A DNA stretch of 64,000 bases from Buttiauxella noackiae ATCC 51607. GTDB taxonomy: Bacteria; Pseudomonadota; Gammaproteobacteria; Enterobacterales; Enterobacteriaceae. The first letter of the stretch is position 1. Every line of letters starts with the position of its first letter. The DNA lies in contig NZ_LXEO01000002.1 in the NCBI RefSeq assembly GCF_001654865.1, forward strand, positions 1 to 64,000. Reading direction: 5' to 3'. The notes under the pieces are model-generated. The model saw nothing but the letters and a program-made list of their open reading frames with translations. It was not told where the DNA came from and did not search any database. The position numbers were made by a program, and so were the translations under genes. Of the stretch, positions 1 to 64,000 are shown in pieces.

Positions 1-11
1 ATACAAATTAA

Positions 12-37
12 AAAAGGCACCTAAAAAGGTGCCTTTT
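12..37 (-). terminator. Rho-independent terminator of mltD
   Basis: A 10-bp inverted repeat (AAAAGGCACC / GGTGCCTTTT) with a 6-nt loop lies just past the mltD stop. Read on the minus strand it ends in a T run, as expected for an intrinsic terminator. Confidence 0.8.
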
Positions 38-51
38 GATTCGATTAACGC

Positions 52-1410
52 TTACGCATCAGGTGTAGAGTTGTTGCTAACAAATAGCGTCAACTGATCT
101 CCAGGTTTCAGATTGTCTGTATCGTCGTTCCAGCGCAGAACATCCTTGATGTTCACACCGTGACGTTTCGCGATACTCGACAACGAGTCACCCTTGCGCA
201 CCTTATAAGTGATGCTATCGTTCTTAGCTAAACTCTGTGCGCCATTTTTGACGTTGAGTGTTTGGCCGACTTTAATGTTCGCGCCGCGTATGCCATTCCA
301 GCTTTGCAAATCTTTTGCACTTACACCTAAGCGTGAAGCAATGCTCGATAAGGTATCACCTGAACGAACACGATAAGATTTGCTGCCACCTGCAGTACTG
401 CGGTTATCAGCGACTAGCCGTGGCTGCACTGCTGCAATTTCACCAGAAGCCAAAGAGGCTTTTAGCTGATCGGCATGCTTTTTGGGTACCATTACATAAC
501 GCTGGTTCTTGCCAACGGTCGAGGTTTTTACCCCGGCGTTGAATGTCTTCAGCGTGCTTAATGATATACCTGCCATTTCGGCAACCTGCGTAAGCTCAAC
601 CGGATCACTAACTTCTACACGTGCTAAGGCACGGCTTTCGTCAGTAGTAGGTAAGCGTACGCCGTACTTTTTGCTGTTTTTGAGAATATCACTCAAAGCC
701 AACATTTTTGGTACGTAAATTTTGGTTTCCCGTGGCAGTGAAAGCGACCAAAAATCCGTTGGTAAACCACGAGCTTTATTCGCTTTCATTGCCTTCAGTA
801 CACGACCTTCGCCGCTGTTGTACGCCGCCACGGTTAATAACCAGTCGCCGTCAAACATCTTGTTCAGACGCTGCATCATATCGAGTGCGGCAGTGGTGGA
901 AGCCACTACATCACGACGTGCATCGTATGCTTTGGTCTGTTTTAAACCATAATTTCGACCCGTACTCGGTACAATCTGCCAGATGCCAGCGGCATTCGCA
1001 GAAGAGGTAGCGTGGGGGTCAAAAGCGCTCTCCACTATGGGTAGCAGTACTAGTTCCATTGGCATGTTGCGTTTCTTAACTTGCCCGGCAATCCAGTACA
1101 TATACGGCTCTGCCCGTAATGTTACATCGTGGAGATAGCTCTTATTCTTCAGGTACTTCTGTTTCTGTTCGCGGATCCGGATATTCTCCGGTACCCCCAT
1201 CTTTAGCTCGTCGCCAATGAAGTTCCACAAGTTTTGGTTATCCGCGAGATATGTCCCATCGTCCATCCATCGCGAACCTGTGTACTTTCCTGCTTCACCT
1301 TGACCAGCTGCCGACAGACTCTGTGCGTGCTGTTGGATGTTGCCGTCATGCCTTGACGCCTGGCACCCCACAAGCAAAACAGAGGCGAGTAATATCGCTT
1401 TTGCCTTCAT
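52..1410 (-). CDS. mltD: Membrane-bound lytic murein transglycosylase D
   Basis: MltD is an outer-membrane lipoprotein that cleaves the MurNAc-GlcNAc bond of peptidoglycan with 1,6-anhydro ring formation. The 452-residue protein has a lipoprotein signal ending in LLVGC (Cys16). A transglycosylase SLT domain spans about residues 105-230, with the catalytic Glu at about 127 in the ES motif followed by AGIWQ. Two LysM peptidoglycan-binding repeats lie at the C-terminus (about 345-388 and 402-446). Length and domain order match the E. coli protein. It sits next to gloB on the same strand, as in E. coli, with its own terminator at 12-37. Confidence 0.98.
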   Translation of the reverse strand: MKAKAILLASVLLVGCQASRHDGNIQQHAQSLSAAGQGEAGKYTGSRWMDDGTYLADNQNLWNFIGDELKMGVPENIRIREQKQKYLKNKSYLHDVTLRAEPYMYWIAGQVKKRNMPMELVLLPIVESAFDPHATSSANAAGIWQIVPSTGRNYGLKQTKAYDARRDVVASTTAALDMMQRLNKMFDGDWLLTVAAYNSGEGRVLKAMKANKARGLPTDFWSLSLPRETKIYVPKMLALSDILKNSKKYGVRLPTTDESRALARVEVSDPVELTQVAEMAGISLSTLKTFNAGVKTSTVGKNQRYVMVPKKHADQLKASLASGEIAAVQPRLVADNRSTAGGSKSYRVRSGDTLSSIASRLGVSAKDLQSWNGIRGANIKVGQTLNVKNGAQSLAKNDSITYKVRKGDSLSSIAKRHGVNIKDVLRWNDDTDNLKPGDQLTLFVSNNSTPDA

Positions 1411-1481
1411 GTGTGTGTCAAATGGTTGCTTAAAAGACGAGCAAGAATACCTTCCACTTTAAAACAACACAACCAAAAAAT

Positions 1482-2237
1482 TCAGAAGGTATCTTTCTTT
1501 GTCCGTAACCAGGCGAATATCTGCTGTGGTTGTTGCAAGTTTGTTTCTTTATTTATTTTTTCTTTTAAATCAATATCATCAGTTCTTAAGAATAAATTTA
1601 TTTTGCGTTCATTTTCCAAAGAACTTGGTAAGGTTGATTGGTTTTTTGCACGTAACTCATTAACTTTTCGACAGTATCCGTTTAATTTCTCATCGTCAGG
1701 AAGAATAGATAAGGAAAATTTTATATTCGAGAGTGTGTATTCGTGTGCGCAGCAAATTAACGTATCTGCAGGTAACTTGTTAAGTTTTTGAAAAGAATCA
1801 TACATATTCTCTGCAGTGCCTTCAAAAAGGCGTCCGCAGCCGCCAGAAAACATGGTGTCACCGCAAAAAAGATAAGGTGCGCTGTAGAAACAGATATGTC
1901 CTAAAGTGTGACCGGGTGTGGCAATTACAGTAAATTCATACTTCAAAATATTGACCGTTTCGCCCTCTCTGACTACCCGGTTCGTTCCCTTATCTTGTGT
2001 CTCCTCTGGGCCATATACCACAAGGCCTGGATACTTTTTGAGAAGTTCTTTCACGCCGCCAACATGGTCGTTGTGATGGTGGGTCAGTAAAATAGCTTCT
2101 GGCTGCCAGTGATTATCTTCAAGGGCTTTTAGTACAGGTTGAGCTTCGCCCGGGTCAACAATGATGCATCTGCCTTGCTCATCATTCAGAACCCAGATGT
2201 AGTTGTCCTGGAATGCGGAAATACTGTTAAGATTCAT
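1482..2237 (-). CDS. gloB: Hydroxyacylglutathione hydrolase (glyoxalase II)
   Basis: GloB hydrolyses S-D-lactoylglutathione to D-lactate and glutathione in methylglyoxal detoxification. The 251-residue cytosolic protein has the metallo-beta-lactamase fold signature THHHNDH at residues 52-58 (metal ligands His53, His55, Asp57, His58) and further ligands in the GHTLGH and CGDTMF stretches. Length is the same as in E. coli. It is divergent from yafS, with only 36 bp between the two start codons, so their promoters must overlap or lie within coding sequence. Confidence 0.97.
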
Positions 2238-2273
2238 AATTCGACCTCTCTGAATTGCGCTAAGAAGGTAGTG

Positions 2274-3041
2274 ATGAAACCGGCAAGGATACCTGAAAAT
2301 TTCATTTCACCGCATCATTGGGGAGAACTGCCATGGGGCGAGTACTACCGTGAGGCGCTGGAATCCCAACTTCAGCCGTGGTTTGCTAAGATGTTTGGCT
2401 TCCACCTACTGAAAATCGGCAACTTAAGCACTGAAATCGACACAGAAGCCTGCGCTATTTCACACCAGGTGAATGTTGCTTTACAAGGCGACCGACTTCA
2501 GGTGAATGCCGATCCGCTGTATTTACCTTTTGCCGGTAAATCAGTCGATGCATGTATGTTGGCTCATACATTGCCGTGGTGCCAGGATCCACATGGATTA
2601 TTGCGCGAAGCCGATCGGGTGTTAATTGATGATGGATGGCTAATCCTTAGTAGCTTTAATCCTGTGAGCCTGCTGGGTTTAGGTAAGACAGTGCCATTTT
2701 TGCGTAAACGCACGCCGTATCATTGTCGAATGTTCACACCGATGAGGATATTTGATTGGCTGGCATTGCTGAATTTTGAAGTGATGCACCAACGCAGTTT
2801 CCAGGTTTTACCCTGGAGTAAACAAGGCGGGAAAATGCTCAGTACCCATCTTCCTGCGTTGGGATGTATGCATGTCATTGTGGCGCGTAAGCGGACATTG
2901 CCCCTTACGCTCAATCCTATGAAAAGCCGGAAAGCAAAACCGCAAATCCGCTCAGCTGTGGGGGCAACGCGGCAATTTCGTGAAACAACTAAGGCTTCGC
3001 CGTCTCTGACAGATAACCCACGTCCTCGAGAGTTGGATTAG
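2274..3041 (+). CDS. yafS: SAM-dependent methyltransferase-like protein YafS
   Basis: This is a class I methyltransferase-like protein of 255 residues whose substrate is not known. A type-11 methyltransferase core is visible around residues 80-145 (DPLYLPF, then LREADRVL and a [10 protein letters not shown] strand). The ATG at 2274 was chosen over an in-frame start further upstream because it follows an AAGAAGG ribosome-binding site and avoids overlap with gloB. The 3' end overlaps the convergent rnhA gene by 53 bp. Orthology rests on sequence and on the gloB-yafS-rnhA order. Confidence 0.93.
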
Positions 3042-3465
3042 AAGCCGCTTCGCGGGCGAGCTCATCACAACGTTCGTTTTCAGGGTGACCGGCATGGCCT
3101 TTCACCCATTCCCAACTGATTTTATGCTCGCTTAAGGCAGTATCCAGTCGCTTCCATAAATCGACATTCTTGACTGGTTTTTTATCGGCCGTTTTCCAGC
3201 CACGTTTTTTCCAGTTATGAATCCATTGGGTAATTCCCTGGCGAACATATTGGCTGTCGGTGCTAAGCACAACGTCGCAAGGCTCGATCAACGCCTCAAG
3301 TGCAACGATTGCCGCCATCATTTCCATGCGATTGTTTGTGGTCAGGCGAAAGCCAACGCTAAAAATTTTTTCGTGCTGTTTGTAGCGTAAAATAGCACCA
3401 TATCCACCCGGCCCCGGGTTACCGAGGCAAGAGCCATCGGTGAAAATTTCTACCTGTTTGCGCAT
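2989..3465 (-). CDS. rnhA: Ribonuclease HI
   Basis: RNase HI cleaves the RNA strand of RNA-DNA hybrids and removes R-loops and primers. The 158-residue protein keeps the four carboxylate catalytic residues at the E. coli positions: Asp10 in FTDGS, Glu48 in NRMEM, Asp70 in STDSQ and Asp134. The start at 3465 (MRKQVEIF) was preferred to a longer open frame because it matches the family N-terminus. It is divergent from dnaQ with 52 bp between starts, and its tail overlaps yafS. Confidence 0.98.
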
Positions 3466-3517
3466 CTCTGGTAGACTTCCTGTGATTAAAAAACCAAGTC
3501 TGACATAAACGAGCGCC

Positions 3518-4249
3518 ATGAGCACAGCAATTACACGACAGATCGTCCTCGATACAGAAACCACCGGTATGAACCAAATCGGTGCTCACTACGAAGGGCA
3601 CCGCATTATTGAAATCGGTGCGGTTGAAGTCATCAACCGCCGCCTGACGGGTAATAATTTCCACGTATACCTGAAACCTGATCGTCTGGTTGACCCGGAA
3701 GCCTTTGGCGTGCATGGAATTGCCGATGAGTTTTTGGCAGACAAGCCAACCTTTGATCAGGTTGCTGATTCGTTCATGGACTATATTCGCGGCGCAGAGC
3801 TCGTCATCCATAACGCATCGTTCGATATCGGCTTTATGGACTATGAGTTCGGCAAGCTCAATCGCGATATCCCGAAAACCAACACCTTCTGCAAAGTTAC
3901 CGATAGCCTGGCGCTCGCCCGTAAAATGTTCCCGGGCAAGCGTAATAGCCTCGATGCACTTTGTTCACGTTATGAAATAGATAACAGCAAGCGAACGTTG
4001 CACGGCGCCTTGCTCGATGCCCAAATTCTGGCCGACGTCTATTTAATGATGACGGGTGGGCAAACTTCTCTGAAGTTTGCAATGGAAGGGGATGTGCAGC
4101 AGCGTAGCGGAGACAACGGAATTCAACGTGTTGTGCGCCGCAGCTCGGGAATACGCGTCATTCGTGCCAGTGATGCAGAACTGGAAGCGCATGAATCGCG
4201 GCTCGACCTTGTGGAAAAAAAGGGCGGAAGCTGCCTGTGGCGTATATAA
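3518..4249 (+). CDS. dnaQ: DNA polymerase III epsilon subunit (3'-5' proofreading exonuclease)
   Basis: DnaQ is the proofreading subunit of the replicative polymerase core and binds alpha and theta. The 243-residue protein has exonuclease motif I LDTETTG (Asp12, Glu14), motif II around [12 protein letters not shown], and motif [11 protein letters not shown] with the catalytic His and Asp. The short C-terminal tail that contacts the alpha subunit is present. Length matches E. coli. It is divergent from rnhA and precedes tRNA-Asp, the conserved enteric arrangement. Confidence 0.98.
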
Positions 4250-4324
4250 AATCAGCGTTAATGTATTAAAAAGCACCGTTTGGGTGAAATTAACGGCAAA
4301 CGACTAGTTTAATAAGAAAAAACG

Positions 4325-4353
4325 TTGACGCTCATGAGCCCTATACGTATTAT
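4325..4353 (+). promoter_or_regulatory. Sigma-70 promoter of tRNA-Asp
   Basis: TTGACG (4325-4330) and TATTAT (4348-4353) are separated by exactly 17 bp. A GC-rich discriminator follows, typical of stringently controlled stable-RNA promoters. The tRNA begins about 30 bp downstream. Confidence 0.75.
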
Positions 4354-4383
4354 CTGCCTCGTTCCCGACGGGGAACAAAACGC

Positions 4384-4460
4384 GGAGCGGTAGTTCAGTC
4401 GGTTAGAATACCTGCCTGTCACGCAGGGGGTCGCGGGTTCGAGTCCCGTCCGTTCCGCCA
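4384..4460 (+). tRNA. aspV: tRNA-Asp (anticodon GTC)
   Basis: This is a 77-nt tRNA with encoded CCA. The acceptor stem is GGAGCGG paired with CCGTTCC, and the anticodon loop is CTGTCAC with anticodon GTC. The D arm and the T arm (GGTTCGAGTCCC) are intact. The sequence looks identical to E. coli tRNA-Asp. It sits after dnaQ, as aspV does in E. coli, at a well-known enteric integration hot spot. The accessory hpx cluster begins immediately after it. Confidence 0.98.
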
Positions 4461-4466
4461 CAATTA

Positions 4467-4498
4467 GAAAGCCTGAATCAGAAATGATTCAGGCTTTC
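4467..4498. terminator. Hairpin terminator after tRNA-Asp and hpxC
   Basis: A perfect 14-bp inverted repeat (GAAAGCCTGAATCA / TGATTCAGGCTTTC) with a GAAA loop lies between the convergent tRNA-Asp and permease genes. A short T run follows on the plus strand, so it may serve both. Confidence 0.8.
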
Positions 4499-4504
4499 GT
4501 CGTT

Positions 4505-5998
4505 TTAATCCTTCGAAACGACAACCTGCCCGTTATATCCCAGTACGCCACTCTCTTTCTCAGCACGTGCCAGCCAGCGGTAACAGCCTGCACTCAAGAA
4601 TGCGCCGATAAACCAGCTAAAGTTAGCCACCTCGTGAAGAGCTGGAATAAAGCTGATGATTAAGCCAATGGCAACTGATGGCAGCAGCGCGAGAATCGCT
4701 TTAGGGTTGAAACCACTTTTGTACCAGTAGCGGCCTTTTGGCGTGTCATCAAACAGATCGTCGACATAAATTTTGCTGCGTTTAATGATATAGAAGTCAG
4801 TCAACAGGATACCGAATAGTGGCCCAATAAACGCACCCAGCACATCCAGCGTGTAGTGAATAAGCTCTGGAGACTGGAACAAGTTCCACGGTGTCAGCAG
4901 TACAGATCCCACGGCTGCAATCATCCCACCGGTACGGAAGCTGATTTTCTGCGGCGAGCAGTTCGAGAAGTCGAAAGCCGGTGAGACAAAGTTTGCCACG
5001 ATATTAATACCGATAGTGGCGGTGATCATGGTCAGCAAACCAATTGCCATCGCGAGGCTGTTGCCCACATGGCTTACCGTTTCGATAGGGTCAGTGATCA
5101 TTTTGCCAAACAGGGATTGTGTACCGGAGACTATCACTACGGTCACGATGGAGAACAGCAGGAAGTTAAACGGCAGCCCCCAGCGGTTACCACGACGGAT
5201 CTCTTTCATGCTTTTGCCGTAGCGCGAGAAGTCGCCGAAGTTCAGCAATGGACCGGAGAAGTATGAAACGACCAGCGCCGTTGCGGTAAGCATCTGCCAC
5301 GCCTGCTCGCCAGAGCTAAGTTGTTTGCTGGCAAGCGTAAACGAAATTCCGTCAAACCCAGTTTGATACAAAATCCAGCCTGCCAGCACCATCATCACGA
5401 TGTATACCGCAGGCCCCGCGATATCAATGAATCGTTTGATAGCATTCATGCCGTGCCAGAAAACCATCGCCTGAAGCACCCACATAATACCAAAGCAAAC
5501 CCAGCCGAGATGCGAAAGACCGAGGAAATGTCCGGTAGTCATTGGCGCAAGTGAAGGCCAGAATTTCAGCATAACGAGCATTAAAGCATTTGCGGCCAGA
5601 TAAGTCTGGATACCGTACCAGGCGAAAGCGATTAACCCACGTATCACCGCCGGAATGTTGGCACCGAACACGCCAAATGCCTGGCGGCAAATCACTGCGT
5701 AAGGCACGCCTGCCATTTGGCTAGGTTTCGCTACCAGGTTCGCGCACAGCTGTACGATACAAATCCCCACCAATAAGCAAAGCAAAACCTGCCAGCTTGC
5801 CAGTCCTAGAGTGAAGAAGCTGGCAGCCACCACATAGCCACCCATGCTATGCACATCAGACATCCAGAAAGAAAAAATATTGTACCAGGACCAGGTCTGA
5901 TTGCGCGTCGGCGCCAGATCATCGTTACACAGGCGCGGGCTATACCCTACGTTTGCGCTATCGATCATGGCAGTCGTGTTGTGTTCAATGCTTGGCAT
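4505..5998 (-). CDS. hpxC: NCS1-family allantoin/hydantoin-type permease (HpxC-like)
   Basis: This 497-residue integral membrane protein has about 12 predicted hydrophobic segments and the NCS1 (nucleobase:cation symporter-1) look. That includes the TWSWYNIFSFWMSDVHS region near the N-terminus and the YFSGPLLNFGDFSRYGKS segment in the middle. NCS1 proteins import purines, allantoin or hydantoins. It is divergent from the allantoin racemase-allantoinase pair, so uptake of allantoin is the likely role. The symbol follows the Klebsiella hpx nomenclature, where hpxC lies near hpxAB. Substrate is inferred from context. A sigma-54-like promoter lies about 55 bp upstream. Confidence 0.9.
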   Translation of the reverse strand: MPSIEHNTTAMIDSANVGYSPRLCNDDLAPTRNQTWSWYNIFSFWMSDVHSMGGYVVAASFFTLGLASWQVLLCLLVGICIVQLCANLVAKPSQMAGVPYAVICRQAFGVFGANIPAVIRGLIAFAWYGIQTYLAANALMLVMLKFWPSLAPMTTGHFLGLSHLGWVCFGIMWVLQAMVFWHGMNAIKRFIDIAGPAVYIVMMVLAGWILYQTGFDGISFTLASKQLSSGEQAWQMLTATALVVSYFSGPLLNFGDFSRYGKSMKEIRRGNRWGLPFNFLLFSIVTVVIVSGTQSLFGKMITDPIETVSHVGNSLAMAIGLLTMITATIGINIVANFVSPAFDFSNCSPQKISFRTGGMIAAVGSVLLTPWNLFQSPELIHYTLDVLGAFIGPLFGILLTDFYIIKRSKIYVDDLFDDTPKGRYWYKSGFNPKAILALLPSVAIGLIISFIPALHEVANFSWFIGAFLSAGCYRWLARAEKESGVLGYNGQVVVSKD

Positions 5999-6051
5999 GA
6001 TATCTGCTCCCTAATAAAAACAGATGCTGACGGATTGTCTGAAACCTTTGT

Positions 6052-6067
6052 TGCAGGAACTGGGCCA
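6052..6067 (-). promoter_or_regulatory. Sigma-54-like promoter for hpxC
   Basis: On the minus strand the sequence reads TGGCCC-N5-CTGCA, with the diagnostic GG and GC separated by 10 bp. It matches the TGGCAC-N5-TTGCA consensus at all but two positions. It lies 54 bp upstream of the hpxC start. An NtrC-like site at 6195-6209 sits at a typical enhancer distance. Confidence 0.55.
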
Positions 6068-6194
6068 GGTTTTAATTTTTTAATGCAGGCTGAATACGGC
6101 GGCGTTTGAGAGCCATATCGGCGTATATTAAGGCGCTGCGTGCTATTTCGCAGCGCGTGAAATGTGCAGAGATAGTGCACGCAATCATTTTTAT

Positions 6195-6209
6195 GCCCGG
6201 AAATGGTGC
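6195..6209. promoter_or_regulatory. Possible NtrC binding site upstream of hpxC
   Basis: The 15-mer GCCCGGAAATGGTGC has one perfect half (TGGTGC) and one degenerate half (GCCCGG) of the NtrC consensus GCACCA-N3-TGGTGC. It lies about 130 bp upstream of the sigma-54-like promoter of hpxC. Evidence is weaker than for the site at 12525. Confidence 0.35.
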
Positions 6210-6242
6210 TGACCATTGGGGCGAAAACCAAAAGGAATGAGT

Positions 6243-6980
6243 ATGAAGAAACATTTGATTCAGGTGATCAACCCGAACACGAACGTGGCAATGACACACA
6301 CAATTGCGCAAGCGGCACGTAGCGTTACTGCCCCATCCAGCGAAATCATCGCGGTTTGCCCATCACAGGGCGTGGAGTCTATAGAAGGACATTTTGATGA
6401 AGCGGTAGCGGCTATTGGTGTGCTTGAGCAAATCAAACTCGGTAAAGAGCAAGGGGTAAGTGGTCACGTTATCGCCTGTTTTGGCGATCCTGGTTTACTG
6501 GCCGCGCGTGAACTCGCCAGTGGCCCGGTTATTGGTATAGCCGAAGCAGCAATGCACGCCGCAACAATGGTTGCGACACGCTTCTCTATCGTCACCACTT
6601 TGCCGCGTACCGTGATTATTGCGCGCCATTTATTACGCCAGTATGGCTTCGAGCACCATTGCGCAGCGCTGCATGCGATCGATTTACCGGTACTTGCTCT
6701 GGAAGATGGCACGGGTCTTGCTCAGATGAAGGTACGCGAGCGTTGTATACAAGCCATGAAAGAGGATAACAGCGGAGCGATTGTGCTTGGTTGTGGTGGG
6801 ATGGCTAATCTTGCACGGGAATTGACTGCTGAATTGGGCATTCCCGTCATTGATGGCGTTACAGCAGCAGTGAAAATGGTCGAGTCCCTCATCGCTCTTG
6901 GGCTTGGAACCAGCAAGCATGGCGACCTCGCGTATCCGAATAAAAAACCGTTATCAGGCTGTTTTGACATGCTGAGTTGA
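6243..6980 (+). CDS. hpxA: Allantoin racemase HpxA (Asp/Glu/hydantoin racemase family)
   Basis: HpxA interconverts R- and S-allantoin so that both enantiomers can enter the pathway. The 245-residue protein has the two-cysteine catalytic arrangement of the Asp/Glu racemase superfamily: Cys79 in ACFGDPG and Cys184 in LGCGGMA. The N-terminal INPNTN motif is typical of hydantoin racemases. The ATG at 6243 was chosen because it follows an AAAGGA site at a good distance; an in-frame ATG at 6237 is too close to that site. The next gene, hpxB, starts 31 bp downstream, so they probably form an operon. Confidence 0.93.
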   Translation: MKKHLIQVINPNTNVAMTHTIAQAARSVTAPSSEIIAVCPSQGVESIEGHFDEAVAAIGVLEQIKLGKEQGVSGHVIACFGDPGLLAARELASGPVIGIAEAAMHAATMVATRFSIVTTLPRTVIIARHLLRQYGFEHHCAALHAIDLPVLALEDGTGLAQMKVRERCIQAMKEDNSGAIVLGCGGMANLARELTAELGIPVIDGVTAAVKMVESLIALGLGTSKHGDLAYPNKKPLSGCFDMLS

Positions 6981-7011
6981 AATTCTGGCTCGGCTCGTAA
7001 GGAACCGAACC

Positions 7012-7968
7012 ATGAATGAATTACCGAAAACTAAAAATTATCACTTCACTGAAAATTACCCGCGTGACATGAAAGGTTATGCGGGTAAGCCTCCACATGC
7101 GCAATGGCCAAATAACGCCCGGGTAGCTGTGCAGTTCGTTCTCAATTTTGAAGAGGGTGGTGAAAACCACGTTCTGCATGGCGACAGCGGTTCGGAACAG
7201 TTCCTTTCCGATATCATCGGTGCCGCCAGTTTTCCTGACCGCCATATGTCGATGGATTCCCTCTATGAATACGGTTCTCGAGCCGGGTTCTGGCGCATCC
7301 ATCACGAGTTCCAAAAACGCGGCCTGACGATGACAGTCTTTGGCGTAGCAATGGCACTGGCGCGTAACCCTGAAATTGTTGAAGCAATAAAAGCAGCTGA
7401 TTACGACGTGGTAAGCCACGGATGGCGCTGGATCCACTACCAAAATCTGGATGAAGCCACTGAGCGTCAGCATATGCATCAGGCTATCGAAATCCTTGAA
7501 GATTTATTCGGCAGCAAACCGCTCGGTTGGTATACCGGCCGCGACAGCCCGAATACACGTCGGCTGGTGGCAGAAAATGGCAGCTTCCTGTACGACAGCG
7601 ATTATTACGGCGACGATCTGCCATTCTGGAGCAAAGTCAGCTGTAGTGATGGTTCGACTAAACCCCACCTGGTTGTGCCTTACACGCTTGATGCCAACGA
7701 TATGCGCTTTGCAACCGCGCAGGGTTTTAACACCGCCGAGCAGTTTTATACCTATCTGAAAGACAGCTTTGATGTGTTGTACGAAGAAGGGGAAACGGCA
7801 CCGAAAATGATGTCTATCGGCATGCACTGCCGTTTACTGGGGCGGCCGGGTCGTTTCAGAGCATTACAGCGTTTTCTGGATTATGTGCAACAGCATGATG
7901 ATGTGTGGATATGCCGTCGTCAGGAGATTGCCGAGCATTGGGTGAAGACGCATCCATATTACGAATAA
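7012..7968 (+). CDS. hpxB: Allantoinase HpxB (PuuE, polysaccharide-deacetylase fold)
   Basis: HpxB hydrolyses allantoin to allantoate. The 318-residue protein belongs to the PuuE branch of the polysaccharide deacetylase (NodB-like) fold, not to the metal-dependent AllB allantoinases. It shows LNFEEGGE near residue 45, YEYGSRAGFWRI near 84, the SHGWRW segment and the YTGRDSPN segment characteristic of PuuE. Length fits the family (about 300-320). It follows hpxA with a good ribosome-binding region (AAGGAACC) and is probably co-transcribed with it. Confidence 0.95.
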   Translation: MNELPKTKNYHFTENYPRDMKGYAGKPPHAQWPNNARVAVQFVLNFEEGGENHVLHGDSGSEQFLSDIIGAASFPDRHMSMDSLYEYGSRAGFWRIHHEFQKRGLTMTVFGVAMALARNPEIVEAIKAADYDVVSHGWRWIHYQNLDEATERQHMHQAIEILEDLFGSKPLGWYTGRDSPNTRRLVAENGSFLYDSDYYGDDLPFWSKVSCSDGSTKPHLVVPYTLDANDMRFATAQGFNTAEQFYTYLKDSFDVLYEEGETAPKMMSIGMHCRLLGRPGRFRALQRFLDYVQQHDDVWICRRQEIAEHWVKTHPYYE

Positions 7969-7978
7969 ATGATGTGGC

Positions 7979-8003
7979 GGCGGGTGACATTTTGTTCCCC
8001 GCC
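7979..8003. terminator. Weak hairpin between hpxB and hpxZ
   Basis: GGCGGG (7979-7984) pairs with CCCGCC (7998-8003) in the short gap between the convergent hpxB and hpxZ genes. There is no clear T run, so its role as a terminator is uncertain. Confidence 0.35.
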
Positions 8004-8011
8004 AACAGTCT

Positions 8012-8395
8012 TTAACTCATTACGCTGACGTGTGCGGCGACAATTCGCCAGCCATACGGAAATTTGACCCATGTTTGCATTTGACGGCCAATTTTGTCGC
8101 TTCCTTCACGGGTGAATTCCGTGCTGGCAACAGCCATATCATCGCCGTACGTGGTGATGGTGGTATTTTGCAAAAGCCGGTCTAGCCCCTGAGACGAACG
8201 AGCATTTCTGAAAGCTCTTATCTCATCGATACCGTATAGATTTTCACTCGCACCATAGCGAACGGTACGGGGATCTGCCCAAAATAGTTCATCTAAAACC
8301 GCAACATCGTTGCTGATCAACGCCTGTTCGTAGCGGTAAAAAGCGGCACTCACCTCATTGACGATTGCCGGGCGATCAATATTGTCACGCATCAT
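8012..8395 (-). CDS. hpxZ: Oxalurate catabolism protein HpxZ (DUF3225, NTF2-like)
   Basis: This 127-residue protein belongs to the SnoaL/NTF2-like DUF3225 family found with hpxWXY in enteric purine clusters. Its biochemical role is not established. The sequence has the helix-rich N-terminus followed by FWADPRTVRYG and a TWVKFPYGWRIVAAHVS strand typical of this cone-shaped fold. It is the last gene of the hpxWXYZ operon and starts 10 bp after the hpxY stop. A role as an isomerase, ligand-binding or accessory protein would be inference only. Confidence 0.9.
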   Translation of the reverse strand: MMRDNIDRPAIVNEVSAAFYRYEQALISNDVAVLDELFWADPRTVRYGASENLYGIDEIRAFRNARSSQGLDRLLQNTTITTYGDDMAVASTEFTREGSDKIGRQMQTWVKFPYGWRIVAAHVSVMS

Positions 8396-8405
8396 AGTAT
8401 TTACC

Positions 8406-9785
8406 TTACCTGGTGGTTTTCCCTACCAGCATACCCTGTATTTCAAGCTGATGGGCAGCTCTCAGGCAGATATCTTCCCGCCATGGCGGTGCAATGAGCT
8501 GCACACCGATGGGATGCCCACTTGCAGTCATTAATGGCACCGTGACTACTGGCAAACCAAGGAATGAAATAGGTTGTGTCAACATACCCATGCTGGCTTT
8601 CACGGGAAGCTCAGTCCCGTTAATTTGCATGATTTGCTGGCCAATCAGTGTGGCACTGCAGGGCGTTGCTGGTGCGATAAGCAGATCATACTTTTCGAAG
8701 AGTGGCAGGGTGTTATCACGGAACCACGTTCGGAAGCGCTGCGCCTGAGTGTACCAGGCTGATGGTGTCATGGCGCCCGCTAACAAGCGTTCGCGGGAGT
8801 TAAGCTCAAAGCGTTCTGCCCGTTCGCGCAAGGCCGGCAAATAATGGTTTCCCCCTTCCGCCGCAGAGAGTAAAAATGCGGCCGATCGGGCGAGTTCTGC
8901 TTCAGGCAATGTAATACATTCGTCGGTTCCAAGTATTTTAGCCACACTTGCCACCGCCGCTTTTGCTTCATCATCGCACCAGGTCTCAAAGAAACCGCCT
9001 AATACGGCGCTACGCAAGCTAGCGGGCTTTTCCAGTTTATCGGCTACCGGTTCAACGTGACGGGCTGACTGGAAATGGTCTGTTGCATCCATACCCTGAA
9101 GCGCGTCATAAACTCGGGCTAAATCATCCACGTTACGAGCCAATGGGCCGATATGGTCGAGGCTGGCGACAAAAGGCTGGCTGCCGCTACGCGAAAGACG
9201 ACCAAAAGTAGGTTTCAGACCAAATACGCCGCACAGCGAAGCCGGAACCCGAATCGAACCGTTGGTATCCGTACCGAGGCTAAAGTTCACCATTCCGGCG
9301 GCAACGGCTGCTGCTGAACCACCTGATGAACCGCCGGCAATTCGGGCCAAATCATGCGGGTTTCGGGTAGCTCCGTAGTGGCTATTTTCGGTGGTGAAAC
9401 CGTATGCGTAGGCATCCATATTTAGCGCGCCTGTGAGCATAGCCCCAGCGGCACTCAGTTGCTTGATGGCAAACGCATCTTCAAGTGCTGGTGGTTGCGT
9501 ACTAAAAAGCTCCGCGCCAGCAAGCGTTGTCACTCCTTTAATATCAAAGAGATTTTTTACCGCAAAGGGCACGCCCGCTAATGGTGGCAGTGTTTCGCCA
9601 CACGAACGAATTCGGTCAATGGCCTGTGCCTCTTGCAGTAAACGTAGGGAGGTGACGTGGGTAAAAGCATTAATTTCAGGGTCAACTTGCTCTATTTGTG
9701 CAAGCGTCAGATGAGCCAGTTCGCAGGCAGAAAATTCACCGCCAGCCAGTCCTTGCTGAATATCGCGAATGGAAAGTAGGTTCAT
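8406..9785 (-). CDS. hpxY: AtzE-family amidohydrolase HpxY
   Basis: This 459-residue amidase-signature enzyme is related to AtzE (1-carboxybiuret hydrolase) and to GatA. The Ser-cisSer-Lys catalytic set is visible: Lys77 in FAVKNLF, the cis-Ser in GGSSGGS (about 153), and the nucleophile Ser177 in DTNGSIR. It lies in the hpxWXYZ operon and overlaps the small hpxX gene by 4 bp. This parallels the AtzG-AtzE and GatC-GatA subunit pairs, so an HpxX-HpxY complex is likely. The substrate is probably oxalurate or a related ureido acid; that is inferred from context. Confidence 0.93.
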   Translation of the reverse strand: MNLLSIRDIQQGLAGGEFSACELAHLTLAQIEQVDPEINAFTHVTSLRLLQEAQAIDRIRSCGETLPPLAGVPFAVKNLFDIKGVTTLAGAELFSTQPPALEDAFAIKQLSAAGAMLTGALNMDAYAYGFTTENSHYGATRNPHDLARIAGGSSGGSAAAVAAGMVNFSLGTDTNGSIRVPASLCGVFGLKPTFGRLSRSGSQPFVASLDHIGPLARNVDDLARVYDALQGMDATDHFQSARHVEPVADKLEKPASLRSAVLGGFFETWCDDEAKAAVASVAKILGTDECITLPEAELARSAAFLLSAAEGGNHYLPALRERAERFELNSRERLLAGAMTPSAWYTQAQRFRTWFRDNTLPLFEKYDLLIAPATPCSATLIGQQIMQINGTELPVKASMGMLTQPISFLGLPVVTVPLMTASGHPIGVQLIAPPWREDICLRAAHQLEIQGMLVGKTTR

Positions 9786-9970
9786 AGCTTATAAACCCCG
9801 GCAACTTCCTGACGTTGTGGCAATGGAAAATCCATCAAAGGTTCAGCCAGTGCGGCCATGCGTGTGAGATGTACTTCGAGCTCTTTACGGCGAGCATCAT
9901 CCAGCGGAACATTGAGAAGTTGCTCCATTAACTGGATATAAGCGGGCCATTCGATAGTTTTTGATTTCAT
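9782..9970 (-). CDS. hpxX: Small subunit HpxX (AtzG-like, DUF4089)
   Basis: This 62-residue protein is easily missed by annotation. It is a DUF4089/AtzG-like small partner, structurally comparable to GatC, and in known systems stabilises the AtzE-type amidase. The ATG at 9970 was chosen because it follows a strong AAGGAGG site six bases away. A longer open frame would overlap hpxW. Its stop overlaps the start of hpxY by 4 bp, consistent with translational coupling and 1:1 expression. Confidence 0.9.
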   Translation of the reverse strand: MKSKTIEWPAYIQLMEQLLNVPLDDARRKELEVHLTRMAALAEPLMDFPLPQRQEVAGVYKL

Positions 9971-9980
9971 TTTTTCCTCC

Positions 9981-11567
9981 TTAAAAGCCAGCTGCGCTGC
10001 CGTTGCTGCGTGGATCATAAGCTCCTTCAAGCATGCCGTTGGTATGGCGCACAATGGCTCCGGCATGACCTACAGCTTCGCTAAAATCAGGTAATGCTTC
10101 GACTTCATGACCCAATTCGCTTAGTGCTGCGAAGGTTTCAGGGCTAAATCTGGCTTCTAATTTCAGGCTGTCTGAGGCTTGCCCCCAGGTTCTACCCAGT
10201 AACCAACGTGGAGCGGTAACGGCTTCTTGCAGTGGCATCCCCTGGATCACATGGCGGGTAAAAATAGCCGCCTGAGTTTGCGGTTGCCCGTCGCCGCCCA
10301 TCGAGCCGTAAACCATCGTTCTACCATCGGCAAGTCGTGCGGCTGCCGGATTCAGGGTATGGAACGGTTGTTTTCCGGGGGCAAGGCTTAATAAATCTTC
10401 GGGTTTGAGGCTGAACGCTGCTCCACGGTTTTGCCACAGAACACCGCTTTTTGGCAGTACCACGCCGCTGCCAAACTCGTGGTAAATACTTTGAATAAAC
10501 GACACAGCCAATCCGCTGCTATCAATCACGCCCATCCAGACTGTATCGCCAGGGCCTTTACCTGTTCCCCAGTCAGCGGCCTTTGTGTCGTCAATTTCTG
10601 CGGCCAGTGCGGTGAGCGGCTCTGGCTCCAGCAGGCTTTGAATTGAAGTGGTGATATGGCGTGGATCGGTGATGTATTTATCGCGTAGCGTAAAAGCTTT
10701 TTTGGTGGCCTCAACGATACGATGAACAGTTTGGGTTTCGTTTGCCTGCGCCATTTCTAAATGATCGGTGATCCCAAGGATCGCCAGCGACACCAGACCC
10801 TGAGTGGGGGGCGTCATATTGTAGATGTCACCATGCTGGTGGTGCAGATGCAGCGGAATACGGCGTTTGGCCCGGTGAGCTGCAAGATCTTGTAAGTTTA
10901 AAGGCATGCCTAATTCAGCAAGTTCGTTGGCAATTAAGATGGCTAACGGACCGCGATAAAAACTATCAAGCCCTTCAACGGTCAGGCGTGTCAGCGTTTC
11001 GGCTAGTCGCGGTTGGGTGAAACGACTACCTGCATGGGGAATTTCACCACGATCTAAAAACGTCTCAGCGAAACCGGAGATATTAACCAGCTCGTCGTAT
11101 TTGCTATGGGTCGCAAGCGCCTGCGATTGGGTCACCGGAATACCATCAGCCCCATAGCGAATTGCATCCGCCAATAAACGCGAGAGCGGCAGTTGCCCGC
11201 CGCCAAGCTGCCTGGAGATTTTTAGTGCTTCGTCCCAGCCGCTAAGCGTTCCTGGCACGGTTAGCGCAGCTTTCGGGCCACGATGAGGGATAGATGCTTC
11301 GCCTGCGTAAAATTCCAAAGATGCGTGTGAACCCGCGGCACCGCTGGCATCAATCGCAATCGGCTCACCTTCTGGTGGCACTATCAACCAAAAACCATCG
11401 CCGCCAATGCCATTCATGTGAGGATAAACAACGGCAATAGTTGCCGCTGCTGCCACCATTGCTTCGATAGCATCCCCACCGTGGCGTAATACGGATAATG
11501 CGGTCTCACTGGCTAAGTGGTGCGGTGTAACGGCCATACCGGAAGGTGCCATATTGCTTTGCATCAT
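9981..11567 (-). CDS. hpxW: Oxamate amidohydrolase HpxW (gamma-glutamyltransferase fold)
   Basis: HpxW is an Ntn-hydrolase with the gamma-glutamyltransferase fold; the Klebsiella enzyme hydrolyses oxamate to oxalate and ammonia. The 528-residue precursor should self-cleave before the nucleophile Thr342 in GPGDTVWMG, giving chains of about 341 and 187 residues. The small chain carries SMGGDGQPQ, the family's conserved glycine-rich segment. No signal peptide is seen, unlike periplasmic GGT. It is the first gene of hpxWXYZ. The start at 11567 (or the adjacent ATG at 11564) lies 117 bp from the divergent hpxU. Confidence 0.94.
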   Translation of the reverse strand: MMQSNMAPSGMAVTPHHLASETALSVLRHGGDAIEAMVAAAATIAVVYPHMNGIGGDGFWLIVPPEGEPIAIDASGAAGSHASLEFYAGEASIPHRGPKAALTVPGTLSGWDEALKISRQLGGGQLPLSRLLADAIRYGADGIPVTQSQALATHSKYDELVNISGFAETFLDRGEIPHAGSRFTQPRLAETLTRLTVEGLDSFYRGPLAILIANELAELGMPLNLQDLAAHRAKRRIPLHLHHQHGDIYNMTPPTQGLVSLAILGITDHLEMAQANETQTVHRIVEATKKAFTLRDKYITDPRHITTSIQSLLEPEPLTALAAEIDDTKAADWGTGKGPGDTVWMGVIDSSGLAVSFIQSIYHEFGSGVVLPKSGVLWQNRGAAFSLKPEDLLSLAPGKQPFHTLNPAAARLADGRTMVYGSMGGDGQPQTQAAIFTRHVIQGMPLQEAVTAPRWLLGRTWGQASDSLKLEARFSPETFAALSELGHEVEALPDFSEAVGHAGAIVRHTNGMLEGAYDPRSNGSAAGF

Positions 11568-11634
11568 CGTTTTATCTCTCAGAACGGAAGCTGGATAATA
11601 TATTTAAGCAAGAGATGTTCCAGGTTGACGAGGT

Positions 11635-11666
11635 TTGTTTCACTGTGTCAGGCTCGAATGAAACAA
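11635..11666. promoter_or_regulatory. Inverted repeat TTGTTTCA-N16-TGAAACAA, candidate HpxU operator
   Basis: A perfect 8-bp inverted repeat (11635-11642 and 11659-11666) lies in the short region between the divergent hpxW and hpxU. The same TTGTTTCA octamer recurs upstream of hpxJ at 12685-12692, with AATGAAACAA shared on the opposite strand. RpiR-family regulators bind such dyads, so HpxU is the obvious candidate, but binding is inferred. Confidence 0.5.
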
Positions 11667-11683
11667 TAGTTACAGAGGTCATC

Positions 11684-12523
11684 ATGAAACAATTAGACGA
11701 GCGCTTAAGAGCAACATACGAGCAGCTTTCCCCGCAAGAACAGCGTGTTGCTGCCTTTATTGTCGACCATTTTGATGATCTGATTAGCTACAACAGCGCT
11801 GAGTTGGCCCGTCTTTCAGGCGTATCTAAAGCTACTGTGAGTCGCCTCTTTAAGCGCCTGGGTTATGACCGATACAAGGATATGCGTGAAGAATTGCGAA
11901 CCTTGCGTCAGAGCGGAATGCCCCTGACGGAAAACCGCGATGCTGTACAAGGTAACACGTTACTGGCACGGCATTACAAACAGGAAATGGCCAACCTGAC
12001 ACACTGGGTTAGCTTGTTGGATACTCAACAGTTTCTCGATGTTGTCACGGCACTTACTTCAGCAAAACGTATTTTTATTATTGGCTTACGAAATTCATGG
12101 CCTGTGGCAATGCACTTACGCCAGCAGTTATTACAAGTTCGTAGCGATGTCTGGTTATTGCCGCAACCAGGACAGACGCTGGCAGAAGAAGTGGTGGATA
12201 TCAACGAACATGACTGTGTCATCGCTATCGCATTCCGCAGAAGACCCCGCATCATCAAGCCACTGCTGGCTAATTTGCACAAGCGGCAGGTGCCGCTGCT
12301 GGTAATGAGCGAAGCACAGGGCTCTGGTTTGACCCCCTACTGCCGTTGGCACTTTGCCGCACCGCTGGATAGCGTTTCAGCTTTCGATAGCTATAGCAGC
12401 GCAATGAGTCTGGTGAACCTGTTAGCCAACGCAGTGTTACACGAAGCGTTAACCACTGGTCGTCAGCGCATTCATCATATTGCCGAACTCTATACGGAGC
12501 TTGATGAGTTAGAACAACGCTAA
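11684..12523 (+). CDS. hpxU: RpiR/MurR-family transcriptional regulator HpxU
   Basis: This 279-residue protein has an N-terminal RpiR-type helix-turn-helix (about residues 18-77, containing AELARLSGVSKATVSRLFKRLGY) and a C-terminal SIS sugar-isomerase-like ligand domain (about 125-255). In Klebsiella, HpxU is an RpiR-type repressor of allantoate-catabolism genes. The ATG at 11684 follows a GAGG site; the longer open frame upstream overlaps hpxW and was rejected. It is divergent from hpxWXYZ and upstream of hpxJ-hpxKQ-hpxT, so it can control both. The inducing ligand is unknown. Confidence 0.93.
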   Translation: MKQLDERLRATYEQLSPQEQRVAAFIVDHFDDLISYNSAELARLSGVSKATVSRLFKRLGYDRYKDMREELRTLRQSGMPLTENRDAVQGNTLLARHYKQEMANLTHWVSLLDTQQFLDVVTALTSAKRIFIIGLRNSWPVAMHLRQQLLQVRSDVWLLPQPGQTLAEEVVDINEHDCVIAIAFRRRPRIIKPLLANLHKRQVPLLVMSEAQGSGLTPYCRWHFAAPLDSVSAFDSYSSAMSLVNLLANAVLHEALTTGRQRIHHIAELYTELDELEQR

Positions 12524-12524
12524 C

Positions 12525-12539
12525 GCACCATAATGGTGC
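12525..12539. promoter_or_regulatory. Perfect NtrC-consensus site upstream of hpxJ
   Basis: GCACCATAATGGTGC is an exact match to the NtrC consensus GCACCA-N3-TGGTGC. It lies about 110 bp upstream of a strong sigma-54 promoter motif (12647-12662), the usual enhancer distance. The palindrome is directly after the hpxU stop but lacks a T run, so a terminator role is less likely. Confidence 0.65.
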
Positions 12540-12646
12540 TCCTGCACAGATTCCGGGAATCATTGTGGTTCATTAAGCACTTCAGGTAACTCTCATTTTT
12601 AAAGCTAAGTGTCGGCATTTCTCTCTTTGCCACTAATGAAAATGAA

Positions 12647-12662
12647 TGGCACATTAGTTGCA
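12647..12662 (+). promoter_or_regulatory. Sigma-54 promoter of hpxJ-hpxKQ-hpxT
   Basis: TGGCAC-ATTAG-TTGCA matches the -24/-12 sigma-54 consensus at every conserved position, with correct GG-to-GC spacing. Transcription would start near 12673, about 40 bp before hpxJ. A TTGTTTCA half-site at 12685-12692 lies just downstream, where a repressor would block elongation or initiation. Confidence 0.75.
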
Positions 12663-12684
12663 GAATATTTTTATAAAGAATCTT

Positions 12685-12692
12685 TTGTTTCA
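12685..12692. promoter_or_regulatory. Half-site TTGTTTCA upstream of hpxJ
   Basis: This octamer is identical to one arm of the inverted repeat at 11635-11666. It is located between the predicted transcription start and the hpxJ start codon. It is a candidate HpxU contact, by similarity only. Confidence 0.35.
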
Positions 12693-12713
12693 TTTTGAAC
12701 TAAAGGAAATGCC

Positions 12714-13955
12714 ATGTCAGATATTCAGCACTTCGCGCAAATCAATCCGCCACACCGTTTGTTGATGGGGCCGGGTCCAATCAATGCCGATCCACGTGTC
12801 TTGCGGGCAATGGCGAGCCAGCTAATTGGGCAGTATGACCCGATCATGACTGGTTATATGAATGAAGTGATGGTGCTGTATCGCGAGCTTTTCCGTACGC
12901 AAAACCGTTGGACAATGCTGGTGGATGGGACTTCCCGTTCTGGTATCGAAGCGATTTTGCTGTCAGCGATTCGTCCGGGTGACAAGGTTCTGGTGCCGGT
13001 CTTTGGGCGTTTCGGCCATCTGTTATGTGAAATAGCACGTCGATGCCGTGCTGAAGTTCACACCATTGAGGCTCCCTGGGGCGAAGTGTTTACCCCGGAT
13101 CAAATTGAAGACGCCATCAAAACGGTTAAACCGCGTTTGCTGTTGACCGTTCAGGGCGACACGTCCACCACTATGTTGCAGCCGTTGGCCGAACTGGGCG
13201 AAATCTGCGATCGTCATGGCGTGCTGTTTTATACCGATGCTACCGCGTCTTTTGGCGGCAACGTGCTGGAAACGGACGCGTGGGGGTTAGACGCTGTATC
13301 TGCGGGTCTGCAAAAATGCCTCGGCGGTCCATCTGGTAGTTCGCCGATAACGCTCAGCGCACAGATGGAAGAGGTGATCCGCCGCCGTAAATGTGTTGAA
13401 GAAGGGATCCGTACGGCAGCTCACCAGGACGGTGATGATGAAATGATCTATTCGAATTATTTCGATCTTGGCATGGTGATGGATTACTGGGGACCGGAAC
13501 GTCTGAACCACCATACCGAAGCCACCAGCATGTTGTTTGCCGCCCGTGAATGCGCGCGCATTATTCTCGAAGAAGGTCTGGATGTGGGGATCGCTCGTCA
13601 CGAACTGCACGGGCGTGCGCTGGTAGCGGGGATTCAGGGAATGGGCCTGGAAACCTTTGGCGACCTGCAACACAAAATGAATAACGTTCTGGGGGTCGTA
13701 ATCCCTTCAGCGGTTCATGGTGAAGAAGTGCGCAAAATGCTGCTGGAAGATTTCCATATCGAAATCGGCACCTCGTTTGGCCCGTTGCAGGGCAAAATCT
13801 GGCGCATCGGCACTATGGGGTATAACGCGCGTAAAGATTGCGTGCTGCAAACGCTCACCGCGCTGGAAGCGGTGCTTAATCGTCTGGGCTTTAAAACGAC
13901 GCAAGGCGCGGCGATGCAGGCCGCGTGGGATACCTATTCTCAGGAAAGCCGCTGA
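12714..13955 (+). CDS. hpxJ: (S)-ureidoglycine-glyoxylate aminotransferase HpxJ (PucG-like)
   Basis: This 413-residue fold-type I PLP aminotransferase of the alanine-glyoxylate/serine-pyruvate group is most like PucG, which transfers the amino group of ureidoglycine to glyoxylate to give oxalurate and glycine. The PLP lysine is Lys201 in AGLQKCLGGPSG. The N-terminal LMGPGPINADPRV and the TDATASFGG segment carrying the cofactor Asp are also visible. The start follows AAAGGAAATGCC. The stop overlaps the next start (TGATG), so hpxJ and the hpxK-hpxQ fusion are translationally coupled. Confidence 0.94.
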   Translation: MSDIQHFAQINPPHRLLMGPGPINADPRVLRAMASQLIGQYDPIMTGYMNEVMVLYRELFRTQNRWTMLVDGTSRSGIEAILLSAIRPGDKVLVPVFGRFGHLLCEIARRCRAEVHTIEAPWGEVFTPDQIEDAIKTVKPRLLLTVQGDTSTTMLQPLAELGEICDRHGVLFYTDATASFGGNVLETDAWGLDAVSAGLQKCLGGPSGSSPITLSAQMEEVIRRRKCVEEGIRTAAHQDGDDEMIYSNYFDLGMVMDYWGPERLNHHTEATSMLFAARECARIILEEGLDVGIARHELHGRALVAGIQGMGLETFGDLQHKMNNVLGVVIPSAVHGEEVRKMLLEDFHIEIGTSFGPLQGKIWRIGTMGYNARKDCVLQTLTALEAVLNRLGFKTTQGAAMQAAWDTYSQESR

Positions 13956-15709
13956 TGGTCAAACATGTCATGAATGTAACGCAGGCCGGTGCTGCCGCAC
14001 GCCGCGTGATGCAGCGTGCGGATGAATTGGCGCAAATCAGCGAAACGCCGGGCCAACTGACGCGCGTCTATCTTTCCCCCGAACATCTGCGTGCCAACTA
14101 TCTGGTTGCCGGTTGGATGGAACAAATCGGCATGACCACCTGGCAGGATGCGGTAGGCAATATTTGTGGGCGTTACGAAGGTGCAAAAGAAGGCGCACAG
14201 GCCATTTTGCTGGGCTCGCATCTGGACACGGTGCGCAATGCCGGGCGCTACGATGGCATGCTTGGTGTGTTAGCCGCGCTGGAAGTCGTCTCTTTCTTGC
14301 ATCAACACGAAATTCAATTAGAGCAAGCGATTGAAATTGTGGGTTTTGGTGATGAAGAAGGCACGCGTTTTGGCATCACATTATTGGGTAGCCGTGGCGT
14401 GACCGGAACGTGGCCGGATAACTGGCTGGCGTGTGAAGACGCGGCGGGGGTTAGCGTTGCGCAAGCATTGGTCAATGCCGGTTTTGACCCTTCTCGAATT
14501 AGTAGTGCTGCCCGTAGTCCGGAAGAGTTTAGTGCGTACCTTGAATTGCACATTGAGCAAGGACCCGTGCTTGAACAGAAGAATCTGGCGATTGGCGTGG
14601 TTACCGCCATCAATGGAGCTCGCCGTTTAAAATGCAGCTTTATCGGTGAAGCAGGCCATGCGGGTACGGTGCCGATGGCAATTCGTAAAGATGCCCTCGC
14701 CGCTGCTGCTGCCTGGATGACTTACGTCGAAAGCACGACCCGCATGTACAGCCCGGACATTGTGGCAACAATTGGTTCACTGCAATGTTTGCCTGGTGCG
14801 GCAAACGTCATTCCCGGTGAAATTCAACTGACGCTGGATATCCGCAGCCCAAGGGATGCTGATCTTGAAGCGTTGCTGGAAAATCTTTTAGCGGAAGCTC
14901 ATCAAATCGGTGCCCAACGTGGTGTCACTTTCAGTGCGGAAACCTACTATTCGATTCCCGCCACGCCGTGCGATGCCCGTCTGCAACAGTGTTTAACTTC
15001 TGCCGTAACCGCTGTTCAGGGGCGTAGTTTGTCGCTGCCGAGTGGGGCGGGGCATGACGCGATTGCCATTGCGGAGCGTTGGCCTGTCGGGATGCTGTTT
15101 GTGCGCTGCGGGCGTGGAATTAGCCATCATCCTGCGGAATCGGTAATGGAAGCCGATGTGGGGCAGGCGGTGCAGGCCTTTGCGCAAACGGTCATCGCGC
15201 TGGCTGCGAAAAACACGCTGGCTGAATTTAACAATGCGCCAGAAAACGAAGCGCTGGATCTAGTAGCTCCGTGCGTCGCGATTTCAGCCTGGGCTGAAAG
15301 CTTGGTGGCTGCGCGCCCATTCCAGACGGTCGACGCGTTAAAGCAATATGCCACGCAACTGGCCCAGGATTGGGGGCGAGCAGAGCTAAATCAGGCGCTT
15401 ACGGCTCATCCACGCATCGGCGAAAAAGCTCAGGGCGAAGGTAAAGAAGCAGAGCTTTCTGAAGGTGAACAATCCGCGGTGGATACGCAAAACCGTGCGT
15501 TAACCCTCGCGCTGGCGCAGGGCAACGCTAAATACGAAGCTTGCTTTGAGCGCGTGTTTTTGATTCGCGCCAAAGGGCGCAGCGGTGATGAAATCCTTGC
15601 TGAACTCCATCGCCGGTTGAATCAAACGCCCGCAGAAGAAGAACTTGAAGCCCTGGAACAGTTACGCCAAATCACATTATTACGCCTGGAAGGAGTGTTT
15701 GCACAATGA
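13955..15709 (+). CDS. Fused allantoate amidohydrolase (HpxK) - OHCU decarboxylase (HpxQ)
   Basis: One 584-residue frame joins two full-length enzymes. Residues about 1-420 are an M20-family allantoate amidohydrolase (GSHLDTV, GRYDGMLG, DEEGTRFG, HIEQGPVLE, SGAGHDA metal and substrate motifs), converting allantoate to ureidoglycine, CO2 and ammonia. Residues about 421-584, from TLAEFN, are a 2-oxo-4-hydroxy-4-carboxy-5-ureidoimidazoline decarboxylase with the catalytic His in AHPRIG, the SEGEQ glutamate and the AKGRS arginine motif. That domain makes S-allantoin. There is almost no linker. In Klebsiella the two are separate genes. The start at 13955 overlaps the hpxJ stop and follows AGGAAAG; the hpxT start overlaps its stop by 4 bp. 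Confidence 0.95.
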   Translation: MVKHVMNVTQAGAAARRVMQRADELAQISETPGQLTRVYLSPEHLRANYLVAGWMEQIGMTTWQDAVGNICGRYEGAKEGAQAILLGSHLDTVRNAGRYDGMLGVLAALEVVSFLHQHEIQLEQAIEIVGFGDEEGTRFGITLLGSRGVTGTWPDNWLACEDAAGVSVAQALVNAGFDPSRISSAARSPEEFSAYLELHIEQGPVLEQKNLAIGVVTAINGARRLKCSFIGEAGHAGTVPMAIRKDALAAAAAWMTYVESTTRMYSPDIVATIGSLQCLPGAANVIPGEIQLTLDIRSPRDADLEALLENLLAEAHQIGAQRGVTFSAETYYSIPATPCDARLQQCLTSAVTAVQGRSLSLPSGAGHDAIAIAERWPVGMLFVRCGRGISHHPAESVMEADVGQAVQAFAQTVIALAAKNTLAEFNNAPENEALDLVAPCVAISAWAESLVAARPFQTVDALKQYATQLAQDWGRAELNQALTAHPRIGEKAQGEGKEAELSEGEQSAVDTQNRALTLALAQGNAKYEACFERVFLIRAKGRSGDEILAELHRRLNQTPAEEELEALEQLRQITLLRLEGVFAQ

Positions 15710-16041
15710 GCCAACTGAGCACGCATATTCTTGATACGGCGTTGGGGAAACCGGCCGCCGATGTGGTGATTTACCTTGAGCATCAAATTGCAGGAAATTG
15801 GGAAAGGATTGCACAGGGAGTCACTGATGCTGATGGGCGGATGAAGGATTTCACTTCGGAGCAATTAGCGGCAGGGCGCTACCGTTTGAGCGCAGAAATC
15901 GGTTCGTATTTTGCGAAAACGCACCGAGAGTCGTTATATCCCTCGGCGCAAATTGACTTTGTTATTACGCAAAACGGCGGGCATTATCACCTGCCGTTTT
16001 TAATTTCTCCCTGGTCGTGGTCGACTTACCGAGGAAGTTAG
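15706..16041 (+). CDS. hpxT: 5-hydroxyisourate hydrolase HpxT (transthyretin-like)
   Basis: HpxT hydrolyses 5-hydroxyisourate to OHCU, the step before the decarboxylase encoded in the preceding gene. The 111-residue protein has the N-terminal LSTHILDTALGKPA motif and ends in the diagnostic YRGS tetrapeptide of transthyretin-related HIU hydrolases. There is no signal peptide, so it is cytosolic. Its ATG overlaps the upstream stop (ATGA) and follows a GGAG-type site, so it is the last gene of a coupled hpxJ-hpxKQ-hpxT operon. It converges on yafV with a 6-bp gap. Confidence 0.96.
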   Translation: MSQLSTHILDTALGKPAADVVIYLEHQIAGNWERIAQGVTDADGRMKDFTSEQLAAGRYRLSAEIGSYFAKTHRESLYPSAQIDFVITQNGGHYHLPFLISPWSWSTYRGS

Positions 16042-16047
16042 TTGAAA

Positions 16048-16815
16048 TTACAGACTAAAGGGATCGGCATCCTGCCATGCCGGGAATTTTTCACGGTATT
16101 CCTGCAAAGCAATTAACGACAAATCCGCGTCGAGGCGCATCGCTTGATGGGCTTCGCCATTTGCCAGAATTTCACCCTGTGGGTTAATAATCTTGCTATC
16201 ACCCCGGTAATGATGGCCATTTCCATCAGTACCAACACGGTTACAGCCCGCCACATATGCCTGGTTTTCAATGGCTCGAGCGACAAGCAGGCTTTGCCAG
16301 TGCAAGGAACGCGGGGCAGGCCAGTTAGCAACGTATAACGCCAGGTCATAGTCATTACGATTGCGTGAAAAAACCGGGAAGCGTAAGTCATAACAAACCT
16401 GTGGCAGAATGCGCCACCCACGCCATTCGACGATGACCCGCTCGTTACCGGCCTGATAATGGTGGTGCTCATCGGCCATGCGGAACAGATGGCGTTTATC
16501 GTAGAAATGGACTTTACCGTCAGGCTGTACCAGCAAGAATCGGTTTACCGGCCCGCGATCGGTTTGCAGTGCGGCACTGCCGGCAATCATTGCCTGAGTT
16601 TGCTGGGCTTTGAACTGCATCCAGTCAATCACTTCTTCTTCAGCAAGCGACTGTTTAGCTGCTTCCATCGCGAAACCCGTGGTGAACATTTCCGGCAGGA
16701 CAATCAGATCGCGGCCATGAATACCATCCAACTGTACATCGAAGTGGCGCAAGTTTGCTGCGCCGTCCATCCAGACCAGCGGTTGTTGCAGAACGGTAAT
16801 TTTCAAACCAGACAC
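16048..16815 (-). CDS. yafV: Omega-amidase YafV (nitrilase family)
   Basis: YafV hydrolyses alpha-ketoglutaramate and alpha-ketosuccinamate to the keto acids and ammonia. The 255-residue protein has the nitrilase superfamily triad in LPEMF (Glu), YDKRHLF (Lys) and QVCYDLRFP (Cys). The GTG at 16815 is preferred because it follows GAGG by nine bases and gives the E. coli length and N-terminus (SGLKIT). Upstream in-frame ATGs at 16830 and 16851 lack good ribosome-binding sites. In E. coli yafV is close to aspV; here the hpx cluster lies between them. Confidence 0.9.
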   Translation of the reverse strand: MSGLKITVLQQPLVWMDGAANLRHFDVQLDGIHGRDLIVLPEMFTTGFAMEAAKQSLAEEEVIDWMQFKAQQTQAMIAGSAALQTDRGPVNRFLLVQPDGKVHFYDKRHLFRMADEHHHYQAGNERVIVEWRGWRILPQVCYDLRFPVFSRNRNDYDLALYVANWPAPRSLHWQSLLVARAIENQAYVAGCNRVGTDGNGHHYRGDSKIINPQGEILANGEAHQAMRLDADLSLIALQEYREKFPAWQDADPFSL

Positions 16816-16867
16816 AATCGGAAGCCTCATGATAAGCAGTGTTTCATTCACTTTAGCATGAGTTAAG

Positions 16868-16892
16868 AATAAAAAACCCGCCGAAGCGGGTT
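16868..16892 (-). terminator. Rho-independent terminator of fadE
   Basis: AAACCCGC and GCGGGTTT pair around a short TTCG-type loop, followed on the minus strand by a run of T. It lies just beyond the fadE stop. Confidence 0.8.
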
Positions 16893-16913
16893 TAGTGTAG
16901 AGAGGTGGAGGGC

Positions 16914-19358
16914 TTATGCCGCTTCAATTTTACGATGCTTTTCCGGCACCTTTACCGGCATAGTTGCCAGCTCCTCCGGCTCAAACTCATCGACGTTGAT
17001 GCTGCGCAGGCGGCTTGCTTCAGCTTTGGTGAGGATCGCCGCTTCGCCTGCATTGATCTTCCCTTCAGCCAGCCACTGTTTGGCTTGCTCATCAAGGCGG
17101 GTAAATGCCAGATTACGCCCGGTTTCTTTACAGATGCGCAGGTGGATTGGCTCAGCGGCCATGACGTCCATCAGTGCTTCTTCCAGCAGACCAGCAGGGT
17201 TGAACTCGCTTGGTGTCAGATACTGGCCCCGACCAATGCGTGAGCGGGTTGCTGATGGAATTTGCATGATCTTCGCCAGTTGATGATCCAGCTTGTCAGA
17301 TGGGGCATCGTAACGACGGCCCAGCGGGAAGATAACGACACGCAACATGCCTGCCACAAACGCATTCGGGAAGTTGCGCAGTAAATCGTCAATCGCTTGT
17401 TCTGCCTGATACAACGCATCCTGAACACCCCAGTGAACCAGTGGCAGGTCAGCTTCGTTACGGCCTTCGTCGTCATAGCGTTTCAGCACCGATGAAGCGA
17501 GGTACAGCTGGCTCAGAATATCGCCCAGACGAGCTGAGATACGTTCACGACGTTTGAGGCTGCCACCCAGAACCGCCATGGATACGTCTGACAGCAATGC
17601 CAGGTTGGCGCTCAGTCGGTTCATATACTGGTAGTAGCGTTTGGTGGAATCTTTGGTCGGTGTGGCGCTGGTCAGGCCATTGGTTAAACCGAGCCACAGG
17701 CTGCGCATTTTATTGCTACCCACGTGGCCGATATGCTTAAACAGCAGCTTATCGAAGGCATTAACATCGTTGTTCTGCGCCGCAGTCATCTCATCGAGCA
17801 CATACGGATGGCAACGAATGGCACCCTGGCCGAAGATAATCATGCTGCGTGTCAGAATATTCGCGCCTTCTACGGTAATTGCGATAGGCGCACCCTGATA
17901 AGCACGTGCCACAAAGTTAGAATTGCCCAGCATAATGCCTTTGCCGCCGACAATATCCATTGCATCCAGAATGGCGCGCTGGCCGCGGTGGGTACAGTGG
18001 TACTTAACGATAGCTGACAGAACGGCAGGTTTTTCACCGAGCATAATGCCGTAGGTCACCAGAGACGCGGCGGCATCCATCACATAAGCATTACCGGCAA
18101 TACGCGCCAGTGGCTCTTCAATCCCTTCCATTTTACCGATGGAAATTCTGAACTGACGACGAATATGGGCATAAGCACCTGTCGCCATCGCCACAGATTT
18201 CAGGCCACCGGTTGAGTTGGATGGCAGGGTGATCCCACGGCCCACAGACAGACATTCCACCAGCATACGCCAGCCCTGGCCGGCCATTTTCGGGCCACCG
18301 ATGATGTAATCGATCGGCACGAAAATATCTTTACCGCGAGTTGGCCCATTCTGGAATGGCACGTTAAGTGGGAAGTGGCGTTTGCCAATTTCCACACCTG
18401 GCGTGTGAGTTGGGATCAGCGCGCAGGTAATACCGAGATCTTCTTCCTCACCCAGCAAATGGTCCGGGTCAGACAGTTTGAATGCCAGGCCCAGAACGGT
18501 GGCAATGGGAGCGAGCGTAATGTAGCGCTTGTTCCAGGTCAGACGCATGCCGAGAACTTGCTGGCCTTGCCATTCGCCCATACAGACAACGCCGGTATCA
18601 GGAATGGCACCGGCATCGGAACCCGCTTCCGGGCTTGTCAGCGCAAAGCATGGGATCTCTTGTCCGCGTGCCAGCCGCGGCAGGTAATGATCTTTCTGCT
18701 CTTCTGTACCGTAATGTTGCAGCAATTCGCCCGGGCCTAATGAGTTAGGCACGCCAACGGTAATCGCCAGAATTCCGGAAACCCCAGACAGTTTTTGTAG
18801 TACGCGAGATTGCGCGTAAGCCGAAAACTCCAGGCCGCCGTACTCTTTCTTAATGATCATCGCAAAGAAGCGGTGTTCTTTTAAATAAGCCCACAATTCT
18901 GGCGGTAAATCTGCCATTTCGTGCGTGATCTGGAAGTCATTTGCCAGGCGGCAGGCTTCTTCAACCGGGCCGTCGATAAAGGCTTGTTCTTCTTCTGTCA
19001 GTTTAGGCTGCGGATAGTTGTGCAGCTTTTCCCAATCTGGTTTACCACGGAACAAATCGCCTTCCCACCAGGTTGTACCGGCATCGATAGCTTCTTTCTC
19101 AGTACGCGACATCGGCGGCATTACTTTGCGGAAGCTGCGGAACACGGGTGCGGAAATCAGAGATTTACGCATTGGTGTAAAGACGAATGGCACCAGAATT
19201 ATCGCCAGTGGAACCAGTACCCAGATAGACCAGATACCAGCAAAACCAAGCGCGGCTGTCCACGCCAGTAGAATTGCGCTACTGAGCAGCAAATTGACCT
19301 GGTGATAGAAAAGCACACCGAGGAGAACGATGGTTGCGACAATACTCAAAATCAACAT
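16914..19358 (-). CDS. fadE: Acyl-CoA dehydrogenase FadE
   Basis: FadE catalyses the first step of fatty acid beta-oxidation, the FAD-dependent 2,3-dehydrogenation of acyl-CoA. The 814-residue protein equals the E. coli length and is strongly conserved. It has two N-terminal hydrophobic segments (about 1-50), then the acyl-CoA dehydrogenase N-terminal, middle ([13 protein letters not shown]) and C-terminal helical domains, and a bacterial FadE-specific tail. The ATG at 19358 follows GGGAG and matches the E. coli N-terminus; a longer open frame was rejected. A FadR-like operator is 22 bp upstream. Confidence 0.97.
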
Positions 19359-19379
19359 AAAGGAAACTCCCTTGCTTGT

Positions 19380-19396
19380 AGGAGGTCTGACCACTT
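19380..19396. promoter_or_regulatory. FadR-like operator upstream of fadE
   Basis: On the minus strand this reads AAGTGGTCAGACCTCCT, sharing the GGTCNGACC core and most flanks of the FadR consensus AACTGGTCNGACCTGTT. Its place just upstream of fadE fits repression by FadR in the absence of long-chain acyl-CoA. Confidence 0.65.
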
Positions 19397-19571
19397 GGAT
19401 GTATTGGTTTTAGTTCATGTGGTTTTTTTTAGCAATATATTCACAAAATAATTACAACTCAGCTCACATTGTTACCGCACGGAACAGCAAAAGCAGGAGG
19501 ATATGGCGCTTCTCGCGCTATCCGGTAAACTGCTGGGGTTAATCAATCGAAAAATACTGAAGGACATCCTC

Positions 19572-20153
19572 ATGTACCAGGATCTTATTCGTAATGAATT
19601 GAATGAAGCGGCTGAAACGCTGGCTAACTTCCTGAAAGATGACGCTAACATTCATGCTATTCAGCGCGCGGCAGTATTGCTGGCTGATAGCTTTAAAGCA
19701 GGTGGCAAAGTGCTGTCATGTGGCAATGGTGGCTCACATTGTGATGCTATGCACTTTGCTGAAGAGTTGACAGGTCGCTACCGTGAAAACCGTCCGGGCT
19801 ACCCGGCGATTGCGATTTCTGACGTCAGCCACATCTCTTGTGTGGGCAACGATTTTGGCTATGACCACATCTTCTCTCGTTATGTTGAAGCTGTTGGCCG
19901 TGAAGGCGATGTGCTGCTGGGGATCTCCACTTCAGGTAATTCCGGCAATGTAATTAAAGCCATTGAAGCTGCGCGTGCGAAAGGCATGAAAGTGATTACC
20001 CTGACGGGTAAAGACGGCGGCAAAATGGATGGGACTGCGGATGTCGAAATTCGTGTTCCACACTTTGGTTACGCTGACCGCATTCAGGAAATTCACATTA
20101 AAGTGATTCATATCCTGATTCAGTTGATCGAAAAAGAGATGGTTAAAGCTTAA
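19572..20153 (+). CDS. gmhA: Sedoheptulose 7-phosphate isomerase
   Basis: GmhA (LpcA) converts sedoheptulose 7-phosphate to D-glycero-D-manno-heptose 7-phosphate, the first step of the ADP-heptose pathway for the LPS inner core. The 193-residue cytosolic protein is a SIS-domain isomerase with the [16 protein letters not shown] and [12 protein letters not shown] phosphate-binding segments. The ATG at 19572 ([10 protein letters not shown]) follows AAGGA and matches the E. coli start; the upstream extension of the frame was rejected. It is divergent from fadE. Confidence 0.97.
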
Positions 20154-20285
20154 CGTTAATCCTCTTTGTTTTTTGTAGAGCGAATAAGCCTGTGCCATCC
20201 GCCGCCGCCATAACGCAGGTGGTGGATTGCACCTCGCTTCCACCCTACAAAACTGTGAAGAGGAGAATAGCAGTGGGAGAAGACT

Positions 20286-21053
20286 ATGTGCGAATTGCTC
20301 GGGATGAGCGCCAATGTACCTACGGATATTTGCTTTAGCTTTACCGGTTTGGTGCAGCGTGGCGGTGGAACGGGGCCGCATAAAGACGGCTGGGGCATTA
20401 CTTTCTATGAAGGTAAGGGATGTCGCACATTTAAAGATCCGCAACCGAGTTTTAATTCACCTATCGCAAAGCTTGTGCAGGATTACCCTATCAAATCTTG
20501 TTCAGTGGTCGCGCACATTCGCCAGGCTAACCGCGGAAAAGTGGCGCTTGAAAATACCCACCCTTTTACGCGCGAGTTATGGGGCCGTAACTGGACCTAC
20601 GCTCACAATGGGCAGCTCAAAGGTCATCGCTCACTTGATACCGGGCCATTTCGCCCGATTGGCGAAACTGATAGCGAGCAGGCGTTTTGCTGGTTGCTTC
20701 ATAAATTGACGCAACGTTATCCACGCACCCCTGGCAATATGCAGGCGGTGTTCCGCTACATCACTATTCTTGCCGCACAGTTACGAGAGAAAGGTGTGTT
20801 CAATATGTTGTTGTCGGATGGGCGATACGTGATGGCGTTTTGCTCCACCAATTTATACTGGATAACCCGACGGGCACCGTTTGGTGTGGCTAAACTGTTG
20901 GATCAGGATGTGGAGATCGATTTTCAGGAAGAGACCACACTCAACGATGTGGTCACTGTCATCGCGACTCAACCTCTTACAGGTAACGAAACCTGGCACA
21001 AGATTGCACCAGGTGAGTCGGAACTATTTTGTCTCGGGGAGCGCGTAGTTTGA
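20286..21053 (+). CDS. yafJ: Class II glutamine amidotransferase-like protein YafJ
   Basis: YafJ is a 255-residue Ntn-type glutamine amidotransferase domain with the nucleophile Cys2 exposed after Met removal (MCELLGM). The glutamine-site residues in HIRQANRG and AHNGQLKG are present. No synthase domain is attached, and the acceptor reaction is not known. It follows gmhA as in E. coli. The 3' end overlaps the convergent yafK by 30 bp. Confidence 0.95.
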
Positions 21054-21761
21054 TGCCAGCTGCGGTTGTGTTGTATGCGCAATCGGCTTACTGATCACAT
21101 AATTGCCGCTAACAACGGAAACGCCTGGCGGCTGATGATTCGCCATAAAGTAGTCATAACCTGGCTTCAGCTGTTTCCAGAAGTCGATGTAGTAAGAATA
21201 CTTGTGACGTTGCATGTTGGCATCTGTCATGCGGAACGGATAGATGCTGACCTGTACGCTTGGTTGACCAAAGACTAAAGCACCGGTAACAAACTGGAAA
21301 ATCTCATCAATGTTAGTGTCGGTCATCGCATAGCAGCCAATGGACACGCAAGCACCGTGAATCATCAGATATTGACCTTGATAACCATGCGAGCGATCAA
21401 ACTCGTTCGGGAAGCCAATATTAATGGCTTTATAGAAGCGGCTATCAGGTTTTAGCTGGCTACGGGTCACGTTATAAAAACCTTCAGGACTTTTAAAATC
21501 ACCCTGACGTTGTTTAGGACCTAGCCCACCGGAATAATTACAGATGCTATAGCTGTCGAGCAGTTGATACTGTTCGCCCATCTTCACATATAGCTCTAAC
21601 GTGCGCTCTTCCTTAAATATCTGAATATAAACAGGAGAGCCCATAAGTTGTTGCTTGAATTCTTTACTGACAGGCGTGTTAGACGTATTGCCGCTTAATA
21701 AGCTGGCAAACGACATGCACGGTATCAGAAGCATCGCAATAATGAGTGCGATCTTGCGCAT
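21024..21761 (-). CDS. yafK: YkuD-domain periplasmic enzyme YafK (DpaA)
   Basis: YafK (DpaA/LdtF) is a periplasmic L,D-transpeptidase-fold protein reported to detach Braun lipoprotein from peptidoglycan rather than attach it. The 245-residue precursor has a signal peptide ending near MSFAS (residue 20) and the YkuD catalytic motif [14 protein letters not shown], with the essential His, Ser, Gly and Cys. It converges with yafJ and ends inside that gene's last codons. Confidence 0.93.
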
Positions 21762-22243
21762 ACTGCTTTATTCCTTGAAAAACTTATACCAAATGCCAGG
21801 ACGGCAAAAAGAGACCCAAAATCAGAATACTCTGTATCAGGAGCGCTCACATTAGCATCGTTCTGAATTTTCGCAAGCCTGAAACAGAGCGATCCTACAC
21901 ATAAATAGCCGTTATGAAATACATTCACAAACATGAAGAGCTGCTTTTTGCGTAACAGCTCGCATTGCTGCACATCTCTATGCTGATTTCTGCCCCTTCA
22001 GAGGGCTAATGATGCTAAAATCCTTCGCGAATGTTGACCTGCGGATATGAAAGGAAACTATCCATAAGTCACTTGTTCCGGTTACCCGGGCGACTTATAC
22101 CTCCCTCTCGTAATAGCGAATGGATGCGTTTCCTGTTTGTACCGCTTTATGTGTCGCATCGGTTGAATAGCATTTCGACCCATCCGTTGTCGGCTACACT
22201 TTTTTGTCGCGATGTTTAAGCCAATTTTAAACGTGATAACCTT
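21762..22243. other. Long intergenic region upstream of nqrA
   Basis: This gap of about 480 bp between the divergent yafK and nqrA must hold both promoters. An extended -10-like TGCTAAAAT is seen at 22013-22021 on the plus strand without a clear -35. A short hairpin (GAGCTG ... CAGCTC) lies near 21940-21962. No open frame, tRNA, repeat or recognisable riboswitch was found. Confidence 0.5.
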
Positions 22244-23587
22244 ATGATAAAAATCAAAAAAGGTCTGGATTTGCCTATTGCCGGTTTACCGGAACAGCAA
22301 ATCCATGACGGCCCTGCGATACCTTTCGTGGCCCTGCTCGGTGAAGAGTATGTCGGCATGCGCCCTTCTATGCTTGTGCAGGAAGGTGACAAGGTATTGA
22401 AAGGCCAGCCTCTCTTCGAAGATAAAAAGAACCCGGGCGTGCTCTTTACCGCTCCTGCGAGTGGAACGGTAACGACGATTAATCGTGGTGAACGTCGCGT
22501 ACTGCAATCTCTGGTTATTGAGGTTCAGGGTGATGAACAGGTCGTTTTTGAACACTTTGCACCTGAAAGTCTTGGCAAATTGCCGCGCGAAACTGTTCAG
22601 GCACAGCTGCTATCTTCTGGCCTGTGGACTGCACTTCGTACGCGACCATTCAGTAAAGCACCACAACCTGCGAGCGTTCCCGCGGCCATTTTTGTGACCG
22701 CCATTGATACCAATCCGCTGGCGGCCGATCCGCAACCCATTATTCGTGCGCATCGCGAAATGTTTGATGCAGGCTTAACACTATTGTCACGGCTGACAGA
22801 TGGAAAAGTCCATGTCTGCCAGGCGGGTGGCGGTAAATTGGGTGGCCATGCTTGCGGACAAGTGACGTTTAATGAATTTGCCGGTCCTCACCCTGCTGGG
22901 TTAGTGGGCACACACATTCATTTCCTGGAGCCTGTTAGCCTGCAAAAAACGGTATGGCATCTTAACTACCAGGATGTGATTGCCATCGGCAAATTATTTA
23001 TTGAAGGCGAATTGTGGACCGAACGCGTTATTGCGTTAGCCGGCCCACAGGTTAAAAAACCACGTCTGATTCGCACCCGTCTGGGGGCATCTCTGGAAGT
23101 GCTCACAGCTGGTGAGCTGGAAGAAGGCGAAAACCGCATCGTCTCCGGTTCTGTATTAAGTGGAACCATGGCCGCTGGCCCTCGTGCCTGGCTTGGTCGT
23201 TTCCACCTGCAAGTCACGGTTCTGAAAGAAGGGCGTGAAAAAGAACTGTTTGGTTGGGTAATGCCTGGTGCCAATAAATATTCGATTACACGCACCACGG
23301 TTGGCCACTTTCTGAAGCGCAAACTATTTAACTTCTCTACCGATACCAATGGTGGCGAACGCGCAATGGTGCCAATTGGTAACTATGAGCGTGTCATGCC
23401 GCTGGATATTCTGGCCACGATGTTATTGCGCGACTTACTGGCAGGAGATACCGACAGCGCTCAATTGCTGGGGTGTCTGGAGCTGGATGAAGAAGATTTG
23501 GCGCTTTGTACCTACGTTTGCCCGGGGAAATATGAATATGGCCCGGTGCTACGTGAGGTATTAACCCGCATCGAGCAGGAAGGATAA
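22244..23587 (+). CDS. nqrA: Na(+)-translocating NADH:quinone reductase subunit A
   Basis: NqrA is the peripheral cytoplasmic subunit of the six-subunit Na+-NQR complex and contributes to quinone interaction. The 447-residue protein starts [14 protein letters not shown], the family N-terminus, and has the RnfC-like barrel and HLNYQDV and RRVL segments expected. It opens an nqrABCDEF-nqrM operon with very short gaps; nqrB starts 3 bp after its stop. The operon is absent from E. coli K-12 but common in Klebsiella-type enterics. Confidence 0.97.
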
Positions 23588-23590
23588 GTC

Positions 23591-24829
23591 ATGGGCTTGA
23601 AGCATTTATTTGAAAAACTAGAGCCGCACTTCACGCAAGGCGGAAAGCTAGAAAAGTACTACCCGCTCTTTGAAGCGACGGCGACACTGTTTTATACGCC
23701 AGGCATCGTTACACCCGGAGCCTCCCATGTTCGTGATGCTATCGATCTGAAACGCATGATGATCCTGGTGTGGTTCGCTGTATTCCCGGCAATGTTCTGG
23801 GGCATGTACAACGTTGGGCTGCAAACTATTCCTGCCTTGAACAAGATGTACGGCGCAGAACAACTCCAGCAGGTGATTTCATCCGACTGGCATTATGTTG
23901 TCGCGCAGTGGCTGGGAGTAAACTTTACGCCTGATGCTGGCTGGCTCAGCATGATGACGCTTGGGGCCGTTTTCTTCCTGCCAATCTACATCACCGTGTT
24001 TTTGGTCGGTGGCTTCTGGGAAGTTCTATTCTCTATCATCCGCAAACATGAAATTAACGAAGGCTTCTTTGTTACTTCAATTCTTTTTGCGCTGGTGGTG
24101 CCACCAACGATGCCTTTGTGGCAAGCCGCACTCGGTATCAGTTTCGGTGTGGTTATCGCTAAAGAAATTTTCGGTGGGACAGGCCGTAACTTCCTGAACC
24201 CTGCACTGGCTGGCCGTGCGTTCCTGTTCTTCGCTTATCCAGCGCAAATCTCGGGCGACCTGGTGTGGACCGCGGCTGACGGTTTCTCTGGGGCAACTCC
24301 GCTTTCGCAATGGTCCCATGGCGGCGGTGAAGCATTAGTCAATGTTGTCACAGGCCAACCTGTTACATGGATGGATGCTTTCCTCGGCAATATTCCCGGT
24401 TCGATTGGTGAAGTTTCAACGCTGATGATCCTGATTGGTGGTGCGATTATCCTGTTTGGTCGGGTCGCATCCTGGCGCATCGTGGCGGGCGTTATGCTCG
24501 GCATGATTGCCACAGCAACGCTGTTTAACTTCATCGGTTCTGAAACCAACCCGCTATTTGCGATGCCGTGGTACTGGCATCTGGTGCTGGGTGGTTTTGC
24601 TTTCGGCATGATGTTTATGGCGACCGATCCGGTTTCGGCCTCGTTTACTAACAAAGGTAAATGGTGGTATGGGGCACTCATCGGCGTGATGTGTGTATTA
24701 ATTCGAGTTGTAAACCCGGCCTATCCAGAAGGGATGATGCTGGCGATTCTGTTCGCCAACCTCTTTGCACCGTTGTTCGATTACCTGGTGGTGCAAGCCA
24801 ATATCAAGCGGAGGAAGTCGCGTGGCTGA
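23591..24829 (+). CDS. nqrB: Na(+)-translocating NADH:quinone reductase subunit B
   Basis: NqrB is a membrane subunit with about ten helices and carries covalent FMN and riboflavin; it forms part of the sodium path. In the 412-residue protein the FMN-accepting threonine is Thr236 in SGATPL, the same number as in Vibrio cholerae. The conserved [17 protein letters not shown] segment is present. The gene overlaps nqrC by 8 bp. Confidence 0.97.
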
Positions 24830-25616
24830 AGTAAAAAGTAACGATAGCATTGGCAGAACACTGCTGGTGGTGCTGGTGCTTTGCCTGGTTTGCTCCGTCG
24901 TGGTAGCTGGTTCTGCTGTGGGGCTTAAAGCTCGTCAGCAGGAGCAAAAAGCGCTCGATAAGCAACGTAACATTCTTGATGTTGCGGGTTTAGCAACACC
25001 AAAAATGACAGGTGAAGATGTTAAAGCCATCTTTGAATCACGCATTACACCGCGTTTGTTGGATTTGAAAAGTGGCGAGTTACTGGATAAAGACTCGTCT
25101 AAATTCGACCAGGCTGCAGCATTGCGTGATCCCAATCAGAGCAAAGCACTCACCTCTGACGAAGATCGTGCCGGGATAAAAAATCGCAGCAATATTGTTG
25201 AGATTTACCTGGTGCGGGATGAGCAAAACAAAATTCAGGAAGTAGTTTTGCCTGTGTATGGCAAAGGTCTGTGGTCGATGATGTACGCCTTTGTTTCTCT
25301 GCAAACCGATGGCCGCACGGTAAAAGGCATCACTTACTACGATCAGGGTGAAACCCCGGGTCTGGGTGGTGAGGTTGAAAACCCGAACTGGCGAGCCCAG
25401 TGGATTGGCAAAAAACTACTTGATGACAATGGCAAGCCTGCTATTCGTGTTGTGAAAGGCGGTGCGCGTCAGGGAGATGAGTACGGGGTAGATGGTTTAT
25501 CCGGTGCCACGCTCACAGCAAACGGTGTACAACACACTTTTGATTTCTGGATGGGTGAACTCGGTTTTGGCCCCTTCCTGAAACAAGTACGTGAAGGAGC
25601 GCTCAACAATGGCTGA
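24822..25616 (+). CDS. nqrC: Na(+)-translocating NADH:quinone reductase subunit C
   Basis: NqrC has one N-terminal transmembrane helix (about residues 10-32) and a periplasmic FMN-binding domain. The covalent FMN attaches to Thr230 in LSGATLT, a target of the flavin transferase ApbE. The GTG at 24822 gives 264 residues and follows a strong GGAGGAAG site; it overlaps the nqrB stop by 8 bp. A longer ATG frame from 24765 lies inside nqrB and lacks such a site. Confidence 0.94.
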
Positions 25617-26247
25617 TATTTCAGACATGAAAGAGGTCAAACGGGTACTGATTAGTCCTCTTGTGGATAACAACCCGATTGCCTTGCAAATACTCGGTGT
25701 CTGTTCGGCGCTGGCTGTAACGACGAAGCTGGAAACGGCGTTCGTAATGACCATCGCGGTAACTGTGGTGACAGCGTTCTCCAGCATGTTTATCTCGATG
25801 ATCCGTAACCTGATTCCAAATAGTGTGCGAATCATCGTGCAGATGGCGATCATTGCTTCGTTAGTTATCGTCGTGGATCAGATCCTGCGTGCTTATGCTT
25901 ACGAAATTTCCAAGCAATTATCTGTATTCGTCGGTCTGATCATCACCAACTGTATTGTGATGGGGCGTGCCGAAGCCTACGCCATGAAGTCGCCACCGCT
26001 GGCAAGCTTCATGGATGGTATCGGTAACGGCCTGGGATATGGCGTGATTCTGCTGTTAGTTGGCTTCCTGCGTGAGCTTATCGGTAGCGGTAAATTATTT
26101 GGTATCACGGTGCTTGAAACGGTGCAGAACGGTGGCTGGTATCAGCCAAACGGGATGTTCCTGCTGGCGCCGAGTGCGTTCTTTATTATCGGCCTGTTGA
26201 TTTGGGCACTGCGTACGCTGAAGCCTGCGCAGCAGGAAAAGGACTAA
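25609..26247 (+). CDS. nqrD: Na(+)-translocating NADH:quinone reductase subunit D
   Basis: NqrD is a six-helix membrane subunit homologous to RnfE and NqrE; the D/E pair holds an iron centre in the membrane. The 212-residue protein begins [17 protein letters not shown]. The ATG at 25609 follows GAAGGAG and overlaps the nqrC stop by 8 bp. The [13 protein letters not shown] segment with its conserved Cys is the iron-site signature of the family. Confidence 0.96.
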
Positions 26248-26253
26248 CTGACT

Positions 26254-26850
26254 ATGGAACATATGATTAGTCTGTTTGTGCGTGCTGTGTTTATTGAGAA
26301 CATGGCGCTCGCGTTCTTCCTTGGCATGTGTACCTTCCTGGCGGTTTCCAAGAAGGTTTCTACTGCATTTGGTTTAGGTGTCGCGGTTACCGTTGTTTTA
26401 GGGATTGCCGTTCCGGCGAATAACCTGGTTTATAACCTTGTGCTTCGCGACGGTGCATTGGTTGAAGGTGTTGACCTCAGCTTCCTGAATTTCATCACCT
26501 TCATTGGTGTGATTGCAGCGCTGGTGCAAATCCTTGAAATGATCCTCGATCGTTTCTTCCCGGCTCTCTATAACGCGCTGGGTATCTTCCTGCCGCTTAT
26601 CACCGTTAACTGCGCCATTTTCGGTGGCGTGTCGTTTATGGTGCAGCGTGATTACAGCTTCGGTGAATCCATCGTTTATGGCGTGGGTTCCGGTGTAGGC
26701 TGGATGCTGGCTATCGTCGCGATGGCTGGTATTCGCGAGAAGATGAAATATGCCAATGTGCCCGCAGGATTGCGTGGCTTAGGAATCACCTTTATCACCA
26801 CTGGGTTAATGGCACTAGGTTTCATGTCATTCTCCGGTGTGCAGCTATAA
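26254..26850 (+). CDS. nqrE: Na(+)-translocating NADH:quinone reductase subunit E
   Basis: NqrE is the second six-helix membrane subunit of the D/E pair, 198 residues. The two half-repeats each carry a conserved cysteine: [12 protein letters not shown] near the N-terminus and TVNCAIFGG in the second half, where the intramembrane iron site is formed with NqrD. It follows nqrD after 6 bp and precedes nqrF by 12 bp. Confidence 0.97.
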
Positions 26851-26862
26851 GGGCGGGAAGGT

Positions 26863-28086
26863 ATGGAAATTATTCTTGGCGTGGTGATGTTCACGCTTAT
26901 TGTTTTGGCTCTGGCGTTGATGATTCTGTTTGCCAAGTCAAAGCTTGTTAACTCCGGCGACGTGCTGATTGAGATTAACAACGAAGCAGACAAACAGTTC
27001 CATGCTCCGGCGGGTGACAAACTGCTCAACACACTGTCAAACCAAGGGATATTCATCTCCTCGGCTTGTGGTGGTGGTGGTTCTTGCGGGCAATGCCGTG
27101 TCACAGTTAAAGAAGGCGGTGGTGATATTCTGCCTACCGAACTTTCGCATATCACCAAACGTGAAGCGAAAGAGGGCTGCCGTCTTGCCTGTCAGGTTGC
27201 CGTTAAGCAGGATATGAAAATTGAGCTGCCAGAGGAAATCTTTGGCGTTAAAAAATGGGAATGCGAAGTTATCTCCAACGATAACAAAGCGACGTTCATT
27301 AAAGAACTCAAGCTGCGTATTCCTGATGGTGACGTAGTGCCGTTTCGTGCGGGGGGTTACATCCAGATTGAAAGCCCACCTCACGAAGTTAACTACCAGG
27401 ACTTTGATGTTCCGCAGGAATACCGTGGCGACTGGGATAAATTTAACCTGTTCCGTTTCAAGTCTGTGGTGAAAGAACCCTGTGTTCGCGCCTATTCCAT
27501 GGCGAACTACCCGGATGAGAAAGGCATTATCATGCTGAACGTGCGTATCGCTACGCCGCCACCAAATGTGCCAGATGTCCCTCCGGGTATTATGTCCTCT
27601 TATATCTGGTCGCTGAAAGCGGGCGATAAAGTGACAATTTCTGGGCCGTTCGGTGAATTCTTTGCCAAAGATACGAATGCAGAAATGGTGTTTATCGGCG
27701 GTGGTGCCGGTATGGCGCCAATGCGTTCACACATCTTTGACCAGCTCAAACGCCTTCATAGCACGCGCAAAATCAGCTTCTGGTACGGCGCACGTTCGTT
27801 ACGTGAAATGTTCTACGAAGAAGAGTTTGAAAAACTGGCGCAGGAAAATCCGAACTTCACGTTCAATGTGGCGCTTTCTGATCCACAGCCAGAAGATAAC
27901 TGGACGGGTTACACCGGCTTTATCCACAACGTATTATTAGAAAACTATCTTCGCAGCCACCCGGCACCAGAAGACTGTGAATTCTATATGTGTGGGCCGC
28001 CGATGATGAACGCCGCAGTGATTAAAATGCTTAAAGACCTGGGTGTTGAGGATGAAAATATCATGCTCGATGACTTTGGCGGCTGA
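26863..28086 (+). CDS. nqrF: Na(+)-translocating NADH:quinone reductase subunit F
   Basis: NqrF is the NADH-oxidising entry subunit, 407 residues. It has an N-terminal membrane helix (about 3-25), then a plant-type 2Fe-2S ferredoxin domain with [12 protein letters not shown] and a later CRLAC cysteine. The C-terminal ferredoxin-NADP reductase-like domain has the FAD-binding RAYSMANY and the NADH-binding [10 protein letters not shown] motif, and ends in DDFGG. All expected cofactor ligands are present. Confidence 0.97.
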
Positions 28087-28097
28087 CGGGAGCCATT

Positions 28098-28322
28098 ATG
28101 CTGACGGTATTTTTAGCCACCTTCGTTATATTTTTGCTGGTGATATTTGGTATGTCACTAGGGGTTATCGTGAAACGCAAAGCGCTTCAGGGTAGTTGTG
28201 GTGGCATTGCAGCACTCGGCATGGAGAAGGTCTGCAACTGTCCTGAACCTTGCGATGCGCGTAAAAAGCGTATGGCGAAAGCCGAACGGCTGGCAAAAAT
28301 TCAGCAAAACCGCATCATATAA
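28098..28322 (+). CDS. nqrM: Na(+)-NQR maturation protein NqrM
   Basis: NqrM is a small membrane-anchored protein (74 residues) needed for Na+-NQR assembly, probably delivering iron to the NqrD/E site. It has one N-terminal transmembrane helix (about 2-24) and a cytosolic cysteine cluster in GSCGG and CNCPEPC. It follows nqrF after 11 bp. The flavin transferase apbE, often found between nqrF and nqrM, is not in this operon. Confidence 0.93.
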
Positions 28323-28330
28323 GCTCCTTA

Positions 28331-28360
28331 AAACCTCCCGTTTTGTCGGGAGGTTTTCTT
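28331..28360 (+). terminator. Terminator of the nqr operon
   Basis: AAACCTCCCG and CGGGAGGTTT form a 10-bp stem with a TTTTGT loop, followed by TTCTT. It closes the nqr operon and precedes dinB. Confidence 0.85.
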
Positions 28361-28391
28361 AGATACAGACTTTCCTCTCTCAATATTTTAA

Positions 28392-28407
28392 CTGTATACT
28401 TATCCAG
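28392..28407. promoter_or_regulatory. LexA box upstream of dinB
   Basis: CTGTATACTTATCCAG keeps the CTGT-N8-CCAG form of the SOS box (consensus CTGTATATATATACAG, one outer mismatch). It lies 22 bp before the dinB start, as in E. coli. Confidence 0.85.
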
Positions 28408-28429
28408 TGATGTAATGGATGTGAAAAGT

Positions 28430-29485
28430 ATGCGTAAAATCATTCATGTCGATATGGATTGCTTTTTTGCAGCCGTAGAGATGCGTGATAACCCCGCTTT
28501 ACGGGATGTCCCACTGGCTATTGGCGGCAGCGCACAACGCCGTGGTGTTATCAGTACCGCAAATTACCCGGCAAGAAAATTTGGTGTGCACAGCGCAATG
28601 TCAACTGCGATGGCACTCAAATTATGTCCTCACCTGACACTTTTGCCGGGGCGTTTTGACGCATATAAAGATGCATCAAATCATATTCGTGAGATATTTA
28701 GCCGCTACACCAATCTTATTGAACCGCTTTCGCTTGATGAGGCTTATCTGGATGTTACCGATAGCCTGAACTGCCACGGCTCTGCAACGCTCATGGCGCA
28801 CGAAATTCGCCAGTCCATTTCTGATGAGCTTAACCTTACGGCTTCCGCGGGGATAGCCCCGATAAAATTCCTTGCCAAAATCGCCTCAGATCTGAACAAA
28901 CCGAACGGGCAATATGTGATTACCCCTGAGCAGATTCCTGCATTTTTGCAAACCTTGCCGCTCGGTAAAATTCCAGGCGTTGGCAAAGTCACTGCGGGAA
29001 AGCTAGAAAGTCTGGGGCTACGTACCTGTGCTGATGTGCAGAATACCGATCTAGCTTCGTTGCTCAAACGTTTTGGAAAATTTGGGCGCGTTCTGTGGGA
29101 GCGAAGCCAGGGCATTGACGAGCGGGAGATAAACAATGAACGGCAGCGCAAATCTGTTGGCGTAGAGAAAACATTGGCTGAAGACATTCATGATTGGCAG
29201 GAGTGTGAAGCCATCATTGAGCAGCTTTATGCTGAACTTGAGCGACGTTTGATAAAGGTGAAACCAGATTTATTGATTGCTCGTCAGGGAGTCAAACTCA
29301 AGTTTAATGATTTCCAGCAAACCACTCAGGAACATGTGTGGCCGCAGCTCAATAAAGCCGATTTAATCGCAACGGCGAAGAAAACATGGGAAGAGCGCAG
29401 GGGAGGGCGAGGCGTAAGGCTGGTGGGACTACATGTCACGTTACTGGACCCGCAGTTGGAGCGCCAACTGGTTCTGGGATTATAA
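28430..29485 (+). CDS. dinB: DNA polymerase IV
   Basis: DinB is a Y-family translesion polymerase induced in the SOS response. The 351-residue protein matches the E. coli length. It has Asp8 in HVDMDCFFA and the Asp-Glu pair in [11 protein letters not shown] as metal ligands, a [10 protein letters not shown] helix-hairpin-helix, and the C-terminal beta-clamp-binding tail QLVLGL. The ATG at 28430 ([10 protein letters not shown]) matches the family start; upstream in-frame codons run through the LexA box and nqr terminator and were rejected. Confidence 0.97.
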
Positions 29486-29489
29486 AAAA

Positions 29490-29511
29490 AACCCTTTCAA
29501 TGAAAGGGTTT
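29490..29511. terminator. Bidirectional terminator between dinB and pepD
   Basis: AACCCTTTCA and TGAAAGGGTT form a perfect stem, with A and T runs on both flanks, between the convergent dinB and pepD genes. Confidence 0.85.
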
Positions 29512-29530
29512 TTGAGTGCACGTATTTGGC

Positions 29531-30988
29531 TTACTTAACTGGAATTGCTTTTAGCAGCTCAGTCAGCAGGATCCAGTATTGGCCAACGCTTGCAATATGA
29601 ACCTGTTCATCAGGCGAGTGTGGACCTGTAATGGTCGGCCCAATAGACACCATATCCATCTCAGGGTAAGGCTTCTTGAACAGACCACATTCCAGACCGG
29701 CATGGATAACCATGATGTTTGGTGTCTTGTTGAACAGCTTTTGGTAAGTTTCACGAACCAGAGCCATTACCGGGGATTTTGCATCTGGCTGCCAGCCTGG
29801 GTAGCTGCCTTTCGCAACGCTTTCTGCGCCAGCAAGCTGACCCAGTGCGTGAAGCATGCCAACCACATAATCTTTGCCGCTATCAATCAATGAACGAATC
29901 AGGCAGATGATTTCTGCGCTCTCATCTTTCATTGTGACCACACCCACGTTCAGTGAGGTTTCCACTACACCTTTTACAGCATCGGAATTGCGGATAACGC
30001 CGTTTGGCATTGCGTTGAGCAAGTTAATGAAAGCTTCGCGGCTTTTTACTGTCAGCGCGGATTTGTCTGTGCTGGTCGCTTCAACCAGAACGGCTGTGTT
30101 TTTCTCAACGGCACCCAGCTCATTTTGCAGAATTGACAGGAACTGCGCTGCCAGTTGCTTGAGTTGTGCTGCTTTATCGGCAGGTACAGCAAGGATAGCT
30201 GAACCTTCACGAGGGATTGCGTTGCGCAGCGTACCACCGTTCAGATCAATCAGACGAGCATCCAGTTCTGCTGCGTGAGCGAACAGGAAACGCGCCAGCA
30301 ATTTATTTGCATTGCCCAGACCCAAATGGATCTCAGCACCAGAGTGACCACCTTTCAGACCTTTGATGGTCAGTTTGTAGGTTTCGTAACCTGCTGGAAT
30401 CGCTTCACGTTGGAGTGGCAGCGTGGAGATAAAATCAATCCCGCCAGCACAACCCATATAAATCTCACCTTCTTCTTCTGAGTCGGTGTTGATCAGGATA
30501 TCAGCTTGCAACCAGCCCGCTTGCAGGCCAAAAGCACCGTCCATACCCGCTTCTTCGGTCATGGTCAGCAGTACTTCTAACGGGCCATGAGACACGGAAT
30601 CATCAGCCAACACTGCCAATGCAGATGCCATACCGATACCGTTATCTGCACCCAGCGTAGTACCGCGCGCTTTAACCCACTCGCCGTCGATATATGGCTG
30701 AATCGGGTCTTTAGTGAAATCATGGACAGTGTCGTTATTTTTCTGCGGCACCATATCAAGGTGAGCTTGCAGGACAACCGTTTTACGGTTTTCCATACCA
30801 ACTGTTGCAGGTTTGCGGATCAGGATATTACCAACCTGGTCGCGCTCAACATGCAGGCCTTTTTCTTTTGCCCAGGACAGAATATGTTCCGCGAGTTGTT
30901 CTTCATGATAAGAAGGGTGCGGAATAGAACAGATTTTGGCAAAAATATCCCACAGCGGCTGTGGAGATAATTGAGACAATTCAGACAC
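29531..30988 (-). CDS. pepD: Aminoacyl-histidine dipeptidase (peptidase D)
   Basis: PepD is a cytosolic M20-type zinc dipeptidase that hydrolyses Xaa-His and other unblocked dipeptides. The protein has 485 residues, the E. coli length. Metal-site motifs are visible in QAHLDMVPQ, GADNGIG, TEEAGMDG, INTDSEEEGE and HAGLECGLF. The GTG at 30988 gives the family start SELSQLSPQPLWDIF and follows AAGGAG by seven bases. An in-frame GTG at 31066 and an ATG near 31006 are less well placed. It is divergent from gpt. Confidence 0.93.
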   Translation of the reverse strand: MSELSQLSPQPLWDIFAKICSIPHPSYHEEQLAEHILSWAKEKGLHVERDQVGNILIRKPATVGMENRKTVVLQAHLDMVPQKNNDTVHDFTKDPIQPYIDGEWVKARGTTLGADNGIGMASALAVLADDSVSHGPLEVLLTMTEEAGMDGAFGLQAGWLQADILINTDSEEEGEIYMGCAGGIDFISTLPLQREAIPAGYETYKLTIKGLKGGHSGAEIHLGLGNANKLLARFLFAHAAELDARLIDLNGGTLRNAIPREGSAILAVPADKAAQLKQLAAQFLSILQNELGAVEKNTAVLVEATSTDKSALTVKSREAFINLLNAMPNGVIRNSDAVKGVVETSLNVGVVTMKDESAEIICLIRSLIDSGKDYVVGMLHALGQLAGAESVAKGSYPGWQPDAKSPVMALVRETYQKLFNKTPNIMVIHAGLECGLFKKPYPEMDMVSIGPTITGPHSPDEQVHIASVGQYWILLTELLKAIPVK

Positions 30989-31183
30989 GATAAGTCTCCT
31001 TGACATCGACTCTGCTGACAATTTTGGTTCGCAGAGCGCAGGATTGATCTTAATGAAATACAACACAAGTAAGCATTGTGCGCTGGCCTGAGAATACCAC
31101 TATAACTAAGGCTGTGACGAACTAAAGCACGTAAAAACGAGCGGGACAGGCCTACAGTACTGGTTTTTAGTGCGTCAGATCTC

Positions 31184-31189
31184 TATAAT
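31184..31189 (+). promoter_or_regulatory. -10 element of the gpt promoter
   Basis: A perfect TATAAT lies 65 bp upstream of gpt. No good -35 is seen 17 bp further upstream (TGGTTT). Confidence 0.45.
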
Positions 31190-31253
31190 CTCGCGCAACC
31201 AAAACCCCTTTGAACATTTTTAAGCCGTTAATAACTGGCTGGGATAATTTCAC

Positions 31254-31712
31254 ATGAGCGAAAAATACATCGTCACCTGGGACATGTTGCAGATTCACGC
31301 GCGTAAGTTGGCAAGCCGTCTGCTTCCTGCTGAACAGTGGAAAGGCATTATTGCTGTTAGCCGTGGCGGCCTGGTTCCTGGCGCACTGTTGGCGCGTGAA
31401 CTGGGGATTCGTCATGTTGATACCGTATGCATCTCCAGCTATGACCACGATAATCAGCGTGAGCTGACCGTACTGAAACGTGCTGAAGGTGATGGTGAAG
31501 GTTTCATCGTTATCGATGACCTGGTAGATACTGGCGGTACCGCGGTTGCTATCCGTGAAATGTATCCAAAAGCGCATTTCGTCACTATCTTCGCCAAGCC
31601 TGCTGGTCAGCCTTTAGTTGATGATTATGTCATCGATATCCCGCAAGATACCTGGATTGAACAGCCGTGGGATATGGGCGTTGTTTTCGTTCCACCATTA
31701 GCTGGTCGTTAA
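31254..31712 (+). CDS. gpt: Xanthine-guanine phosphoribosyltransferase
   Basis: Gpt salvages guanine, xanthine and, more weakly, hypoxanthine with PRPP to form the nucleotides. The 152-residue protein matches E. coli in length and has the PRPP-binding loop [12 protein letters not shown], plus VSRGGLVPG near the N-terminus. It is peripheral to the inner membrane in E. coli. A TATAAT lies upstream and a GC-rich hairpin terminator follows. Confidence 0.98.
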
Positions 31713-31756
31713 TTTTTCCTCTTCGGAAAATATCATTACAGATTTGCATTGATTTA

Positions 31757-31775
31757 CGCCCGGCATAGCCGGGCG
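31757..31775 (+). terminator. Terminator of gpt
   Basis: CGCCCGGC and GCCGGGCG pair around a 3-nt loop, followed by TTTGTGTT. Confidence 0.75.
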
Positions 31776-31843
31776 TTTGTGTTATTTGGATGCTGACAGA
31801 GTACAATAGCCCCATTCCTGACGTTTGTATGGAGGCAGAAACG

Positions 31844-33091
31844 ATGTCGCAGGCCAATCTTAGCGAAACTCTGTTTAAACCACGATTTAAGCACCCCGAA
31901 ACTTCGACCCTGGTTCGGCGTGCTAAGCATCAAGCCGCTCCTGTTATCCAGTCAGCTCTGGACGGTGCAACAGCTCCTCAGTGGTATCGCATGATCAACC
32001 GCCTGCTCTGGGTTTGGCGCGGTGTCGATCCGCTCGAAATCCTCGAAGTACAGTCGCGAATTACCATGTGCAAGGCCGAACGCACCAATGATGAGTTATT
32101 TGATACGGTCATTGGCTATCGTGGTGGGAACTGGATTTATGAATGGTCAAAGCAAGCGATGCAATGGCAACAGCGAGCTAACCAGGAAACAGACAAGGTA
32201 CTTAGCGGCAAGTATTGGTTACAGGCCGCTAATCTTTATAGCATTGCAGCCTACCCACATCTGAAAGGTGATCAACTTGCAGAACAGGCACAAGTTCTGG
32301 CAAATCGCGCGTATGAAGAAGCAGCCCCCCGTCTTTCCGGCGGCTTGCGTGAACTTGAATTCCCAATCCCTGGTGGCGGAACAATAACCGGATTCTTACA
32401 CCTTCCAAAAGAAGGGCAGGGGCCATTCCCGACGGTGTTGATTTGCGGTGGCCTTGACGCTTTGCAGAGCGATTATTACAACTTATTTGATAAGTATTTT
32501 GCACCTGAAGGTATGGCGATGTTGACCATCGATATGCCATCGATTGGCTTCTCTTCAAAATGGAAACTGACTCAGGATTCCAGTCTTTTACACCAGCATG
32601 TTCTGAAGGCGTTACCGAATATTCCGTGGGTCGATCACACTCGTGTAGCAGCGTTTGGTTTCCGGTTTGGTGCTAACGTAGCAGTACGGTTGGGATATAT
32701 CGAAGCACCCCGTTTGAAAGCGGTGGCATGCCTTGGACCCGTTGTTCATAGCTTATTGAGCGACGCATCACGGCAGGCACAGGTGCCCGAGATGTATATT
32801 GATGTACTGGCAAGTCGTCTTGGGATGAATGATGCATCAGATAGCGCCTTGCGTGTGGAGTTGAATCGCTATTCACTAAAAACCCAGGGACTGTTGGGGC
32901 GTCACTGCCCAACGCCAATGCTATCTGGTTACTGGGTAAACGATCCATTCAGCCCGGAAGAAGACTCCCGTTTAATCACTTCGTCATCTGCGGATGGTAA
33001 GTTGCTGGCGATCCCGTTTAACCCGGTGTATCGCAACTTTGACAAAGCGCTGAAAGAAATTACTGGATGGATCAAGCAGAGATTGCGTTAA
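31844..33091 (+). CDS. frsA: Fermentation-respiration switch protein FrsA
   Basis: FrsA is an alpha/beta-hydrolase-fold protein that binds unphosphorylated EIIA(Glc) and shifts metabolism towards fermentation. The 415-residue protein matches E. coli FrsA (414) throughout, including the N-terminal [17 protein letters not shown] stretch and the [15 protein letters not shown] nucleophile-elbow region. The ATG at 31844 follows GGAGG and gives the family start. The neighbours gpt and crl are the E. coli ones. Confidence 0.96.
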
Positions 33092-33148
33092 AGATTTGCT
33101 AAATTTCATCGGTTTGGTAAAACAGTTGCTTCACAACAGGAGATCGCA

Positions 33149-33550
33149 ATGACGTTACCGAGTGGACACCCGAAAAGTAGATTGATTAAAAAATTCGCCT
33201 CGCTTGGCCCATATATCCGGGAAGAGCAGTGTGAAGATAACCGTTTCTTCTTCGATTGCCTGGCTGTGTGCGTTAATGTGAAGCCAGCACCAGAAAAACG
33301 TGAATTCTGGGGCTGGTGGATGGAGCTGGAAGCGCAGGAAAAGCAATTTACCTATACATACCATTTTGGTCTGTTCGACAAAGATGGTAAGTGGACTGCA
33401 ACAGCGGCAAAAGACAAAGAAGTAGATGAAAGACTTGAGCAAACACTACGTGGTTTCCATGAGCGCCTGCGCGAGTTATTAAGCACTCTGAGCCTGGATT
33501 TGGTACCCGCAGAAAACTTTGCGGAAAAACCCGTTAAGCTTTCGGCCTGA
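33149..33550 (+). CDS. crl: Sigma-S-binding activator Crl
   Basis: Crl binds RpoS and promotes its association with core RNA polymerase, especially at low temperature, so it supports curli and stationary-phase genes. The 133-residue protein matches E. coli length and shows the [30 protein letters not shown] core. The start follows AACAGGAG. It shares a functional theme with iraP (RpoS stabilisation) and dgcC (curli/cellulose) further right in the window. Confidence 0.96.
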
Positions 33551-33555
33551 AATAA

Positions 33556-33586
33556 AAAACCCCCATCCTTCATGGATGGGGGTTTT
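33556..33586. terminator. Bidirectional terminator between crl and phoE
   Basis: AAAACCCCCATCC and GGATGGGGGTTTT form a 13-bp stem, with A and T runs on both sides, between the convergent crl and phoE. Confidence 0.9.
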
Positions 33587-33596
33587 CTTTTGCTAA

Positions 33597-34697
33597 TTAG
33601 AATTGATAAACAATACCGACAGCAACGACATCATCACTATTCAGTTTTAATGTATTGTCGTCACTGAGTTGGTTAATTTTGTAATCAACATAAGTAGACA
33701 TGTTTTTGTTAAAGTAATAAGTGGCCGCAACATCGATATATTTTACCAGATCTGCATCGCCGACCCCTTCAATATCCTTGGCTTTTGACTGGACATAACC
33801 CAGAGATGGTCGCAGACCAAAGTCAAATTGATACTGTGCAATGACTTCAAATGCCTGGTTTTTATTTGCAAAACCGCTGACGCTATTATTTATACCATTA
33901 ATTGATGCAGTGCCAGAAATTGGCGTCATATTACGTGTTTCGGCATACATTGCAGCCAGATACACATTATTCGCGTCATATTTCACGCCGGTAGTCCAGG
34001 CTTCGGCATTGTCACCCTTGCCGTAAGCCTGATTTTTCTGGGCCAAAGTTCGGTTGGAGTTAGCGTAGCCAGCACCAACTGTCAGGCCAGTATCGCCAAT
34101 GTCATAAGACAGTGAAGTACCGAAACCGTCACCGTTTTGTTTGCTGGTTGCACGGCCGTCATTCTCATTTTTCCCTTGATATTGCAGGGAAAGCTTCAGA
34201 CCATCAACCAAGCCAAAGAAGGTGTTGTTGCGGTAGGTGGCAACACCGTTAGCACGGCCAGTCATAAAGTTATCGGTTTTGGTGTAAGAATCATCACCAA
34301 ACTCTGGCATCATATCGGTATAGGAAGCGATGTTGTACAGCACACCGTAGTTACGACCATAGTCAAATGAACCAATATCACCTGCTTTTAAACCAGCAAA
34401 TGCCAGACGAGTTTTGGTGGTATTAACATCACCTTCGGCTTTGTTAGCGGCAACTTGATATTCCCACTGCCCGAAACCGGTCAGTTGGTCGTTAATTTGT
34501 GTCTGGCCTTTAAACCCCAGACGGACATAAGACTGGTCGCCATCTACAGAGTTATTATCACTTAAATAGTGTTCTGCTTTTACTTTTCCGTAAAGGTCGA
34601 GTTTATTGCCATCTTTATTATAAATTTCTGCTGCTTGCGAAGAAGTTGATGACGCCAGAAAACCCAATACCATTAATGCCAGTGTGCTTTTCTTCAT
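33597..34697 (-). CDS. phoE: Outer-membrane phosphoporin PhoE
   Basis: PhoE is a trimeric 16-strand general porin with anion preference, made under phosphate limitation. The 366-residue precursor has a 22-residue signal peptide ending in SQAAE and a mature protein that starts [15 protein letters not shown] and ends with the C-terminal Phe (IVYQF) needed for Bam recognition. It is 15 residues longer than E. coli PhoE, with extra sequence in loops (for example the [13 protein letters not shown] loop). A PHO box upstream and the neighbouring proB support orthology. Confidence 0.94.
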
Positions 34698-34766
34698 TTT
34701 CTCATCCCAATGATGTATACGCGCTAAAATTTAATCGGAAAATATCCCGTTAAAAAACGCAGAGAG

Positions 34767-34799
34767 TTTTATCGCCTTGAGATGAAAGTTTTATGACGT
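34767..34799 (-). promoter_or_regulatory. PHO box and -10 of phoE
   Basis: On the minus strand ACGTCAT-AAAA-CTTTCAT (34782-34799) matches the PhoB direct-repeat consensus CTGTCAT-N4-CTGTCAT at 11 of 14 positions. A GATAAAA -10-like element follows (34767-34773). PhoB control of phoE is established in E. coli. Confidence 0.7.
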
Positions 34800-34992
34800 A
34801 GTGAGAGAAAGTTTAAATAAACGTAATAATTTATATTTGTCACAAAATTGTCAAAATTTGCCGTTACGGTTATCGATCGTTTACGCGAAGTTAGCCGTTT
34901 TCCGTGCCGGGGCAGTTGGCATTCATCGCGACTCCTGTTACAACGTCATTTGGCATTTTAAATTTCCAATTTCGCTAACACGGCAGAGAATC

Positions 34993-36096
34993 ATGAGTGA
35001 CAGCCAGACGCTGGTGGTAAAACTAGGCACGAGCGTATTAACCGGTGGCTCACGCCGCCTGAACCGGGCTCATATTGTTGAGCTAGTGCGTCAATGCGCA
35101 CAACTTCATGCCTCCGGGCATCGTATCGTTATTGTGACGTCTGGGGCGATAGCCGCAGGACGTGAGCATTTAGGCTACCCCGAACTCCCCGCAACTATTG
35201 CGTCGAAACAGTTACTTGCCGCCGTAGGGCAAAGCAGGCTGATCCAACTCTGGGAACAGCTATTTTCTATTTATGGCATTCATGTTGGGCAGATGCTGCT
35301 CACACGGGCCGATATGGAAGATCGCGAACGTTTCCTGAATGCGCGCGATACCCTGCGAGCACTGCTGGACAACAATATCGTTCCTATAATCAATGAAAAT
35401 GATGCTGTTGCGACGGCAGAAATTAAAGTTGGCGATAACGATAACCTTTCTGCGCTGGCCGCTATTCTTGCGGGTGCCGATAAGTTGCTCCTGCTGACCG
35501 ATCAACAAGGGCTATTTACTGCTGATCCACGTAATAATCCAGCCGCCGAATTAATTAAAGAGGTCCATGGCATTGATGATGCGCTGCGCGCCATCGCCGG
35601 TGATAGTGTTTCCGGGCTTGGGACCGGTGGTATGGGCACGAAATTACAAGCGGCTGATGTTGCCTGCCGTGCCGGTATTGATGTTGTTATTGCTGCAGGG
35701 AGCAAACCTGGCGTTATTGGTGATGTAATGGCGGGAACACCTGTTGGCACGCGTTTCCATGCTCAGCAATCACCATTAGAAAATCGTAAGCGTTGGATCT
35801 TTGGCGCGCCACCTGCCGGCGAAATCACGGTTGATGATGGGGCACTGGCCGCGATTCTTGAGCGTGGTAGCTCTTTACTGCCGAAGGGTATCAAAAATGT
35901 GGCAGGCAACTTCTCCCGTGGAGAAGTTATTCGTATTCGTAGCCTCGAGGGTCGTGACATTGCTCATGGGGTTTGCCGTTATAACAGCGATGCATTACGC
36001 CGCATTGCGGGCCATCACTCTCAACAGATCGATGAAATCCTCGGCTATGAATATGGCCCAGTGGCGGTTCATCGTGACGATATGATTGTTAATTAA
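34993..36096 (+). CDS. proB: Glutamate 5-kinase
   Basis: ProB phosphorylates glutamate in the first step of proline synthesis and is feedback-inhibited by proline. The 367-residue protein equals the E. coli length. It has an N-terminal amino-acid kinase domain ([47 protein letters not shown]) and a C-terminal PUA domain (about 275-367). The ATG at 34993 was chosen by alignment with the family N-terminus; the open frame runs further upstream towards the phoE promoter. proA starts 10 bp after its stop. Confidence 0.97.
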
Positions 36097-36106
36097 GGAG
36101 CTGGCA

Positions 36107-37360
36107 ATGCTGGAACAAATGGGCAAAGCTGCGAAAGCGGCTTCTTATCAGATGGCTCTCCTCTCCAGTCGCGAAAAAAATCGGGCGCTGGAACGAATTG
36201 CAGATTATCTGGAAGCACAGGCCGAAGCTATTTTAATGGCCAATGAGCAGGACTTAGCTGAAGCAAAAACCAATGGTTTGAGTGAAGCGATGCTCGATCG
36301 TTTACAACTTACACCATCGCGCCTGAAAAGCATCGCCGATGATGTTCGCCAGGTTTGTAATCTGGCCGATCCTGTTGGACAGGTGATTGATGGAGGCTTA
36401 CTCGATAGCGGCCTGCGTCTCGAACGTCGCCGCGTTCCATTAGGCGTAGTCGGGGTCATTTATGAGGCCCGCCCTAACGTAACGGTTGATGTAGCCTCAC
36501 TGTGCCTAAAAACAGGTAATGCAGCGATTCTACGCGGTGGTAAAGAAACCTGGCGTACCAATGCCGCAACTGTAAAGGTTATTCAGCAAGCTCTGATGGA
36601 GTGCGGTTTACCTGCAGCGGCGGTTCAGGCGATTGAAAGCCCGGATCGTGAATTGGTGAACGAGTTGCTGCGTATGGATCGCTATGTAGACATGTTAATT
36701 CCACGCGGTGGTGCTGGCCTGCACAAACTTTGCCGCGAGCAATCCACTATTCCGGTGATAACGGGTGGTATCGGTGTTTGTCATATTTTTGTCGATGCAA
36801 GTGCTGAATTTACTCCTGCGCTGAACATTATCGTAAACGCTAAAACCCAACGCCCAAGCACCTGTAACACGGTGGAAACTTTGCTGGTGCATCAGGAAAT
36901 TGCCGAAACTTTCCTGGTGGCTTTAAGTAAGCAAATGGCAGTATCTGGCGTTACGTTACATGCGGATGAAAAATCGTTGCTGCTTTTGCAAAAAGGCCCG
37001 GCTGAAGTGCTGCCAGTGAAAGCTGAAGATTACGACGATGAATGGTTGTCACTGCATCTGAATGTGAAAGTTGTTGCTGATATCGATGACGCTATCGATC
37101 ACATTCGACAACATGGTACACAGCACTCAGATGCAGTTCTGACGCGCACATTAAGTCACGCGAATCGCTTTGTGAATGAAGTCGATTCTTCAGCGGTTTA
37201 CGTGAATGCTTCAACGCGTTTCACCGACGGCGCTCAGTTTGGCTTAGGTGCTGAAGTGGCTGTAAGTACGCAGAAACTTCATGCCCGTGGTCCAATGGGG
37301 CTTGAAGCACTTACGACTTATAAATGGATCGGATTCGGCGACGATACTATCCGCGAATAA
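36107..37360 (+). CDS. proA: Gamma-glutamyl phosphate reductase
   Basis: ProA reduces gamma-glutamyl phosphate to glutamate semialdehyde with NADPH, the second step of proline synthesis. The 417-residue protein equals the E. coli length and has the catalytic Cys in [14 protein letters not shown] and the [18 protein letters not shown] segment. The ATG at 36107 follows AAGGAG; an in-frame ATG at 36086 overlaps proB and was rejected. In E. coli thrW (tRNA-Thr) follows proA, but no tRNA is seen after it here. Confidence 0.97.
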
Positions 37361-37822
37361 TTGATATAAAGGTAATGCATATAAATCTGGAAATTATAAG
37401 ATTATATGTGTTACCCATCATTTTCTTAAGTTAATCAATATCCCTACTATTCGCTCCTGTACTTCTGGATATTCTAACTATCAGCTATTTGCATGTTATC
37501 TATATTATGTATCATGCTAGCCTAATGTTAACCCTCTCCATTTAAATAATGCATTAATAAACATGAATTATTCATTTTTTATATGGGTTTGTTTTTTATT
37601 TTTGCATGTCATTAATATGTAACCAGTTATTGATCATAAGTGCTCGCCGTTTTTTATCATATTTGTCCTTTTTCATACTTAATTAATAAATTAATTGAAC
37701 CATTAACAGCAGGGGCATAATAATCGTTCCGCTAACATCATTACATCTTTTAGTGATTACCGCTTATTGCATTGACTATTGATGGACCAACGAAAATTTA
37801 AATCCCTTAGGAGGGATGGCAA
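37361..37822. other. AT-rich leader between proA and the autotransporter gene
   Basis: This region of about 460 bp is much richer in A and T than the flanking housekeeping genes. It holds several TATAAT/TATTAT-like words, so no single promoter can be named. The sequence AGGAGGGATGGCA directly precedes the downstream start. No tRNA, repeat or open frame was seen. The composition suggests acquired DNA and possible H-NS silencing; the latter is inference. Confidence 0.5.
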
Positions 37823-40603
37823 ATGCATTCTTCGAAAAACAAGCTCATAATTTCTCAACTGGCATTAGCCTGCTCCATGGCTATCGCTACACAAGCAGTA
37901 GCAACCGATATCTCTAATACTCAGTTCGATACTTTTTATTACACTGCTAATGATGGTGTGATGTATCAGGGATATGCCGGATGGAATAACTATGGAACAG
38001 ATAGCCTCTACAACGGCAATGTTTATCCTGTTATCAACAATGCCAAAGTTAATGGCATTATTTCGACGTACTACCTTGATAACGGCGATACAACAAATAC
38101 TAATCCGAATTCCCTGACTATCAAAAATAGTAACATCCATGGCATGGTTACATCAGAATGTCTTTCTAAGGATTGCAACCGCGCTACTGATGGTTACATT
38201 TATGATCGACTTGCTCTGACTGTTGATAACTCAACGATTGATGATAATTTCGAACATTTCAGCTATTACACACAAAATGCTGATGGCACGATTAGTACCG
38301 CAAGTGTGAATACATTTGACTTGGGAACAGCAATTACTTTGAATCAAGAAGCTGATATTGCTATCAAAAATAACTCTCATGTCGCCGGTATTACCCTGAT
38401 CCAAGGGCATGAGTGGGAAGATCATCTTGATGTGACTTATACTGATGGCTCAAATAGTGCTGAAGTATTCAATAATAACATTACTGTGACAGACTCAGTT
38501 CTTACTTCAGGTTCATGGAACGATCAAGGAACCACTGGCTTTTATGGTCGCACGGGTAAGGCAAGTGATTATGACAATTCAGCCACTATAAATGATGTAG
38601 CATTGCTAGTTACCGCGAGTTCCTCGGCTGATAATTCTATGCAAACGGTAGCCACTTTTGACCATTCAACGATCACTGGCGACGTAAAATTCAACAGCAC
38701 ATTCGATGAAAATTTTGGTGGCTATAGCAACACGAACGCTAACGGCACAATCACCCACGTTAATGCTTATGACATAAATGGTGACGGCACATTTGATTCT
38801 AACGGTTGGGATAATACCGACCGTCTGGATTTGACCCTGACTAATGGCAGCAAATGGGTTGGCGCAGCGGTTTCTAATGTACAAGCGACTTCCGAATTGT
38901 ACGATATCACCGCAAATAGTATCTGGCCTGCTTCAACATACGGCATTGAAAATGCTGATAGCGCTTATAACGAAAGTGGCCATGTTGTAGGCAACGCTGT
39001 TTATCAAAGTGGTATTTTCAATGTCGCGCTAAATAATGGTTCCGAATGGGATACCCGTAAATCCTCCAATATTGATGCGTTGACAGTCAACAATCAATCT
39101 CAGGTCCATATTGAAGACTCGAAATTACTGGCTGATAGCATAACTCTGACTAATCGCTCTTCAATGAACATTGGTGATGGTGGCAATGTTGCGACAGATA
39201 GCCTGTACATTGATAGCTACAGTAAAGTCGCTTTAACTGAAGAGTTAGCTAATTTGTACGCTAACAAAATTACCATTGATAACCATGCAGAATTGGCTCT
39301 GGGTATAGGGCAGGTTGACACGGATAATATGGTAGCGACAGATGGTGGTGTTCTGAATGTTGCCAGCCGTAATTATGTACTGAATTCTGACCTCAACAAT
39401 GCTCGTTATATTACTAACGATGCTAACCATGCAAATTATGACTACGGTGTCGTTGCATTGCACTCAGATGGTCATCTGGCTGTTAACGGTGATGTAGCGG
39501 GTAACTATAAAGTTCGTATCGATAATGCAACGGGTAAAGGCTCCGTTAAAGATTATAAAAACAACGAAGTCATTCGTGTTTATGATAACAATGCAAATAC
39601 CAATGCACGATTTACTGCTGCAAACCGTGCTGACCTGGGTGCCTATACCTACGAAGCTCAACAGCAAGGTGACAGCGTCGTTCTGAAGCAGGATCGCTTG
39701 ACTGATTACGCAAATATGGCGTTAAGCATTCCTTCTGCAAACACCAATATCTGGAATTTGGAACAAGACGCTCTGGCAACTCGCCTGGCAAATGGACGCC
39801 ATACAGAAGGTGATACTGGTGGTGCATGGGTCACTTACATCGGCGGTGGCTTCTCTGGCGATAACGGTACCCTGAACTATGATCAAGACGTAAATGGCAT
39901 CATGGTTGGTCTGGATAAGCAGATCGACGGCAACTCTGCTAAGTGGACCGTCGGTGCAGCAGCAGGTTTTGCAAAAGGTAGCATTAGCGACAACAGCGGT
40001 AATGTTGATCAAGACAGCCAATCTGCTCGCATCTACTCTTCAGCTCGTTTCCAGAACAATATTTTCCTGGATTCAACGTTGAGTTATAGCCATTACAGCA
40101 ATGATCTGACTGCTCGCATGAGTAACGGATCTGCGGTTGATGGCGATATTTCTTCTGATGCCTGGGGCTTTGGTATGAAACTCGGCTATGACTGGCAGAT
40201 TAATCAGCAAGGCTATCTGACTCCTTATGCTTCTATTTCTGGTTTGTTCCAGGATGGCGACAACTATCAACTTAGTAATAATATGAAAGTGGGTAGCCAG
40301 TCATATGACAGCATGCGTTATGAGTTGGGTATGGATGCGGGATACACCTTCGACTACGGTGATCAAGCTCTTACGCCTTACTTCAAACTGGCTTATGTCT
40401 ATGATGATTCTAACGGCAATAGTGCTGATGTGAATGGTGATGATATTGACAATGGAGTGGAAGGTTCTGCGGTACGTGTAGGACTTGGTACTCAGTTCAG
40501 CTTCACCAAAAACTTCGCAGCTTATGCAGATACTAACTACCTCGGTGGTGGTGATGTTGATCAGGACTGGTCAGCAAATGTTGGTGTTAAGTACATCTGG
40601 TAA
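37823..40603 (+). CDS. Autotransporter adhesin-type protein with C-terminal beta-barrel
   Basis: This is a 926-residue type Va secretion protein. It has a signal peptide (residues about 1-27, ending AVA-T) and an Asn/Asp/Ser/Thr-rich passenger (about 28-640) made of short repeated LTLTNGS-, ITVTDS- and NNSH-type strands typical of a right-handed beta-helix. A 12-strand autotransporter barrel (about 660-926) ends in VGVKYIW. The passenger has a calcium-loop-like DINGDGTFD at residues 317-325. It sits immediately before iprA, where E. coli has the yaiT/yaiU remnants, so it may be an intact relative. An AGGAGG site precedes the start. Function as an adhesin is inferred. Confidence 0.9.
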   Translation: MHSSKNKLIISQLALACSMAIATQAVATDISNTQFDTFYYTANDGVMYQGYAGWNNYGTDSLYNGNVYPVINNAKVNGIISTYYLDNGDTTNTNPNSLTIKNSNIHGMVTSECLSKDCNRATDGYIYDRLALTVDNSTIDDNFEHFSYYTQNADGTISTASVNTFDLGTAITLNQEADIAIKNNSHVAGITLIQGHEWEDHLDVTYTDGSNSAEVFNNNITVTDSVLTSGSWNDQGTTGFYGRTGKASDYDNSATINDVALLVTASSSADNSMQTVATFDHSTITGDVKFNSTFDENFGGYSNTNANGTITHVNAYDINGDGTFDSNGWDNTDRLDLTLTNGSKWVGAAVSNVQATSELYDITANSIWPASTYGIENADSAYNESGHVVGNAVYQSGIFNVALNNGSEWDTRKSSNIDALTVNNQSQVHIEDSKLLADSITLTNRSSMNIGDGGNVATDSLYIDSYSKVALTEELANLYANKITIDNHAELALGIGQVDTDNMVATDGGVLNVASRNYVLNSDLNNARYITNDANHANYDYGVVALHSDGHLAVNGDVAGNYKVRIDNATGKGSVKDYKNNEVIRVYDNNANTNARFTAANRADLGAYTYEAQQQGDSVVLKQDRLTDYANMALSIPSANTNIWNLEQDALATRLANGRHTEGDTGGAWVTYIGGGFSGDNGTLNYDQDVNGIMVGLDKQIDGNSAKWTVGAAAGFAKGSISDNSGNVDQDSQSARIYSSARFQNNIFLDSTLSYSHYSNDLTARMSNGSAVDGDISSDAWGFGMKLGYDWQINQQGYLTPYASISGLFQDGDNYQLSNNMKVGSQSYDSMRYELGMDAGYTFDYGDQALTPYFKLAYVYDDSNGNSADVNGDDIDNGVEGSAVRVGLGTQFSFTKNFAAYADTNYLGGGDVDQDWSANVGVKYIW

Positions 40604-40616
40604 TAATATAATGAGC

Positions 40617-40648
40617 GATATGGTTCAAGGGATAATATGAACCATATC
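40617..40648. repeat. Inverted repeat after the autotransporter gene
   Basis: A perfect 11-bp inverted repeat (GATATGGTTCA / TGAACCATATC) with a 10-nt loop begins 13 bp after the stop codon. There is no T run, so it may stabilise mRNA rather than terminate. Confidence 0.5.
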
Positions 40649-40673
40649 TAATCTGAATAAATCAACAGTAATA

Positions 40674-40706
40674 AATGCCTGTCTCGAATAGAGACAGGCA
40701 TTTTCT
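40674..40706 (+). terminator. Terminator of the autotransporter gene
   Basis: AATGCCTGTCTC and GAGACAGGCATT form a 12-bp stem with a GAATA loop, followed by TTCTTG. Confidence 0.85.
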
Positions 40707-40736
40707 TGTGGCTCTTAAGATAAAGGAATATCGATT

Positions 40737-41357
40737 ATGTATATGAAACCATTAACCCAGCTCGAAGCTATTCGCAGCAGGTTGGTGGACGCAGGCAAGA
40801 AATTGAATTTGCCAGCACACAGTGAATTAAATATGTTCAATGAAAATAATGAACAACTTATTTGGTTCTTTAGTGAGGGGGCGATTGTACTACACCGCGA
40901 AGTGGATGACCTTTTGATGGAGGTTATATCGGCACCAACATGTATTGGTCTGTCTAATATATTGCAACCCTCTCAGATTAAGTATCGATTAACTACTCAA
41001 ACTGATTGTAAGGGATTTAATATTCCTACAAGCCTTGCTCTTGAAATTATTGAAAAAAATAAACTCTGGCAACCGGTTTGTCACTGGACGGCCTTCCTTC
41101 TACATAGCCTTGAGAACCGCGATGCTCGTTTCATTGGCGCAACAAAGTATTCTCAAATTCGAGCAACCTTGCTCATTATGGACTCATGGAGTCCTGAATT
41201 ACGTGAGCGTACCGGTGTCATAACATTTGTACAAAAAAGAACTAAAATATCACGCTCAGTTATTGCGGAAATTTTATCTGCTCTACGCAAAGGTAACTAT
41301 ATTGAGATGGACAAAGGAAAGCTTAAATCAGTCAATCGCTTACCGACTAGCTATTAA
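40737..41357 (+). CDS. iprA: Crp-like regulator IprA (YaiV)
   Basis: This 206-residue protein matches E. coli/Salmonella IprA (YaiV), a Crp-fold-type winged-helix regulator reported to influence hydrogen-peroxide resistance. The C-terminal helix-turn-helix is nearly identical to the family (RSVIAEILSALRKGNYIEM and the NRLP end). The N-terminal cyclic-nucleotide-like half is much more diverged. The start at 40737 follows AAAGGA; an ATG two codons later is possible. Placement next to ampH is as in E. coli. Confidence 0.92.
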   Translation: MYMKPLTQLEAIRSRLVDAGKKLNLPAHSELNMFNENNEQLIWFFSEGAIVLHREVDDLLMEVISAPTCIGLSNILQPSQIKYRLTTQTDCKGFNIPTSLALEIIEKNKLWQPVCHWTAFLLHSLENRDARFIGATKYSQIRATLLIMDSWSPELRERTGVITFVQKRTKISRSVIAEILSALRKGNYIEMDKGKLKSVNRLPTSY

Positions 41358-41360
41358 AAA

Positions 41361-41384
41361 AGCAGGTCGGTTCACCGACCTGCT
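41361..41384. terminator. Terminator between iprA and ampH
   Basis: AGCAGGTCGGT and ACCGACCTGCT form a strong stem between the convergent genes. The T run is on the minus strand, so it mainly serves ampH. Confidence 0.85.
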
Positions 41385-41391
41385 TCACCAT

Positions 41392-42549
41392 CTAAGAGGC
41401 AGGGCTGGTCTGTGGGGTAAACCCACTTAATTCTGAAACTAAATCATTCACACCATTACTCATATTCACGAAACGAGTTAATGGCGAGCGAGTAACAACG
41501 ACAAAAACGCCCACATTACTTTCCGGGACCATTGCCATATAAGTGATAAAACCACCGCCGCCACCGGTTTTCTGCACAATACCCGGCCTACCATTTTTAG
41601 GTGCCATATATACCCAGCCAAGCCCTAAAGCATCTGCTTTCCCCGGAACATCCATACCTATCACTTTAGTGAGCTGAGTACGTTGATAAATAAGCGTCTG
41701 CATTCTGTCAGCTTGGGTATTACGGCGATGGAAATCAGAGCTCAGGAATTGCTGCATCCAGCGCATCATGTCATCAGGTGTGGAATAAACACCGCCACTT
41801 CCAATTGCCGCGAGTGTGTTATCGCACGGGCTGGCCCCTTTTTCAGCCACCATCAGGCGTTTGCACTGGTCAGGTGAAGGAGTGAACGTGGTGTCCTTCA
41901 TCCCTAGTGGTCGTGTGATTTGTTCTTCGAACAGGGAAGGGTAAGGTTTGCCTGCTGCACGAGAAAGCGCATCAGCAAGTAAGTCAAAAGCAAGGTTTGA
42001 ATAAGCGGCGATAGTGCCAGGCGAACTCTTTAAACTCGCGGTGGCTAGCCAGTTCCAGCGCTGATCGCGTGTAGGCCAGGTAAACACCGTTCGGTGAGCT
42101 GCACCACCAGGTTGTTCACGGGGTAAAGCACTGGTATGCGTAGCCAGATTCACAAGAGTGATAGGGTTACCGTTGTAGGTCGGGACCCTGGCTCCAGGCG
42201 GGGCATATTTACTTAACGGATCATTGAGCTGAACTTTTCCCTGATCCAACATTTTCACCAACATCTCACTGGTCATCAGTTTGGTCAACGAGGCTATGCG
42301 GATGACAGAGTCAAGCTGCGGACGGATATTATTTCCGGGCCGTGTTTCACCAAAGCTTCTGAAAACGCGCTGATTACCATCAATCACTACCATTGCCATA
42401 CCGGTAGCGCCACTACCGTAATAAATATGGTTGGCGTAACGGTCTGCAATTTCGGAAGCAAAAACAGGGTCGGGAGATGTTTGTGCAAAGCTTAAAATTG
42501 GCAGCGCAGCAATAACAAGCGCGGCAAGGCGCGGGAGACGAATTTTCAA
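41392..42549 (-). CDS. ampH: D-alanyl-D-alanine carboxypeptidase/endopeptidase AmpH
   Basis: AmpH is a class C-type penicillin-binding protein of the periplasm with DD-carboxypeptidase and DD-endopeptidase activity in murein recycling. The 385-residue precursor equals E. coli in length and has a signal peptide ending near SFA-Q (residue 22). The catalytic set is present: Ser87-x-x-Lys90 in ASLTK, Tyr183-Ser-Asn185 in AAYSNLA, and the KTGGGGG motif. It converges with iprA. Confidence 0.96.
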   Translation of the reverse strand: MKIRLPRLAALVIAALPILSFAQTSPDPVFASEIADRYANHIYYGSGATGMAMVVIDGNQRVFRSFGETRPGNNIRPQLDSVIRIASLTKLMTSEMLVKMLDQGKVQLNDPLSKYAPPGARVPTYNGNPITLVNLATHTSALPREQPGGAAHRTVFTWPTRDQRWNWLATASLKSSPGTIAAYSNLAFDLLADALSRAAGKPYPSLFEEQITRPLGMKDTTFTPSPDQCKRLMVAEKGASPCDNTLAAIGSGGVYSTPDDMMRWMQQFLSSDFHRRNTQADRMQTLIYQRTQLTKVIGMDVPGKADALGLGWVYMAPKNGRPGIVQKTGGGGGFITYMAMVPESNVGVFVVVTRSPLTRFVNMSNGVNDLVSELSGFTPQTSPAS

Positions 42550-42685
42550 CGCAGGTAACCCATAAACGAAGAGAAGCGATATTGATCGTATTTATACTAC
42601 TCTATGGCGCTGCGCAAACGCGGAAAATGAGGAATGTGATAAGAAAAAGCGTAACGCATCATTTCAATGGGTTTTTCGCTCAGTA

Positions 42686-42714
42686 ATGCACCACTGCTTG
42701 TCGCTGTGGTGCAT
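42686..42714. terminator. Hairpin downstream of the small exported protein gene
   Basis: ATGCACCAC and GTGGTGCAT pair around an 11-nt loop just past the stop codon at 42721. No T run follows on the minus strand, so termination strength is doubtful. Confidence 0.4.
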
Positions 42715-42720
42715 CTGAAA

Positions 42721-43008
42721 CTAGTTAGTTTTTTGCACGTCTTTTTGCATTACATCGTCGGTTGTGCCGCCTTTCTCCAGCATTTTCTCATTTCCTTTAT
42801 GTTCTTTACGCATTTCATGTCCGGGTTCGCAGCCTTTTTTATCTACATTACCTGGCGCACGGCAGTCATCAATAATATGACCAGGATTATTGAGTTGTTC
42901 TTTCTCAGCTTGCATACCTGAGGTACTGGTTGCTGGGTTTTCGGCAAATGCCCCCGCGCTAACGAACAGAAACATGCCGGACATTAAGCTTAATGTAAGT
43001 TTTTTCAT
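42721..43008 (-). CDS. Small exported protein of unknown function
   Basis: I do not recognise this 95-residue protein. It has a clear signal peptide (MKKLTLSLMSG ... SAGAFAE, cleavage near residue 22). The mature part is charged, about 73 residues, with only two cysteines, in DDCRAPG and KKGCEPG, which could form one disulfide. No membrane segment follows the signal. The ATG at 43008 was chosen over an upstream in-frame start because it begins the signal peptide and follows AGGA. It has its own gap on both sides, so it is probably monocistronic. A periplasmic location is inferred. Confidence 0.75.
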   Translation of the reverse strand: MKKLTLSLMSGMFLFVSAGAFAENPATSTSGMQAEKEQLNNPGHIIDDCRAPGNVDKKGCEPGHEMRKEHKGNEKMLEKGGTTDDVMQKDVQKTN

Positions 43009-43404
43009 ATGGTTTGGTTCCTGAGATATGTAGGGAAATCCCAATAAGTATTGGTACAAATGTCACTATATGACAGGTGAAAAGATGAAAATTTATTCAG
43101 CAGAAGTGGCTAAGTGATAGGGAGATTACTGGTAGTAAAAAAACGAAATCAGACTTTTATTGACTGTTTTTTGAACTGAAAAGTGCGTATAACGCTTGAT
43201 GCTGATGTAATTGTAGGAAATACGCAAAAAAACTGACAACTCCTATACATAGCTTGATCAGAAAATGCGTATCATCAGCGGAACATTGAATACTGTGCTG
43301 CAACTATTACTGCCCGATGGCGTCTTAGTTATGGCACCTCGCTGTACCGCTAATGATTTAACTCCTTATGCGATACACACCAATTACGCATAAAGAAGCA
43401 GAAA
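43009..43404. other. Intergenic region upstream of lpxP
   Basis: This region of about 395 bp separates the divergent small exported protein gene and lpxP. I see no open frame, repeat or RNA gene. In E. coli lpxP is cold-induced, but no recognisable cold-box element could be identified here by eye. Confidence 0.4.
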
Positions 43405-44331
43405 ATGTCTAGTAAACCGTCATTCCGAAAAGATCTCCTTCACCCTCGCTATTGGCTGACCTGGTTTGGTCTGGCTATTTTGTGGCTTTGGGTGCAATTG
43501 CCATATTCCGTACTGCTTAAAATGGGCGACTTAATCGGTCGGACATCAATGCGTTTTCTTAAACGCCGGGTTTCTATTGCTCGCCAGAATCTCAAACTTT
43601 GTTTCCCACATTATAGCGACGCGCAAATCGAAGAACTCGTTAAGCAGAATTTCTCTTCGTTGGGGATGGGGTTGATTGAAACGGGAATGGCCTGGTTTTG
43701 GTCTGATGAGCGGGTTCGCAAATGGTTTGATGTCAGCGGCCTTGAGCACATCACCGCAGCTTGCGGAAAAGGAAAAGGCGTTCTGGCCATTGGCGTGCAT
43801 TTCATGTCGCTGGAATTAGGTGGCCGTGTAATGGGGCTCTGCCGACCAATGATGGCGATGTATCGGCCACATAATAATAAAGCGATGGAGTATGTACAGA
43901 CCCGTGGTCGCTCCCGTTCTAATAAAGCGATGCTCGATAGGCGCAACTTAAAAGGTATGGTGAAAGCACTTAAAGCCGGTGAAGCCGTGTGGTTTGCACC
44001 TGACCAGGATTACGGTCCTAAAGGCAGTTCATTTGCGCCATTCTTTGCCGTGCCGCAGGCCGCAACGACTAACGGGACTTACACTATTGCCCGTCTGGCG
44101 AAACCCGTGCTTCTTACGATTGTTCTGTACCGCAAATCTGATGGCTCCGGTTATCAACTGGTTATTGGGCCTGAAATGATTGATTACCCGCTCGATGATG
44201 AACAAGCAGCCGCGGCGTATATGAACCGTAAGATTGAGCATGAAATTATGCGTGCTCCGGAGCAGTATCTGTGGCTGCATCGCCGGTTCAAAACCCGGCC
44301 TGACGGCGAGCCCAAACTTTACACGGTTTAA
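43405..44331 (+). CDS. lpxP: Lipid A palmitoleoyl acyltransferase LpxP
   Basis: LpxP adds palmitoleate to Kdo2-lipid IVA at low temperature, replacing laurate from LpxL. The 308-residue inner-membrane protein has an N-terminal hydrophobic anchor (about 15-35) and the HX4E catalytic motif His132-Glu137 in VHFMSLELGG. It resembles E. coli LpxP more than LpxL: WLTWFGLAILWLWVQLPY, KWFDVSGLE, GLCRPMMA and FAPDQDYG are LpxP-type. Its location beside ampH differs from that in E. coli. Confidence 0.9.
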   Translation: MSSKPSFRKDLLHPRYWLTWFGLAILWLWVQLPYSVLLKMGDLIGRTSMRFLKRRVSIARQNLKLCFPHYSDAQIEELVKQNFSSLGMGLIETGMAWFWSDERVRKWFDVSGLEHITAACGKGKGVLAIGVHFMSLELGGRVMGLCRPMMAMYRPHNNKAMEYVQTRGRSRSNKAMLDRRNLKGMVKALKAGEAVWFAPDQDYGPKGSSFAPFFAVPQAATTNGTYTIARLAKPVLLTIVLYRKSDGSGYQLVIGPEMIDYPLDDEQAAAAYMNRKIEHEIMRAPEQYLWLHRRFKTRPDGEPKLYTV

Positions 44332-44387
44332 AGCAAAACAAGGCTTATGCTACGCTCATGACTTCCTTGTTCATTGAGAGCTTAATT

Positions 44388-44909
44388 ATGCCTGCCCAAC
44401 GTGTGCTGATGGTGATCGATATGCAAAATGGGGTATTTGAAACCCCACGTTTTAACCGTGAAACTTGCGCGACTCGTATTAACCAACTGATCGATGCCGC
44501 AGAAATAGTTATTTTCATCCAGCATACAGAACCTGGTTTTGAACAGGGGAGCGCGGCGTTTGGTTTGTTACCTGAGCTAATACAGCCAACTAATGCGCTG
44601 TATGTGACCAAAACAGCCTGTGACGCTTTTTATCGCACGGAACTTGATGAGCTGCTTCAACGCCACAAGATAAACGAATTTGTGGTGTGCGGTTGTGCCA
44701 CGGATTATTGCGTGGACGCTACTATTAAAAATGGAGCCAGTCGCGGCTATGCCATGACTGTTGCCCTTGATGCCCATACCACAGCAAATCGTCCGGCGGC
44801 GCTTGCTGAAGTGTTGATCGAGCATTACAACGATGTCTGGCGTAACTTTACGATTCCTGGAAATACCCTGCGGGTAAAATCTACCGCAGAAATCCTTGAG
44901 CAATGGTAA
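44388..44909 (+). CDS. Isochorismatase-family cysteine hydrolase
   Basis: This 173-residue cytosolic protein has the isochorismatase-like (cysteine hydrolase) fold. The Asp-Lys-Cys triad is visible as Asp11 in VIDMQNG, Lys75 in VTKTACDAF and Cys108 in ATDYCVDAT. Such enzymes hydrolyse amides (nicotinamide, carbamoyl compounds) or vinyl ethers; the substrate here cannot be read from sequence. The ATG at 44388 follows GAGAG; an in-frame ATG at 44358 lacks a site. It lies 56 bp after lpxP, and co-transcription is possible. Confidence 0.88.
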   Translation: MPAQRVLMVIDMQNGVFETPRFNRETCATRINQLIDAAEIVIFIQHTEPGFEQGSAAFGLLPELIQPTNALYVTKTACDAFYRTELDELLQRHKINEFVVCGCATDYCVDATIKNGASRGYAMTVALDAHTTANRPAALAEVLIEHYNDVWRNFTIPGNTLRVKSTAEILEQW

Positions 44910-44972
44910 AGCGGCACTCAGCCTTACATCTCTTGATACAACATTTAGTGAGCCTTATTTTTCCGGGGAAGT

Positions 44973-45101
44973 TATACCTGTCATCCTTCAATATGCAGGG
45001 TCGTTGGCTGTTCTCGATCCCCGAATAATCACTTACTTGAGTAAGCTCATCGGGACTCACTCGATTGCCGCCCACCTCCATTTTGACGTCGCTTGGGTAT
45101 A
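44973..45101. repeat. ERIC (IRU) repeat upstream of sbmA
   Basis: This 129-bp imperfect palindrome begins TATACC and ends GGGTATA. Its core GAGTAAGCTCATCGGGACTCAC matches the conserved centre of enterobacterial repetitive intergenic consensus elements. It ends 33 bp before the sbmA start, so it is probably within the sbmA leader. Confidence 0.85.
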
Positions 45102-45134
45102 CAACAATAAGAGTGTGTTTTCAGGAGTGTTGTA

Positions 45135-46352
45135 ATGTTTAAATCGTTTTTCCCACGCCCGACAGCTTTTTTCCTGTCGGCTTTTATCTGGGCAATGATC
45201 GCAGTTGTTTTCTGGCAGGCTGGTGGAGGCAACTGGCTTGAGCATATCACCGGCGCAAGTGGCGAAGTGCCAATCAGTGCGGCTCGTTTCTGGTCGATGG
45301 GCTATCTGGTGTTTTACGCCTATTACGCTCTTTGCGTGGGTATGTTTGCACTATTCTGGTTTATCTACAGCCCGCACCGTTGGCAGTATTGGTCTATTCT
45401 CGGCTCCTCGCTGATTATTTTCGTTACCTGGTTCCTGGTGGAAGTGGGGGTAGCGGTGAATGCGTGGTATGCCCCATTCTACGATTTAATCCAGACTGCG
45501 CTTAGTGCCCCCCATAAAGTGACCATTGAGCAGTTCTACCATGAGGTTGGCGTATTTCTCGGTATTGCACTGATTGCGGTGATTGTTGGCGTGATGAATA
45601 ACTTTTTCGTCAGCCACTATGTCTTCCGCTGGCGTACCGCGATGAATGAATACTACATGGATAACTGGCAGATGCTGCGCCATATCGAAGGTGCCGCACA
45701 GCGTGTGCAGGAAGATACCATGCGCTTTGCCTCCACTCTCGAAGATATGGGCGTCAGCTTTATTAACGCAATTATGACGTTAATTGCCTTCTTGCCCGTG
45801 TTGGTCACTCTTTCAGCTCACGTTCCAGATTTACCGATTGTTGGGCATATTCCTTACGGCCTGGTCATTGCTGCCATTATCTGGTCGCTTCTGGGAACAG
45901 GGTTGCTGGCTGTGGTCGGTATTAAATTGCCAGGGCTTGAGTTCAAAAATCAGCGTGTTGAAGCGGCTTATCGTAAAGAGCTGGTCTATGGCGAGGACGA
46001 TCCATCTCGTGCTTCTCCACCAACAGTAAAAGAGCTGTTTGATGGCGTACGCAGAAACTATTTCCGCCTCTATTTCCACTACATGTACTTCAACATTGCC
46101 CGTATTCTCTACTTGCAGGTTGATAATGTGTTTGGTCTGTTCTTGCTGTTCCCATCGATTGTAGCTGGGACTATTACGCTTGGACTGATGACGCAAATCA
46201 CCAACGTGTTTGGTCAGGTTCGTGGGTCATTCCAGTATTTGATTAGCTCGTGGACCACACTTGTTGAACTGATGTCTATCTATAAACGTCTGCGCAGCTT
46301 TGAGCGCACGTTACAGGATATTCCGGTAGAAGCGGCAGGTGAATCGGTCTAG
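45135..46352 (+). CDS. sbmA: Peptide antibiotic transporter SbmA
   Basis: SbmA is a proton-driven inner-membrane importer of microcins B17 and J25, bleomycin and proline-rich peptides. The 405-residue protein has about seven or eight hydrophobic segments and the SbmA/BacA signature ([39 protein letters not shown]-type segment at 195-212). There is no ATPase domain. In E. coli sbmA is followed directly by yaiW; here an efflux operon on the opposite strand lies between them. Confidence 0.97.
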
Positions 46353-46360
46353 AAAGAGAG

Positions 46361-46384
46361 ATCTGGCGGGTATTCCCGCCAGAT
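46361..46384. terminator. Terminator between sbmA and emrB-like gene
   Basis: ATCTGGCGGG and CCCGCCAGAT form a perfect 10-bp stem with a TATT loop between two convergent genes. Confidence 0.75.
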
Positions 46385-46388
46385 TGAT

Positions 46389-47924
46389 TTAATGCCCAGC
46401 TGATGGAGCACCGGGTGCGCCCGAGCGTACAAACGGTGGACGTGCAAACCAAATAACCACAATCAGTGCCATAAAACCCCAACCTAAAATCCAGAAGTAG
46501 TCGATGGTCGACATCATGTAGGCCTGCTGCTCGATAGTCTTATCTACAAACGCCAGATGCTGCTGCGTTGCGCCCCCCATCTTATCCAGATAATCAACCG
46601 CTGAAGGATTATAAATCGACACGCTCTCGGTCAGATTTGCGTGATGGAACACTTCACGGCGTGACCAAATCCACGTAGTGAGTGATGACGCAAAAGAACC
46701 ACCCAGCACACGGAAGAACGTAGCCAGACCGGAACCTTCGGCCACCTCTGCACCGTTAAGGTTTGATAGCACTATGGTTGTTATTGGCATAAAGAAGAAT
46801 GCCACACCGATCCCCATAAACAGCTGCACTTCGGCGATGGTACGGAAATCTACATCGGTATTGAATTGCGCACGGATAAGGCACGAAGCCCCCATGGTCA
46901 GGAATGACAGCGAGGCCAGGATACGCAAATCAAACTTACTGGCGTAGCGCCCGATAATCGGCGTCATCATTAGCGGTAACACACCCATTGGCGCTGCAGC
47001 AAGACCCGCCCAGATTGCCGTATAACCCATCTGCGTTTGCAGCCACTGGGGCAAAATGATGTTGATGGCGAAGAACGCGGCATAACCGAGCGTCAGCGAA
47101 ACCGTGCCAATGGCAAAGTTACGATCCTTGAACAAGCGCAGGTTAACAATAGGATGGCGCTCGCCCAATTCCCAAATAACAAACGACACCAACGAGATAG
47201 CTGAGATCGTTGACATAATAATAATGTGCGGTGAGGCGAACCAGTCGAGATCGTTTCCCTTATCCAGAACGACCTGCAATAGCCCAACACCGAGGACGAG
47301 CAGAGCGATACCGATATAGTCGATAGGCGAATGGGTCGTGGTTTCTTCACGACTTCGCAGTTGTGTCCAGACAACAATGGAAGCAAAAATCCCGATTGGC
47401 ACATTGATATAGAAAATCCACGGCCACGAGTAATTATCGGTTATCCAGCCGCCGGTAATCGGGCCGACGATTGGCGCAACCACCGTTACCATCGACAACA
47501 GAGCAAGCGCCATGCTGCGTTTGCTCGAAGGGAAGATAACCAAAAGTAGTGTCTGACACATCGGGAACATTGGGCCTGCGAAAAAACCTTGCAGGGCGCG
47601 GAAGATGATCAACTCAGTCATGCTGTGGGCAAAGCCGCACAGAAAAGAGGTGAGGGTAAACATCACCACTGAACCGATAAATAGCTTTAACTGTCCGAAA
47701 CGCCGGGTGAACCAGCCAGTCAGGGGCAGGGCAATGGCGTTACACACCGCAAACGAGGTGATAACCCAGGTCCCCTGATCGGCACTTACACCAAGGTTCC
47801 CTGCAATGGTCGGCAGCGCAACGTTTGCAATGGTGGAGTCCAGCACTTGCATAAAGGTTGCCAGCGATAGTGCGAGCACCGCCAGCCACATGTTGGGAGG
47901 CGTAAATGCGGCTTTATCTTGCAT
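46389..47924 (-). CDS. EmrB/FarB-type DHA2 multidrug efflux transporter
   Basis: This is a 511-residue major facilitator (14-helix DHA2 family) drug:proton antiporter. It has ALSLATFMQVLDSTIANVALPTIAGNL in helix 1 (the D-S-T-I-A-N motif C region), GWFTRRFGQLKLF (motif A) and GPITGGWITDNYSWPWIFYINVPIG (motif C and D2). It aligns with E. coli EmrB along its length but is too diverged to be the emrAB-tolC ortholog, so it is treated as a paralog. It works with the adjacent membrane-fusion protein, from which it is separated by 10 bp, and presumably with TolC. Confidence 0.93.
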   Translation of the reverse strand: MQDKAAFTPPNMWLAVLALSLATFMQVLDSTIANVALPTIAGNLGVSADQGTWVITSFAVCNAIALPLTGWFTRRFGQLKLFIGSVVMFTLTSFLCGFAHSMTELIIFRALQGFFAGPMFPMCQTLLLVIFPSSKRSMALALLSMVTVVAPIVGPITGGWITDNYSWPWIFYINVPIGIFASIVVWTQLRSREETTTHSPIDYIGIALLVLGVGLLQVVLDKGNDLDWFASPHIIIMSTISAISLVSFVIWELGERHPIVNLRLFKDRNFAIGTVSLTLGYAAFFAINIILPQWLQTQMGYTAIWAGLAAAPMGVLPLMMTPIIGRYASKFDLRILASLSFLTMGASCLIRAQFNTDVDFRTIAEVQLFMGIGVAFFFMPITTIVLSNLNGAEVAEGSGLATFFRVLGGSFASSLTTWIWSRREVFHHANLTESVSIYNPSAVDYLDKMGGATQQHLAFVDKTIEQQAYMMSTIDYFWILGWGFMALIVVIWFARPPFVRSGAPGAPSAGH

Positions 47925-47934
47925 AACGTCTCTC

Positions 47935-49116
47935 TTAACGGGCGCTTGCGGCTACCGCATTGCTGTTGTCATGAAGGATTTTTGCCACAAGTTTATCTGC
48001 TGCCTCCAGCGAGTCTTTATAGACATCGGTGGTAAAGCGAGGCGTGCTAACGGTTTGTTGTGGCAGCAGATGGCCATCTTCATTGTTGCGAATATCTACA
48101 CGGGCATTCATTGATAAGCCAACGCGTAACGGGTGCTTCTGCATATCGTGTGGGTCAAGTGTGATGCGCACTGGTAAACGCTGAACGATTTTGATCCAGT
48201 TACCGCTGGCGTTCTGGGCAGGCAATAGCGAGAACGCGCTGCCGGTGCCGATTCCCAGACTTTCAATAGTGCCGTGGTACTCAACATCATCGCCGTAGAG
48301 GTCGGCGTTAAGCGTCACTTTTTGCCCAAGACGCATTGTGCTCATCTGGCTTTCTTTAAAGTTGGCATCAACCCAAACTTCATTCAGTGGCACGATAGCA
48401 AGTAATGTAGTACCGGATGTCACTCTCATCCCTAACTGCACCGCGCGTTTAGCAACATAGCCACTGACAGGGGCAACAATGGTGGTACGTGCATTATCAA
48501 GATAGCGCTGGCGTAGTGTCGCCACTGCGGTTTTGATTTCTGGATGGCTATCAATCACAGTGTCGTCAACCATCGCAAGGTTGGTGCGTAATGCTTGTTG
48601 TGCGGCAGCCAAATCACTTTGCGCACTAGAAACTGCATCGCGATAATGCGAGAGATCTTCAGCCGCAATTGCACCGGTTGAGAAAATTTTCTGGCGGCGC
48701 GCATAGTCATTTTGTGCAGTTTGCAGGGCAACCTGTTTTGCTGCGACCTGAGCACGGTAGTTATCAGCCGTGCTGTACAGACCGCGAACCTGGCGCACGG
48801 TATTGGCAAGGTTTGCTTCTGCTTGTTGAAGTGCAATTTTAGTATCGCTTGGGTCAAGCAACACGAGTGGCTGGCCTTTCTCGACAAAGTCTCCTTCGTC
48901 AGCAGTAACTTGAGTGACTGTGCCACCAATCTGTGGCGTTAACGCCACCTGGTTGCCATTTACATAGGCGTCATCGGTAGACTCGTAATAACGAGCATAT
49001 AAGAGATACCATGCCAGACAGCCCGCGGCTGCCAAGACGATAATCAGGATAAGAATAATAAAGTTACGTTTGCGTTTACTGGAGCGCTGAACGTGTTCTT
49101 CTGGAGTGGTTTCCAT
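47935..49116 (-). CDS. EmrA/HlyD-family membrane fusion protein
   Basis: This 393-residue periplasmic adaptor has one N-terminal transmembrane anchor (about 19-41), a biotinyl-lipoyl-like half near STDDAYVNGNQVALTPQIGGTV, a long alpha-hairpin coiled coil (about 90-190) and a beta-barrel domain (NEVWVDANFKESQM). This is the EmrA layout. It bridges the EmrB-like transporter and an outer-membrane channel. The gene lies between marR and emrB with 20-bp and 10-bp gaps, indicating one operon. Confidence 0.93.
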   Translation of the reverse strand: METTPEEHVQRSSKRKRNFIILILIIVLAAAGCLAWYLLYARYYESTDDAYVNGNQVALTPQIGGTVTQVTADEGDFVEKGQPLVLLDPSDTKIALQQAEANLANTVRQVRGLYSTADNYRAQVAAKQVALQTAQNDYARRQKIFSTGAIAAEDLSHYRDAVSSAQSDLAAAQQALRTNLAMVDDTVIDSHPEIKTAVATLRQRYLDNARTTIVAPVSGYVAKRAVQLGMRVTSGTTLLAIVPLNEVWVDANFKESQMSTMRLGQKVTLNADLYGDDVEYHGTIESLGIGTGSAFSLLPAQNASGNWIKIVQRLPVRITLDPHDMQKHPLRVGLSMNARVDIRNNEDGHLLPQQTVSTPRFTTDVYKDSLEAADKLVAKILHDNSNAVAASAR

Positions 49117-49136
49117 CTTTTGGCCTTTATTCGGTG

Positions 49137-49592
49137 TTATCGGTGCGGCGCTGTAATGTCATCGGGCAGCATCTTGGTAATTAACGTCACCAGCTGTTGG
49201 GATTCATCCTGCGTCAGGCGTGCGGTAAGGTCGCTGATGATTGAGGCGAGTGCTTCGTTTTGAAAACGGTCGCAAATCATCTGGCCTTTATCTGTAAGAG
49301 CCAGAATGACCTGGCGCTTATCGTGTGGATTTGGGGAGCGAATGATCAGTTCGCGTTTGACCATACGTTCAACCATACGGCTCATTGCGCCAGCATCCAT
49401 CACCAGATTTTTGCTGATTTCGACCGGGCTTGTGACACCTTTATAAATATTAATCAGCACCTTAAATTGTGCAGCGGTAATATCCATACCAGAGAAATAT
49501 TGGCTGATAAGCTGGTCTTTGAACTGGTTCGCAAGGTGGATAAGCAAACCGAGATGGAATTTGTTGTCGATAATACCCGGATTGTTCTTCAT
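49137..49592 (-). CDS. MarR-family transcriptional regulator of the efflux operon
   Basis: This 151-residue winged-helix protein has MarR features: dimerising N- and C-terminal helices, a recognition region (SPVEISKNLVMDAGAMSRMVERMVKR) and the wing SPNPHDKRQVILALTDKG with the conserved D-x-R. It resembles EmrR/MprA in layout. The ATG at 49592 follows AGG and begins MKNNPG; the longer open frame runs back through the operator and promoter and was rejected. It heads the marR-emrA-emrB operon and probably represses it through the palindrome at 49601-49636. Confidence 0.92.
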   Translation of the reverse strand: MKNNPGIIDNKFHLGLLIHLANQFKDQLISQYFSGMDITAAQFKVLINIYKGVTSPVEISKNLVMDAGAMSRMVERMVKRELIIRSPNPHDKRQVILALTDKGQMICDRFQNEALASIISDLTARLTQDESQQLVTLITKMLPDDITAPHR

Positions 49593-49600
49593 GATATTTG

Positions 49601-49650
49601 CCTGGTCAGTAATTACATCTGAAATTACTGACCAGGCAGCCAAGTGTCAA
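49601..49650 (-). promoter_or_regulatory. Promoter with overlapping 14-bp palindromic operator of marR-emrAB
   Basis: CCTGGTCAGTAATT and AATTACTGACCAGG (49601-49614, 49623-49636) form a perfect inverted repeat with an 8-nt centre, ending 8 bp before the marR start. On the minus strand TTGACA (49645-49650) and TAATTT (49622-49627) are spaced by exactly 17 bp, so the -10 lies inside the operator. This is the expected design for MarR autorepression. Confidence 0.75.
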
Positions 49651-49786
49651 GTTTATGTCAAGAAGATCGCACTTTATGTCAGCGAGCCGATGGTCCCGGC
49701 ATTTATCAGTCAATCTCTGATAAACGGCAGATTGCAGAACTGCTATTGTTTCATCCTGCCTTAGATAACAATTACAACGGAACGTT

Positions 49787-50896
49787 ATGACCATAGTCAC
49801 TTTAAGCAGACAGCATGGGCTTTTTGCACTCAGCCTCGGTGCTATTTTTGTCCTGGCAGGGTGTGCGACTAAAAGCACGCCCTCTGTTTCGGAAACCCAA
49901 AAACCTGTTGATGTTGAAAGTGTAGTGAAGCAAAAAATCCCTGCCAGCGTGAAAGACCGCAACAGTTGGGCGAAAGATTTAGCGGTCACATTCAAGAGTC
50001 AGAATATTGCACCTGACGAAAATAATATTTGCTCGGTACTGGCAGTGGCACAGCAGGAGTCCAATTTGGTTGCTGACCCTGCGGTGCCGAATCTGAGCAA
50101 AATCGCCTGGAAGGAGATCGACCGCCGCGCTGAAAAAATGCATATCCCCGTTTTTCTGGTCCACACCGCATTATTAATTAAATCGCCTAATGGGAAAAGC
50201 TACAGCGAGCGCCTGGATAATGTGAAAACCGAAGGGCAATTAAGTGCGATATTTGATGATTTTATCGACATGGTACCTATGGGGCAGAAGCTTTTCGGTA
50301 ATCTGAATCCGGTACATACTGGCGGGCCAATGCAAGTCAGCATCGCTTTTGCTGAGCAGCACACTTCAGGTTACCCGTGGAATATGGAAGGTACAGTGCG
50401 TCAGGAAGTGTTCACTCGGCGTGGTGGATTATGGTTCGGTACCTATCATTTGCTGAATTACCCGGCGAATTATACTCAACCTCTATACCGTTTTGCCGAC
50501 TTCAACGCGGGATGGTACGCCAGTCGCAATGCGGCATTTCAGAGTGCAGTCAGTAAGGCTACCGGTATGAAACTGGCGCTGGATGGCGATTTAATTCTCT
50601 ACAACACCGATAAAGCGGGTAGCACTGAGTTGGCAGTAAGGAAACTGGCGGGCAAACTCGATATGAGTGAAAGCCAGATTCATCGTGCGCTGGAGAAAGG
50701 TGACAGTATCGATTTTGAGAAAACGGACTTGTATCAGCAGGTGTATACAATAGCAGAGAAAAAAGCGGGCAAGAAATTGCCGCGTGAAATGTTGCCGGGT
50801 ATTACACTTGAGAGTCCAAAGATTACTCGTAATTTGACGACAGCATGGTTTGCAAAGCGGGTTGATGAGCGGCGTGCTGCGTGTATGAAATTGTAA
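49787..50896 (+). CDS. yaiW: Outer-membrane lipoprotein YaiW (DUF1615)
   Basis: YaiW is a surface-exposed or outer-membrane lipoprotein that, with SbmA, promotes uptake of proline-rich antimicrobial peptides in E. coli. The 369-residue precursor has a lipobox LAGC with Cys26. The body matches DUF1615 closely (VLAVAQQESN, GGPMQVSIAFAEQHT, RRGGLWFGTYHLLNYPA, FADFNAGWYASRNAAFQ). Its usual partner sbmA is 3.4 kb away, beyond the inserted efflux operon, so yaiW must have its own promoter here. Confidence 0.95.
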   Translation: MTIVTLSRQHGLFALSLGAIFVLAGCATKSTPSVSETQKPVDVESVVKQKIPASVKDRNSWAKDLAVTFKSQNIAPDENNICSVLAVAQQESNLVADPAVPNLSKIAWKEIDRRAEKMHIPVFLVHTALLIKSPNGKSYSERLDNVKTEGQLSAIFDDFIDMVPMGQKLFGNLNPVHTGGPMQVSIAFAEQHTSGYPWNMEGTVRQEVFTRRGGLWFGTYHLLNYPANYTQPLYRFADFNAGWYASRNAAFQSAVSKATGMKLALDGDLILYNTDKAGSTELAVRKLAGKLDMSESQIHRALEKGDSIDFEKTDLYQQVYTIAEKKAGKKLPREMLPGITLESPKITRNLTTAWFAKRVDERRAACMKL

Positions 50897-50910
50897 GTCA
50901 GACTGTCTAC

Positions 50911-50934
50911 GCGGGTGATACTTTGCTCACCCGC
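50911..50934. terminator. Hairpin between yaiW and yaiY
   Basis: GCGGGTGA and TCACCCGC form an 8-bp stem in the short gap between convergent genes. T runs are weak. Confidence 0.5.
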
Positions 50935-50976
50935 CCAACAAACTAAGTTTTCAACTGCGCATTGAATAAGACACCA

Positions 50977-51303
50977 TTAAAAATGGTGGCGCTGGTAGAA
51001 TTTTAGCGCAAGGCTAATCAAACCGATTACCGCACATCCCGCGAGGAATGGAACCAGACCAAATACGGTGCTTACTGCGAATCCCATTTCAATGTGCGGA
51101 CGCGACGCATCATTACCCTGAGCGAGATGTTCAAGCACTCCTGGAGAGTGAACCATCAAACTCAGTATCTGCGTACCGACCCAAAAGCAGAATAAAACGA
51201 ACACAGCGTAAGCCAAATTACTCTGGGTAGATCCCTCTGTTTTCGTTGTTGAAATCGTGGTTATTACAGGAACAACCTGTTTCGACAAACTCATATCAGC
51301 CAT
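50977..51303 (-). CDS. yaiY: Inner-membrane protein YaiY
   Basis: This 108-residue protein of unknown function matches E. coli YaiY. It has two hydrophobic segments (about 30-52 and 78-100), with the shared AYAVFVLFCFWVGTQILSLMVHSPGV stretch. The ATG at 51303 follows GGGAGG. A GTG directly before it is also in frame. It keeps the yaiW-yaiY-yaiZ-ddlA order. Confidence 0.92.
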   Translation of the reverse strand: MADMSLSKQVVPVITTISTTKTEGSTQSNLAYAVFVLFCFWVGTQILSLMVHSPGVLEHLAQGNDASRPHIEMGFAVSTVFGLVPFLAGCAVIGLISLALKFYQRHHF

Positions 51304-51700
51304 CACGACCTCCCATGCAACAGTAAAACGATTCAGGCTGTGGCCTGAGACTTCAATTGCGTTGAGTTTGGCAGGTCATATGGGTTGTCAATATCAGATT
51401 GTTGGTAATTTAACGGGCGGAATGCTCCTGGTTTGTGAATGTATGTTTGAGATCACATATTTGTAACTTAGGTGAAATTTACGTAACAATCCTCTGTTTA
51501 GCCCGCATTAACGTGCGGTTTATACCCTTCATACTTCAAGTTGCATGTGCGTTGGCTTTCCTCGCTCACCCCTGTCACTTACTGAAGTAAGATCCAGGGG
51601 ATTCCCTGCGTTGCCGCCTTCCCGCAACTCGAATTATTTTGGGTATATAGCTGTTAGCTATGCCACAATAAGTTCTCTTTTTGCCCTGACGGATTGCATC
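51304..51700. other. Intergenic region between yaiY and yaiZ
   Basis: This region of about 400 bp lies between divergent genes. It contains the ERIC repeat at 51521-51647. The remaining 215 bp near yaiY shows no open frame or RNA gene that I can identify. Confidence 0.5.
51521..51647. repeat. ERIC (IRU) repeat upstream of yaiZ
   Basis: This 127-bp element, the canonical ERIC length, begins TATACCC and ends GGGTATA. The core CGCTCACCCCTGTCACTTACT matches the complement of the conserved ERIC2 primer region. It ends 53 bp before the yaiZ start codon. Confidence 0.9.
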
Positions 51701-51931
51701 ATGTCTGCGAAAACACTCTCTTTGAAAATGCGCCGTGACTGGCACTATTACGCTGTAGCGATTGGTTTGATCTTTATTTTGAATGGTGTGATTGGCTTGC
51801 TGGGGTTTAAAACCGAAGGCTGGCAAAACTATGCTGTTGGGCTTGTGACCTGGGTAATATGTTTCTGGCTGGCCGGGTTTATTATTCGCCGTCGTCCAGA
51901 ACTTGAGGATACGGAGACGGCGAAAGAGTAA
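51701..51931 (+). CDS. yaiZ: Inner-membrane protein YaiZ (DUF2754)
   Basis: This 76-residue protein with two transmembrane helices matches E. coli YaiZ (RRDWHYYAVAIGLIFILNGVIGLLGF, then VGLVTWVICFWLAGFIIRRR). Its function is not known. The ATG at 51701 gives the family size. An in-frame start at 51545 would translate the ERIC repeat and is unlikely. The ribosome-binding site is weak (ACGGA). It converges on ddlA with a 3-bp gap. Confidence 0.9.
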   Translation: MSAKTLSLKMRRDWHYYAVAIGLIFILNGVIGLLGFKTEGWQNYAVGLVTWVICFWLAGFIIRRRPELEDTETAKE

Positions 51932-51934
51932 GGC

Positions 51935-53035
51935 TTAGGCGGTAATCGAACTCTTCAGAGCGCAATCTTGCTGGTGGCGCTCAAGAGCCAGTTCAATTAA
52001 ACGGGTAATCAGTGTCTGATAATCTAAACCGCTTGCCTGCCAGAGTTTTGGATACATGCTGATATTGGTAAAACCTGGCAGTGTGTTGATCTCATTGATA
52101 ATGACTTCATTATCAGCTGTCAGGAATACGTCAACTCGCGCCATTCCGCTGCATTCCAGGGTCTGATAAGCACGCACTGCAATCTCACGGATTTTGTCGT
52201 TAATTTCTGCCGGGATTGAAGCAGGAACAACAACTTGCGCGCCTTTATCATCAATGTACTTAGTGTCGTAAGAGTAGAAATCACTGCTTACCACCACTTC
52301 ACCACAGGTACTCGCTTGTGGCTCATCGTTACCCAACACAGCACATTCAATCTCACGGCCTTTAATGCCGGTTTCCACCACAACTTTATGGTCAAACTCG
52401 AAGGCTAAGGTGACTGCTGTTTCATATTGTTCGGCGGTATTTACTTTGCTGACACCCACGGAAGAACCCTGGTTGGCAGGTTTAATGAACAATGGCAGGC
52501 CAAGTTTTGCTTCGATTTCGGCAAAGCTGATTTTGTTTCGGTTTGAACGGGTGAGGGTAATAAATGGAGCAACATTTAGCCCCACATCACGTAACAGGCG
52601 CTTAGTTACATCTTTGTCCATGCTTACGGCTGAACCCAGCACACCTGAACCAACGAATGGTAAATTAGCCATGCGCAGCATCCCTTGCAAAGAGCCATCT
52701 TCGCCCAACGTGCCATGAACAATCGGGAAAATGACATCTACGGGCGCTAAAAATGCGGCGGAGGAAGATTCAATCAGTTGGTTTTCTGTTTGACCTGGCA
52801 CCACGGCTACATTTGTCCCTGAACGATTCAGCGCGATTAATGCCGGGTTTTCTGCATTTAACAGGTAGTTGGACGCATCATTGATATGCCACTGCCCTTG
52901 TTTATCAATGCCCAGTAATACGACTTCAAACTTTGATTTATCAATGGCGTCGACAATATTTTTCGCCGACTGTAATGATACTTCGTGCTCAGCTGACTTG
53001 CCCCCAAACACGATACCAACCCGCAATTTTGCCAT
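51935..53035 (-). CDS. ddlA: D-alanine-D-alanine ligase A
   Basis: DdlA joins two D-alanines with ATP for peptidoglycan synthesis. The 366-residue ATP-grasp enzyme has the N-terminal [15 protein letters not shown] motif, the [12 protein letters not shown] loop, the [14 protein letters not shown]-binding segment and the INTLPGFT magnesium-site motif. The ATG at 53035 (MAKLRVGIV) matches the family; the longer open frame was rejected. It is divergent from an extensin-family gene. Confidence 0.96.
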
Positions 53036-53168
53036 GCCAAAATCCATCCTTAAACGGTACAAAGGCGGACAACATACCACGCTCATTACAAGGATTCATG
53101 CGCTTCCTGCCGCTTAAAACCGACCGACTTCTATAATGATTATTCCGTAAACAAAATCAGGTGAAGGG

Positions 53169-53867
53169 ATGGTGAAAGGAGTGAAAATTGTGATGGTCAT
53201 AGCCATTATGGCCGTAGTGGGGTTCTGGCTCTATCAGCGCCTGCCTGCGCAGTACAATCCGTTTGCGCCACTATCGATTGATGATCCACCAACGCCGATT
53301 ACGCGCTACAAATTGCGCCAGATGGTAAACGACCCGCAAGCTTGTTTTGCGTTGCTGCAGCAGGCACGGGCGCGTGGACAAATAAACTTCCGCAAGTCTG
53401 CTGATACCCAGGGTAATTGCCCATTAACTGGCGCAGTACGGGTGCTGGATTTTGGTAGCGTAGCGCTAAGCAGCAGCTTTCTGGCAAGTTGCTCACTTGC
53501 CCTAAGTAGCACGATGTTTATTCACCAACGCGCGGTTCCACTAGCGCAATCTGAAATGGGCAGCAAGCTTACGCGGATTAACCATCTGGGGAGTTTTGCG
53601 TGTCGAAATATCTACAATCGCGAAGGGGCCAGACGCAGTGAGCATGCTACAGCAGATGCGCTGGATATTAGTGGTTTTAGCTTTGCCAATCAGCAACAAA
53701 TCAGTGTCCTGAAAGACTGGCGCAGTACAGGGAAGGGAAGTGAATATCTTCATCGGGTATTCGAAAACGGTTGTTCATTTTATGGTAATGCGTTGGGGCC
53801 TGAATATAACGCTGCTCATGCCAATCATTTTCATATGGGGATGCGTGGCTACGGGCTTTGTCGATAA
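53169..53867 (+). CDS. Extensin-family protein, probable periplasmic M15-like peptidase
   Basis: This 232-residue protein belongs to the bacterial extensin-like C-terminal family (PF06904 type). It has an N-terminal membrane anchor or signal (about 5-22). The LAS/M15-like metal motif is visible as SEHATADALDI (His159, Asp166) and HANHFHMG (His217, His220 or 222). Six cysteines (59, 84, 108, 145, 202, 231) suggest disulfides in the periplasm. This fold includes D-Ala-D-Ala carboxypeptidases, and the gene is divergent from ddlA, so a cell-wall role is inferred. The activity is not established for the family. Confidence 0.85.
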   Translation: MVKGVKIVMVIAIMAVVGFWLYQRLPAQYNPFAPLSIDDPPTPITRYKLRQMVNDPQACFALLQQARARGQINFRKSADTQGNCPLTGAVRVLDFGSVALSSSFLASCSLALSSTMFIHQRAVPLAQSEMGSKLTRINHLGSFACRNIYNREGARRSEHATADALDISGFSFANQQQISVLKDWRSTGKGSEYLHRVFENGCSFYGNALGPEYNAAHANHFHMGMRGYGLCR

Positions 53868-53937
53868 AATTAATTTGTATGATAAACTTCACATTATTCT
53901 ACCGATCTTTTTATCCCACTATTAAAGCGTACACGGT

Positions 53938-55158
53938 ATGGAATCCTGGAAGGTCAACATTATCTCGGTATGGTTCGGCTGTTTTTTTACCGGACTTGCC
54001 ATTAGCCAAATACTGCCGTTTTTACCGCTATATGTTGAACAACTTGGTGTGACTTCTCACGAAGCATTATCAATGTGGTCGGGTCTGACCTTTAGTGTGA
54101 CGTTTCTGGTGTCTGCCATTGTTTCTCCGATGTGGGGAAGCCTTGCTGACCGCAAAGGCCGAAAATTAATGCTGCTGCGTGCTTCTTTGGGTATGGCGGT
54201 CGCTATTTTGCTACAGGCATTTGCCACTAATGTTTGGCAACTCTTTATTTTGCGCGCTGTGATGGGGTTAACCTCCGGTTATATTCCCAACGCGATGGCG
54301 CTAGTGGCTTCTCAAGTTCCAAGAGAGCGCAGTGGCTGGGCGTTAAGTACACTTTCCACCGCACAAATCAGTGGTGTTATTGTTGGTCCGCTACTGGGCG
54401 GATATATGGCCGATACTCTTGGGCTGCGGATGGTCTTCTACGTCACGGCTGCATTGCTGATGGTCAGTTTTTTAGTGACGTTATTTCTGATAAAAGAAGG
54501 CGCACGCCCTAATATTAGCAAGGCCGATCGTTTATCGGGCAAAGCTGTGTTTGCGTCATTACCTTATCCTAAATTAATGATAAGTCTGTTCGTCACCACG
54601 ATGGTCATTCAACTTTGTAATGGTTCCGTCGGGCCAATACTTGCCCTTTTCATCAAACACCTTTCTCCTGAAAGTAATAATATTGCATTCATTAGTGGTT
54701 TTATTGCGGCAGTCCCTGGGATATCCGCTCTTATTTCCGCCCCCAGATTAGGTAAGTTGGGCGATAGAATCGGTACCGCCAGAGTATTAATGGCAACGCT
54801 AATCTTTGCAGTGATATTATTTTTTGCTATGTCGTGGGTAACATCACCGCTGCAATTGGCCGTATTGCGCTTTTTACTTGGCTTTGCAGATGGCGCGATG
54901 TTACCAGCGGTTCAAACTTTGCTCGTTAAGTATTCCAGCGACCAGGTTACAGGAAGGATCTTTGGCTATAACCAGTCGTTTATGTATCTTGGAAACGTTG
55001 TTGGGCCGCTCATGGGGGCAGGCGTTTCCGCAATGGCGGGATATCGTTGGGTATTTCTTGCTACCGCGTTGGTTGTATTGCTGAATGTTTGGCAATTGGC
55101 GGTTATGTTACGGCGTAAAAAGCAACAAGATGCCCAGAGAAAACAAATTGGGCCATAA
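53938..55158 (+). CDS. MdtG-like major facilitator efflux transporter
   Basis: This 406-residue, 12-helix DHA1-type drug:proton antiporter is clearly related to E. coli MdtG (YceE). It shares FLPLYVEQLGVTSHEALSMWSG, SLADRKGRKLMLLR (motif A) and SAPRLGKLGDRIG (second-half motif A). MdtG confers fosfomycin and deoxycholate tolerance. This copy lies between ddlA and iraP, not at the E. coli yceE locus, so it could be a paralog; the symbol is withheld. It begins 70 bp after the extensin-family gene on the same strand. Confidence 0.92.
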   Translation: MESWKVNIISVWFGCFFTGLAISQILPFLPLYVEQLGVTSHEALSMWSGLTFSVTFLVSAIVSPMWGSLADRKGRKLMLLRASLGMAVAILLQAFATNVWQLFILRAVMGLTSGYIPNAMALVASQVPRERSGWALSTLSTAQISGVIVGPLLGGYMADTLGLRMVFYVTAALLMVSFLVTLFLIKEGARPNISKADRLSGKAVFASLPYPKLMISLFVTTMVIQLCNGSVGPILALFIKHLSPESNNIAFISGFIAAVPGISALISAPRLGKLGDRIGTARVLMATLIFAVILFFAMSWVTSPLQLAVLRFLLGFADGAMLPAVQTLLVKYSSDQVTGRIFGYNQSFMYLGNVVGPLMGAGVSAMAGYRWVFLATALVVLLNVWQLAVMLRRKKQQDAQRKQIGP

Positions 55159-55387
55159 TATATCCCGTTTATTTTGAAGCTATTTTTTTATTGAGTGATT
55201 AAAAAGTGTTCACCAAGAGGTTGCCGTAGTAGCTGTCATTAATTTAAATGTCGGAATTGTTACCTGATGATATTTTTTGGGCTTCGACACATATTTAACA
55301 AGTCATATAAAAATAGTCACCTCACCCTCTAGGCAATCTGAAATCATAATGTTAACGTCATGTTTCAAATCTCTGGTGGTTAGAACT

Positions 55388-55648
55388 ATGAAAAACCTTA
55401 TTTCTGAATTACTGGCTAAACTCGCTGAAAAAGAAGAAGAGTCAAAAGAGTTTGTTGCACAGATAGAAGCCCTGGAAATAGTGATTTTCGCCATGCTCGA
55501 AAGAATGGAGCGCAGCGAAAGATTAGCAATAATCACAAATATTGAAGATGCTTTAAATGAAACTCAGCCTGATGATTCAGTGACTGCAGATGATACCACT
55601 CTGCTTAAGAAATATTTATCGCGCTTATTGACTCCTCCAACTACTTGA
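55388..55648 (+). CDS. iraP: Anti-adaptor IraP (RpoS stabiliser)
   Basis: IraP binds the adaptor RssB and so blocks ClpXP degradation of RpoS during phosphate starvation. The 86-residue protein equals E. coli in length and shares the N-terminal MKNLISELLAKLAEKEEESKE helix, which is a predicted coiled coil. The ATG at 55388 is the family start; an upstream in-frame extension was rejected. In E. coli phoA follows; here the next gene is psiF. Confidence 0.94.
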   Translation: MKNLISELLAKLAEKEEESKEFVAQIEALEIVIFAMLERMERSERLAIITNIEDALNETQPDDSVTADDTTLLKKYLSRLLTPPTT

Positions 55649-55885
55649 TTTGTCTTGCGGGCATTTCACATTATTTTCTTATTATTAATTAGAATAATTA
55701 AAGTGAATTAGCATCCAGCTATATTATCTCTCCCTTAACATTTTAATCCCCCCTGAAACCTGGTGCCGATTGCGGCGCTTTACCGCTACGCTTAAGCAAT
55801 AGGCCGAGCAATATTGGGTCTGCCAGTTCGCCATTTTCCCAACTACAGGCCAAAATTAATGCACCACAATAAAAAGGATGGTGCT

Positions 55886-56200
55886 ATGAAAAGTGTATTA
55901 ATGATGGTGTTACTGGCGGGTGTTATTGGGTCGGCGGCGGCAGCAGATAAAGCGATGACGCCGCAGCAGCAACGTATGACGTCGTGTAACCAACAAGCGA
56001 CCTCACAAACTCTGAAAGGAGATGCCCGTAAAACATATATGAGCAATTGCTTGAAAAATAGTCAGTCAGCGCCAGCAGATAAAAGTCTGACGCCGCAACA
56101 GCAGAAAATGAAAGACTGTAATGCTGAAGCTGGCAAAAAAACATTATCCGGCGATGCGCGAAAAACTTTCATGAGTAATTGCCTGAAAAAACAATCCTGA
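55886..56200 (+). CDS. psiF: Phosphate-starvation-inducible protein PsiF
   Basis: PsiF is a small periplasmic protein of unknown function, induced by phosphate starvation in E. coli. The 104-residue precursor has a signal peptide (about 1-19, ending SAAAA) and two tandem PsiF repeats with the pattern LTPQQQ-M--CN-A-----L-GDARK-(F/Y)MS-CLK (about 23-62 and 67-104). Each repeat carries two cysteines. The ATG at 55886 follows AAAAGGA. In E. coli psiF is co-transcribed with phoA; that gene is missing here. Confidence 0.95.
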   Translation: MKSVLMMVLLAGVIGSAAAADKAMTPQQQRMTSCNQQATSQTLKGDARKTYMSNCLKNSQSAPADKSLTPQQQKMKDCNAEAGKKTLSGDARKTFMSNCLKKQS

Positions 56201-56308
56201 TAACCTAAATGGGTGAGTCGGTTCGCTGACTCACTCATAAAATCATACTTCCCCCCGAATTAAACTTTCTATAATTACGGAAAATATTTCAGAATATTCC
56301 TAATTATC

Positions 56309-57421
56309 ATGAAAGATGAACACCGTTCTGGAAGATGGCTTCCTGGGGGATTTATGGATAGCTCAACGTATCTTGATGAAGATCGGCATCGCTCGGCGCG
56401 ACGATTTGCCCGACGACTTTACATCCCTCGAATCATAGGATTAGCGACAGGTTTTTTCTGTATCTCCTCGGTTTTGGTTATGCAACCGGTGTCAGGATGG
56501 TGGTGGCTGCTTCTGGTCGCCTATGGTTTTATCTGGCCACACTTCGCATGGCAAACTGCCGATCGTGCATCCGATCCCGCCCGGGCTGAAATCCGTAACT
56601 TAATGGTCGATTCTTTGATGGGCGGTGTTTGGATTGCGGTGATGGGATTGAATGCTTTGCCATCAGCGCTAATTCTCGCGATGTTGTGTATGAATAATGT
56701 CGGCTGTGGTGGGTTGAAACTGTTCCTTGGTGGTTTGGGGGTAATTGTTCTGAGTTGCCTGCTGACATTAGGTTTGTTTCACATGCCGCTCAATCTACAA
56801 ACCATGCCATCACAGGTATGGATTTGCCTGCCGTTCCTGCTTATATACCCAACTTACTTTGGTCTGGTCAGTTATCGAACGGCTCTAAAACTCTCCGAAC
56901 ACAAGCGGCGTTTAATGCATATGAGCACTCGCGATGGTATGACAGGAGTGTATAACCGCCGTCACTGGGAACACCTGCTGCATGGTGAATATGATAACTG
57001 CCAGCGTTACCAGCGTAGTGCCACTTTGTTACTCATTGATATTGACCACTTTAAATCAATTAATGACTCATACGGGCATGATGTGGGTGATGAGGCGATT
57101 CTGGTGCTGACCGAGCACTTGCAACTGACTTTGCGTATTACCGATGTTATCGGGCGCTTCGGGGGGGATGAGTTTGGCGTAATTATGTCGGGCACATCTC
57201 AAGAGAGCGCAATACAGGCGATGGCGCGAGTACGTGAATATCTTGAAGAGTTTCGCATACCTCATGCACCGCGTATTTCGCTATGCATAAGTGTAGGAGT
57301 GGCGGAGTTTGATAACAGTATGGTTAATTATCGCGAATGGTTAAAAGCGGCCGATGTGGCGTTATATAAAGCCAAAAATCTGGGGCGTAGCCGCACAGAG
57401 GTTGCCGATATTGCGGCTTAA
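56309..57421 (+). CDS. dgcC: Diguanylate cyclase DgcC (AdrA/YaiC)
   Basis: DgcC makes cyclic di-GMP that activates cellulose synthase, and is under CsgD control in E. coli and Salmonella. The 370-residue inner-membrane protein has an N-terminal MASE2 sensor (about 30-195, several helices) and a GGDEF domain (about 207-365). The active-site GGDEF is at 285-289 and the inhibitory RxxD site (Arg276, Asp279) is intact. The start at 56309 gives the E. coli length, but an ATG at 56354 follows GGGGGA and could be used. Confidence 0.94.
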   Translation: MKDEHRSGRWLPGGFMDSSTYLDEDRHRSARRFARRLYIPRIIGLATGFFCISSVLVMQPVSGWWWLLLVAYGFIWPHFAWQTADRASDPARAEIRNLMVDSLMGGVWIAVMGLNALPSALILAMLCMNNVGCGGLKLFLGGLGVIVLSCLLTLGLFHMPLNLQTMPSQVWICLPFLLIYPTYFGLVSYRTALKLSEHKRRLMHMSTRDGMTGVYNRRHWEHLLHGEYDNCQRYQRSATLLLIDIDHFKSINDSYGHDVGDEAILVLTEHLQLTLRITDVIGRFGGDEFGVIMSGTSQESAIQAMARVREYLEEFRIPHAPRISLCISVGVAEFDNSMVNYREWLKAADVALYKAKNLGRSRTEVADIAA

Positions 57422-57423
57422 AA

Positions 57424-57447
57424 CCCTCTCCCATTCACAGGAGAGGG
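57424..57447. terminator. Hairpin between dgcC and proC
   Basis: CCCTCTC and GAGAGGG pair in the gap between the convergent genes, with TTTTAA following on the minus strand after proC. Confidence 0.6.
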
Positions 57448-57455
57448 CAGAAAAA

Positions 57456-58265
57456 TTATGATTTACCTAAGTGCTCGGATTTGGCCATACATTTCACTAC
57501 AGCTTCCATCACTGCGGCTCTGAACCCTTTTTCTTCCAGAACTTTTACCGCTTCAATCGTTGTACCGCCTGGTGAACACACCATATCTTTCAACTCGCCT
57601 GGATGCTGGCCAGTTTCCAGTACCATTTTGGCTGACCCCATCACTGCCTGTGCTGCAAACTGATACGCTTGCTTGCGCGGCATTCCACCCAGCACTGCGG
57701 CATCAGCCATAGCTTCGATAAACATAAAGACATAAGCCGGGGCTGAACCACTGACGCCAACGACTGGGTGGATCATGTTTTCAGAGACGACTTCTGCAAG
57801 CCCGAAGCTGCGGAAGATATTTACCGCATCGGCGATATCTTCTGAAGTAACCAGAGCGTTTGGCGTAATCGAGGTCATGCCTGCATTGACTAATGCTGGT
57901 GTGTTAGGCATTGCGCGGATAATTTTGCGGTCATGGCCCAGGGCTTTAGCCAAAGAATCCAGCGTAACGCCTGCGGCAATTGAAATCACCACGGTATCTT
58001 TATTCAGGCTGGAATTAACTTCACCCAACACTTTTAGCATCACATTGGGCTTTACTGCGCCGAAAACGATATCGGCGATCTGCGCCACTTCCTGTGCACT
58101 TTGCGCCGCATTAATACCGTACTGGTCGCGCAAGGCTTCCACTTTATCGGGTGACGGTGTGTAGACCCAGATATTACCTGGAAGTACCTGTCCACTAGCT
58201 ATCAGTCCACCCAGGATGGCTTTTCCCATGTTGCCGCAACCAATAAATCCAATTTTCTTATCCAA
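57456..58265 (-). CDS. proC: Pyrroline-5-carboxylate reductase
   Basis: ProC reduces pyrroline-5-carboxylate to proline, completing the pathway begun by proBA at 35-37 kb. The 269-residue protein has the Rossmann motif IGFIGCGNMGKAILGG and the C-terminal SPGGTTIEAV segment. The start is taken as TTG at 58265, because it follows GGAG by seven bases and gives exactly the E. coli length and N-terminus (DKKIGFIG). An ATG at 58301 would add 12 unsupported residues. Confidence 0.93.
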   Translation of the reverse strand: MDKKIGFIGCGNMGKAILGGLIASGQVLPGNIWVYTPSPDKVEALRDQYGINAAQSAQEVAQIADIVFGAVKPNVMLKVLGEVNSSLNKDTVVISIAAGVTLDSLAKALGHDRKIIRAMPNTPALVNAGMTSITPNALVTSEDIADAVNIFRSFGLAEVVSENMIHPVVGVSGSAPAYVFMFIEAMADAAVLGGMPRKQAYQFAAQAVMGSAKMVLETGQHPGELKDMVCSPGGTTIEAVKVLEEKGFRAAVMEAVVKCMAKSEHLGKS

Positions 58266-58424
58266 AGTCTCACTCCATCTTTTGAGTTGTGTGATGAGCA
58301 TAGCTTACCGTGCTTTCTGGCGCTCACGCTACGTTCAGGCGAAACAACAAGCAAAGATAAAGTTGGCGATTGACGTAAAACCACGGCAAGATCGCCCCAT
58401 TCCCACTGACAACCAGGAGTCGTC

Positions 58425-58886
58425 ATGCAAATTTGGGTGGATGCTGATGCGTGTCCAAAAGTTATAAAAGAAGTGCTGTTTCGTGCTGCTGAGCGCGCGC
58501 AAATTGTGGTAACTCTGGTAGCCAATCAGGGGCTGAAAACCCCGCCTTCGCGCTTTATTCGTACCCTGCAAGTCGCCACGGGTTTTGATGTGGCTGACAA
58601 CGAAATTGTGCGCCGTTGTGAAAAAGGTGACTTAGTGGTCACTGCTGATATACCGCTCGCAGCGGATGTGCTGGAAAAGGGGGCGATTGCTCTTAATCCT
58701 CGCGGTGAACTTTACACTCCTGCTACTATCCGTGAGCGCCTGACGATGCGCGATTTTATGGATACATTAAGAGCCAGTGGAGTGCAAACTGGTGGGCCTG
58801 ATAGTCTTAATCAGCGCGACCGCCAGATGTTTGCCAATGAACTGGAAAAATGGCTGCTTGTCGCTGGTCGTTCAAAAAGCGCTTAA
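58425..58886 (+). CDS. yaiI: UPF0178 (NYN/PIN-like) protein YaiI
   Basis: This is a conserved 153-residue protein of the UPF0178 family (DUF188), thought to have a PIN/NYN nuclease-like fold, with function unproven. It has [25 protein letters not shown] at the N-terminus and [15 protein letters not shown] in the middle, both family signatures with acidic residues. A CAGGAG site precedes the start. It is divergent from proC. Confidence 0.94.
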
Positions 58887-58907
58887 TACCGATGTAATTC
58901 TATTCCA

Positions 58908-58927
58908 CGTACTAGCTTGCTGGTATG
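58908..58927. promoter_or_regulatory. TrpR-like operator upstream of aroL
   Basis: CGTACTAGCTTGCTGGTATG resembles the TrpR operator core GTACTAGTT-AACTAGTAC in both halves. It lies 39 bp before aroL, where E. coli also has a TrpR site. A TyrR box cannot be called with confidence, although TGTAAT at 58893 could be part of a weak one. Confidence 0.65.
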
Positions 58928-58965
58928 ATGACAACCTTTGGCGGACTTCTAAGGATTAGCCACCG

Positions 58966-59490
58966 ATGACTCAACCCATTTATTTAGTCGGCGCGCGAGG
59001 TTGTGGCAAAACAACCGTCGGTGTTGCATTAGCGCAGGCATTGGGCTGTAACTTTGTTGATACCGACCATTACCTTTTAACCAGCACGAAGATGAGTGTT
59101 GCCGATATTGTGGCGCAAGAAGGATGGGACGGTTTTCGTCGTCGTGAATCCGGTGCATTGAAAAGTGTTACCGCCCCCAATACGGTCATCGCCACTGGCG
59201 GCGGTATGGTTCTGGCGGAAAGTAATCGTCAGTTTATGCGTGAGCATGGTGTGGTTATCTATTTACGTGCACCGGCGCAAATCCTTGCTTCACGTTTAGA
59301 AGCCTTCCCTGAAGAGGGCCAACGGCCAACACTGACTGGCAGACCCATTACTGACGAAATCGTTGATGTTCTCGCGGCGCGTGAAGCGCTGTACAACGAG
59401 GCTGCACATCATGTGATTGATGCCACTCGTCCCCCAACCGAGATAGTCGAAGCAGTACTCGCTGCGCTGCAAAAGGCTCATGCCAGCTAA
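58966..59490 (+). CDS. aroL: Shikimate kinase II
   Basis: AroL phosphorylates shikimate with ATP in the common aromatic pathway. The 174-residue protein equals E. coli in length, with the P-loop GARGCGKTT at 11-19, the shikimate-binding DTDH and FRRRE segments, and GGGMVL. The start follows AAGGATTAGCCACCG. A TrpR-like operator lies upstream, consistent with repression by aromatic amino acids. Confidence 0.97.
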
Positions 59491-59534
59491 TTCTTCACTA
59501 TACTTAACGCTCATTCATTACCAAAGGAAGAGCG

Positions 59535-59726
59535 ATGGCGAGCAATCCTCCATATCCTCGGGAAGCGCGTGTTGTTGCAGTTGAAAAAGGTTCAACAGAC
59601 CAAACAGTGACCTGGTATCAACTCCGTGCCGACCATCCACATCCTGATACGCTGATTAGTGAACACGAAACAGAACAAGAAGCGCTGGATGCGAAGCGGC
59701 GTTATGAAGATCCGCAAAAAACGTAA
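59535..59726 (+). CDS. yaiA: Small conserved protein YaiA
   Basis: This is a 63-residue protein of unknown function from the E. coli aroL-yaiA-aroM operon. It matches YaiA in [19 protein letters not shown] and the RYEDP end. AAAGGAAGAGCG precedes the start. It is probably co-transcribed with aroL, 44 bp upstream. Confidence 0.95.
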
Positions 59727-60006
59727 TACCTCGGCATGGATGCCATGATTACCCCCTTCTTTTTCGAGTGAACTCAATGACCTGGTCATTCATCACACCT
59801 TTCGTTTAATCTGGTTGTTAACAATTCATTATCATGATGTTGTATAGGTGTCATTAACGTTTCGTTGAATATTCCGGCAGATGCTCTGCAATTATGCTGC
59901 TACGCTTTGTGGTTAATTATTGAGCGACCTTCAGCAGAGTATCATTCACAGGAAAGATACCAGTGCAGCAGCGAAGGACTGATATTGGGCAAGGGCGGAA
60001 CGAAAC

Positions 60007-60684
60007 ATGAAACAAACATTGGCGATTCTCACCATCGGCGTTGTCCCGGTCAGTGAAATACTGCCGCTACTCACAGACCATATTTCTGAAGAGCAAATCA
60101 AAACTTTCAGTCTGTTAGGTAATCTTTCATATGACGAAGTGATGGAAGAATTTTCACCGTCACCCGGTGAAGAACAACTTCTGACGCTGTTAACCGGGAA
60201 CGTTTTGGCTTACGTGGGGAAGCAGAAAGTAGAACAAGCGTTGCAAAGTGTTATTGAGGTGCTGGATAACCAGGGTTTCGATGTCATTTTATTGATGAGC
60301 ACACACCGCTTAGCCAATCTTTCGGTGCGTAAAGGCATCTTGCTGGAGCCTGAGCGAATTATCCCGCCGCTGGTGGCCTCAATTGTCGATGGGCATCAGG
60401 TCGGTATCATTCTGCCCGTTCCCGAAATGATGAAATACCAGAACAAAAAATGGGAGTTACTCCCCATTGAACCGCTGTATGAACTGGCTAACCCTGTTCA
60501 TGGAACTGAGCAAGATCTCATCGATGCAGGGAAAAAACTCGTAGACAGTGGTGCAGATGTTTTGGTGCTGGACTGTCTTGGATTCCACCAAAAACATCGC
60601 GATTTGTTGCAAAAATCCTTAGATGTCCCGGTATTGTTATCGAACGTGTTGATAGCGCGTTTAGCCTCAGAATTGCTCGCTTAA
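60007..60684 (+). CDS. aroM: AroM family protein
   Basis: AroM is a 225-residue protein of unknown function that lies downstream of aroL and is regulated with it in E. coli. Conserved segments include [18 protein letters not shown] at the N-terminus and [34 protein letters not shown]-type ending, resembling the Asp/Glu racemase fold. A 280-bp gap separates it from yaiA, larger than expected for a tight operon; that gap has no gene I can identify. Confidence 0.94.
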
Positions 60685-60764
60685 CGGCAGGTAATAATTT
60701 GCGTGACAGGCTCTCAAGTTCCCCTCTATATTGTTTTTTCAACTATTTTAAAAAGGGCCTGGTC

Positions 60765-61058
60765 ATGCTTCAAAGTAATGAGTACTTTTCCGGTAAAGTG
60801 AAATCTATTGGTTTTACAAGCAGCAGCACTGGCCGCGCGAGTGTTGGGGTAATGGTTGAAGGTGAATACACTTTCGGTACTGCACAACCAGAAGAAATGA
60901 CAGTCATCAGTGGTGCATTACACGTTTTACTGCCGGGTGAAACCGAGTGGAAAACTTATGCTGCGGGCACCGTGTTCCATGTCCCTGGACACAGCGAATT
61001 CCATTTACAAGTCGCTGAGCCTACTTCTTATCTTTGCCGTTACCTGGCTGACAAATAA
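60765..61058 (+). CDS. ppnP: Pyrimidine/purine nucleoside phosphorylase PpnP (YaiE)
   Basis: PpnP is a small cupin-fold enzyme that phosphorolyses a wide range of nucleosides. The 97-residue protein matches E. coli YaiE (94 residues) nearly throughout ([54 protein letters not shown]), with three extra C-terminal residues. The ATG at 60765 follows AAAAGGG; the upstream extension was rejected. Confidence 0.96.
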
Positions 61059-61061
61059 TGT

Positions 61062-61092
61062 TGTTTCCCTCTTCCTTTCGGGAAGAGGGAAC
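61062..61092. terminator. Terminator between ppnP and rdgC
   Basis: TGTTTCCCTCTTCC and GGAAGAGGGAACA pair strongly around TTTC, followed by GCTTTT, between two convergent genes. Confidence 0.85.
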
Positions 61093-61097
61093 AGCTT

Positions 61098-62009
61098 TTA
61101 GCGCTGAGCTTCGCCACCTAACGCTTCAACCAGATTTTTAATCAACGCCGCTAACTCGCCGGTCATCAGAATAAAATCGGCATCAAAACGCCCACCAAAA
61201 TCTTCGCGCTCAATATCATCATTCTGCTCGCGCAGTGTATCCGCAAACTTCAGGCGCTTAATCGAACCGTCATCAGCAATCAAAAACTGAATACGTTCTT
61301 GCCAGTCGAGGGCCAGTTTCGTTACCACTTTGTCGGCTTCGATATGAGCTGCAATCTCATCGCAAACCAGATCCTGCTGCTTGCAGCGAATCACGCCGCC
61401 ACCTTCGAGAATAGCTTTAAGCTCGGCTTCATCCATCAGCGCAAAGCCTGGAGGCACGTCGCCAGAACGCACCCACTCAGTCAACGTCAGCTCGATAGGG
61501 GTTTCCAGCGCCAGTGGCACAACGGGCAGCGAACCGAGACTTTTACGCAGTAGTGCCAGCGTATCTTCAGCTTTTTTAGCACTGGCACAATCGACCATGA
61601 TCAAACCGTTTACGGTATCGATCCACATCATTGTTTGATTGAAACGGCTGAATGCACGTGGCAGTAAAGAGTGCAGCACTTCATCTTTCAGAGAATCTTT
61701 CTCGGTCTTTTTCAGCTTACGTGCTTGTTCGGCTTCAAGTCGGCTGATTTTCGCTTCCAGTTCTTGTTTAATCACCGGGGCCGGGAGGATTTTTTCTTCT
61801 TTACGGGCGCAAATCACAATCTGCCCGTTAGCGACATGGGTTAATGCATCGCTGTGCGAACCCATCGGTGACACCCAGCCGGTCTTCGCCATATCCTGGC
61901 TACCGCATGGGGTGAAAGTAAACGCGGCCAACTGTTTTTCCATCTCATCCGCTGAAAGCGTGATGTCACGGCTTAAACGGTAAACCATTAAATTTTTGAA
62001 CCACAGCAT
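61098..62009 (-). CDS. rdgC: Recombination-associated protein RdgC
   Basis: RdgC is a ring-shaped DNA-binding protein that limits RecA activity in homologous recombination. The 303-residue protein equals E. coli in length and shares [33 protein letters not shown] and the C-terminal [16 protein letters not shown] segment. It is divergent from mak. Confidence 0.97.
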
Positions 62010-62134
62010 GATTATTTCCCGGACTGTCAGTTAAACGCAGCGGGCATGATAGCGAATCAGCCGCTGTGTTTCATTGCCTTTACGGGGCCGCACTTCTATT
62101 CTGTTGATAACACTAATTAAATGAGGGCATCGCT

Positions 62135-63046
62135 GTGCGCATTGGTATCGACTTAGGTGGGACAAAAACAGAAGTGATCGCACTGGCGGATGATGGTAAA
62201 CAACTTTTCCGTCATCGCCTGCCAACACCGAAAAATGACTATCAGCAAACCATTGGCACTATTGTTGAATTGGTACGCCTGGCTGAGGAGGCCACGGGTG
62301 AGAAAGGAACGGTTGGCATTGGTATCCCAGGCTCCATTTCGCCCTATACCCGTGTGGTAAAAAATGCCAACTCAACCTGGCTCAATGGCCAACCTTTCGA
62401 TAAAGACTTATGCGATGCGCTAAGCCGTGAAGTGCGTTTGGCAAACGATGCTAACTGCCTCGCGGTTTCCGAAGCTATAGATGGTGCAGCAGCAGGGGCT
62501 GCGATTGTCTTTGCGGTGATCATCGGAACCGGATGTGGCTCAGGTATTGCCATTAATGGCCGCAGCCTGATTGGTGGCAACGGTACTGCGGGCGAGTGGG
62601 GACACAACCCATTGCCGTGGATGGACGAAGACGAGCTGCGTTTTCGCGAGGAAGTGCTTTGCTACTGTGGCAAACAAGGGTGCATCGAAACCTTTATTTC
62701 CGGTACCGGCTTCGGCACGGATTACTATCGTTTGAGCGGAAAACAGCTCAAAGGCAATGAGATCATGCATTTAGTCGATCAACAAGATCCTGTTGCTGAG
62801 CTGGCGATCGCGCGTTACGAAATGCGCCTCGCAAAATCACTGGCGCACATCGTCAATATTCTTGACCCCGATGTGATTGTATTGGGCGGTGGGATGAGCA
62901 ACAACGAACGCTTGTACAAAACGGTGCCGCAGCTAGTGAAACCATGGGTATTTGGTGGCGAGTGCGAAACCCCAATTCGTAAAGCGGTACATGGTGATTC
63001 CAGCGGCGTACGTGGTGCTGCATGGTTGTGGCCATTAGAGAAATAA
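62135..63046 (+). CDS. mak: Fructokinase Mak (ROK family)
   Basis: Mak phosphorylates fructose (and mannose) with ATP. The 303-residue ROK-family kinase has the phosphate motif [13 protein letters not shown], the catalytic Asp in [18 protein letters not shown], the zinc-binding [12 protein letters not shown] and the adenosine motif VLGGGMSN. The GTG at 62135 gives the E. coli N-terminus. In E. coli araJ lies between mak and sbcC; it is absent here. Confidence 0.96.
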
Positions 63047-63054
63047 AAGCCGGT

Positions 63055-63097
63055 GGATGACGCTGCGCCCGTAGATTTGATAAGCGCAGCGTCATCC
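63055..63097. repeat. REP-like palindromic unit between mak and sbcC
   Basis: GGATGACGCTGCGC (63055-63068) and GCGCAGCGTCATCC (63084-63097) are a perfect 14-bp inverted repeat with a 15-nt loop. The flanking GATAAG and CATCCGC words resemble enteric REP elements. It lies between convergent genes, so it may act as a terminator or mRNA stabiliser. Confidence 0.65.
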
Positions 63098-63104
63098 GCA
63101 AAAA

Positions 63105-64000
63105 TCAACCGACAGCAAACTCCTTCGCCAGGCGACTCACGCCCAGGCCGTTAATTTTCTTCACCTTAATCTGCACCGGGATCCGTTCTTTCATCGCCTC
63201 GACATGGCTTATCACGCCGATGGTTTTACCGCTGGCGTTAAGCGTGTCGAGTGCGTCCAGCGCGGTATCCAGCGTTTCGGCATCCAGCGTGCCAAAGCCT
63301 TCATCAAGGAACAGCGAGTCGATACGCGTTTTATGGCTCACCAGATCGGAGAGCGCCAGTGCCAGCGCGAGGCTGACCAGGAAGCTCTCGCCACCAGAAA
63401 GTGTACGCGTGTCACGCACCGCATCGGCCTGCCAGGTATCTACTACCTGCAACTCCAGCGCTTCGCTGTCTTTGCGTTGCAGCAGATAGCGGCCATGCAG
63501 ACGGTTGAGCTGGTTGTTCGCCAGCCACACCAGATTGTCGAGCGTCAGCCCCTGGGCAAACTTACGGAATTTATCGCCTTCTTTTGAGCCAATTAGCGCA
63601 TTGAGATAACCCCAGTCTTCAACTTGCTGCTGGCACTCAACTATCGCCTGCATCAGCCCTTGCTGGCGCTGGCGGTTTTCCTCGTCATGGCGTAGCTGTT
63701 GCTGAATTTGCCCTTGCTGCGTGGTGTTTTCACGTAGTTGCTGATTGCAGTGCGCCAGTTGTTCCTGCAATAAACTCAGTTCCGCCTCCGCCGCCAGTGT
63801 TTCCGGGCGAGCTGCAAGGTGTTCTGTCAGCGCTTTTTCTGCCTGCTGGAAAAGAACGGTTTGCTGCTGATGCTGTTGCTCAAGTTGCTGTTTTTTCTGC
63901 TCGAGCTGCTGGCGCTCGCTTTCACTTAACAACGCCGCCTGGAATGATTCCACATCGGCAAAGGGGCTTGCGGCAAGCGCAGTCAGGAACTGCTCGTTTG
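63105..64000 (-). CDS. sbcC: Exonuclease subunit SbcC (3' part, runs off the window)
   Basis: SbcC is the SMC-like ATPase of the SbcCD nuclease that cuts DNA hairpins. Only the C-terminal 298 residues or so are in the window; the frame stays open to the right edge, so the gene is cut by the window, not broken. Visible parts are the end of the coiled coil (Gln/Glu/Leu-rich, about the first 130 residues), the ABC signature LSGGESFLVSLALALALSDL, Walker B DSLFLDEGFGTLD and the switch His in ISHVEAM. Confidence 0.96.
   Translation of the reverse strand, partial: NEQFLTALAASPFADVESFQAALLSESERQQLEQKKQQLEQQHQQQTVLFQQAEKALTEHLAARPETLAAEAELSLLQEQLAHCNQQLRENTTQQGQIQQQLRHDEENRQRQQGLMQAIVECQQQVEDWGYLNALIGSKEGDKFRKFAQGLTLDNLVWLANNQLNRLHGRYLLQRKDSEALELQVVDTWQADAVRDTRTLSGGESFLVSLALALALSDLVSHKTRIDSLFLDEGFGTLDAETLDTALDALDTLNASGKTIGVISHVEAMKERIPVQIKVKKINGLGVSRLAKEFAVG

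Follow-up and report, generated by a model that had tools for sequence, protein, structure and literature searches.

The window analysed here, a 64,000-nucleotide stretch of Buttiauxella noackiae DNA, contains at 13955..15709 (+) a single stop-free frame of 584 aa in which an allantoate amidohydrolase (HpxK) is followed, without a linker, by an OHCU decarboxylase (HpxQ). From comparisons of sequences we consider it very probable that this HpxK-HpxQ protein is a genuine bifunctional enzyme, produced by a single joining of neighbouring genes and kept where urate is used. Both halves were recognized by curated models. NF006773, the NCBIfam model for allantoate amidohydrolase, matched residues 1-417 (13955..15205, +) with 744 bits against a cut-off of 584 and spanned model positions 1-417 of 419, while TIGR03180, the NCBIfam model for OHCU decarboxylase, matched residues 425-581 (15227..15697, +) with 170.5 bits against a cut-off of 139.4. 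Pfam placed Peptidase_M20 (PF01546) at residues 85-413, M20_dimer at 219-316 and OHCU_decarbox (PF09349) at 426-579. The HpxQ half was also matched by the OHCU decarboxylase structures PDB 5uou and 3o7h, which we take to be Klebsiella pneumoniae enzymes. The original prediction of two complete enzymes adjoining in one frame is confirmed by the open translation and by scores above both cut-offs. Only its boundary at about 420/421 needs adjustment, the joint lying rather at about residues 418-424 (15206..15226, +), between the halves matched by NCBIfam.

The source is a draft assembly of 104 contigs, a circumstance that could suggest an error of assembly or sequencing. We assign this explanation a negligible probability and regard it as ruled out, because the same open frame recurs in 21 further sampled genomes (22 with that of the window, in seven genera), some of them in 2-4 contigs, and in seven named records, at least five of which are the same genomes as sampled ones. 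The named records comprise six of Buttiauxella (83-87% identity; B. massiliensis, B. agrestis, B. brennerae and B. izardii among them) and one of Dryocola boscaweniae (75%). For one of the 22 fused genomes, G388, the HpxK match starts only at residue 87.

The length of the joint is nearly constant. The stretch between the end of HpxK's SHHP-type motif and the FN of HpxQ measures 30 aa in 5, 31 aa in 12 and 32 aa in 5 of the 22 fused proteins, which bears out the claim that essentially no linker is present. The tails of separate HpxK proteins alone measure 25-42 aa (40 cases), and separate HpxQ proteins begin 5-6 residues ahead of FN in 39 of 40. The fused joint is thus roughly as long as an HpxK tail of minimal length and the HpxQ head taken together.

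The residues expected to be needed for both activities are intact throughout, as had been claimed for the window. In HpxK, all 17 positions looked at, including H89, D100, E134, E135, H199, H367 and H391, are identical in the 22 fused and in all 56 other HpxK proteins; H89, D100, E134, E135, H199 and H391 are presumably the residues of the M20 di-metal site, and their retention is in keeping with membership of that family. In HpxQ, 11 of 16 positions looked at are identical in the 22 fused and in all 52 separate proteins. These include H485, E505, Q506, N524, R538 and R577, among which we take H485, E505 and R577 to be the active-site His, Glu and Arg expected of an OHCU decarboxylase; positions 490, 491, 507, 537 and 543 vary. 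Over 21 Buttiauxella pairs the median dN/dS was 0.071 for HpxK and 0.113 for HpxQ, values that are rough because dS for the most part approaches or exceeds 1 but that point to purifying selection on both halves. Given the intact motifs and the low dN/dS, a degenerate second half is unsupported. All 22 fused genomes had the fused domain as their sole OHCU decarboxylase match, with no second one detected, and in each of them hpxT lay at most 160 bp downstream of the fusion and hpxO scored above its cut-off.

The genes around the fusion include several of the same pathway. Immediately upstream lies a class V aminotransferase gene (12714..13955, +; PF00266), hpxJ by position, whose product reached no NCBIfam cut-off and would be a ureidoglycine aminotransferase. 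Its stop overlaps the hpxK start in TGATG (13953-13957). Immediately downstream is hpxT (15706..16041, +), encoding a 5-hydroxyisourate hydrolase (TIGR02962, 125 bits against a cut-off of 87), whose start overlaps the fusion stop in ATGA (15706-15709), in agreement with the coupling originally described; it is followed in the window by a CN_hydrolase-family gene. A second hydroxyisourate hydrolase, perhaps of an exported type, is encoded away from the cluster (G000:C37:711-1043) and outscores hpxT. Also upstream of the fusion are an RpiR-type regulator gene, hpxU by position (11546..12523, +; PF01418 and PF01380), a gamma-glutamyltransferase-family gene, hpxW by position (Pfam), genes for HpxX and an AtzE-family amidase (hpxY by position) and a gene for HpxZ, the last three products all above their NCBIfam cut-offs. 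The allantoinase gene puuE (hpxB) is found at 7012..7968 (+; TIGR03212, 528 bits against 425), and an Asp/Glu/hydantoin racemase gene and a purine/allantoin-type permease gene are found farther upstream. A scan for promoters and terminators gave signal at the level of shuffled sequence. hpxO lies outside the cluster (629 bits against 500), so that the genome holds the urate pathway set of hpxO, hpxT, OHCU decarboxylase and allantoinase, each assigned to its family.

In this pathway HpxT produces OHCU, OHCU decarboxylase converts it to S-allantoin, HpxB forms allantoate, HpxK releases ureidoglycine and HpxJ carries out a transamination. The two fused activities are, as stated originally, not consecutive, since the allantoinase step falls between them. 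In Buttiauxella the HpxQ half would decarboxylate OHCU supplied by the product of the next, overlapping gene, the separate allantoinase would open the resulting S-allantoin to allantoate, and the HpxK half would hydrolyse allantoate to the ureidoglycine used by the product of the gene just upstream.

In order to determine the distribution of the fusion, 392 genomes of Enterobacteriaceae were sampled. The whole protein found a match in 190 and the HpxQ half in 93. When a fusion is defined as a frame of at least 581 aa holding both HpxQ and HpxK, the 93 HpxQ-bearing genomes divide into 22 with a fusion, 40 with adjacent but separate genes and 31 with the genes apart, that is, about 10 kb or more from each other or on different contigs, where breaks in drafts could hide some neighbours. 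The fused genomes are from Buttiauxella (g1, 6), Dryocola (g65, 4), g41 (3), g75 (3), g18 (2), g74 (2) and g99 (2), and the proposed database search for the two-domain architecture has therefore found it in seven genera of the family. Among the 40 side-by-side pairs, 10 share a reading frame and 30 do not, and at least 16 overlap through ATGA or T(G/A)ATG. Such overlapping stops and starts offer an easy path to fusion, and one substitution or small indel may be enough to turn side-by-side hpxK and hpxQ into a single gene. The genes are separate in Klebsiella, as the original prediction held. The same two families are present there, but, as in the group with the genes apart, hpxK and hpxQ are separated by about 89 kb in K. 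pneumoniae NZ_CP079635.1 and by about 104 kb in CP125156.1; in the second record the hpxK match is divided over two frames. This record (L232), 5.37 Mb in size and titled 'plasmid', harbours hpx genes and appears to be a chromosome that was mislabelled.

The HpxK-HpxQ order was seen neither in 70 TIGR03180-matching genomes belonging to the order's other families (36 of them above the cut-off; longest frame 331 aa) nor among 65 OHCU frames of at least 430 aa outside the family in a sample of the phylum. The sole plasmid record covering >80% of the query, from Caballeronia insecticola, was rejected; its allantoate-amidohydrolase-type gene ends at a stop of its own and lacks an OHCU domain, and the remainder of the match beyond that stop is a chance extension. 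Ten genomes of 0.5-1.2 Mb (G013, G021, G058, G095, G121, G124, G166, G224, G295 and G354) retain an HpxK homologue (45-59% identity) and are absent from the set of HpxQ matches; these are possibly insect symbionts using allantoate.

A single origin of the fusion is most likely. A quick HpxK tree was built from 78 rows, namely the 22 fused and 40 adjacent cases, 13 of the 31 with the genes apart and three of the four g71 genomes. In it the fused rows fell in a set of 26 together with the three g71 rows and one of the three g67 genomes, with support of 98. In a careful tree of 45 hand-chosen rows, fused, g71 and g67 sequences formed one clade (100/98), in which g71 grouped with Dryocola (96/84) and the position of g67 was weaker (94/87, then 81/78). 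An exclusive clade of the fused HpxK rows was rejected in the careful tree (AU p 2.4e-5). Since the fused HpxK sequences share one clade with two nested genera, a single origin is the most likely reading of these trees. In the HpxQ tree (74 rows) the 22 fused rows are set apart by a branch whose support, 89/85, is not strong, and the HpxQ of g67 falls elsewhere, beside that of g72.

The two nested genera differ in what they have kept. Genus g71, closely related to Buttiauxella and Dryocola, retains hpxJ-hpxK without the HpxQ half, and in all four of its genomes we found no OHCU match, no hpxT match and no hpxO over the cut-off. At two of its loci (L027 and L028), hpxJ-hpxK is followed by the CN_hydrolase-family gene, presumably yafV, that comes after hpxT in the window, and then by a fadE-like gene, which we take to be fadE. 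As OHCU decarboxylase, hpxT and hpxO are missing together, the HpxQ half appears to disappear along with the urate steps. Genus g67 has a standalone HpxQ near hpxT and hpxO in all three genomes. The two patterns together indicate that HpxK persists without HpxQ and that HpxQ tracks the use of urate. The simplest history would involve a single fusion together with a deletion in g71 and, for g67, replacement of the fused half by a separate HpxQ, with the timing of the g71 loss and the order of events being read from the trees. It is possible that g67, as part of the clade, descends from an unfused ancestor. In the ancestor of the Enterobacteriaceae clade that includes Buttiauxella and Dryocola, side-by-side hpxK and hpxQ would have been joined end-to-end by loss of the intervening stop, and the fusion would have been retained where urate is used. 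The route of joining, like the activities of both halves, we infer from sequence.

The same two enzyme families are also found fused in the reverse order. PRK13799/NF010373, an NCBIfam family titled 'unknown domain/N-carbamoyl-L-amino acid hydrolase fusion protein', resembles the Buttiauxella protein in carrying both on a single chain about 590 aa long. It differs in that OHCU decarboxylase comes first and lies on the TIGR03164 side, whereas that of Buttiauxella lies on the TIGR03180 side. Two loci with such an allantoate amidohydrolase (AAH) fusion were scanned, with TIGR03164 matching the N-terminal part of both genes. The gene of L053 (1480-3267) scored 1119 against the PRK13799 cut-off of 1087, and that of L050 (229-2010) scored 991, below it. 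The Buttiauxella fusion, with the order reversed, reached only 395 bits and falls outside the family. The N-terminal 'unknown domain' of PRK13799 is thereby now identified as OHCU decarboxylase (TIGR03164, E 1.4e-50 in L050). In a tree of 69 hand-chosen OHCU rows, including 20 of 27 PuuE-OHCU loci and 16 standalone sequences, the OHCU halves of the two AAH fusions are separated by a branch with 100/100 support, and a constraint placing them in one clade was rejected (AU p 5e-7). To judge from this tree, the opposite-order fusion arose independently.

Fusion of OHCU decarboxylase is in fact frequent in the sampled Pseudomonadota, and the novelty implied at the outset was too high given that an OHCU-first fusion of the AAH type is already an NCBIfam family. 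PF09349 was found in 140 of 398 genomes of a sample of this phylum. With only AAH, PuuE and HpxT tested as partners, the 65 OHCU frames of at least 430 aa from other families comprised 13 OHCU-AAH, 43 PuuE-OHCU and 3 OHCU-HpxT fusions (the OHCU match of one of these being weak and seen only after the limit was relaxed); the other 6 had none of the tested partners in frame. Further OHCU-HpxT fusions were present in a shorter frame (L252) and in the class sample (L054). A 535-aa frame in L058 has OHCU decarboxylase ahead of PuuE, the reverse of the common order. The PuuE-OHCU proteins resemble the Buttiauxella fusion in that OHCU decarboxylase is the C-terminal half of a purine-catabolic fusion, but they join it to allantoinase, which catalyses the step that follows. 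Published fusions include ones between consecutive enzymes of the urate pathway (PMC3646786); the plant OHCU decarboxylase-HIU hydrolase (TTL) and Cryptococcus DAL2,3,3 are further fused enzymes of this pathway according to PMC3646786 and PMC2834698, and they differ in joining consecutive steps and other domain pairs. As judged by titles and the beginnings of abstracts, none of the open-licence papers found describes an AAH-OHCU fusion. The HpxK-HpxQ order is thus undescribed in the literature searched, yet the pair is known to be fused in reverse order.

Why the fusion has been kept is a separate matter, on which a neutral origin is compatible with our preferred explanation. Losing the stop that lay between the overlapping genes may have been harmless and fixed by drift, and the fusion may then persist for want of the new stop, start and ribosome site that splitting would require. 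We regard this history of drift and persistence as a real possibility, though somewhat short of an even chance. A single origin fits such a history, as do the adjacency of hpxK and hpxQ in 40 of the 71 unfused genomes, the missing HpxQ half where the urate steps are missing, the separate gene in g67 and the non-consecutive steps, which permit no direct hand-over. However, the independent reverse-order fusion of the same pair hints at an advantage, and the joint of 30-32 aa is kept in all 22 proteins, though common descent could explain this. The fusion had been proposed to tie the expression of early and late steps; this is reasonable, but adjacency in those 40 genomes may already partly do so. 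The benefit, if any, would be 1:1 co-production rather than channelling.

The original suggestion of a scaffold, in which docking sites on the fusion would hold HpxB (and HpxT) between the active sites and unstable OHCU would be cleared fast, seems to us unlikely. Intermediates with half-lives of 7.2 and 9.6 min, by their context in PMC4562309 HIU and OHCU, would suit it, as would the fusion elsewhere of OHCU decarboxylase to the preceding step, to the following step or to allantoate amidohydrolase. Consistent with it, puuE lies 3 bp (L050) and 7 bp (L053) before the OHCU-AAH gene; in the window, however, hpxB is about 6 kb from the fusion. A bolder version, in which the fusion is adaptive because the steps flanking allantoinase form a docking frame for HpxB, with three steps in one assembly evolved at least twice in opposite orders, we hold to be quite improbable. 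The independent reverse-order fusion is the best hint that there may be a gain beyond 1:1 production. That a separate HpxQ is also made from an internal start is very unlikely. Some fused relatives have an in-frame ATG or GTG close to the old HpxQ start, and in a scan without shuffle control a 4-base ribosome-site-like match with an in-frame start within 25 codons occurred in 11 of 22 fused genes, compared with 28 of 40 unfused ones at the HpxQ start. In those 11, however, the start is a GTG scattered 8-24 codons before FN, and the HpxQ half of the window has neither an in-frame ATG nor a ribosome-site-like match. We rejected the internal start since this same scan gave no signal conserved across the 22 fused genes.

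HpxK-HpxQ is most likely a plain bifunctional enzyme formed from two joined neighbours. It provides a clean natural case in which two non-consecutive enzymes were joined in either order by independent events, and in which relatives with adjacent unfused genes, as well as nested losses, are available for comparison. We believe that it is a good test of whether a step-skipping enzyme fusion pays or merely follows gene adjacency.
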